Assembly: GCA_021372785.1 (NCBI GenBank) | Contig: JAJFTT010000017.1 | Coordinates: 1-32,017 of the forward strand | DNA from: Negativicutes bacterium | GTDB lineage: Bacteria; Bacillota; JAAYKD01 | Length of the DNA: 32,017 nucleotides | Direction: 5' to 3' | Shown here: positions 1 to 32,017 of the stretch, piece by piece | Position numbering within the stretch: the first letter of the stretch is position 1 | How the letters are laid out: each line of letters begins with the position of its first letter | Translations under genes and position numbers: made by a program | The notes under the pieces: model-generated | What the model saw: only the letters and a program-made list of their open reading frames with translations | The model's database searches: none | Told to the model about the DNA's origin: nothing

Positions 1-1
1 G

Positions 2-124
2 GACAAATTGGATGTCATTGAGTGCTTCTCGTCTCCAGGCAGCCAGCTAAGAGTGGGTGAAATACTAGAAAAACAGAAGGCCATCTATCTCGCTCTGGAT
101 GTTGAACCGCCTACCTCGTTATGA
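2..124 (+). CDS. C-terminal end of an unidentified protein (5' truncated by window)
   Basis: One frame is open from the window edge to a TGA at 122-124, giving about 40 residues that end in ALDVEPPTSL. The composition is protein-like (charged and aliphatic residues alternate), but I recognise no motif, and the other frames close early. It would be the 3' end of a gene starting upstream of the window. It is short enough that a chance open frame is quite possible. Confidence 0.3.
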   Translation, partial: DKLDVIECFSSPGSQLRVGEILEKQKAIYLALDVEPPTSL

Positions 125-189
125 GTCTCCGGGAATCTAGGTTACTATCAGCCTGGTGTCTACAGAAACCATCAAGCGTTTACAACCCG

Positions 190-212
190 CATAGCCAGTC
201 TTATTGGCTATG
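190..212. repeat. 8-bp inverted repeat ahead of the CPBP protease gene
   Basis: CATAGCCA (190-197) and TGGCTATG (205-212) form a perfect 8-bp stem with a 7-base loop. No T-tract follows, and the ribosome binding site of the next gene starts 14 bases later. It could be an operator or a 5'-UTR hairpin rather than a terminator. The function is inferred only from position. Confidence 0.35.
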
Positions 213-241
213 ACATTATTATACTAGGAGGAATTGACAGT

Positions 242-1138
242 ATGAAGGAAATCGGGAAAAAGATCGGTTCTGCCATTTGGGGTTACTTTATCATACTCAT
301 TCTTGTTGAAGGTGTCCTCACGTGGATCGCCCGGCGCTGGAATATAGCCTCTTTGACAGAATTGGCCTATCTCCTGCCGCAGTTGGCAGCAAGTCTGTGG
401 TTATATCGAAAAATCAAACAAGAAAAAATCGTGATTTCCGTAAGCAACGATTCCGGTTTTACGATCAAGCGGTTTTGTGGCTTTCTTCTGCTGCTGGTTT
501 TCGGTAATGTATTTTTCAGTTCGCTGACCGCAACCATCGTTCAGAATGTTTTGGGTCGGTTCAACTATAATTTCAATTTTGATCTTCTCAACAACAGCAC
601 AGCAGTAACTTCGCCCGCGCGGCTGCTGACTGTTATTTTCTTGGCTCCCATTACGGAAGAATTGCTTTTCCGCGGCATTATTCTGCAAAAGCTGAAGGAA
701 TTTGGCCCTGTGTTTTCCATTGGTATGACGACACTCTTATTTACTTTGGTTCATGGCAATATCATCTCAATGTTTGGGGTTTTTTTCCCCGGTTTGCTGT
801 TTGGCTACGTCGCTCTGAGATATTCAATATCCTGGTCGATTCTGCTCCATATGGCCAATAATGCGTTTGCTCTGTTTTTTCAATCGTTGCCGGACAGTCA
901 TTTCTTTTTGCAAGCGCAGTATTTTATGTTTTTTTTGGGCCTGCTGGCGCTCCTTATTCTGTGTTTGATCATCTTCAAAAAGCGAGCTGCCATCCGGCAG
1001 TTTTTTCGGAATGATAAGGTGGACAGAAATTTATATTGGCAGTTGTTTGCCAGTAAACGAATGATTGGTTTGATTGTGCTTTTTATCATGACAAATTTAT
1101 TATTTATTCAGGCAAGTCTACCGGGAATTCCCTCCTGA
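242..1138 (+). CDS. CPBP-family (CAAX protease/bacteriocin-processing) intramembrane metalloprotease
   Basis: The product is a 298-residue polytopic membrane protein. The family signature is clear: EE-xxx-R at E139, E140 and R144 in APITEELLFRG, followed by H171 in FTLVHGN and H203/N207 in LLHMANNAFA. These are the glutamates, arginine, histidines and asparagine expected of the CPBP/Abi glutamic endopeptidase fold. Hydrophobic segments lie near residues 12-30, 78-100, 125-140, 155-190, 222-245 and 275-290. AGGAGG 8-9 bases upstream fixes the ATG. The family includes CAAX prenyl-protease Rce1 relatives and bacteriocin self-immunity or maturation proteins. No bacteriocin gene is visible here, so the substrate is unknown. 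The gene stands alone. Confidence 0.85.
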   Translation: MKEIGKKIGSAIWGYFIILILVEGVLTWIARRWNIASLTELAYLLPQLAASLWLYRKIKQEKIVISVSNDSGFTIKRFCGFLLLLVFGNVFFSSLTATIVQNVLGRFNYNFNFDLLNNSTAVTSPARLLTVIFLAPITEELLFRGIILQKLKEFGPVFSIGMTTLLFTLVHGNIISMFGVFFPGLLFGYVALRYSISWSILLHMANNAFALFFQSLPDSHFFLQAQYFMFFLGLLALLILCLIIFKKRAAIRQFFRNDKVDRNLYWQLFASKRMIGLIVLFIMTNLLFIQASLPGIPS

Positions 1139-1685
1139 TTAGCGAAAAACAAGTTCACTTGCAACAGGATCTCAGTTCTGAGACGGTTTTTCCGGAAGCC
1201 TGCTGCTCGCTTGAAGCAAAACGCCAGCGCTGTTTTACGATGAAAATTTCTTCATCGGCATTCAGCGCTTTTTTTGGCATAATATGAATAAAAAAAAGCA
1301 GTGCAGACGTTAACGACGCAGCTATTCCGCTTTATTGCCGGCAGCAGTCGTTTCACTGTCCGGCACACGGTCGGGAATTTCAGAGGAGACCGCAAGGTTC
1401 GTACCCCTGCGGGGCGGCCCGTCGCTCCATTCAGGATCGGGTCGGTGCGGCTCCTGGGACAAGCCTCCGTTTTCAGCAAAACAGAGGGATCGACGGTAAG
1501 CTGCCCGGTTGTCCGGACCAAACGCAGGGCTACCGCCGCCCCAAAACCGGCATTCTTGTCATCCGGCTAAGAACGGCGCTGCCTATCATGATCACTGCGG
1601 ACCCGGTTTTATTCCCGGCGCCGTATTGGGTAATTTTTAGTTCCATCCGGGTCCTTTCGCGCCGGTAAAAATCGATTGGCTGCGG
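1139..1685. other. GC-rich gap with possible decayed coding sequence
   Basis: These 547 bases lie between the CPBP gene and the end of the lyxose isomerase gene. No intact gene is convincing. On the minus strand, protein-like segments appear in shifting frames: an ATG at 1646 opens a short frame, a second frame covers roughly 1560-1400, and a third ends at a TAG at 1322-1324 with a hydrophilic tail. This could be a frameshifted relic or chance open frames in GC-rich DNA. I see no clear promoter or terminator. Confidence 0.3.
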
Positions 1686-2411
1686 CTAATCAGAGCGGCA
1701 ATTCCTGAAGTTGCGCTCGCATTTTGCTTTTACTTTCGCGGCCGGATATTCAAAACAGAGCAGACGCAAGGGAGCTTCATCTTCTTCAATGGTGGGAAAA
1801 CGTCCGACCGGCTCGTAGAAATGGTTGTCTGTGGTATCGTCATTACATTGCGAAACTTCACCGATCAGTACCGGACCGTGGCCTTTTTCCGCCCAAAAGG
1901 CGTGATAAACACGCGGCGGCAGGGTAATGCTTTCTCCCGGCGCCAAGCGGACGATGCCGCCTGCCGCAAGCGAGCAGTGTCTGCCATCCCGCTGCAGTTG
2001 AACCGGCGTATCCGCCAGAGCATCCTGCTTTGTGGCATGATAGAGCCGCATCATTAAAAAGCCGCCGCCCCGGTTGATAATATCCTCCATTTTGAACCAA
2101 TGAAAATGCAGGGGGCAGACTTGGTTTTCTTCGCTGATCAGTATTTTTTCGGCATAGGGTTTCGGATAGCGCTCCGGACTGCGATTGCCGTTTCGCAGGG
2201 TAACCAGGGTCAAACCAATTTCGTTGAACCTTCCCAAGCCATAATCGGTAATATCCCAACCCAGCATGTTATCGCGCACCTCATCATATTCAGCGCCTTT
2301 GCTCAGCCACTCTGCCGGCGAAAAGGCGGCGAAGGGAGGCAGAGCAAAATTGTACTGCCGGCAGAGCTGCAAAGCCCGGCGGATCTGCCGGTTGATTTCG
2401 GAACGTTGCAT
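1686..2411 (-). CDS. D-lyxose / D-mannose ketol-isomerase (cupin fold)
   Basis: The 241-residue product matches the D-lyxose isomerase family (formerly DUF1498), cupin-fold metal-dependent enzymes that interconvert D-lyxose and D-xylulose and also D-mannose and D-fructose. The metal ligands are visible: H102, H104 and E109 in CPLHFHWFKMEDI, and H170 in PPRVYHAFWAEKG. The motif GRFNEIGL near residue 60 and the length are typical. AAGGAGG eight bases before the ATG fixes the start. It follows a PfkB sugar kinase gene by 31 bases on the same strand, so the two are probably one operon that converts an aldose to a ketose and phosphorylates it. Which sugar is used cannot be read from sequence. Confidence 0.88.
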   Translation of the reverse strand: MQRSEINRQIRRALQLCRQYNFALPPFAAFSPAEWLSKGAEYDEVRDNMLGWDITDYGLGRFNEIGLTLVTLRNGNRSPERYPKPYAEKILISEENQVCPLHFHWFKMEDIINRGGGFLMMRLYHATKQDALADTPVQLQRDGRHCSLAAGGIVRLAPGESITLPPRVYHAFWAEKGHGPVLIGEVSQCNDDTTDNHFYEPVGRFPTIEEDEAPLRLLCFEYPAAKVKAKCERNFRNCRSD

Positions 2412-2442
2412 ACAAGCATCCTCCTTTTTTGAAATGCGGCAG

Positions 2443-3435
2443 TCAAATGCCGAAAAGCCGGTGTGGCAGATCGGGGAAAATCAGCTTCGCTGTCCCGGCG
2501 CGGCAACATTCGATCTCCGCCAGGGTTGGCATGGCGGCCATGCTGCCTTTTTTGCTGGCACAGAGGGCGCCGGCACAATTGGCATAATCCGCAATTTCCG
2601 CAATACGGCTGAGCGGGATCTCCGCCAACGGTTTCTGTTCATCCAGCAGCAGACTTAAGGCGCAGCCGAAGAAAGCGTCGCCGCAGCCGGTGGTATCGAT
2701 TACGCAGGTATCATAGGTCGGCAGATAACCAAAACCAGCGGCGGTCCGGTAAACGCAGCCGCGCGCTCCCAGTGTCACAAAAACGAGTTCGGGACCTTTG
2801 CTGAGAATTGCCGTGCTGCCCTGGCTCAGATCGCTCGTGCCGGTGATGAATTCCAGTTCCTCCCAATTAAGCTTGACAATATTTGCCAGACATAAGCCGC
2901 TGATCAATTGCTCGCTGGCTTCTGCCGGACTGGACCAGAGCGACGGCCGAAAATTCGGATCGTAGGAGACGGGAATTGCCATGCAGCGGGCGAATTGAAC
3001 CGCCGCCAAGGTAGCGTCCCGTGCCGGCTGATGCGTGAGCGAAACGGAGCCGAAGTGCAGCAAACGGGCCAGACCAATGCGCTGGTAATCCAATTGATCG
3101 GCGCTCAGCAAGGTGTCGGCACCGGGATGGCGGATAAAAGAGAAAGAACGGTTACCGTCCTCAGCCAGGTGTATGAAAGCCAAAGTTGTGGGGGATTCCT
3201 CTGTACGCTGCAGACCGCTTGTATCGACCGCATAACTTTTCAGGTCTGTTTCCAGCAGATCGCCAAAAAAGTCCGTGCCAACCATCCCAAGGAAGGCCGT
3301 TTTTTTACCGAGCCGCCCGGCGGCAACCAGCAGATTGGCCGGAGCGCCGCCCGGATTGGCGCGATAACTTCGATCTCCCAAGGGTGTAAAGTCGATCAAT
3401 AATTCACCGATGGCTGTTATATCGAACAAAAACAT
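2443..3435 (-). CDS. PfkB-family carbohydrate kinase (fructokinase-like)
   Basis: This is a ribokinase/PfkB sugar kinase of about 330 residues. The N-terminal substrate signature NPGGAPANLLVAAGRLG lies near residues 27-43 and the C-terminal anion-hole/catalytic motif DTTGCGDAFFG at 247-257, with D253 the expected base. Overall it resembles bacterial fructokinases. The start is uncertain: an upstream in-frame ATG at 3468 has no ribosome binding site; the ATG at 3435 sits almost on top of GAGGTG; a TTG at 3429 would be spaced best from that GAGG. It lies 31 bases upstream of the D-lyxose/D-mannose isomerase, which suggests mannose to fructose to fructose 6-phosphate, or lyxose to xylulose followed by phosphorylation. 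That pathway is inference. Confidence 0.88.
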   Translation of the reverse strand: MFLFDITAIGELLIDFTPLGDRSYRANPGGAPANLLVAAGRLGKKTAFLGMVGTDFFGDLLETDLKSYAVDTSGLQRTEESPTTLAFIHLAEDGNRSFSFIRHPGADTLLSADQLDYQRIGLARLLHFGSVSLTHQPARDATLAAVQFARCMAIPVSYDPNFRPSLWSSPAEASEQLISGLCLANIVKLNWEELEFITGTSDLSQGSTAILSKGPELVFVTLGARGCVYRTAAGFGYLPTYDTCVIDTTGCGDAFFGCALSLLLDEQKPLAEIPLSRIAEIADYANCAGALCASKKGSMAAMPTLAEIECCRAGTAKLIFPDLPHRLFGI

Positions 3436-3468
3436 CACCTCATCTGTCTCATTGAATTCGTTGATCAT

Positions 3469-3791
3469 TGCATTCGAGAAGGCGGCAGGTTTTCCCTTTT
3501 GAGGAAGTTGCGTGCTGCCGCGGATTCGTTGCGCGAACCTTTTTTAACGGTTGCATGGCAGTAAAATATTCTATGGAAAATTGTTCTATTTTGTCTGAAC
3601 GATCGTCTTTCTTAATTTACTTCTAAACAATTAAGGTGACGCAGCCTTTGACGGCCGTTTTTAGCAAAATCAGTGCAAGGATTGCGAGCCGGCGACGGCG
3701 AATTTGAAAATCAGCTTGAGTGGAGAAACCAGCGGCGGTTTTAATGAAATTTTCGCTGGCACCCATGTCTTTGGGGTAGAAAGGACTATCT
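3469..3791. other. Intergenic region between divergent sugar-kinase and acyltransferase genes
   Basis: About 320 bases separate the two divergent start regions, so promoters in both directions are expected. The stretch 3560-3640 is AT-rich and is the likely core promoter area, but no hexamer pair with good spacing stands out. I found no convincing hairpin, riboswitch or small ORF. Confidence 0.4.
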
Positions 3792-4457
3792 ATGAGCGAG
3801 TACGGTAGGTTATCTCGGGTGGCGCGTCAAATTGCCAGAATTCTCATTCCAACTTATAAAATAAAAAGCGATTTTGATGTCCCGTCGCCGGCGGTTTTTA
3901 TCTGTCGTCATAATAACATGTTGGGACCGACAAATGTCATCGCCTGGTACCCGAAATATCTGCGCATCTGGGTGTTAAACGTTTTTATGGAAAAAGAAGC
4001 CTGTTATCGGCAATTTGCAGACTATACCTTTCACAAACGTTTTGGCTGGCCAAAGTGGGCCGCGCGGACTGTGTCTGGAATTATCAGCCCCTTTGTAGTG
4101 AATTTGATGGCTTCCATGGGAGCAATTCCGGTTTATCGCAATTCGATGGAGTCGATCCGAACCATCAAAGAAACATTGAAAGCGCTGATCGCCGGTGATA
4201 CGGTATTGATTTTTCCGGATATTGATTATACCGCGACGAATGCCGAAGTCCGCAAGGTGTATGAAGGTTTTCTTTATCTGGAACGTTATTATTATAACAA
4301 GACAGGCAAACATATTCCGTTTGTGCCGCTGCGGCTGGATCAGAAACTTCGTGAAATTGTGGTGGGAGAAGCGGTATGCTTTGCCGATGGGATCGATTTT
4401 CTGGACCAGAAAGAATCGATTCTGGATCAGATACAGGCAAAGATCAGCGGTGGATAA
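3792..4457 (+). CDS. PlsC-like glycerolipid acyltransferase family protein with altered HX4D motif
   Basis: This 221-residue protein has the layout of 1-acyl-glycerol-phosphate acyltransferases: block I around FICRHNNMLGP (H40), block II PVYRN (113-117) and block III LIFPD (139-143). The canonical block I is H-x4-D; here H40 is followed by NNML and then G45, so the partner aspartate is missing. Block III has FPD instead of FPEG. A good ribosome binding site (AAAGGA) precedes the ATG. It is a single gene, closed by a hairpin at 4492-4536. It probably acts on an acyl group at the membrane, but activity and substrate are uncertain because of the changed motif. Confidence 0.7.
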   Translation: MSEYGRLSRVARQIARILIPTYKIKSDFDVPSPAVFICRHNNMLGPTNVIAWYPKYLRIWVLNVFMEKEACYRQFADYTFHKRFGWPKWAARTVSGIISPFVVNLMASMGAIPVYRNSMESIRTIKETLKALIAGDTVLIFPDIDYTATNAEVRKVYEGFLYLERYYYNKTGKHIPFVPLRLDQKLREIVVGEAVCFADGIDFLDQKESILDQIQAKISGG

Positions 4458-4491
4458 CAATTTGTCCCGGTATTTTATAAAATAGTGCAGC

Positions 4492-4536
4492 AAAGGTGTT
4501 TGACTCGTCAGCCGAAGCGCTGAGTCAAACACCTTT
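4492..4536. terminator. Bidirectional hairpin terminator between convergent genes
   Basis: A perfect 15-bp stem pairs 4492-4506 (AAAGGTGTTTGACTC) with 4522-4536. The loop of 15 bases can form a small inner stem. It sits between the plus-strand acyltransferase and the minus-strand gene ending at 4578. The stem's own AAA/TTT ends give short U tracts in both directions. Confidence 0.75.
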
Positions 4537-4577
4537 CATTTGGATTTATCTGATTAACGCACTGTTGATGATGTAAA

Positions 4578-5756
4578 TCAATTATCAATACTCGTGAGAT
4601 AGGCCCTGATTTTTTGCATGGTTTCCGCCATATAGGTTTTACCGATGGAAGAATCACAAGCAAAATTGGTATAATACTCACACAAGTCAGATTGCAATTC
4701 GCTCAGAAAATTCGTGCATTCTGTGAAGAAATCGGCCGGCATGTTTTCCCGATTGGTTTTCCTGGCGGTCAGGATGAGCAGTTTCCAGAAGTTTGTCTCA
4801 TTCTCACCCCATTGATTGACATAGTCATAGGTTTGCTTGCGCAGAGTGCCTGGCTGGTCGATCTCTTTGGCGACATGATAGCCATCCAAGCCAATAATAA
4901 TTTGACAATTTTTCATAACGGTATCAAGCAACCCGGGCCAGTCTGCCGGAAGGCAGTTGCATTTTTCAAAAAATGTAGTAAGCAAACCTACGCCAAAATA
5001 ATCAAAAGAAGAGCAGAGGTGTTTTTCATCCAAAAAGCAGTTACCGCTCACGGTTGCAATGATCTTTCTCATTCTTTGATAGTGTTCCGGATACGTGATT
5101 TCTCCCAATAGCTCAATATCGAATTGCGGTAAGCTGCGGCATTTCTCAGCCTGACTTTTGACGGCATGAAGGAAATCCTCACAGATAGCCGTAGCGGTTC
5201 CGCAGTTTAATTCGCCCAAAACAGAAAAACGCATCGTGATCGCCGCAAACACATTCATCAGCTCGGCTAAGGCGGCTTCCTCTTCTGTTCTGGCTTGGAT
5301 ATTCTGCAGGAAATTCTGCCAGAATGAACCGCCGGAATGATCTATGATGCCGACCAGATTTTCAATTTGTTTTCTGGTTGGATTATCCGAACCGGCTGCC
5401 GCAATGAAATCATATTTACTGAAGCCCAGGCAGCCTGCTTCTCGGAAATAAACATCAAGTGCTTTCTCCTGTTCCGCAGTGGGTGGGGTGCCTTGAGTCT
5501 GGAGTACTCTTAAAAAGGCATAAGCCGGCAGTAGTTTTCTGCCCTGCGAAATTTCAACCGGAATATAGGCGGCATTGGTTTGTTCGGCAGTGTCAAGGAT
5601 ATGGTTGCTTATGTCTTGGCTCTCAGCTGAAATTTCCGCTATGGTTTTTAGAATAAAGCAAGAGGCTTTCTTCTTTGCCCGGTTTTCGTTTTTATAATAT
5701 TCCCGGATTCTTGAGGATGTGCTGATGGTTAATTCATCCCAAAATTGATTTTCCAT
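4578..5756 (-). CDS. Hypothetical protein, about 392 residues, no recognised family
   Basis: I do not recognise this protein. It is soluble, rich in Glu, Asn, Tyr, Phe and Cys (about ten cysteines, not arranged in a clear metal motif), and looks mostly alpha-helical. There is no signal peptide or membrane segment. An in-frame ATG at 5774 exists, but AAGGAGG lies inside its first codons, so translation must begin at the second ATG (5756; MENQFWDEL), eight bases after that site. Upstream is a long AT-rich region (5757-5990), and downstream is the hairpin at 4492-4536. It appears to be a single-gene transcript, and base composition is close to its neighbours. Confidence 0.7.
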   Translation of the reverse strand: MENQFWDELTISTSSRIREYYKNENRAKKKASCFILKTIAEISAESQDISNHILDTAEQTNAAYIPVEISQGRKLLPAYAFLRVLQTQGTPPTAEQEKALDVYFREAGCLGFSKYDFIAAAGSDNPTRKQIENLVGIIDHSGGSFWQNFLQNIQARTEEEAALAELMNVFAAITMRFSVLGELNCGTATAICEDFLHAVKSQAEKCRSLPQFDIELLGEITYPEHYQRMRKIIATVSGNCFLDEKHLCSSFDYFGVGLLTTFFEKCNCLPADWPGLLDTVMKNCQIIIGLDGYHVAKEIDQPGTLRKQTYDYVNQWGENETNFWKLLILTARKTNRENMPADFFTECTNFLSELQSDLCEYYTNFACDSSIGKTYMAETMQKIRAYLTSIDN

Positions 5757-6133
5757 TTTTAGAGCCTCCTTCACAGAACGGATTTGAAATTTACCTGCGG
5801 ATAGATTGACTGTTCGCTCGGATCCATACCGAACGAGAAGTATATCCGTGAAATTAATCTGATATTAACAGATGTAATGTGATTTGTCAAGTATATAATA
5901 ATGAAGTAATACCTTATATATGCCGCAATAAATTTTATATAATATATTATATAAAAGAAAATACTGATTGATTGTATCATAATGCGAATTAGTCTTCCGG
6001 GCGGAATGCCCGGGAAAAGTTTTTTAACCAGAAAAAGCCTGCTTTTTGACCCCAAGCGGATCAGAAAGCAGGCTCTTTCCATGAATTTATTCAAACAAAT
6101 CAGCAGGATCAGAAGGCAGCTGCAGCGGCTTGC
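5757..6133. other. AT-rich intergenic region with terminator and a second hairpin
   Basis: The part 5860-5990 is extremely AT-rich (runs such as TATAATATATTATATAAAAG) and probably holds the minus-strand promoter of the hypothetical gene. Next come a GC-rich inverted repeat, CCGGGC (5997-6002) with GCCCGG (6008-6013), and the terminator of the amidohydrolase gene at 6031-6079. A 107-codon open frame crosses the whole region but encodes an Ile/Tyr-rich low-complexity peptide and is not believed. Confidence 0.5.
6031..6079 (-). terminator. Intrinsic terminator of the M20 amidohydrolase gene
   Basis: Bases 6031-6049 and 6061-6079 pair over about 19 positions with two mismatched or wobble pairs, around an 11-base loop. 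Read on the minus strand, the stem runs into TTTTTCTGG. It lies about 55 bases past the amidohydrolase stop codon. Confidence 0.75.
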
Positions 6134-7426
6134 TTAGCTTTTCAGCTGTCCCCATTCGCGCAAGTACTGTTCTTTGGTCATCGGAGCATGGAAGGATTCC
6201 TTTACTTTGATCCCATTGGCAGCGCCGTCGGCTAAGAGATCGATCACAGTCATGACCATTGCTTTGGTAGCGGTGATATAAGCCAGATTTTTGTCCTCAA
6301 TTTCATAGTGAGAGCTATGCCCGATACCGGCAGCTCCGCCAAAGGTAGCGTGAACCGTAGGAATCAGGTTTGATACATCGTTGGCATCGGTCGTAAACCC
6401 GACTCCGGGTTTGATTTTGTCGGCCGCTACCAGCTGCTGCAGGTTTTTTTCAAACAGAGATTTATAGAAAGGTTCCTCAACCGCCAGCATATAGCCGGGG
6501 AGATCGAAAATCTTTACTTCGGCACCCAAGGCGTCCGCTCCGGCTTTGAGTGCCCGATTGACCTTGAAGCTGGCGTCTTTGATGGCGTCATAGCTGCGAG
6601 CCCGGACGAAGGTTTCAATGTGAACATCGGCCGGCACCACATTGACCAGGTTGCCGCCTCTGGTGATGATGGGATGCACGCGCACACCGTCTTCATCTTT
6701 GAAGGTATCACGGATTGCATCAATCGCCGTCAAGCCGAGTTTGGCGGCATTGAGGGCGTTGATTCCCTGGTCCGGACTGGCAGCATGCGCTTCTTTACCA
6801 AGATAATGCACGATTTTCGCTACAAAGCCCATACCGCCGGGGCCGCCGGCCGTGACGGTATCACCGATCATGGTATGCTGCATCATCATGAGGTCGATGT
6901 CGTCAAAAAGCCCGAGTTTGATGAATTCTTGTTTGCCGCCCAGAAAAGAGATTTTACCGGTTTGAATCAAACTGTTGCGGTATTCCAGTTCGACCGCTTC
7001 TTCGGCAGGCACCGCCATAAAGACGACATCGCCGGAAAGATCGATCATCACGCCGCTTTCTTTCAAAGCCATAGCCACACCCAGCATCGTGGCGATTTGA
7101 ACAAAATGACCGCAGGAATGAGCCGCGCCGGTGAGCGGGTCGGCGCAGCGGTGTCCGGGAGCCACAACGGCATCGAGTTCTCCCATCACAGCGATTTTTA
7201 TCTTGGATTCCTTACCCTTGGCTGTAGCGATGACACCGGTGATGGCATGCCCATCGGTGTAACAATAACCGAGATCCCGGAGGACTTGCTTGACTTTTTC
7301 GGCTGTCTTGAACTCTTTGTAACCAAGCTCGGGCTCGGCAAAGATCGATTCACCGATCGCAATAATCCGATCGGCATTTTGATCAACGGCAGCGAGAGCA
7401 CGGTTTTTTAATTCTTGTAATTCCAT
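6134..7426 (-). CDS. M20-family amidohydrolase (AbgB / N-acyl-amino-acid hydrolase type)
   Basis: This 430-residue zinc hydrolase belongs to the M20 (M20D-like) group. Visible features are GELDAV at 83-88, the metal motif HSCGH at 103-107 (C105, H107), the glutamate pair E142-E143 in VPAEEAVE, H184 in MMQHTMIG, the dimerisation-domain motif HAASPDQGINAL, and GHSSHYE near the C terminus. Such enzymes cleave N-acyl or aminobenzoyl amino acids in the cytosol. A longer open frame starts at 7474, but AAAGGA precedes the ATG at 7426 (MELQELKNRA), which is preferred. A broken paralog ends 26 bases upstream, showing a tandem duplication. A hairpin terminator follows. Confidence 0.88.
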   Translation of the reverse strand: MELQELKNRALAAVDQNADRIIAIGESIFAEPELGYKEFKTAEKVKQVLRDLGYCYTDGHAITGVIATAKGKESKIKIAVMGELDAVVAPGHRCADPLTGAAHSCGHFVQIATMLGVAMALKESGVMIDLSGDVVFMAVPAEEAVELEYRNSLIQTGKISFLGGKQEFIKLGLFDDIDLMMMQHTMIGDTVTAGGPGGMGFVAKIVHYLGKEAHAASPDQGINALNAAKLGLTAIDAIRDTFKDEDGVRVHPIITRGGNLVNVVPADVHIETFVRARSYDAIKDASFKVNRALKAGADALGAEVKIFDLPGYMLAVEEPFYKSLFEKNLQQLVAADKIKPGVGFTTDANDVSNLIPTVHATFGGAAGIGHSSHYEIEDKNLAYITATKAMVMTVIDLLADGAANGIKVKESFHAPMTKEQYLREWGQLKS

Positions 7427-7452
7427 TTTAGGTTTCCTTTCTGATTGTACGC

Positions 7453-7780
7453 TTAAAGGTTGAGCCTGCGCCATTCCTTGCGATAGTGTTCTTTGGTCAT
7501 GCGAGCTTTGAATTCGGCCTTGACTTTCAACGCATTGGCTGCGCCATCGGTCAGCAGATCCACGATGGTCATTGCCCTCATTTTCGCCGCCACAATGCAG
7601 GCTAAATCCGGTTTCTCTATTTCGTAATTGGAACTGTGAGGCACTCCGACGGCTCCGCCAACGGCAGCATGCACGGTGGGCAGAAGACTGGAGACATCAT
7701 TGGCATCTGTCGTGAAGCCAGCGCCGGGAACGATATTTAATGGCTTGACAGACCCTGGCTTTCATTTCCTGAATATCCAT
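7453..7780 (-). pseudogene. Internally deleted tandem copy of the M20 amidohydrolase
   Basis: The last 73 codons are a clear paralog of the adjacent enzyme's C terminus (shared HSSxYEIE, VDLLxDGAAN and MTKExYxxEW). Reading upstream in that frame extends the match through VPGAGFTTDANDVSSLLPT. An ATG at 7780, preceded by GGAAGGAA, encodes MDIQEMKARVCQAI, which matches the N terminus of the intact enzyme (MELQELKNRALAAV). The two ends meet near 7738-7745 in different frames, so about 300 codons of the middle, including most of the metal site, are gone and the join is frameshifted. No active enzyme can be made. Confidence 0.85.
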
Positions 7781-8032
7781 TCCGATCAGATTCCTTCCCA
7801 TATTTCGTTACTGGTAGTATAGCAGGAAAGAGGAGGATTGCCAATATGTTTTTACGCGGTAATGAGTAGTGCAGGATGATGGAAATTTCTCTGCTGAAAA
7901 CTTCTTGTTTTGTAAAAAGGGAAAATAGGTTATACTGCAGTTGTGATTGATCAGACAATCACTTGTGCGAAAACAAGGTTCCCATTGCGGCTGCTTTATC
8001 TGATAATCAAGCGTATGACAGGAGGTAATCGG

Positions 8033-8494
8033 ATGACGATACGATTTGCAAGCTTTGAGGATTATGCACAGACAGAGAAAATTGCGCAGGAAATACAGCA
8101 GATTCATGTGAATTTGCGGCCGGACATTTATAAAGAAGTGGCAGAGGTCATCGGATTCGAGGCGTTTCGGGATTTATCCAGTAAACAAGCGGTGATTGTG
8201 GCGGAAATTAACGGAAAAATCGTGGGTTATGCGGTTTATTATCTCAGAAATGTCAAACTGCCGATTATGCACGAGAGAAAAGTACTTGATATCGACGCGA
8301 TTGCGGTGAGTTCGCTCTGTCGGTCACAGGGGATTGGGACTCAGATGGTTCTCTTCCTGAAAGAGATTGCCCGCAGCAACGGCTGCGGCAGCATCGAATT
8401 GTCCGTATCTTCGCAGAACCGGGATGCGATCAGATGGTATGAAAAACTGGGTATGCAGGCGAGATCAATCCATATGGAAATGAAAATCGAATAG
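8033..8494 (+). CDS. GNAT-family N-acetyltransferase
   Basis: This is a 153-residue single-domain GNAT enzyme. The acetyl-CoA binding motif A is seen in IAVSSLCRSQGIGTQMVLFL (Q/R-x-x-G-x-G/A type), and the C-terminal NRDAIRWYEKLGMQ matches the usual N-x-x-A-x-x-x-Y-x-x-x-G-F pattern. An in-frame ATG at 7943 would add 30 residues, but AGGAGG sits six bases before the ATG at 8033, so that start is chosen. It is monocistronic, divergent from the amidohydrolase pseudogene and convergent with the SLH protein. The substrate (protein N terminus, small amine or antibiotic) cannot be told. Confidence 0.85.
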   Translation: MTIRFASFEDYAQTEKIAQEIQQIHVNLRPDIYKEVAEVIGFEAFRDLSSKQAVIVAEINGKIVGYAVYYLRNVKLPIMHERKVLDIDAIAVSSLCRSQGIGTQMVLFLKEIARSNGCGSIELSVSSQNRDAIRWYEKLGMQARSIHMEMKIE

Positions 8495-8513
8495 GAGCAA
8501 TCCCAAAAAAGAA

Positions 8514-8556
8514 AAGCGGTGCAGACTCGTTTCAACGATTTGAGTCTGCGCCGCTT
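8514..8556. terminator. Bidirectional hairpin terminator
   Basis: Bases 8514-8528 (AAGCGGTGCAGACTC) pair with 8542-8556 over 15 positions with one G-T wobble. Read on the minus strand, the stem is followed by TTCTTTTTT, so it terminates the SLH-protein transcript strongly. It also lies 20 bases after the GNAT gene on the plus strand. Confidence 0.8.
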
Positions 8557-8575
8557 GTTGGGCAGAGAAGTGTTT

Positions 8576-9610
8576 TTATCCGAGATAGCCATTCGGATCA
8601 ATCGTTGCGTCCACGCAACTGCCGGTCAGAAAGGCCCGGATCCCTGTTATTTTTGCTTTGAGCTTGTTGTAGGTTTCAGCAGGTAGTTCTTCGCTGAATT
8701 CGATGGTTTCATTGGCGGCAATTTTCGTACTGCAGAGCACTTGCAGGAAAGAACGGTCGGCCGACCAAGTATAAAGCACGGCACCGGCTGCATCAAGCAA
8801 CTGGAAATCATATTTCTGACTGCTGGAGTGTTCAATTGTGATGGTTTGATCGGTGTTGTTATGCAGACTGAGCGACATGCGTAAGGAATTGTCCTCTACC
8901 TGCATAGCAGCGACTGCCTGTAAGTGTGGTTTGTAACTGTCCAACAGAGTAACCAAACGGCTGATAACGGCAACCCCTTCGGCGCGCAGAGCCGGAGCGG
9001 TGGGATAAAGCATATTTTCGCCTCTGCCGTAAATCAATTTTAAAAGCACGGCGGTGATTACATTTGACCGATACTCCTCTTTGATTTTGCTGTCATCGTT
9101 GAAAGGCGCCGGCATCATCAGAATGACCGCATATTTGCCTTCGGTGATATAATTTAGCGCATTGATGATCAAATGAATCATTTCCTGGCGCTGCAGGGTT
9201 TGGTTTGGCCGGAAACTGTCGGTTTTTTCTACGATGCCAGCGGTTACCAGATCATAAAGGGCACCGGCACCGGGATCATCGTTTTGCACATCGTTAAAGT
9301 ATTCCGCAATGTCGGTGGCGGCAAGGTAGTTGATCTCAATTCCCAGGGCTTTGTGCAAGGTGCGGGCAAATTCCATGCGGGTGATAGCCTGATCGCCGTG
9401 GAAGAGACCATCCGCATCGGCAAAAATCTCAGGGTAGCCGAACCGGGTTGCCTCAGCTTCATACCAGGAGCCGGGAAGATCCGGATAACTCTTAGCCATG
9501 ACAGGCATGATCAGCGGCGATTCGGCTGGCTCTTCGGCGAGTGCCAGCATCGGAAAGGATGTGAGCAGCATCGCCAGCACAAGCAGCAAAGTAAATGCAG
9601 TTTTTTTCAT
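8576..9610 (-). CDS. Secreted S-layer-homology protein with C-terminal BsuPI-type domain
   Basis: This is a 344-residue exported protein. A signal peptide (MKKTAFTLLLVLAMLL, cleavage after ALA near residue 25) is followed by three SLH-like repeats, roughly at 41-92, 103-155 and 168-222, which normally anchor proteins to pyruvylated secondary cell-wall polymer. The C-terminal part (about 232-315) resembles the BsuPI (intracellular proteinase inhibitor) beta-sandwich: SLHNNTDQTITIEHSSSQ, YDFQLLDAAG and VLYTWSADRSF. GGAGAGAG before the ATG supports the start. It is a single gene closed by the hairpin at 8514-8556. Domain identities are by pattern; the role is probably at the cell surface. Confidence 0.8.
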   Translation of the reverse strand: MKKTAFTLLLVLAMLLTSFPMLALAEEPAESPLIMPVMAKSYPDLPGSWYEAEATRFGYPEIFADADGLFHGDQAITRMEFARTLHKALGIEINYLAATDIAEYFNDVQNDDPGAGALYDLVTAGIVEKTDSFRPNQTLQRQEMIHLIINALNYITEGKYAVILMMPAPFNDDSKIKEEYRSNVITAVLLKLIYGRGENMLYPTAPALRAEGVAVISRLVTLLDSYKPHLQAVAAMQVEDNSLRMSLSLHNNTDQTITIEHSSSQKYDFQLLDAAGAVLYTWSADRSFLQVLCSTKIAANETIEFSEELPAETYNKLKAKITGIRAFLTGSCVDATIDPNGYLG

Positions 9611-9714
9611 AGGGATTCTCTCTCCTTCGAATTATTCTGATGGTTTCTCACCGTCTTGTTTTGTTTAGACTGCATTTGCGGCTGTTTTGTTCCCGGGGCT
9701 CAGCGAAATTACTG

Positions 9715-9752
9715 AAAAAAAACCCGGTTGAGGACAATATTCCAAAACCGGG
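9715..9752 (-). terminator. Intrinsic terminator of the aldo/keto reductase gene
   Basis: CCCGGTT (9723-9729) pairs with AACCGGG (9746-9752). On the minus strand the stem is followed directly by eight T residues (plus-strand A8 at 9715-9722). It lies about 40 bases past the reductase stop codon. Confidence 0.85.
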
Positions 9753-9790
9753 CGCGAGTGGCTGCAAGGAGAAACGCTGCTTTTTCAAGG

Positions 9791-10933
9791 CTATTGCAGG
9801 GCGCTTCTCGCTTCCTGCAATTTTAGGATGATGGACAGATGCTGGGGGCAGGCTGCTTCGCACGTTCCGCAAGCGATGCAACAGGAAGCATCCGCATGGT
9901 TGGTGACCAATTCCTGATAGGCTTTACGCGCATCGCGGACGGCACCCGGATTGGAAGAACCAAAGAGATTCCAGGCGGCAAAGATCGCCGGGATATCAAC
10001 TCCATTGGGGCAGGGCATACAGTAGCGGCAGGCAGTGCAGCCGATATTTAGCCTGGAGTGCCAATAAGCGGAAATCTCTTGTAATAAATTCAACTCGTCT
10101 TTTGTCATACATCCCGGAACCATATCAGGCTGACTGCAGATGCGCAGATTATCTTCCACTTGACTCATCGTGGTCATCCCGGAGAGGATCAGGGCAACTT
10201 CCGGACGGTTTGCCAAAAAGCGCAGTGCCCACTCCACCGGAGTCCGTTTTACCGGGCTTTGCTCGAAGCGTACAGCGATGTCATCGGGTAAATTGGCTAA
10301 GCGTCCGCCCTGCAGCGGTTCCATGATCACGACGCGAATTCCCTTTTTGGCTGCCAATTCTAAACCTTTGAGAGTGGCTTGCCGTTCGGTATCAAGATAA
10401 TTCATTTGGATCTGACAGAAATCCCAGGCATAACTGTTGATAATTTCTTCAAATACTTCATAAGAGTCATGAAAACTGAAGCCGTAATATTTGATCTTGC
10501 CGGCTTTCTTGGCGGCTTCCGCCCGTTCCCAGAGTTTATATTTTTTGGTTATTCCCCAGAGTTCAGCATCCAGGGTATGCTGCAGGTAGAAATCGATCTG
10601 ATCCACATCAAGTTTTTGCAGTTGTTCATCCAGTAGTTGATCCCAGTGCTCGGCGGATTCCACTAAATAAGTAGGGTTCTTGGTAGCCAGCGCCGTTTTG
10701 GCGCGATAGCCGTCTTTGAGGGCTTTCGCCACGACCAGTTCCGAATTGCCGCCGTGGTAACCGTAAGCGGTATCAACATAGTTGACGCCCTGATCGATGG
10801 CGTGACGAATCATTTTAATTGCTTCCGCCTCGTCGATATTTTTATTCTCTCCATTGACAACCGGCAGGCGCATGCAGCCAAAACCGAGCAGAGAGGGATG
10901 ATAGTTGATTTTGCCAAATTCACGATATTGCAT
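9791..10933 (-). CDS. Aldo/keto reductase with C-terminal two-[4Fe-4S] ferredoxin-like domain
   Basis: This 380-residue protein has an AKR barrel with the usual tetrad D54, Y57 (VDTAYGYHGG), K85 (ATKN) and H119 (YLQHTLD). A C-terminal extension carries two cysteine clusters: C299-x2-C302-x2-C305-x2-C308-P and C352-x2-C355-x2-C358-x3-C362-P. This AKR plus Fe-S architecture is common in anaerobic Clostridia. It is presumed to be a cytosolic redox enzyme that may take electrons from ferredoxin; the substrate is unknown. An ATG at 10945 is too close to AAAGGA, so the ATG at 10933 (MQYREFG) is preferred. It lies downstream of degV, but a terminator at 11007-11039 separates them. Confidence 0.9.
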   Translation of the reverse strand: MQYREFGKINYHPSLLGFGCMRLPVVNGENKNIDEAEAIKMIRHAIDQGVNYVDTAYGYHGGNSELVVAKALKDGYRAKTALATKNPTYLVESAEHWDQLLDEQLQKLDVDQIDFYLQHTLDAELWGITKKYKLWERAEAAKKAGKIKYYGFSFHDSYEVFEEIINSYAWDFCQIQMNYLDTERQATLKGLELAAKKGIRVVIMEPLQGGRLANLPDDIAVRFEQSPVKRTPVEWALRFLANRPEVALILSGMTTMSQVEDNLRICSQPDMVPGCMTKDELNLLQEISAYWHSRLNIGCTACRYCMPCPNGVDIPAIFAAWNLFGSSNPGAVRDARKAYQELVTNHADASCCIACGTCEAACPQHLSIILKLQEARSALQ

Positions 10934-11006
10934 CTGAAGGCACATCCTTTCGATTATGATGAGACATATTTCTGCAATCGCAGCATAAACTCCTTCGCCT
11001 TGAAAA

Positions 11007-11039
11007 ACCGGTTGTTACGAGCGATTCGCAACAACCGGT
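11007..11039 (-). terminator. Intrinsic terminator of the degV gene
   Basis: ACCGGTTGTT (11007-11016) pairs perfectly with AACAACCGGT (11030-11039), and the loop can form an inner GCGA/TCGC stem. On the minus strand the hairpin runs into TTTTTC. Confidence 0.8.
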
Positions 11040-11138
11040 AGTTTTGATTATAACATCTAAATTTCTTTTCCGCAAGTCTTTATCCGGAGATTGATCCGGT
11101 GTATAATACAATGTACTTGTACTTTACCGTATCTTTTC

Positions 11139-11972
11139 TTAAAAAGCGACCAACAAAGCTCCCGGTGCCGCATAGGTACCTATTGCCGGACCGATTTCAG
11201 AGAGCATGATTTCCAAGGGATGCAGTTCGTCCTGTACCATTTGCAGAAAGGCATACATCCGTTCTTCACAGTCGCCATGTGCAATTCCAATTCGCTGCGG
11301 ACGCGTGCCTGCGTATTTTTCTTTCATCACATTGATCAGATAACGCAGCGCTTTGGCTTCACTGCGGACTTTTTCTTTCACTTTGACAGATCCGTCAACA
11401 TCAACATGCACGATCGGTTTGATGGTGAAGAGATTGGCGGCAAGATAGGACAGACGCGATACGCGGCCGCCTTTGACCGCATATTCCAGGGTATCGAGAG
11501 CGACATAGACACAAAGCTCGGAGCGTAAGTTCTGGACTTCTAAAAGAATATCGGAGGTGGAGAGACCCATTTGACTCATTTCGGCTGCTCTCACAGCCAT
11601 GAGGGCAACACCTAGAGAACCGAACAGCGTATCATAGACAGTGACTCGGCTGCCGTATGCCTCACCTGCCAGGCGAAAGGATTGCGCGGTACCGGACAGG
11701 GCGGAAGAGATTGCCAGACAAATCACTTCATCATAATGTTCCAGACTTTCCCGGATCAGTTTTTCACAATTGCCAACCGACGGCTGGGCTGTTTTCGGCA
11801 GCTCAGTATGAGTCCGACACCAGCGATAAAAATCATCGATGCTTAAATCGACTCGATCCAAATAGCTTTCTTTGCCAAGCTGTACGAACAAAGGCGCAAC
11901 GCCGATATCCCACTTTTTCTGCAGATTCAAAGGCAAGTCGCAGGTGCTGTCTACCAGGACGCGTACTGACAT
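11139..11972 (-). CDS. DegV-family fatty-acid-binding protein
   Basis: This 277-residue protein is a standard DegV: the N-terminal VLVDSTCDLP, the conserved AQPSVG followed later by ISSALSGTAQSF (lipid head-group binding serines), and LDTLEYAVKGGRVS are all present. Family members (FakB) bind a fatty acid and present it to the kinase FakA in phospholipid synthesis; FakA is not in this window. A longer open frame begins at 12053, but AAGGAGG eight bases before the ATG at 11972 sets the start. It is divergent from the AAA+ operon, with a candidate -10 box at 12052-12057. Confidence 0.92.
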   Translation of the reverse strand: MSVRVLVDSTCDLPLNLQKKWDIGVAPLFVQLGKESYLDRVDLSIDDFYRWCRTHTELPKTAQPSVGNCEKLIRESLEHYDEVICLAISSALSGTAQSFRLAGEAYGSRVTVYDTLFGSLGVALMAVRAAEMSQMGLSTSDILLEVQNLRSELCVYVALDTLEYAVKGGRVSRLSYLAANLFTIKPIVHVDVDGSVKVKEKVRSEAKALRYLINVMKEKYAGTRPQRIGIAHGDCEERMYAFLQMVQDELHPLEIMLSEIGPAIGTYAAPGALLVAF

Positions 11973-12051
11973 TGCCAAGGCCTCCTTCCGAGGGCCGCCT
12001 GATCTGGCAAGCGAACCCGATAAGTTTGTGATCAGAGAACCAACCAATTGC

Positions 12052-12057
12052 ATTATA
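12052..12057 (-). promoter_or_regulatory. Candidate -10 box for degV
   Basis: On the minus strand this reads TATAAT, about 80 bases upstream of the degV start. No good -35 hexamer is seen at 16-18 bases, so the call rests on the -10 alone. Confidence 0.4.
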
Positions 12058-12132
12058 TACGATTTTTGCGGAGCTGACTAGTCCTAAAAGTATGACTTTT
12101 TTGGGGTTTCAAGCAGAAAGGAAACGTGTTCT

Positions 12133-13695
12133 ATGCGCTTATTGATGATGACTATTTTATTTCCGGCCAGTATCAGCCAGAATTTGGGAGAAGCGATTGC
12201 GTTAGCCCGCCAGGAAAAGAGTTATGCAGAACTACAGACTTCGGACGGTCAGCGTCATTCGGTCACTTACTCGGCCTTGGATTCAGTGGAATCTTATCGG
12301 GCTCTCTGGGCTTTGGTGCGCAATTGGAAAGGCAGTCAGCATTTAATCGATGGTGTTGAGGTGCCATATGAGAGTGTACAAGAGACGATCGTCTGTTATA
12401 TCGAAGGGGTGCGGCTGAGCCAAAAAAACTGGTGCTGGGGTGATGCAGCCCAGAGTGCCGGTTACACTCCGCTTTTTCCCTGCCGCTTTATTCCGATTTC
12501 CGAAGCGAATCATCTGGGCTGGTTCCAGTACGGCAGTCTCAACCGGGAGAAGATTTTCATTGTCGATAAAATCAAGCTGCGTCAGCGAATTGATTATTAT
12601 TTAGAAAAGAGCAACGCTCGCTTCTGCCCCTTGCTGGATGGATCCCGGATTGATGATATTGTCCGACAGTTACCCAGCCGGATTGACCCACAGCAAGACG
12701 ATCAATGGATTTATAAACAAGGTTGGGTGAAAGGCCGCTTTCAAATTATCGGTGTGGAAAAACGTCAGACGAGCAGCCGACCGCTGCAGCAGCCGGCTGC
12801 GGCTGCAGCGGCACACGCGCCGACTAAGAGTGAAAATCACAGCAATCAATCAGAGTCGGATCTTGTCATGGCAGAGAGAGATATCCCTCTGATCCATTAT
12901 CATCAAATCGGGGGACTCGATTCGGTCATCGCGCAGGTACGGGAAAATGTGGAGCTGCCTTTAAAAATGCCGCAGTTGTTTCAGCATCTGGGAATTACAC
13001 CGCACCGGGGGATTCTGCTTTTCGGTCCCCCCGGAACAGGTAAAACCCTGCTTGCCAAGGCGCTTGCCAATGAATGCAATGCACATTTTATTTTTGTCAA
13101 CGGTCCGGAATTGATTTCCAAGTGGCATGGCGAAACGGAAGCGAATTTACGCAGGATTTTCGAGGAGGCAAAAGCAAAGGCGCCATCGGTCATCTTGTTT
13201 GATGAGGTGGATGCCCTCACACCCGATCGGGATCAGGTTACCCTGCATTATGAGGCGGTAGCCGTATCCCAATTATTGTCTTTAATGGATGGGTTGGTAG
13301 ACCGCGGCAATGTGATTGTTGTCGGCACAACCAACCGACCGCAGAGTGTGGATGCCGCTTTGAAACGTCCGGGCCGATTGGACCTGCAGTTGGAGGTGGG
13401 CTTTCCCGATAAGGCGGGGCGGGAAGATATTTTGCGCATTCATACCGCCGGTATGCCGCTGCGATCGGATGTCGATCTGGTGCGCTTAGCCGAACTGACA
13501 CCGGAATTCAGCGGAGCGGAGCTGGCTTCTCTTTGCCGTGACGCCGGGTTATTATGTATTCGAGAAAGAATCACAATCGGCAGTCAGGATTTGCTTCCCG
13601 ATTTAAGTGATGAGGAAATCGCATTGATGACTGTCGGGCAGGAACATTTCCTGCGGGCATTGAATAATAGAAATGGAGTATCGCAGAATTATTAA
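12133..13695 (+). CDS. Cdc48-type AAA+ ATPase with unrecognised N-terminal domain
   Basis: This is a 520-residue protein. Residues 1-210 form a domain I do not recognise (tryptophan- and cysteine-containing, with NWCWGDAA and LFPCRFIP). An Ala/Gln/Ser-rich linker follows at about 215-250, then one AAA+ module of the Cdc48/FtsH type: Walker A GPPGTGKT (298-305), Walker B ILFDEVDAL (354-362; D357, E358), sensor 1 TTNRP (399-403) and arginine fingers R412 and R415 in LKRPGRLD. The C-terminal lid ELTPEFSGAELASLCRDAG is typical. Only one ATPase ring is present, unlike two-ring Cdc48. AAAGGA precedes the ATG. It heads a likely operon with a DUF2156 protein and a GNAT enzyme. It is probably an unfoldase or remodelling motor whose target is set by the N-domain. 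Confidence 0.87.
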   Translation: MRLLMMTILFPASISQNLGEAIALARQEKSYAELQTSDGQRHSVTYSALDSVESYRALWALVRNWKGSQHLIDGVEVPYESVQETIVCYIEGVRLSQKNWCWGDAAQSAGYTPLFPCRFIPISEANHLGWFQYGSLNREKIFIVDKIKLRQRIDYYLEKSNARFCPLLDGSRIDDIVRQLPSRIDPQQDDQWIYKQGWVKGRFQIIGVEKRQTSSRPLQQPAAAAAAHAPTKSENHSNQSESDLVMAERDIPLIHYHQIGGLDSVIAQVRENVELPLKMPQLFQHLGITPHRGILLFGPPGTGKTLLAKALANECNAHFIFVNGPELISKWHGETEANLRRIFEEAKAKAPSVILFDEVDALTPDRDQVTLHYEAVAVSQLLSLMDGLVDRGNVIVVGTTNRPQSVDAALKRPGRLDLQLEVGFPDKAGREDILRIHTAGMPLRSDVDLVRLAELTPEFSGAELASLCRDAGLLCIRERITIGSQDLLPDLSDEEIALMTVGQEHFLRALNNRNGVSQNY

Positions 13696-13771
13696 AGGGA
13701 ATTCGCCCGGGACAACTCCAGACCGATGTCGAAAGAAACAATGAAATGAAAGAACGGGGAGTAATGTTTGG

Positions 13772-14662
13772 ATGTTAACCTGGAAGCAGCCGCGTCCGGA
13801 AGACAAAGCTTTATTTGATTCCTTTCTCAGCAGGACGGTGCGCGATAGTTACGAAACCTCCTTTGCCACTCTTTATCTTTGGCGGAAATATACGCACTTG
13901 GAGTACGCCATCGATCAAGACTTATTGATCCTTTATCATCATAAGCAGGACTTTGGCAGCTATTATCACCCGCCTTATGGCTATCAGAAAGCAGATCTGC
14001 CGGAAATAACGCGTAAGCTGCAGGCTGAGCGTCCCACCGATTTTCTATATGGTGAAGTGGATGAGCATTTTGCCTTTGAACTCAAGGAAATGATGGGAGA
14101 TTCGATCGAGCTGATTGCCGATCGTGATGACTTTGAATATGTTTATTTGGTCGAAGATTTGATCAACTTGTCCGGACGCCGCTATCATGGTCAGAAAAAT
14201 CACTGCAATACCTTTGTCAAACGATATCAGCCAACCTCAACATCAATTTCAACACCGCAGGTTCATGCCGACTGTTATCATCTGCTGCAGCGCTGGAAAG
14301 AAGCCAAAGGCCTGGCGGATTCCGAGCTGATTGCCGAACGCTGCGCCATAGACGAGGCTATGGTGCTGCAGGAGCAGCTGCAGCTCAAGAGTATTGCTGT
14401 GTACGCCGAAGACCGGGTCGTAGGTTTTGCAATTGGCGAAAAACTGACGGAGGAAATGGCGGTCATCCATTTTGAAAAGGCGGATCCGACCTGCCGCGGC
14501 GCCTATGCCTATCTCAATCAGTATTTTTTAGCCACGAATTTTCAACAGCAGCGCTTTGTCAATCGCCAGGAAGATGTTGGCGATGCAGGTTTGCGAAAAG
14601 TAAAGACCGAATATCATCCGATCAAAATGGTGAAAAAATACTATATCCGGAAAGTAAATTAA
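13772..14662 (+). CDS. DUF2156 family protein (GNAT-like fold, LPG-synthase C-terminal type)
   Basis: This 296-residue protein matches the DUF2156 family, whose double GNAT-like fold is shared with the aminoacyl-transferring domain of lysyl-phosphatidylglycerol synthase. Characteristic segments are LSGRRYHGQKNHCNTFVKRY in the middle and NRQEDVGDAGLRKVKTEYHP near the C terminus. There are no membrane segments, so it is a stand-alone cytosolic member. It could transfer an acyl or aminoacyl group, but the substrate is unknown. A GGGGAG ribosome binding site lies 10 bases before the ATG. It follows the AAA+ gene by 76 bases and precedes a GNAT gene by 47, suggesting one operon. Confidence 0.82.
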   Translation: MLTWKQPRPEDKALFDSFLSRTVRDSYETSFATLYLWRKYTHLEYAIDQDLLILYHHKQDFGSYYHPPYGYQKADLPEITRKLQAERPTDFLYGEVDEHFAFELKEMMGDSIELIADRDDFEYVYLVEDLINLSGRRYHGQKNHCNTFVKRYQPTSTSISTPQVHADCYHLLQRWKEAKGLADSELIAERCAIDEAMVLQEQLQLKSIAVYAEDRVVGFAIGEKLTEEMAVIHFEKADPTCRGAYAYLNQYFLATNFQQQRFVNRQEDVGDAGLRKVKTEYHPIKMVKKYYIRKVN

Positions 14663-14709
14663 AAATCGCAGAATCCGCAGGATGCGGCCTGGAAAGGAGA
14701 GGATGTTTG

Positions 14710-15258
14710 ATGAGTCAAAGTCAGATTTTACTGCGCCCTTTGGCGGCCAAAGATTTTCCTGCCATTGCTGCCTGGCTGCAGGATTCTGCTTTTTTGGCTA
14801 CTTATGATTACCTGCCGCCGAAACCGCTGTCTTTGTTGGAAATTCTCAGCACCTGGATGCGTTATTTAAGCAATGAGCAAGCGGTGGCTTTTGCTCTGTG
14901 CGAACGGGAAAGCGGCAAGCTGATCGGCTGGCTGGGCTATGATGAATGGGATAAAGAGAATCAATTGGCAACCTTATTTATCGGTATCGGCGATGCCGGC
15001 ATGCGCGGTAAAGGGTACGGTAAAGCTGCGATGCGTGAATTGCTCCGGTATGGATTTGAAAAAATGGGCTTATTCAAAATTCAGCTGCAGGTTCTGCCTT
15101 TCAATCTGGCAGGGGTCGCGCTCTATGAACGCTGCGGTTTTGTGCGGGAAGGCACGATGCGCCAGGCCGTGCTGCGCGAAGGAATCCGCTATGATTTGCT
15201 GAATTACGGCTTGCTAAAAGAAGAGTGGAAGAATGCAATGGTTTCGCCGGAGAGCTGA
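14710..15258 (+). CDS. GNAT-family N-acetyltransferase (RimJ/RimL-like)
   Basis: This 182-residue acetyltransferase has the RimJ/RimL-like layout: an N-terminal LLRPLAAKDFPAIAAWL, an acetyl-CoA loop MRGKGYGKAAMRELLRYGF and a C-terminal NLAGVALYERCGFVREGTMRQAV. The ATG at 14710 is preceded by AAAGGAGAGG at 14694-14703; a TTG immediately upstream is also in frame. It is the last gene of the likely AAA+/DUF2156/GNAT operon. Relatives modify ribosomal protein N termini, polyamines or antibiotics; nothing here fixes the target. Confidence 0.87.
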   Translation: MSQSQILLRPLAAKDFPAIAAWLQDSAFLATYDYLPPKPLSLLEILSTWMRYLSNEQAVAFALCERESGKLIGWLGYDEWDKENQLATLFIGIGDAGMRGKGYGKAAMRELLRYGFEKMGLFKIQLQVLPFNLAGVALYERCGFVREGTMRQAVLREGIRYDLLNYGLLKEEWKNAMVSPES

Positions 15259-15628
15259 AACTGTCGACAGCCCATGGTTTTCTGCAAGAGACCAAGCCTT
15301 AGTGGCCGCTGTTTTTTCTTGAACAGATCGCCGGCGGGGTGTGTGAACGCAGCCGACTGAAAGAAGCATGCCGACGTTAAGGCACGGAGCCAAAACTGCA
15401 ACAGCAAGTGTGTCATGGTTGGGGCGGTCTGCTGAAAGAAAGGGCGAAGCGTGGCCTGATCGTACGACATCCCTTTGCAGATGGGGCAATGCGAAGGAAT
15501 TGCCTATGCTTATTTGGGTCTGCTGCAAACAAAAAACAACTGAATGGTAATTTACAGAGGCGCATAAACAATCCCCCGTTTCGGTGCGGCTTCACCGGAA
15601 ACGGGGGATTGTTTATGCCTATGTTATT
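15259..15628. other. Intergenic region with a very long hairpin and a possible coding relic
   Basis: After the GNAT stop codon there are about 300 bases without an intact gene. A short frame ending with a TGA at 15540-15542 encodes a protein-like tail (QMGQCEGIAYAYLGLLQTKN), but stops and frame changes interrupt it upstream, so it may be a gene remnant. The long palindrome at 15562-15618 follows. Confidence 0.4.
15562..15618. terminator. Long palindrome between convergent genes, probable bidirectional terminator
   Basis: Bases 15562-15582 and 15598-15618 pair perfectly over 21 bp. The loop adds a GGTG/CACC extension with one bulged base. There is no T-tract outside the stem, but the stem itself holds TTGTTT. 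It separates the plus-strand GNAT operon from the minus-strand lipoprotein gene ending at 15629. A dispersed repeat is an alternative. Confidence 0.6.
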
Positions 15629-16132
15629 CTACTTGTAAGCAGCTTCCACTGCGGCGGTGACCGCTTTTGCGCCGCCTTCCGGCGCAACGATGTAGAGTAA
15701 ATCGGTATCATAACGAAACCATAAAGCGTCGCCGAGTTTTTTGCCTTCTTTGGGCAAATAACTGTCAAAACTGATTTTTTGGGCCGCCTGCCTGGCTTCA
15801 ATTATCTCTTTGACGGCATCCATATCTTTGGCGTCTTTTAAACGCAGAAAAACAATTTCATCACTCAGAATGGGTTCCGCACAGAGATAAATAGAAAAGG
15901 TGTCCAGCAGCTCCGGATCGATAGCGAAAAATTTCTGCAGACGTGTTTCACTCAACTCCAGCATTTCCGGAAATTTAGCAGCCTCAATGATGTCGGCTGC
16001 CAGTTGTGCCAAGTCCACCGGTTTTGCAGCCGCAGAAGGCGTTGACAAAGGGTCGCTGGTTTTTACGCAGCCACCGAAGCCTAAAACAACTAAAATGAAG
16101 AAACAACAAACCAGGCGCAGAAATCGCTTCAT
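15629..16132 (-). CDS. DUF4358-family lipoprotein
   Basis: This 167-residue protein starts with a lipoprotein signal (MKRFLRLVCCFFILVVLG, lipobox ending at C22 in FGGC) and continues as a DUF4358-like domain: an N-terminal helix (LAQLAADIIEAAK), DPELLDTFSIYL, an EIVFLRLKD segment and a C-terminal Tyr/Asp-rich strand. It should be anchored to the outer face of the membrane. The function of the family is unknown. The ribosome binding site is weak (AAGCGAG). It lies 37 bases downstream of the SGNH hydrolase gene and is probably co-transcribed; the pairing suggests a cell-envelope role. Confidence 0.8.
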   Translation of the reverse strand: MKRFLRLVCCFFILVVLGFGGCVKTSDPLSTPSAAAKPVDLAQLAADIIEAAKFPEMLELSETRLQKFFAIDPELLDTFSIYLCAEPILSDEIVFLRLKDAKDMDAVKEIIEARQAAQKISFDSYLPKEGKKLGDALWFRYDTDLLYIVAPEGGAKAVTAAVEAAYK

Positions 16133-16169
16133 GAAGATACACTCGCTTTCATCATTCGGTAAATTGGAC

Positions 16170-16961
16170 TTAAGAATCCTCCAGGGTATGCTTCAACAGC
16201 CCCAGCCAGACGCCGTACTGCCGAAAGTAAAGGTGCAGACCATCGGGACTCATCTCAGGGTTCAAACTGCCGTCCGCTAAGCAGAAAGGCAGAGAGATAT
16301 CGATATAGGTGATTTTTTTTTCAGCACATAGTTTCTTTAAAGCGTTGTTGAATTCAGTGATTCTTTCATTGTTGATCAGTGTGCTGGCGTAATCCGCTGT
16401 GACTGGCAGAATAGACTGCACATAAAGCGTGCTGTCAGGGTAATATTGAGTTAACGCGTCAAGCAAATCATTATAGCGGCTGCAGTAGACTGCCGCATCC
16501 ACGGAAGTGTAATTCATATCATTGATACCAAGCAGAATAAAAATAGCCGCCGGATTCCCTGCCTGCCAATCCGCTAAGTTCTCCGTTGCCTGCAATAAAG
16601 TTAAGCCGCGCCCGGCCATAATTGCTACCGTATCAAAGGGCGGCAGAATTTGCAGCCCTTCCGTAATGGAATCACCGATAAAAGCGGTTGTTTGAAAGAT
16701 AGGGTCCTGACTGATTTCCGTGGTGTCAATTGCCGGCAAGGCTGTAACGTCCGGGGCGGAACTTGGCTTTAACGGATTCGCCGGTCGTTCGGGCAAAGCA
16801 GCGCTTCGATCTTTTTTTAAGTAGGAAATGGCAGCGGGCTCGGCATGATTGAAAGAGTCGTCGGCTTGCAGCCATAAGGACAGCGGGATCAGGCAGAGCA
16901 ATAGCAGCGTGATGATCCGTATGGGATGAAACCGGCGCTCTGTTTTATGTTGATATTTCAT
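16170..16961 (-). CDS. Membrane-anchored SGNH/GDSL hydrolase
   Basis: The 263-residue product has a basic N terminus and one hydrophobic segment (about 14-31), suggesting a signal anchor, then a proline-rich stretch and an SGNH esterase domain. The blocks are GDSITEG with S98, GRG at G118, GINDMN at 145-150 (N147) and the catalytic pair D240-x2-H243 in SPDGLHL. Such enzymes remove acyl groups from polysaccharides, peptidoglycan or lipids outside the cell. A GTG at 16976 is in frame, but GGAGGTGAT overlaps it and serves the ATG at 16961. The DUF4358 lipoprotein gene follows. An extended -10 lies at 17029-17037. Confidence 0.85.
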   Translation of the reverse strand: MKYQHKTERRFHPIRIITLLLLCLIPLSLWLQADDSFNHAEPAAISYLKKDRSAALPERPANPLKPSSAPDVTALPAIDTTEISQDPIFQTTAFIGDSITEGLQILPPFDTVAIMAGRGLTLLQATENLADWQAGNPAAIFILLGINDMNYTSVDAAVYCSRYNDLLDALTQYYPDSTLYVQSILPVTADYASTLINNERITEFNNALKKLCAEKKITYIDISLPFCLADGSLNPEMSPDGLHLYFRQYGVWLGLLKHTLEDS

Positions 16962-17028
16962 ATTTGTGGCAATCACCTCCCGGGCGAAACGACAAAAGCA
17001 ACAGGTAGGGAAACTTCAGATTATCCTC

Positions 17029-17037
17029 AGTATAGCA
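17029..17037 (-). promoter_or_regulatory. Candidate extended -10 promoter for SGNH hydrolase / DUF4358 genes
   Basis: On the minus strand this reads TGCTATACT, an extended -10 element, about 70 bases upstream of the SGNH start. No good -35 is visible, as is common with extended -10 promoters. Confidence 0.45.
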
Positions 17038-17279
17038 CAAAGCAAAGCAGGATGACCAGAGGATTTGCAGCAAAATATTGTAAGAATTTCGCTTTTGTCT
17101 ATGGCATCAAACCAACGGTTACTGGAAAAACAGAAGAGAAGCGGATCCTGTACCTGTGATGATCATAATCACCCGGATGCCTGATTGAATCAGAGCGGGA
17201 AATTTCAGAGCTTGCTTTTGTATAAAAATAAGAGTTGCCTTAATTCCAGAAAATTTTCCTTAAATAACTATAAAAGAGC

Positions 17280-17308
17280 TTGTAATTGTTCTCACTATTA
17301 GCTATAAT
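17280..17308 (+). promoter_or_regulatory. Sigma-A-type promoter of the agr-like locus
   Basis: TTGTAA (17280-17285) and TATAAT (17303-17308) are separated by exactly 17 bases. The start of DUF5317 lies 37 bases past the -10, leaving a short leader. It is the best promoter in the block and probably drives the genes 17345-19182. Confidence 0.75.
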
Positions 17309-17344
17309 AAACTCATATGTAAAAAATCGGGAGCCAGAAGTAAA

Positions 17345-17911
17345 ATGATTATCGAATTGATTGCGGCGATGAGCCTGGCAAAATTCAGACACTACAATTT
17401 GAAATATGCTTTTTACACTTGGACATTTTATCCTGTACTGCTGACGCAGGGCATCTTGATTTTTTTCCAGATGAGCATTTTTTTCGGAACTTATTACTTT
17501 CTGCAATTCGTACCAATCGTAGAACCGATCATCATTTTATCGTTCCTTTTTGCCATTTTTGCCTTTCGGCTATACACACCGGCCATCGTCGGATCGGTTT
17601 GTATTGGGATCGGTTCCATGCTGAATAAGTTTGTTATGGCGCAGAATGGCGGCTTGATGCCGGTTTATCCGAGCTTGTCTTATCTGACCGGTTATGCGAC
17701 AGCCCAGTCCTTTCAGATCGCGGACGGTGTGCACATTCTGGGCAGTGATGTGACCCGCTATAAACTGCTGACCGATTATATTGACTTTGGTTATTGTATT
17801 CTGAGCCCCGGGGATGTCTTTATCCATCTGTTTACTTTTCTTATGCTTTATGCAATTTTTAAAGCCGCTCATCAGCATTATTCCAGTAGGCAGACAAAAC
17901 GGTATCAATGA
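17345..17911 (+). CDS. DUF5317-family membrane protein
   Basis: This 188-residue polytopic membrane protein has hydrophobic segments near 25-45, 52-72, 78-95 and 155-172. The segment LNKFVMAQNGGLMPVYP and the following outward-facing loop (TDYIDFGYCILSPGDVF) match the DUF5317 family, whose function is unknown. The ATG is 12 bases after GGGAG, a slightly long spacing. It opens a run of overlapping genes leading to AgrB and AgrD, starting 37 bases after a good promoter. In this place it may serve the peptide-signal system, but that is only inferred from position. Confidence 0.75.
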   Translation: MIIELIAAMSLAKFRHYNLKYAFYTWTFYPVLLTQGILIFFQMSIFFGTYYFLQFVPIVEPIIILSFLFAIFAFRLYTPAIVGSVCIGIGSMLNKFVMAQNGGLMPVYPSLSYLTGYATAQSFQIADGVHILGSDVTRYKLLTDYIDFGYCILSPGDVFIHLFTFLMLYAIFKAAHQHYSSRQTKRYQ

Positions 17912-18447
17912 GAGGATGGAACAATTTGGACGGAATTGCGATTAGTGTGACTCAGCTTATAATAAAAGGGATACCAGAAGGTTTTCTCATGATGCTTGCT
18001 TTACATATATTAACCGGTACGAAAATTGATGCGAAGAAATATTTCCTTCTCAGCTCAGTTTATGTCATCCTGACCTACCTGATTAGATTTTTACCAATCA
18101 CACTTGGTGTGAACACAATGATATCACTGTTAACAATGATTTTACTTTTTCAATTAACATATAAAACCCAGTTGGGTAAGGTCGTTAAATCGGTTGTTTC
18201 TGCAGTTTTGATTATGACCTTTGTCATGATTTCAGAAATACTAAATATGCTGATTCTCTATACTATTTATGGTCAGAGCAAGGCGGAAGAGTTACTTAAT
18301 TTCGGGTCGGAATTAACACAAAGTTTAGTAACCATTCCATCCTCGATTTTTCTTGCTCTTTTTATAGTCCTTTCCCACGTTATTTTAACGAGGTTGGAAA
18401 AAAGGAAAAACGAACATGGAGAAGCTAACAAGAAAACTGGCGGCTAA
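17908..18447 (+). CDS. AT-rich polytopic membrane protein, possibly a kinase-less receptor-like protein
   Basis: This 179-residue protein has five or six predicted membrane segments (about 9-30, 42-62, 66-83, 90-115 and 138-162), then a short charged tail (LEKRKNEHGEANKK). The hydrophobic pattern resembles the N-terminal sensor half of AgrC-type GHKL histidine kinases, but no kinase domain follows; that likeness is an impression, not a proven homology. The listed ATG overlaps the previous stop (ATGA) and lacks a ribosome binding site. A TTG at 17926 preceded by AGAGGA is an alternative. G+C is about 35% by hand count, well below its neighbours, hinting at separate origin. Its 3' end overlaps agrB by 32 bases. 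Confidence 0.65.
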   Translation: MRGWNNLDGIAISVTQLIIKGIPEGFLMMLALHILTGTKIDAKKYFLLSSVYVILTYLIRFLPITLGVNTMISLLTMILLFQLTYKTQLGKVVKSVVSAVLIMTFVMISEILNMLILYTIYGQSKAEELLNFGSELTQSLVTIPSSIFLALFIVLSHVILTRLEKRKNEHGEANKKTGG

Positions 18448-19063
18448 TGTCGCCCGGTCGCTCGATTACGATGCCGAACGCGAAGCGGTAATCGCTTATG
18501 GTTTGATCGGGCTCGTACAGATTATCATCACCTTTGCTTTGGTTTTGCTTTTTGGAAGTTTGGTCGGTGCGCCGGCGGAAGCCCTCATCGTCTGCGCAGC
18601 GGTTGGTTTATTGCGAAAATACAGCGGCGGCGCTCACGCAGGTTCGGCGGAATTATGCAATGCAATCAGTGTTGTCTACAGCACATCCGCAGCAGTCGCG
18701 GCCAAAAGATATTTTTCCACGGCGGACAATCTCGCTCTGCAGCTTTTGCTCACCGCCGTCATCTTTGGCGTTTCGTACCTTATTGTCTACCGGTTTGCGC
18801 CGGTAGACTCACCCAATAAGCCGATTAAAACAGTCAAAAAGAAAAAGAGAATGAGGCAGGGCAGCTTTATCATCCTGACTGTTTACTTTTTGTTAGCGAT
18901 TGCACTGTTTCTTGCCGGCTGTGATGATGGGGTTTACGCCTCATATGGGATAAGCCTTCTGTTCGGAGTTATTTGGCAGATCTTTACTCTTACCTCCCCG
19001 GGAGCCTTCCTGCTTCACAGCCTGGATCTACGATTGCAAAAAAAGGAGGTGAACAAGTTATGA
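18416..19063 (+). CDS. agrB: AgrB-type autoinducer prepeptide-processing membrane protease
   Basis: The 215-residue product is an accessory gene regulator B. The catalytic pair H74 and C81 lies in LLRKYSGGAHAGSAELCN, with the same seven-residue spacing as the S. aureus pair H77/C84. The signature APVDSPNKPI and the C-terminal SPGAFLLHSLD fit too. AgrB cleaves the C-terminal part of AgrD, forms the thiolactone and helps export it. Membrane segments alternate with a basic cytosolic loop (TVKKKKRMRQ). AAAGGA precedes the ATG. The gene overlaps its upstream neighbour by 32 bases and its TGA overlaps the agrD start, showing translational coupling. Confidence 0.93.
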   Translation: MEKLTRKLAANVARSLDYDAEREAVIAYGLIGLVQIIITFALVLLFGSLVGAPAEALIVCAAVGLLRKYSGGAHAGSAELCNAISVVYSTSAAVAAKRYFSTADNLALQLLLTAVIFGVSYLIVYRFAPVDSPNKPIKTVKKKKRMRQGSFIILTVYFLLAIALFLAGCDDGVYASYGISLLFGVIWQIFTLTSPGAFLLHSLDLRLQKKEVNKL

Positions 19064-19182
19064 AGAAGTTCTATGGGATCATTGCTGCTGTTTCTACAAT
19101 CATGGCAGCCGCTCTCGCTACTTCTGCCTGCTGGTGGTTCTCTTATCAGCCGGAGGAGCCAGAATCTTTGAGAGAAGAGTAG
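19060..19182 (+). CDS. agrD: AgrD-like cyclic lactone autoinducer peptide precursor
   Basis: This 40-residue precursor has a short basic N terminus (MKKFYG), an amphipathic/hydrophobic leader (IIAAVSTIMAAALATSA), a core C24-W-W-F-S28 and an acidic tail (YQPEEPESLREE). The layout is that of clostridial AgrD peptides, where AgrB cuts after the core and joins its C terminus to the cysteine thiol. The expected mature signal is therefore a five-residue thiolactone ring, CWWFS; exact ends are inferred. A very strong AAAGGAGGTGA lies eight bases ahead of the ATG, which overlaps the agrB stop (ATGA). A longer open frame covers the region, but this start is decided by that site. Confidence 0.93.
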   Translation: MKKFYGIIAAVSTIMAAALATSACWWFSYQPEEPESLREE

Positions 19183-19192
19183 AAAAACCCAT

Positions 19193-19220
19193 ATAGGAGG
19201 CTTTTTCAGAAGCCTCCTAT
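19193..19220 (+). terminator. Hairpin terminator after agrD
   Basis: ATAGGAGGCTT (19193-19203) pairs with AAGCCTCCTAT (19210-19220), an 11-bp perfect stem with a 6-base loop, followed by CTCTTTT. The U-tract is short, so readthrough into the GGDEF/HD-GYP gene, which starts 49 bases later, is possible. Confidence 0.7.
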
Positions 19221-19268
19221 CTCTTTTGGTGCGGTCATTTTTCGCGGTCATTTTAAGGAGGCGTTGAC

Positions 19269-20930
19269 ATGTCTGAACTTGATAAAGAAAAGCAAACACA
19301 AATCAATCAAATTTTACAGCTTGTTAAAATCGCCTCTTTATGTTTTCCTTCCATCGCTTTTTTCCAATATTATGCCAAAATTAATGCGTCTGCCGTTTTT
19401 TTCACCTATAGTTTTTTGCTGGTTGCCATCTTATTGACGATGCTGGGCATATATATGTTATTGTATTATATTCAGACTAAAATGAGCGATGACTATAGGA
19501 TCAAACCCTGGATCAGTCCGCTGATTTCACTCACCATCGCATTTTTATCAGTAATCCTGACAGGCAGTTATGAGAGCAGTTATAAATTTCTGTTTGTGCT
19601 CGTGATTATATCCACCAGCATTGAGTGCGATATGAAAACAAGCCTCACCATTTCCGGCTTGTCGGCATTGATTGTGCTTGTCACCGATTTGGTTTGCGCT
19701 CCCGCAAATGGGGTCAACTCTTATTTTGAGAGTGATTTGGTCCTGGCAAGCGTGTTTCTGATCATTTCCTGGACCATCAGCTTTTATGTCGATTTAGGCA
19801 AAAAACATATTGAGAGCTTAGCGAATTTAGCCAATACAGACGGTTTAACCGGCTTGAATAATCATCGTTTTTTCTATGACGCCCTGGCAGAACAGGTAAA
19901 AAAGAGTAAAGCCGATGGAAGTGCGCTCTCCCTGCTGTTTCTTGATATTGATGATTTTAAATATTACAATGATCTTTATGGTCACCAAAAGGGGGATCAG
20001 GTGATCAAGACACTGGCGGTACTGATGAACCAGACACTGCCGCAAAAAAGTATCATCGCACGCTATGGCGGTGAGGAATTTACGATTTTGTTGCCCGGAA
20101 GCGGAGAAGAGCAGGCGCTGCAGGAAGCGGAAGCGCTGCGCCGAGCTGTGCATGAATATGAATTTGAAGGAGAAGAAAATTTACCCGGGGGTACCATGAC
20201 CATATCAATCGGGGTTTCTTCCCTGAACGCTAAAATTACGTCCGAAGCAGATCTTTTAAAATGCGCCGATGATGCTTGTTACCGGGCGAAATTTCTGCTT
20301 AAAAACCGGGTGGAGTCCTATTACTCTATCCTGGAAGAACTGCAGAATGAAGTGGCTGAATCCGATAAAGCGATGGTCGCTTCGATCAAGACACTGATCG
20401 CCGTGATCAATGCCAAGGATAAATACACCTACCAGCACGTCGAAAAAGTGGTTTATTACTGTAGTCTGCTGGCGGATCAGCAAGGGATGAGCGATATAGA
20501 CAGGAAGCAATTTATTTATGCTGCCTATTTGCATGATATCGGGAAAATAAATATTCCGGAAGAAATTCTGATGAAGGTTGAGAAGCTCACACCGGAGGAA
20601 TGGAATATCTTGCAAAATCATCCGCGGAATGCGGCAGAGATCATCAAAAACATAGAGCCTCTGCAGGCCGTGATACCGATTATTCTGCAGCATCACGAAA
20701 AATTTGACGGGACAGGCTATCCCAACAATTTAAAGGGAGAAGAAATTCATCCTTTGGCCAGGCTGCTGACCGTGATTGACAGCTTCGATGCCATGACTTC
20801 CGTCAGACCATATCAACTGAAAAAAACGCATGCTCAGGCAATTGAGGAACTGCAACGGTGCAGCGGAACACAATTCGATCCGGATGCCGTTCGGCTTTTC
20901 GTTCAGGTTGTCAAGAGTGTCATTCTATAA
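19269..20930 (+). CDS. Membrane sensor with GGDEF and HD-GYP domains (cyclic-di-GMP turnover)
   Basis: The 553-residue protein begins with about six membrane segments (residues 15-175) of no recognised sensor family. A GGDEF diguanylate cyclase domain follows (TDGLTGLNNHRFF at 190-202, active site GGEEF 267-271). No RxxD inhibitory site precedes GGEEF. A short helix links to an HD-GYP phosphodiesterase domain (H390, HD at 422-423 in HDIGK, HHEKFDGTGYP at 475-485). Both catalytic motifs look intact, so it may make or destroy cyclic-di-GMP depending on signal. AAGGAGG precedes the ATG. It follows agrD directly on the same strand and ends at a strong terminator. Confidence 0.92.
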   Translation: MSELDKEKQTQINQILQLVKIASLCFPSIAFFQYYAKINASAVFFTYSFLLVAILLTMLGIYMLLYYIQTKMSDDYRIKPWISPLISLTIAFLSVILTGSYESSYKFLFVLVIISTSIECDMKTSLTISGLSALIVLVTDLVCAPANGVNSYFESDLVLASVFLIISWTISFYVDLGKKHIESLANLANTDGLTGLNNHRFFYDALAEQVKKSKADGSALSLLFLDIDDFKYYNDLYGHQKGDQVIKTLAVLMNQTLPQKSIIARYGGEEFTILLPGSGEEQALQEAEALRRAVHEYEFEGEENLPGGTMTISIGVSSLNAKITSEADLLKCADDACYRAKFLLKNRVESYYSILEELQNEVAESDKAMVASIKTLIAVINAKDKYTYQHVEKVVYYCSLLADQQGMSDIDRKQFIYAAYLHDIGKINIPEEILMKVEKLTPEEWNILQNHPRNAAEIIKNIEPLQAVIPIILQHHEKFDGTGYPNNLKGEEIHPLARLLTVIDSFDAMTSVRPYQLKKTHAQAIEELQRCSGTQFDPDAVRLFVQVVKSVIL

Positions 20931-20943
20931 GAAAGCAAAAAGT

Positions 20944-20988
20944 ACTTCCGAAGAGCGGGTGAAAGTCCGGTTCGGAAGTTTTTTTTTT
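20944..20988 (+). terminator. Strong intrinsic terminator after the GGDEF/HD-GYP gene
   Basis: ACTTCCGAA (20944-20952) pairs with TTCGGAAGT (20971-20979) and is followed by an uninterrupted T-tract to 20988. The hairpin closes the agr/cyclic-di-GMP block. Confidence 0.9.
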
Positions 20989-21065
20989 GCAATTTCGGCT
21001 GCCATGTCATCCCCCGGACGGAACTGTGCTGTTCATTGCTTTCATTTTCAGATTGTAACTTAGTT

Positions 21066-21104
21066 ACTGAAGTCAATCAGACAATGATGGCATACTGAAG
21101 TCAA
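21066..21104. repeat. 11-bp direct repeat upstream of the CoA-disulfide reductase gene
   Basis: ACTGAAGTCAA occurs at 21066-21076 and again at 21094-21104, a 28-base step. The repeat lies just before the reductase gene and could be a pair of regulator sites; nothing in the sequence names the regulator. Confidence 0.4.
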
Positions 21105-21171
21105 ATAAATGAATAGAACATTTGCACGAAGAGAGACTGCCGGAAGGCAGAAAATGAATGGAGATCAAAAA

Positions 21172-22869
21172 ATGGCTGAAGAACAGAAAGTATTGATTGT
21201 CGGTGGCGTGGCGGGCGGAGCAACGGCGGCTGCCAGGCTGCGCCGGTTGGATGAAAAAGCAGAAATCATCCTATTTGAACGCGGAGAGTATATTTCCTTT
21301 GCCAATTGTGGTTTACCCTACTATATCGGCGGAGAGATTAAAGAAAAGTCTGCCCTGACCCTGCAGACTCCGGAGAGTTTCCATGCACGTTTTCATGTGG
21401 ATGTGCGCAGCGGGAATGAAGTCATAGCGATTGAACCGAAAATGAAACAGGTGACTGTTTTAGATCACCATAGCGGCCTTTCTTATACAGAACGTTATGA
21501 CAAGCTGATTCTATCGATGGGAGCAGAGGCAATCAGACCGAATATCGAAGGCATCCATTCGGATAAGGTGTTTACCTTGCGTTCGATTCCGGATACGGAT
21601 CGAATCAAGGAATATATCGAACAGAAAAAACCTGCCAGCGTTGCGATTGTCGGCGGTGGCTTCATCGGTATAGAGATGGCGGAAAATCTGCAGCGGTTGG
21701 GGTTGGCGGTCACTTTAATTGATCTGGCAGACCAAGTCCTGGCGACGATTGATTATGATATGGCGAGCGATGTTCATCGCCATTTGGAAAGCAAAGGCGT
21801 TCATTTAATGCTGGATAATTCCATCCGTTCCATTACGGATTTAGGCAGCAGCCTGAAGCTGGCTTTCAATAGCGGCGAATTGTCTGCCGACCTGCTGGTC
21901 ATGGCAATCGGCGTGCGTCCGGAAACGAAAATCGCGAAAGAGGCCGGCATCGCCGTCAATGAACGTGGCGCTATTTTGGTCGATCAGCGCATGCTGACCA
22001 ACATTCCGGATATCTATGCGGTTGGTGATGCGGTGGCGATCACTGATTTTATCACGGGTAAACAAGGCTATGTTGCCTTGGCGGGACCTGCCAATAAGCA
22101 GGGCAGGATCGCGGCGGATCAAATTTGCGGCATAGACAGTCAATATGGCGGCACGCAAGGTTCTGCCATTTTGAAAGTGTTTGACTTAACAGTGGCTTCC
22201 AGCGGCATCAATGAAAAGACAGCGAAAAAACTGGGGCTCAATTACGATAAATCCTTTACCTATTCCGCCAATCATGCAGACTATTATCCGGGTGCCGTTG
22301 ATATGTCGATTAAAACGATTTTCGAAAAAACCACCGGTAAAATCCTGGGCGTGCAAATTGTTGGTTTTGACGGTTCCGACAAACGCTGTGATGTCTTTGC
22401 AACGGCGATTCGTGCCGGCATGACAGCTTACGATTTGACTCGTTTGGAATTATGTTATGCGCCGCCCTTCAGTTCAGCCAAAGATCCGGTCAATATGGCC
22501 GGTTATGCGATTGAAAATCTGCTAACCGGGAAAGTGAAAAATTTCCATTGGCATGATGTGGAGGCTTTGCCGCGCGACGGCAGCGTCACTTTGCTCGACG
22601 TGCGCACGGCGATCGAATATGAGAATGGTCATATGGAAGGATTCGTCAACCTGCCGCTGGATGATTTGAGAAAGCGTTTGGATGAATTGAATCGCAGCAA
22701 GCCGATTTATCTGACTTGTCAAATTGGTCTGCGCGGCTACATTGCGGCCAGAATTCTCTCACAAAATGGTTTTGATGTCTATAACCTCAGCGGCGGCTAT
22801 CGCTTGTACCATTCGATTTTCAGCACGCACCCGCCGGTGCCGTCCAATGCGGAAGAATCTGATCTGTAA
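21172..22869 (+). CDS. CoA-disulfide / NADH-dependent persulfide reductase with rhodanese domain
   Basis: From the chosen ATG the protein has about 565 residues. An N-terminal FAD motif (VLIVGGVAGGATAAARLRR) is followed by ISFANCGLPYYIGG with redox Cys46, the CoA-disulfide-reductase signature. A second dinucleotide motif (VAIVGGGFIGIEMAE), the FAD motif ending IYAVGDAV, and a dimerisation domain come next. The C-terminal rhodanese domain has C516 in TCQIGLRGY. This CoADR-rhodanese fusion reduces CoA disulfide or persulfides in sulfur and thiol metabolism in the cytosol. The ATG at 21172 follows GGAG by eight bases and gives the usual N terminus; in-frame ATGs at 21109 and 21154 are alternatives. 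It stands alone. Confidence 0.9.
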   Translation: MAEEQKVLIVGGVAGGATAAARLRRLDEKAEIILFERGEYISFANCGLPYYIGGEIKEKSALTLQTPESFHARFHVDVRSGNEVIAIEPKMKQVTVLDHHSGLSYTERYDKLILSMGAEAIRPNIEGIHSDKVFTLRSIPDTDRIKEYIEQKKPASVAIVGGGFIGIEMAENLQRLGLAVTLIDLADQVLATIDYDMASDVHRHLESKGVHLMLDNSIRSITDLGSSLKLAFNSGELSADLLVMAIGVRPETKIAKEAGIAVNERGAILVDQRMLTNIPDIYAVGDAVAITDFITGKQGYVALAGPANKQGRIAADQICGIDSQYGGTQGSAILKVFDLTVASSGINEKTAKKLGLNYDKSFTYSANHADYYPGAVDMSIKTIFEKTTGKILGVQIVGFDGSDKRCDVFATAIRAGMTAYDLTRLELCYAPPFSSAKDPVNMAGYAIENLLTGKVKNFHWHDVEALPRDGSVTLLDVRTAIEYENGHMEGFVNLPLDDLRKRLDELNRSKPIYLTCQIGLRGYIAARILSQNGFDVYNLSGGYRLYHSIFSTHPPVPSNAEESDL

Positions 22870-22885
22870 CTTTTCATTTAATTCC

Positions 22886-22925
22886 TAAAAAAGCTGGAAA
22901 CCGTTTTTGGTTCCCAGCTTTTTTT
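22886..22925. terminator. Bidirectional terminator between reductase and DUF2680-like gene
   Basis: Bases 22891-22902 pair with 22909-22920 (AAGCTGG with CCAGCTT, extended through a mismatch). A T-tract (to 22925) follows on the plus strand and an A-tract (22886-22892) precedes it, giving U-tracts in both directions. Confidence 0.85.
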
Positions 22926-22960
22926 CATGTGCGCCCGTTTTTTTTGATTAGCCGATTGGA

Positions 22961-23509
22961 TTATTCGCTGACGAGGCAGGATTGATTGCGCAGTCTGTTT
23001 TGGCTGACATTGTTTGCAGAAGCAGCACCGGTTCCGTTGTTTTGACCGTTGCCGTTGATCAGGCCGCGGTTTTTGTTCTGCTGGGGATCGCCAGTCATGG
23101 CAGCCGAGCCCAAACCACCGTGGATTGCACGGCCGTTTTGCATACCACTGCCGCTGCCAATGCCGCTACCGCTGCAGTTGACCTGGTTTTGCTGCCAGGC
23201 TGCCAGCAAGGCATCCGCTTCGCTTTGCGTCATTTTACCGGCGGCTACTTGCGCTGCCAATTGATCCTGTTTGATGGCAAACAGTTCGGTTTTAAATTCT
23301 GTTAATACACCGGCTGCAAAAGCGATGCTGCCATAGCTGGATCCGCTCCCGGATTTTTCCGTTGTGACGCTTTCCAGTGTTCTTCCGGTCAGACCGGCCA
23401 CGGCTTCCGCCGCAGTTTGATAGGTGGAAGCGGCATAAACATTGAGCGAACCGGCGCTAATGGTTAATACCATGGCGGTAAGGGCGAGGATTTTTCTGAA
23501 TTTTGTCAT
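22961..23509 (-). CDS. Secreted DUF2680-like protein
   Basis: The 182-residue product has a signal peptide (MTKFRKILALTAMVLTISAGSLNVYAA) and a helical domain: AAEAVAGLTGRTLESVTTEK, YGSIAFAAGVLTEFK, then AAGKMTQSEADALLAAW. This order matches clostridial DUF2680-type exported proteins. The C-terminal third is low-complexity, rich in Gly, Ser, Asn and Gln, with two cysteines. AAGGAGGTCA seven bases before the ATG at 23509 sets the start; a longer open frame begins at 23683 and is rejected. It is divergent from the two-component system and shares an inverted repeat with that promoter, so it may be a regulated target. Confidence 0.8.
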   Translation of the reverse strand: MTKFRKILALTAMVLTISAGSLNVYAASTYQTAAEAVAGLTGRTLESVTTEKSGSGSSYGSIAFAAGVLTEFKTELFAIKQDQLAAQVAAGKMTQSEADALLAAWQQNQVNCSGSGIGSGSGMQNGRAIHGGLGSAAMTGDPQQNKNRGLINGNGQNNGTGAASANNVSQNRLRNQSCLVSE

Positions 23510-23575
23510 TTGAAATGACCTCCTTTTTATTTTATGGCTGTATTTCTTGGCCATGATCAGATCATACCCGAAAGC

Positions 23576-23647
23576 TGTGGCAAAAATATGTTTTATTTTT
23601 TCTTTCTTTATGCTGACAGATGGATGGAAAGACATGATTTTGCCACA
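23576..23647. promoter_or_regulatory. Inverted TGTGGCAAAA / TTTTGCCACA sites between divergent promoters
   Basis: TGTGGCAAAA (23576-23585) and its exact reverse complement TTTTGCCACA (23638-23647) flank a 52-base spacer. The right copy overlaps the -35 box of the two-component operon, and the left copy lies upstream of the secreted-protein gene. They may be response-regulator binding sites giving autoregulation and control of the divergent gene. Confidence 0.5.
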
Positions 23648-23667
23648 AAAGCTTGCTAAAATATGAT
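23640..23667 (+). promoter_or_regulatory. Promoter of the two-component system
   Basis: TTGCCA (23640-23645) and TATGAT (23662-23667) are separated by 16 bases, 35 bases before the response-regulator ATG. A second TATGAT follows five bases later. Confidence 0.6.
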
Positions 23668-23701
23668 ATGATACAGATAGCAATCATAAGGGGGGACAGG
23701 G

Positions 23702-24397
23702 ATGCCGAGCGTTTTAATTGCGGATGATAACCAACAAATTGCTTCCATTTTAGAAGAATATGCTAAAAAGGAAGGACTGACTACGAAAATTGCATCAAAC
23801 GGTTTGGAAGCTGTAGAATTGTTTGCAAAATTCAAACCGGATTTGCTTCTGCTTGATGTGATGATGCCAAAGATGGATGGATTTGAAGTCTGCCGTGAAA
23901 TTCGCAAGACTTCCAATGTACCCATCATCATGATTACAGCCAGAGGAGAAGATTTTGAACGCATCATGGGTCTGGATATCGGCGCCGATGATTATATCGT
24001 GAAACCGTTTTCCCCGGCGGAAGTGATGGCACGGGTGCGGGCTGTTTTACGGCGCATCAGCCATGCGGAAGGACAAAAATGTCAGGTGTTTTCCTTCGAT
24101 AATCTCAATATCAATCTGGATGACTATTTGGTGCAGGTGGATCAGCAAGCGGTATCCTTAACCAAAAAGGAAATCGAAATTCTCTGGACGCTGGCGACGA
24201 GCAAAGGGAAAGTCTTCTCGCGCGATCATCTGCTCAACAGTGTGTGGGGATATGATTATTTCGGCGACAGCCGTACGGTTGACTCTCATATCAAGCGGCT
24301 GCGTGCGAAATTGGATCGTTTTGAGCATCCGCATTGGGAAATCAGTACCATTTGGGGTGTTGGATACAAGTTTGAGGAAGTAAAAAATGAAGCATAA
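23702..24397 (+). CDS. OmpR/PhoB-family response regulator
   Basis: The 231-residue protein has a receiver domain with acidic pair D8/D9, phospho-acceptor D52 in LLLLDVMMPKMDG, T79 in MITA and K101 in IVKPFSP. A winged-helix DNA-binding domain follows (about 130-228: LTKKEIEILWTLA, SRDHLLNSVWGYDYFGDSRTVDSHIKRLRAKL, WGVGYKF). A GGGGGGACAGG ribosome binding site precedes the ATG. The gene overlaps the sensor-kinase gene by 11 bases and is divergent from the DUF2680-like secreted protein, its possible target. Confidence 0.95.
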   Translation: MPSVLIADDNQQIASILEEYAKKEGLTTKIASNGLEAVELFAKFKPDLLLLDVMMPKMDGFEVCREIRKTSNVPIIMITARGEDFERIMGLDIGADDYIVKPFSPAEVMARVRAVLRRISHAEGQKCQVFSFDNLNINLDDYLVQVDQQAVSLTKKEIEILWTLATSKGKVFSRDHLLNSVWGYDYFGDSRTVDSHIKRLRAKLDRFEHPHWEISTIWGVGYKFEEVKNEA

Positions 24398-25838
24398 AAT
24401 CGCCCGGAAACTTACCTTTTATTTTTCCGTTGTGCTGCTTTTATTTGCGCTGATCATCGGCAGTGTTTTTACCGTCTTGTTCCGCAGTTATACCATTAAC
24501 CTGCAAAAAGATGAATTGGCAGCGCGCGCGGTGACTATGGCGTCAGCTCTGGCGAAGGGCATCAGCAATCAAACTGCCGGATCCGGTTTGGGCAGCCGGC
24601 AAGGCGGCTATGGTTTTTATCTGCGGTTTTTGAATGAGATTGCCATGACGGATGCCTGGGTCGTCGATGAAGACTTGCAGCTGATCACCGGTAATCAACT
24701 GACCGGAACCACCTATCTTTATGCCGATTTGCCGCCAAATGCGGCAGCGGTAGTGAAGGAAGTTTTTTTGGGAAATACTACCTTTAGCGAAGGGTTCAGT
24801 TCACTGCTCAATACGCCAACACTGACAGTCGGAACGCCGATTCGGTCAAACGGGGAAATTATCGGCGCGCTTTTGCTGCATTCACCGGTAGAAGGAACCA
24901 ATGAAGCAATCAAGCAGGGATATCAGATCATGGCAGTCAGTGTGATTGCAGCGCTCGTTTTGTCCGGATTTTTGTCGGTTATTTTGGCAGTCACTTTCAG
25001 CAAGCCTCTGCAAAAAATGAAACAAGTTGCGATGCAATTGGCTGCCGGAGATTACAGCGTAAAAACCGAAATTCGGCAACAAGATGAAATCGGTGACTTG
25101 GCTGCCTCCATTGATATCCTGAGTCAGCGCCTGGAAGACGCCAGTCACGAAAGCGAACATTTGGATCAATTACGCCGTGATTTTATCGCCAATATTTCCC
25201 ACGAGCTGCGCACGCCGATTACCGTGATTCGCGGTTCTTTGGAAGCATTGTGTGACGAAGTGATTACGCAGCCGGAGCAGGTAAAGGCTTACTACTTGCA
25301 AATGCGGAAGGAAAGTCTCTTTTTGCAGCGACTGGTCAATGATTTACTGGATTTGTCTCGTTTACAAAACACGGATTTTCAAATCGATTTGCAGGAAGTT
25401 AGTTTGTGTGAAGTATTGGAAGATGCGGTTCGCAGCGCCAGGCAAATGGCGCAGGCAAAACAAATTCAGATCGAGCTGGAAATCAAATCCGAATTGTGTG
25501 TCATCCAGGGTGATTATGGACGTCTGCGGCAGATGTTCCTCATCATTCTGGATAACGCCGTCAAATTTTCACCCGTGCAGGGCAGTGTGAAGGTATTACT
25601 GCAGGATTCTGTCGTCTCCATCCGGGATCAGGGAATTGGCATTGCCGAAGAGGAGCTGCCTTATATTTTTGAACGATTTTATCAAGTTCCGTCCGAAGAA
25701 AATAAAAGCGGCACAGGTCTTGGTCTGGCAATCGCCAAGCAAATTGCGGAGCGACATGCGATCAGCTTGTTGGTTGAGAGCAAAATCGCCGTCGGCACTG
25801 AATTTCGATTTATCCTGAAGCCGCAGCAGGTTGCCTGA
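24387..25838 (+). CDS. Sensor histidine kinase
   Basis: The 483-residue membrane kinase has a first membrane helix at 9-33, an extracytoplasmic domain (about 34-178), a second helix (about 180-203) and a HAMP domain. The HisKA motif FIANISHELRTPITVIRG has phospho-accepting H272. The HATPase domain shows DNAVKFS, RDQGIGIAEEEL, ERFYQV and GTGLGLAIAKQIAE. It is the partner of the OmpR-type regulator, whose gene it overlaps by 11 bases. The ligand is unknown. A Crp/Fnr gene follows 80 bases later from its own promoter. Confidence 0.95.
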   Translation: MKHKIARKLTFYFSVVLLLFALIIGSVFTVLFRSYTINLQKDELAARAVTMASALAKGISNQTAGSGLGSRQGGYGFYLRFLNEIAMTDAWVVDEDLQLITGNQLTGTTYLYADLPPNAAAVVKEVFLGNTTFSEGFSSLLNTPTLTVGTPIRSNGEIIGALLLHSPVEGTNEAIKQGYQIMAVSVIAALVLSGFLSVILAVTFSKPLQKMKQVAMQLAAGDYSVKTEIRQQDEIGDLAASIDILSQRLEDASHESEHLDQLRRDFIANISHELRTPITVIRGSLEALCDEVITQPEQVKAYYLQMRKESLFLQRLVNDLLDLSRLQNTDFQIDLQEVSLCEVLEDAVRSARQMAQAKQIQIELEIKSELCVIQGDYGRLRQMFLIILDNAVKFSPVQGSVKVLLQDSVVSIRDQGIGIAEEELPYIFERFYQVPSEENKSGTGLGLAIAKQIAERHAISLLVESKIAVGTEFRFILKPQQVA

Positions 25839-25853
25839 ATCGGGTAATAATAT

Positions 25854-25882
25854 TTGCCAAATTCCACCGATTGATGTAATAT
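25854..25882 (+). promoter_or_regulatory. Promoter of the Crp/Fnr-family gene
   Basis: TTGCCA (25854-25859) and TAATAT (25877-25882) are separated by 17 bases, 37 bases before the TTG start codon. Confidence 0.6.
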
Positions 25883-25918
25883 AGTGATAGGGGTTCGTTC
25901 TGGAAGGAGGTCGCTCGA

Positions 25919-26596
25919 TTGCTCGAAACCGAAAAACTTGAGTTATTGCGGCAGCATTTTCCTGCCTGGCCGCATCTGTCGGAAACAGAACAGCAAGATA
26001 TGCTGAAAAATTGCAGGCAGATAAGTTATGCAAAAGGCGCTTTTGTACATAATGCCGAAAATGAGTGTGTTGGTGTGCTGTTGATTATCAAAGGAAGGCT
26101 GCGGACTTACATGCTTTCCGAAGAGGGGAAGGAGATCACCCTCTACCGTTTGCAGCGAGGGAATATCTGCATACTGTCCGCTTCCTGTGTGCTTTCGACC
26201 ATTACTTTTGATGTAGAGATCGAGGCGGAAGAAGATAGCGATGTCTTGCTGATTAGTGCGCCTTTTTTTGCCCAATTGGCGGAACATAATATTTATGTGG
26301 AGTGTTTTTCGTATAAATTGGCTACGGATCGCTTTTCTGATGTGATGTGGGCGATGCAGCAAATTCTTTTTATGAGCATGGATAAGCGGTTGGCTGTTTT
26401 TCTTTGGGATGAACTTTCCAAAACAGAAGGGGATTTGCTGCACCTTACGCACGAACAAACAGCGAAATATATGGGCAGCGCCCGTGAAGTGGTTACCCGG
26501 ATGTTAAAATATTTTTCCTCGGAAGGAATTGTTGAGCTTTCGCGGGGCACCATTCGCATACTCGACCGAGAGAAGCTGCGACGGCTTACCCAGTAG
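25919..26596 (+). CDS. Crp/Fnr-family transcriptional regulator
   Basis: This 225-residue regulator has a cyclic-nucleotide-binding-like beta-roll (VLLIIKGRLRTYMLSEEGKEITLYRLQRGNI is the core) and a C-terminal helix-turn-helix (LTHEQTAKYMGSAREVVTRMLKYF, then GTIRILDREKLRRL). The start codon is TTG at 25919, supported by AAGGAGG eight bases upstream. There is no FNR-type N-terminal cysteine cluster, though cysteines at CILSASCVL sit in the roll. The pattern resembles Clostridial Crp/Fnr proteins that sense redox or small molecules. It has its own promoter and converges on thioredoxin. Confidence 0.9.
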   Translation: MLETEKLELLRQHFPAWPHLSETEQQDMLKNCRQISYAKGAFVHNAENECVGVLLIIKGRLRTYMLSEEGKEITLYRLQRGNICILSASCVLSTITFDVEIEAEEDSDVLLISAPFFAQLAEHNIYVECFSYKLATDRFSDVMWAMQQILFMSMDKRLAVFLWDELSKTEGDLLHLTHEQTAKYMGSAREVVTRMLKYFSSEGIVELSRGTIRILDREKLRRLTQ

Positions 26597-26606
26597 GCGT
26601 GTGATC

Positions 26607-26648
26607 AAAAAAAGGCGGCAGATCTGTTATGATCCGCCGCGGTTTTTT
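26607..26648. terminator. Bidirectional terminator between Crp/Fnr and thioredoxin genes
   Basis: GCGGCAGATC (26615-26624) pairs with GATCCGCCGC (26631-26640) with one mismatch. T6 (26643-26648) follows on the plus strand and A7 (26607-26613) precedes it, so it works in both directions. Confidence 0.85.
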
Positions 26649-26653
26649 ACCAA

Positions 26654-26965
26654 TTATACTTTCAACATTCTGACGATGTCTGCTTTGGGTCTGACTCCGA
26701 TGGCAGTTTGCATGAGCTTGCCGTTTTTAAAAACGAGCAGAGTCGGGATACTCATGATATTGAATCTGCCCGACAGCTCTTGCTGTTCATCTACATTGAC
26801 TTTTCCCACTTTGATATTGGGCATTTCCTGCCCTATTTGATCAACAATGGGGGAAACCATACGGCAGGGGCCACACCAGGAAGCCCAGAAATCGAGCAGT
26901 ACCGGTTTATCGGACTTGAGGACTTCCGTTTCGAAATTTTCTTTTGTAATTGTAATGACGGCCAT
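26654..26965 (-). CDS. trxA: Thioredoxin
   Basis: This is a 103-residue classical thioredoxin: active site WASWCGPCR with C31 and C34, central VGKVNVDEQQEL, and cis-proline motif SIPTLLVFKNG. It reduces protein disulfides in the cytosol using thioredoxin reductase, which is not in this window. A longer open frame starts at 27022, but AAAGGAG before the ATG at 26965 (MAVITIT) fixes the start. An extended -10 at 27011-27019 lies about 45 bases upstream. Confidence 0.95.
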   Translation of the reverse strand: MAVITITKENFETEVLKSDKPVLLDFWASWCGPCRMVSPIVDQIGQEMPNIKVGKVNVDEQQELSGRFNIMSIPTLLVFKNGKLMQTAIGVRPKADIVRMLKV

Positions 26966-27010
26966 TGAATTCGCTCCTTTAATTTTGATATTGCTATCGG
27001 TTATGCTTTC

Positions 27011-27019
27011 ATTATAGCA
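27011..27019 (-). promoter_or_regulatory. Extended -10 promoter of thioredoxin
   Basis: On the minus strand this reads TGCTATAAT, a full consensus -10 with the TGn extension. No good -35 is apparent. Confidence 0.6.
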
Positions 27020-27151
27020 CATGATCAGCGGATTTCTGTGAGTTAGTCACAAAATATTTTACTGCTTTGCCGCAAGCACCTGTCTGTAAAGGAGAGCAAA
27101 GTTGAACGGAATTCGGGCTGTCGGCGCTGAAAATCGGTGCAATGATTTAAC

Positions 27152-27179
27152 TTGACGTTTATGAATTTTGTGTTAAGAT
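27152..27179 (+). promoter_or_regulatory. Promoter of the potassium-uptake operon
   Basis: TTGACG (27152-27157) and TAAGAT (27174-27179) are spaced by 16 bases, 26 bases before the first RCK gene's ATG. Confidence 0.5.
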
Positions 27180-27205
27180 ACAGTCTATGAAAGAGGTGGA
27201 AATCC

Positions 27206-27814
27206 ATGCAGATTATTGTGATCGGCTGTGGAAAAGTCGGGTCTTCCCTGGCTGCTCAGTTGATTCAACAAGGTCACGATGTGGTAATTCTGGAAAGCGA
27301 CAGCGAACTGATGCATCTTGCTGATAATTTGAATTGTGTTAAACTGATCGGCATTCCTTTTGATCAGGATATCATGAAGCAGGCGGGGGCGGAAACAGCG
27401 GATGTGGTTTGCGCTGTATCGCAAAACGATAATGTGAATATTATGTCAGCCCAAGTAGCGAAGGAAGTTTTTGGCGTCAAGAAAATCATCACACGCGTTT
27501 ACGATCCCAACTTAAAGGTCATTTGTGAACAATTCGGACTCGATACGATTTGTTCAACTGATTTGACAGTCCAAGCGTTGATTCGTGACATCGCCAATGA
27601 AACCGAGATTGTTTCCCAGAAAATTTTTAATACGAGGATTATTTATACAATTACTTCCATCGATGAATCTCTGATCGAGGAAGAAATCACCAATCTCAGC
27701 AGCGATACAGGCAAATTGATTTTTGGCATCCTGCGCGAGGGAAAAATGATTCTGGCCGCATCAGGTGTTAAAATAGCAGCCGGTGATCAGATGATTTTAG
27801 TCAATATTGAATAA
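27206..27814 (+). CDS. TrkA/KtrA-type RCK protein (first paralog)
   Basis: The 202-residue protein has a Rossmann TrkA-N domain with G7-x-G9-x2-G12 (IVIGCGKVGSSLA) and acidic E31 at the end of strand 2 (VVILESD), fitting NAD(H) or ATP/ADP binding. A short TrkA-C-like part follows (about 140-202, ending GDQMILVNIE). It would form the cytosolic gating ring of a potassium channel. AGAGGTGG precedes the ATG. It is the first of three genes: a second RCK protein begins 40 bases later and the TrkH/KtrB channel follows. Confidence 0.88.
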   Translation: MQIIVIGCGKVGSSLAAQLIQQGHDVVILESDSELMHLADNLNCVKLIGIPFDQDIMKQAGAETADVVCAVSQNDNVNIMSAQVAKEVFGVKKIITRVYDPNLKVICEQFGLDTICSTDLTVQALIRDIANETEIVSQKIFNTRIIYTITSIDESLIEEEITNLSSDTGKLIFGILREGKMILAASGVKIAAGDQMILVNIE

Positions 27815-27853
27815 TTCTCCCCAACGGGAAGTGAGCAAAAGGAGTTTGTTACG

Positions 27854-28519
27854 ATGCGGATTATTATTGTGGGCGGAGGAAAACTTGCCTACTATTTGAT
27901 AAAAACCTTGCAGCCCTATCATCATCTCATTTCGGTGGTGGAACAATTAAAAGAGGTAAGCGAACGGATCGCTACCGATTTTGATGAGGTCAGTGTCTAC
28001 AATGGGGATGGCACAAACCTCCGAATCATGGAAGAAAGCGGCTGCCGCAATGCGGATTTTTATATTGCCGTCACCGGCAAAGATGAGAGTAATCTGGTTG
28101 GCTGTGAAATTGCGAAAAAACATTTTCATGTGAAGACGACGGTTGCCAGAGTCAATAATCCGAAAAATTCTGAAATGTTTATCCGGATGGGTGTTGATAA
28201 AATTTACTCCAGTACCCAGATTCTCGCCGATATTATCGAACGTGAAATCGATTATGAAGGGATGCGGGTCGTATTTTCGATCGAAAAAACTCCCAAAAAC
28301 ATCATCGAATTCAAACTTTCACCGAAATCCGCAGCCTGCAACAGGACCTTGCGTGATTTTGCGTTTCCGAAGAACAGCACCTTGGTCTTACTGACGCGGG
28401 ATAACGGTACGGTTGAAGTTCCGCAAGGTGATTTGATCATGAGGGCGGAGGATACGATTTTAATGGTTTGTGAGAAAAAGGATTATGATCAGATCTGGAA
28501 AGACATGGTTAAAAGGTAG
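27854..28519 (+). CDS. TrkA/KtrA-type RCK protein (second paralog)
   Basis: This 221-residue protein is related in layout to its upstream neighbour: TrkA-N with IIIVGGGKLAYYLI, where the third glycine of the GxGxxG pattern is replaced by A12, then VVEQ at the second-strand end, and a TrkA-C-like region (about 140-215, NGTVEVPQGDLIMRAEDTILMVCE). AAAAGGAG precedes the ATG. It lies between the first RCK gene and the channel gene. The changed loop suggests it binds nucleotide differently or plays a structural role; that is inference. Confidence 0.88.
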   Translation: MRIIIVGGGKLAYYLIKTLQPYHHLISVVEQLKEVSERIATDFDEVSVYNGDGTNLRIMEESGCRNADFYIAVTGKDESNLVGCEIAKKHFHVKTTVARVNNPKNSEMFIRMGVDKIYSSTQILADIIEREIDYEGMRVVFSIEKTPKNIIEFKLSPKSAACNRTLRDFAFPKNSTLVLLTRDNGTVEVPQGDLIMRAEDTILMVCEKKDYDQIWKDMVKR

Positions 28520-28534
28520 GGATGGAATCGAATC

Positions 28535-29956
28535 ATGGCGGTTATTAAGAAAACAAAACATAAAAATCCGCTGCGTCCGCTGCGCCGCTGGATCGGGGAA
28601 AAACCAATTCGCTTGATTATCTTTTCTTTCTTGGTTGTTATTTTAATCGGTACTTGCTTATTGATGCTTCCCATCGCTTCGCAGAATCACGTCAGCGCAG
28701 GATTCCTGCGTGCCTTGTTTGTCTCAACTTCAGCCACCTGCGTAACCGGTTTGGTCGTGGTCGATACTGCCACCTATTGGACGACTTTCGGGAAAGTAGT
28801 GATTATCTGTCTGATTCAAGTCGGCGGGCTGGGTTTGGTTACCCTGACCAGTTTCTTTTTCAGCGTACTCAAGAAAAAAGCGTCACTGAAAACCCGCATT
28901 GTGACCCAGGAGTCGATTGCAACTTCTACCTTTGCCGATGTCTTCGCGATGGTTCGCCGCATCGTTTTAATTGTTTTTTCCGTGGAGTTTTTAGGCGCGG
29001 TGATCCTGACCTGGCGTTTTTCTTATCGCTATCCTTTCCCGGAAGCATTGGGGAAAGGCGTCTTTCAGGCGATTTCCGCTTTTTGCAACGCTGGTTTTGA
29101 TTTACACGGTGATTCGCTATCCGGTCCTTTCAGCAGCCTGACTGCCTGGAATAACGATCCGATTACGATTTTAACCACCAGCCTGCTGATCATCATCGGT
29201 GGACTCGGCTTTATTGTTTGGACCGACCTGATCGATTATCGGAAGACGCATAAATTAGCTTATCACAGCAAAGTTGTTTTGCGGATGACCGGCTTTTTGC
29301 TGGCGGTCGGCACCGTTTCGATTCTTGGCTTGGAATACAGCAATAGCGCGAATCTCTATTCCCTCGGATCATTGCCTGTTTGGCAGCGCCCTTTGGCTGC
29401 CTTCTTTCAATCGGTCACCGCCCGTACAGCCGGTTTTAACAGCATCGACCAGGCTTCTCTGCATGACAGTTCAAAACTAATCACCTCAATACTGATGTTT
29501 ATCGGAGCTGCACCCGCCTCTACGGGCGGCGGGATCAAATGCACCACCTTTGGCGTGATCATTGCCACGATTTTTTCTGATATTCGTGGTTTTGAAGAAA
29601 CACTTTTATTCCGGCATCGTATCAATCGGGAAGTGTTTACGCGGGCAATGGCGATCATGGGTTTGGCGCTTTGTATCGTGCTTGTCGCCACCATGGCGAT
29701 TTGTATCATCGAAACAGAGGCTTTGGATCGGAAAACCTTTGATTTGAATGATGTACTTTTAGAAGCAGTTTCGGCATTCGGCACCGTTGGCTTAACCTCT
29801 GTCGGTACATCGAATTTACATCCGGCAAGTTGGGCGGTTCTGATCCCTTGTATGTTCCTGGGACGCGTCGGCCCGGCTTCCTTTGCCATCAGTTTATCCA
29901 TGAAGCGCAGCAAACGCGAACTGATTTATCCGGAAGGCAGAACGTTGGTCGGTTAA
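28535..29956 (+). CDS. TrkH/KtrB-family potassium uptake channel subunit
   Basis: The 473-residue polytopic membrane protein has the four pore-loop motifs of the family: TSATCVTGLVVVD, SAFCNAGFDLHG, VTARTAGFNSID and SAFGTVGLTSVG, each with the selectivity-filter glycine. The sequence GAAPASTGGGIKCTTFGV is also typical. It should import potassium, possibly with sodium, under control of the two RCK proteins encoded just upstream. The ribosome binding site region is AAGGTAGGGATGG. The gene begins 15 bases after the second RCK gene and ends before a hairpin at 30007-30037. Confidence 0.93.
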   Translation: MAVIKKTKHKNPLRPLRRWIGEKPIRLIIFSFLVVILIGTCLLMLPIASQNHVSAGFLRALFVSTSATCVTGLVVVDTATYWTTFGKVVIICLIQVGGLGLVTLTSFFFSVLKKKASLKTRIVTQESIATSTFADVFAMVRRIVLIVFSVEFLGAVILTWRFSYRYPFPEALGKGVFQAISAFCNAGFDLHGDSLSGPFSSLTAWNNDPITILTTSLLIIIGGLGFIVWTDLIDYRKTHKLAYHSKVVLRMTGFLLAVGTVSILGLEYSNSANLYSLGSLPVWQRPLAAFFQSVTARTAGFNSIDQASLHDSSKLITSILMFIGAAPASTGGGIKCTTFGVIIATIFSDIRGFEETLLFRHRINREVFTRAMAIMGLALCIVLVATMAICIIETEALDRKTFDLNDVLLEAVSAFGTVGLTSVGTSNLHPASWAVLIPCMFLGRVGPASFAISLSMKRSKRELIYPEGRTLVG

Positions 29957-30006
29957 GCGCGGCCGATTAAGCGCGAACCGGTGAAACGCCGGGCTTCCGC
30001 ACAAAA

Positions 30007-30037
30007 GGAACTGTAGCAATTTTTCGTTTTGCTACAG
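30007..30037 (+). terminator. Hairpin terminator after the potassium operon
   Basis: CTGTAGCAA (30011-30019) pairs with TTGCTACAG (30029-30037), extendable by GGA/TCC across a mismatch. A loose T-rich tail (CTTTGTTTTC) follows. Confidence 0.6.
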
Positions 30038-30046
30038 CTCCTCGCT

Positions 30047-30074
30047 TTGTTTTCTCCCATCTTCGTGCTATAAT
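30047..30074 (+). promoter_or_regulatory. Promoter of the MBL-fold nuclease gene
   Basis: TATAAT (30069-30074) preceded by TGC is an extended -10; TTGTTT (30047-30052) lies 16 bases upstream. The ATG of the nuclease gene is 40 bases downstream. Confidence 0.6.
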
Positions 30075-30114
30075 AAGATATCTTCAAAAATAGTCTGGGA
30101 GGTGGAATCGGTTC

Positions 30115-31830
30115 ATGAATGTAGAATTTTTAGGTGCGGCGATGTCTGTGACAGGATCTTGCTATTTGGTTACCGTCGGTCATTATAAATTTCTCTTGGA
30201 CTGCGGTCAATTTCAAGGCAGTGAAAGCTTGGAAAAGCTGAATTTTGAACCGTTTCGCTTTCAGCCGGCCGAACTTGACTTTATGATTTTAAGCCATGCT
30301 CATATTGATCACAGCGGCAGAATTCCGCTGCTGACCAAACGCGGTTTCCATGGTAAAATTTATTGTACGGAAGCGACCGCTGATTTAGCCGATATTATGC
30401 TGAGAGACAGCGGCGGTATTCATGAACAGGAAGCGGAATGGGCCAATAAAAAGGCGCTGCGCACCGGGGAAGCACTGGTACAGCCGCTTTTCACGGTCAA
30501 CGATGCCGTGGCTTCACTGAAGTATTTCAATCCGCTGCCTTACGATCAGATAATTGAGGTCAATGCAGAGATCAGTTTCCGGCTGCGTGACGCGGGTCAT
30601 ATTTTGGGTTCGACGATTATTGAGTTATGGCTCAGAGAAGGCGGCAAGAGCAAGAAATTAGTTTTTTCAGGCGATCTCGGCCAGAAGAATAAACCGATTC
30701 TCAAAGATCCGGCCGTCATAGAAGAAGCCGATTATCTCATCCTGGAAACGACCTATGGCGACCGCGTGCATGAGCCGATGAAGAACAGCCTGGAGCAATT
30801 CAAACAAGTCATCTTAAAGACCATCCGGCGCGGCGGCACGGTGGTCATACCATCCTTTGCGGTGGGGAGAACCCAGGAATTGATTTATGAACTGAATCTG
30901 TTTTATGAACAGGATGCCGAGTTCAAACAGGTGATGGAAAACATCATGGTCTATGTCGACAGTCCCATGGCAACCAGCGCCACGGAAATTTTCCGCAGAA
31001 ACGCGGATGTCTTTGACGACGAAACCAAGGCCATGATCCGGAAAGGCGATCAACCGCTGGATTTTAAAAATTTAAAATTCAGTAAATCCAGTGAAGAATC
31101 CAAAAAATTGAATGATATCGCAGAACCAAAAATTATTATTTCCAGCAGCGGCATGTGTAATGCCGGCAGGATCAAACACCATTTGAAACATAATTTATGG
31201 AATCCAAAAACAAGCGTGATTTTTGTCGGCTATCAAGCTCCGGGGACACTGGGCAGATCCATCGTCAGCGGAGCCAGGGATGTGCATATTTTCGGCGAAA
31301 AGATCCATGTCGGTGCGGAAATTTATTGTTTTGATAATTTCTCCGGTCATATCGACAGAGACGGTCTGCTGCAATGGCTGCAGGGATTTAAAAAAATGCC
31401 CCACAAGACGTTTTTAGTGCATGGAGAAGCGGGAGCCAAGCAAGCATTCGCCGACTGGATCAAACAGAAACTGGGCTACGAATGCACGGTGATTGCTCAG
31501 GTAGCGGAGTATGATCTGATTGCGGATGTTAAAATAGAACTGGCGCAGCCGGAATGGGAAGCCTCCCGGCGCGGGCAAGTGTCTGCGGTCAATGCGAAAT
31601 TGAGCGGAGCCCGTCAGGGATTGGATACCGCCTTAAAGCAGCTGCAACGCGGCAGCAAGGAAGAAATTCCGATCGATCGGCTGGATGAAATAACGAAAGC
31701 CCTGATTGATCTGCAGGATGCAACGGCCAGACTGCAAAAATTGATCGAAAAGAAAGCCTGTGTCAAGCGGGCCCGGAGAAGCCTCAGGATGAAACTGCAC
31801 CGAAAACACTTTTCCATTTTTATAATTTAA
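30115..31830 (+). CDS. MBL-fold beta-CASP ribonuclease-like metallohydrolase
   Basis: The 571-residue protein belongs to the metallo-beta-lactamase/beta-CASP group related to CPSF and Ysh1. Metal ligands are H61, H63, D65 and H66 (SHAHIDHSG), H162 (DAGHILGS), D187 (FSGDLG) and H436 (FLVHGE), with H412 in FSGHID. The beta-CASP part shows PSFAVGRTQELIY, DSPMATSAT and SSSGMCNAGRI. It is probably a cytosolic RNA exo- or endonuclease. GGGAGGTGG precedes the ATG. The last 66 codons overlap carA on the other strand; the final 26 residues (a basic tail, ACVKRARRSLRMK...) are antisense to the conserved carA coding region and look acquired rather than ancestral. Confidence 0.9.
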   Translation: MNVEFLGAAMSVTGSCYLVTVGHYKFLLDCGQFQGSESLEKLNFEPFRFQPAELDFMILSHAHIDHSGRIPLLTKRGFHGKIYCTEATADLADIMLRDSGGIHEQEAEWANKKALRTGEALVQPLFTVNDAVASLKYFNPLPYDQIIEVNAEISFRLRDAGHILGSTIIELWLREGGKSKKLVFSGDLGQKNKPILKDPAVIEEADYLILETTYGDRVHEPMKNSLEQFKQVILKTIRRGGTVVIPSFAVGRTQELIYELNLFYEQDAEFKQVMENIMVYVDSPMATSATEIFRRNADVFDDETKAMIRKGDQPLDFKNLKFSKSSEESKKLNDIAEPKIIISSSGMCNAGRIKHHLKHNLWNPKTSVIFVGYQAPGTLGRSIVSGARDVHIFGEKIHVGAEIYCFDNFSGHIDRDGLLQWLQGFKKMPHKTFLVHGEAGAKQAFADWIKQKLGYECTVIAQVAEYDLIADVKIELAQPEWEASRRGQVSAVNAKLSGARQGLDTALKQLQRGSKEEIPIDRLDEITKALIDLQDATARLQKLIEKKACVKRARRSLRMKLHRKHFSIFII

Positions 31831-32017
31831 TCCCTCAATACTGCCGTCATTCATGCTGATAAAGCGGATGTCGGCTACTGAAGGATTGATTGTGTCGCCA
31901 TTCACCACAAACCCGTGGTTCTGGGAAGTAATGTACACCCTGTTTGCAAACAGATCTTTCACCGGGTGATTAATTCCTCTATGGCCATATTTTAATTTAT
32001 AGGTGTCGAAGCCCTGT
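31633..32017 (-). CDS. carA: Carbamoyl-phosphate synthase small subunit, C-terminal part (5' truncated by window)
   Basis: The minus strand reads from the window edge as QGFDTYKLKYGHRGINHPV, TSQNHGF and FSVQFHPEASPGP, then GFLFDQF. This is the class I glutaminase domain of CarA, with the catalytic His and Glu of FHPEAS. CarA makes ammonia from glutamine for carbamoyl phosphate, used in arginine and pyrimidine synthesis. About 128 codons are visible; the gene continues beyond 32017. Past LFDQF the frame runs on about 33 codons to a TAA at 31633 through sequence antisense to the nuclease gene, giving an unusual tail. Confidence 0.93.
   Translation of the reverse strand, partial: QGFDTYKLKYGHRGINHPVKDLFANRVYITSQNHGFVVNGDTINPSVADIRFISMNDGSIEGLNYKNGKVFSVQFHPEASPGPLDTGFLFDQFLQSGRCILQINQGFRYFIQPIDRNFFLAAALQLL

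Follow-up and report, generated by a model that had tools for sequence, protein, structure and literature searches.

An agr-type peptide locus with a predicted cyclic-di-GMP output in a Negativicutes bacterium

Many Bacillota carry agrBD genes without agrC or agrA, which poses the question of how these bacteria read their peptide. Classical agr employs the AgrC GHKL kinase and the AgrA LytTR regulator, whereas the window analysed here, a stretch of 32,017 nucleotides from a Negativicutes bacterium, has neither; at its agr locus the homologue of the AgrC receptor domain is a separate protein, and the place of the output is filled by a GGDEF/HD-GYP enzyme. The locus raises the question of what would sense the peptide in such an arrangement and which response it would control.

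The locus (positions 17345-20930; all features given here lie on the + strand) comprises five genes. They encode a DUF5317 membrane protein of 188 aa (17345-17911; PF17248, 1.9e-20), a five-helix membrane protein of 179 aa that we call P2 (17908-18447; no family match, AlphaFold2 pLDDT 88.8), the AgrB membrane peptidase (18416-19063; PF04647, 1e-38), the AgrD precursor (19060-19182; TIGR04223, 9e-14) and a membrane GGDEF/HD-GYP protein of 553 aa (19269-20930; PF00990 1.1e-41, PF13487 (HD_5) 1.2e-41, pLDDT 86.8). The last consists of a membrane input domain of about six helices, here called sensorN (19269-19817), a GGDEF domain (19830-20294) and an HD-GYP domain (20391-20885). An earlier note, made from the sequence alone, had placed five genes at these coordinates on one strand, and the domain matches agreed with its calls for DUF5317, AgrB, AgrD and GGDEF/HD-GYP. 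The overlaps that it described among the first four genes measured 4, 32 and 4 bases, in order, and the ATG of the enzyme gene was found 87 bases after agrD, the gap it had given, preceded by a ribosome-binding site (AAGGAGGC, 19255-19262).

A promoter-like site upstream of the operon (TTGTAA-17-TATAAT, 17280-17308) was detected by a consensus scan with 10 of 12 matches, which by itself is no proof of function. The strong terminator proposed after the enzyme gene was recovered at about 20944-20988, where the sequence forms a hairpin (z -4.6) and has a long T-run. That the five genes make up one operon with one transcript is uncertain: a 12-bp hairpin followed by CTCTTTT (19193-19220, z -4.2), overlooked in the earlier note, parts agrD from the enzyme gene, and a hairpin occurs in the same gap at 24 of 29 loci of the cyclic-di-GMP type (p<=0.05 for each against shuffles). 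This element is possibly an attenuator or an intrinsic terminator; given the hairpin and its short T-run, co-transcription of agrD with the enzyme gene is not a given, and the enzyme may be expressed apart from agrBD. An Rfam scan of the window returned no RNA family, and the hairpins at 19193 and 20944 match no listed element.

The peptide-producing half of the locus resembles classical agr. AgrB R67, H74 and C81 are among the invariant alignment columns, and AgrD (MKKFYGIIAAVSTIMAAALATSACWWFSYQPEEPESLREE) has the N-terminal helix, the ring Cys and Ser and the C-terminal stretch of its family, with a TIGR04223 score above the curated cut-off. Its QPEEPESL stretch, which conforms to the QPExPxSL recognition stretch of classical AgrD, is common to relatives, where orthologous AgrDs come after agrB. 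From the AgrD alignment we infer that the mature product is a thiolactone with the ring C-W-W-F-S (19129-19143). In Clostridium perfringens a five-residue thiolactone is likewise the likely natural peptide (PMC7492741).

The absence of agrC and agrA, noted previously for the immediate neighbourhood, was checked across the whole genome, a MAG that is 97.5% complete (2.5% missing). Genome searches yielded a single AgrB (the window copy), a single P2 domain and no AgrA (receiver plus LytTR), the sole LytTR protein being a stand-alone one beside a DUF3021-like gene, and the explanation that agrC and agrA lie elsewhere was rejected. No AgrC/VirS-type GHKL kinase was adjacent to the operon or rose above background in the genome; weak HATPase_c_5 matches corresponded to a KdpD-type kinase, a GlnK-like kinase adjoining a response regulator and a HisKA-type kinase, as named by reading their sequences. 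The locus has neither the AgrC nor the AgrA of an agr system, and P2 is the only homologue of the AgrC receptor domain present. These results bear on the idea that an unlinked kinase senses the peptide while the GGDEF/HD-GYP gene is no more than a passenger or a co-regulated neighbour. There is a precedent in C. perfringens, where the agrBD operon lacks agrC and the receptor is the unlinked kinase VirS (PMC7492741), the terminator-like hairpin before the enzyme gene would fit it, and only some of the histidine kinases of the genome were inspected singly. Nevertheless, the lack of a VirS-type kinase above background and of a second P2 domain makes us regard this idea as improbable, and the conservation described below weighs against it as well.

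Among 118 AgrB loci sampled from the phylum, 32 showed an agrB-(agrD)-GGDEF/HD-GYP order, in a P2-agrB-(agrD)-GGDEF/HD-GYP linkage; with loci added later to the 118 the arrangement spans 27 family-level groups, so that the linkage in relatives for which the earlier note had called was indeed conserved. Chance adjacency was rejected, as such enzymes neighbour AgrB at 32/118 loci vs about seven HD-GYP genes in the entire genome, and a linkage kept in 27 family groups also argues against a gene that is merely carried along beside an unlinked kinase. Output types cluster on the AgrB tree: the cyclic-di-GMP type required 17 changes vs 36.7 after shuffling (0 of 500 shuffles were as low), and a clade of 43 rows of classical-kinase loci contains no cyclic-di-GMP locus. 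When the named genomes were scanned with a two-row AgrB alignment, only the nearest relative matched (JAAYKD010000144.1).

DUF5317 does not share this conservation. The earlier note had included it in the gene order to be sought in relatives, but it was found at only 3 of the 118 AgrB loci (the window, L035 and L095), all within one AgrB clade of four. Judged by this distribution, DUF5317 is a peripheral, accessory and lineage-restricted component. A tblastn search of plasmids found no DUF5317, and the AgrB query gave one odd record.

Neither the window copy of P2 nor that of sensorN matched a Pfam family. For P2, a Foldseek comparison of its model with the PDB gave nothing at E <= 0.001, and a profile search of PDB sequences gave weak rhodopsin and nitric-oxide-reductase matches and nothing else. 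A profile built from cyclic-di-GMP-linked P2 proteins alone, with no kinases included, matched 15 fused P2-GHKL kinases at their N-terminal ends in a single search step (E from 1-2e-13 to 3e-26), with no decoy matches and no other protein class. By these profile matches P2 is a stand-alone homologue of the receptor domain that forms the N-terminal part of the fused AgrC-like kinases of this phylum, the group covered by the comparison, and the earlier label of a receptor-like membrane protein holds.

P2 might instead be a helper of AgrB and AgrD that takes part in, say, maturation or export, leaving sensorN alone to bind the peptide; the route would still run from agr to cyclic-di-GMP, through a one-component receptor. 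AgrB has P2 as a neighbour whatever the output type of the locus, even where a separate kinase brings membrane helices of its own, and sensorN, which also occurs in agr-linked kinases, is itself physically attached to the output; both observations are in keeping with a helper. However, the 15 proteins in which P2 forms one chain with a GHKL kinase point to reception rather than maturation, and P2 is kept beside sensorN proteins at three loci devoid of AgrB (L211, L221 and L228). We therefore consider a helper role unlikely, though the least unlikely of the alternatives to P2 and sensorN acting together as the receptor.

The sensorN profile, constructed from 32 AgrB-linked GGDEF proteins, also matched kinases in agr neighbourhoods, with E-values down to 2e-42, and 53 of 56 scorable strong matches in 399 genomes adjoined AgrB. 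On the strength of these matches, sensorN is a module nearly specific to agr loci, borne by either GGDEF/HD-GYP enzymes or histidine kinases, and this near specificity further disfavours an unlinked kinase as the reader of the peptide. DUF4118, a KdpD-type membrane domain, matched 14 of 31 sensorN members (best 6.9e-8) and did not match the window protein; given this resemblance, sensorN might sense another cue. Taken further, the AgrB/AgrD product could have another role, such as an antagonist of the agr systems of neighbours or a non-signalling peptide, with the enzyme sensing an unrelated envelope cue. It is well established that peptides of the AgrD kind can block the agr systems of other bacteria, and the weak likeness of sensorN to DUF4118 would suit such an arrangement. 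Yet a receptor-domain homologue is retained in the same operon and the AgrB phylogeny tracks the output type, and we find this explanation very unlikely.

Regarding the enzyme itself, the HD-GYP catalytic residues (HDxGK, HHE and GYP) are intact in the window protein and in every one of the 31 proteins aligned, 13 of which have a degenerate GGDEF signature. The window GGDEF domain has an intact GGEEF and GHQKGD, the motifs of a diguanylate cyclase, and lacks the RxxD inhibitory site. G242 and D243 of the domain are invariant among the 31 aligned proteins. A cGAMP-type "Hypr" GGDEF was rejected, as the Asp of GHxxGD, which we take to be the residue telling Hypr from other GGDEF domains, is retained in 31/31. 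Since both domains are intact in the window protein, its effect on cyclic-di-GMP may be of either sign.

Together, these comparisons lead us to favour, with moderate confidence, an agr-type peptide operon in which a cyclic-di-GMP output replaces the two-component system and the cyclic peptide is sensed by P2 together with sensorN. AgrD would be shortened and cyclised to the predicted CWWFS thiolactone by AgrB and a signal peptidase; at the membrane, P2, in effect an AgrC receptor domain separated from its kinase, would sense it jointly with the sensorN of the enzyme, binding being by P2, sensorN or both; and sensing would alter cyclic-di-GMP turnover, most probably through the HD-GYP phosphodiesterase, with GGDEF as a second activity or a regulatory domain. 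No PilZ was found in the genome. Tandem c-di-GMP-I riboswitches, the only ones of this class found in it, lie upstream of a SipW-type secreted-fibre operon and are a possible downstream target.

Among known systems, the C. perfringens agr-like operon is similar in having agrBD without agrC/agrA, two hypothetical genes upstream and a five-residue thiolactone as likely signal (PMC2706048, PMC7492741), but there the unlinked VirS/VirR reads the signal and a GGDEF/HD-GYP gene is not described in the operon. In C. difficile agr alters the expression of cyclic-di-GMP enzymes (PMC3754575), a comparable connection that differs in being transcriptional, through AgrA, with no enzyme encoded within the operon. 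The BDSF receptor RpfR of Burkholderia is another parallel, in that a quorum signal acts on a cyclic-di-GMP turnover enzyme without a kinase (PMC6361424, PMC3703271). In the open-access literature we found no GGDEF/HD-GYP protein described as encoded in, or directly controlled by, an agr system; most subscription journals lay outside this search, and an earlier description is possible. RpfR is a soluble PAS-GGDEF-EAL protein responding to a fatty acid, whereas the window combines a predicted cyclic peptide with membrane domains and HD-GYP. The DSF system RpfC/RpfG also carries a quorum signal to an HD-GYP phosphodiesterase, but it relies on a receiver domain and a hybrid kinase, both absent from this locus.

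The kinase-less arrangement offers a testable answer to how the peptide is read for about one quarter of the sampled AgrB loci, and gives the unannotated membrane proteins P2 and sensorN a probable role. If true, P2 and sensorN form a two-protein receptor that could be rebuilt in a laboratory host. Whether the locus represents a widespread third class of agr we judge an even question: P2 would then be an exchangeable receptor subunit plugging into sensorN, itself fused to kinases or to GGDEF/HD-GYP, and in the enzyme type the peptide would control cyclic-di-GMP at the membrane without a phosphorelay or a transcription step. The recurrence in 27 families suggests that cell-to-cell signalling acts directly on cyclic-di-GMP by an undescribed route, which, if true, would be the Gram-positive peptide counterpart of the RpfR route.

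Family profile searches placed five genes on the + strand of 17345-20930, namely DUF5317 (PF17248), the 179-aa membrane protein P2 (17908-18447, no family match), AgrB (PF04647), AgrD (TIGR04223) and, at 19269-20930, a membrane protein of 553 aa that matches both GGDEF and HD-GYP domains, and bore out the coordinates and gene calls of the earlier note. The first four genes overlap by 4, 32 and 4 bases, and a + strand promoter-like site (17280-17308) lies upstream of DUF5317. A hairpin overlooked in that note (19193-19220, 12 bp followed by CTCTTTT, fold z -4.2) sits between agrD and the enzyme gene, whose co-transcription may therefore be only partial. At 24 of 29 c-di-GMP-type loci (AgrB loci with a GGDEF/HD-GYP gene in the output position), and also at 29 of 50 agr loci of other types, this position carried a hairpin significant relative to dinucleotide shuffles, implying a general feature after agrD. 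The left arm of the window hairpin, AGGAGGC, is identical to the Shine-Dalgarno sequence of the GGDEF gene (19256-19262), so that both are potential pairing partners of the right arm, GCCTCCT. This would leave room for a translational switch, which the predicted fold does not favour. Elsewhere, the window encodes a 520-aa CDC48/FtsH-like AAA ATPase (12133-13695), followed by a 296-aa protein without NCBIfam match (13772-14662).

The earlier note had also described the module as lacking agrC and agrA, and neither was found in a whole-genome search of the source assembly (2.10 Mb, 97.5% complete), where AgrB and the P2 domain each occur once. Its single LytTR protein is stand-alone, next to a DUF3021-like gene, and weak HATPase_c_5 matches corresponded to KdpD-type, GlnK-like and HisKA-type kinases, names that derive from reading the sequences and not from database matches; a response regulator adjoins the GlnK-like kinase. 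A few kb downstream in the window lie an OmpR-type response regulator (23702-24397) and a WalK/PhoR-like histidine kinase (24387-25838), unlike AgrA and AgrC. Clostridium perfringens likewise lacks agrC and agrA; there VirS serves as receptor and a 5-residue thiolactone is likely the natural peptide (PMC7492741), and agrBD shares a transcript with two hypothetical genes that precede it (PMC2706048). The window AgrD precursor ends in TSACWWFSYQPEEPESLREE, for which alignment with other AgrDs predicts the ring C-W-W-F-S. Among the AgrDs encoded after agrB at loci L053, L046, L089 and L108, several carry Ser for Cys at the predicted ring position; judged by eye, such peptides are commoner at kinase-type than at c-di-GMP-type loci.

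AgrB was present in 163 of 399 genomes of a phylum-wide sample, and 118 of its neighbourhoods were read, their genes being classed with profiles built for this analysis. The linkage proposed in the earlier note recurred in relatives: a same-strand GGDEF/HD-GYP gene lay within 700 bases after AgrB at 32 of these 118 loci, which is no census since mostly better-scoring loci were read. Of the remainder, 48 carried a GHKL kinase, 14 a fused P2-GHKL kinase, 7 a kinase with sensorN (the N-terminal membrane input domain of the window enzyme) and 17 none of these. The source genome holds seven HD-GYP genes in all; even at 2% per locus, 32 of 118 would arise by chance with a probability of about 1e-26, the loci being partly non-independent. 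Including loci fetched later via sensorN, the c-di-GMP type spans 27 family-level groups, and all five window genes recur in the nearest relative (G001, JAAYKD010000144.1, a 'Bacillota bacterium' MAG). On a quickly built AgrB tree of 134 rows, with weak deep branches, this type required 17 changes versus 36.7 with shuffled labels (0 of 500 as low). The window AgrB grouped (SH-aLRT 98) with those of three other c-di-GMP-type loci, L035, L095 and L085, and a supported 43-row clade with classical kinases contained no c-di-GMP locus. P2 occurs in two or three tandem copies at L049, L095, L102, L127, L158 and L161. An AgrB homologue (30% identity) at NZ_CP061968.1:14466-15056, in a 27-kb plasmid record labelled Klebsiella pneumoniae, a Gram-negative host, is probably due to mislabelling or contamination of the contig.

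A profile restricted to P2s of c-di-GMP-type loci was used in a one-step search of 1,875 open frames and shuffled decoys. It matched the first ~150 residues of 15 proteins that have a GHKL kinase C-terminal to the match (E 2e-13 to 3e-26). Also matched were 72 stand-alone P2s from kinase loci and, weakly, one more kinase (1e-4), but no other protein class and no decoy. At many loci of the kinase type, P2 is encoded by a gene of its own next to that of the kinase. AgrC of this phylum thus exists both fused and split, and P2 is, on sequence grounds, a detached AgrC receptor domain, the c-di-GMP type keeping the receptor half without the kinase half. The AlphaFold2 model of P2 comprises five long helices (pLDDT 88.8), and structure and profile comparison revealed no resemblance to any solved structure.

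SensorN (enzyme residues 1-183, about six helices in the predicted structure) had no Pfam match in the window enzyme; weak DUF4118 similarity appeared in 14 of 31 aligned members. A profile of this region from AgrB-linked GGDEF proteins also matched histidine kinases encoded in agr neighbourhoods, with values as low as 2e-42. For 58 matches with E <= 1e-30 in the 399 genomes (tallied from the tables), AgrB was adjacent and co-directional in 52, adjacent and convergent in one and absent in three (one in genome G351, two in G092), while two lay at contig ends. The profile was trained on AgrB-linked proteins; among the 20 scorable matches outside the training set, AgrB was adjacent and co-directional in 16 and convergent in one. 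Its presence in enzymes and kinases, mostly beside AgrB, marks sensorN as an input module tied to agr with exchangeable output. SensorN proteins without AgrB nearby (L221 and L222 in G092, L211 in G351, L228 in genome G109; three adjoin P2) are possibly orphan receptors, or eavesdroppers, or decaying loci; the GGDEF/HD-GYP frame of L211 is broken. P2 also adjoins large sensorN proteins that bear kinase and receiver-like regions at L047, L143, L225 and L235, three of which include AgrB, a putative further agr output type.

The HD-GYP motifs were intact in all 31 aligned proteins, whereas the GGDEF signature was intact in 18, including the window (GGEEF), and degenerate in 13, including the nearest relative (GGDGF). 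G242 and D243 of the GHxxGD stretch were invariant. On this pattern, the conserved activity is probably that of a phosphodiesterase. The window enzyme lacks the RxxD inhibitory site (PQKS instead). At L144 (genome G104), the protein encoded after AgrB-P2 has 307 aa and matches HD-GYP but not GGDEF, which fits phosphodiesterase as the essential output.

As to a possible target, no PilZ protein was found in the source genome, and the only two c-di-GMP-I riboswitches found there stand in tandem (70.8 and 65.7 bits) at L252:2018-7194, about 40017-45193 of contig C11 of that genome (G000). Directly after each comes a terminator; its left arm overlaps the aptamer 3' strand, which suggests ON switches. 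The first gene 3' of the riboswitches encodes a small secreted protein with weak similarity to the BsaA SipW-dependent matrix family. Next come genes for a surface protein, for a signal peptidase resembling SipW (TIGR02228, 1.4e-20) and for a second small secreted protein, and a second GGDEF/HD-GYP gene ends the operon. Under our hypothesis linking the agr enzyme to this operon, high peptide would lower c-di-GMP and SipW-type operon expression if the enzyme were mainly a phosphodiesterase, and would raise both if it were mainly a cyclase.

Previously, agr has been reported to act on c-di-GMP genes transcriptionally (PMC3754575); we found no agr operon encoding its own c-di-GMP enzyme in the open-access papers searched, an earlier account in other journals being possible. 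Signalling from the peptide to c-di-GMP is a hypothesis. The locus itself is genuine and conserved, and its parts form a coherent whole, a kinase-less agr variant in which a receptor domain and a c-di-GMP enzyme replace AgrC and AgrA.
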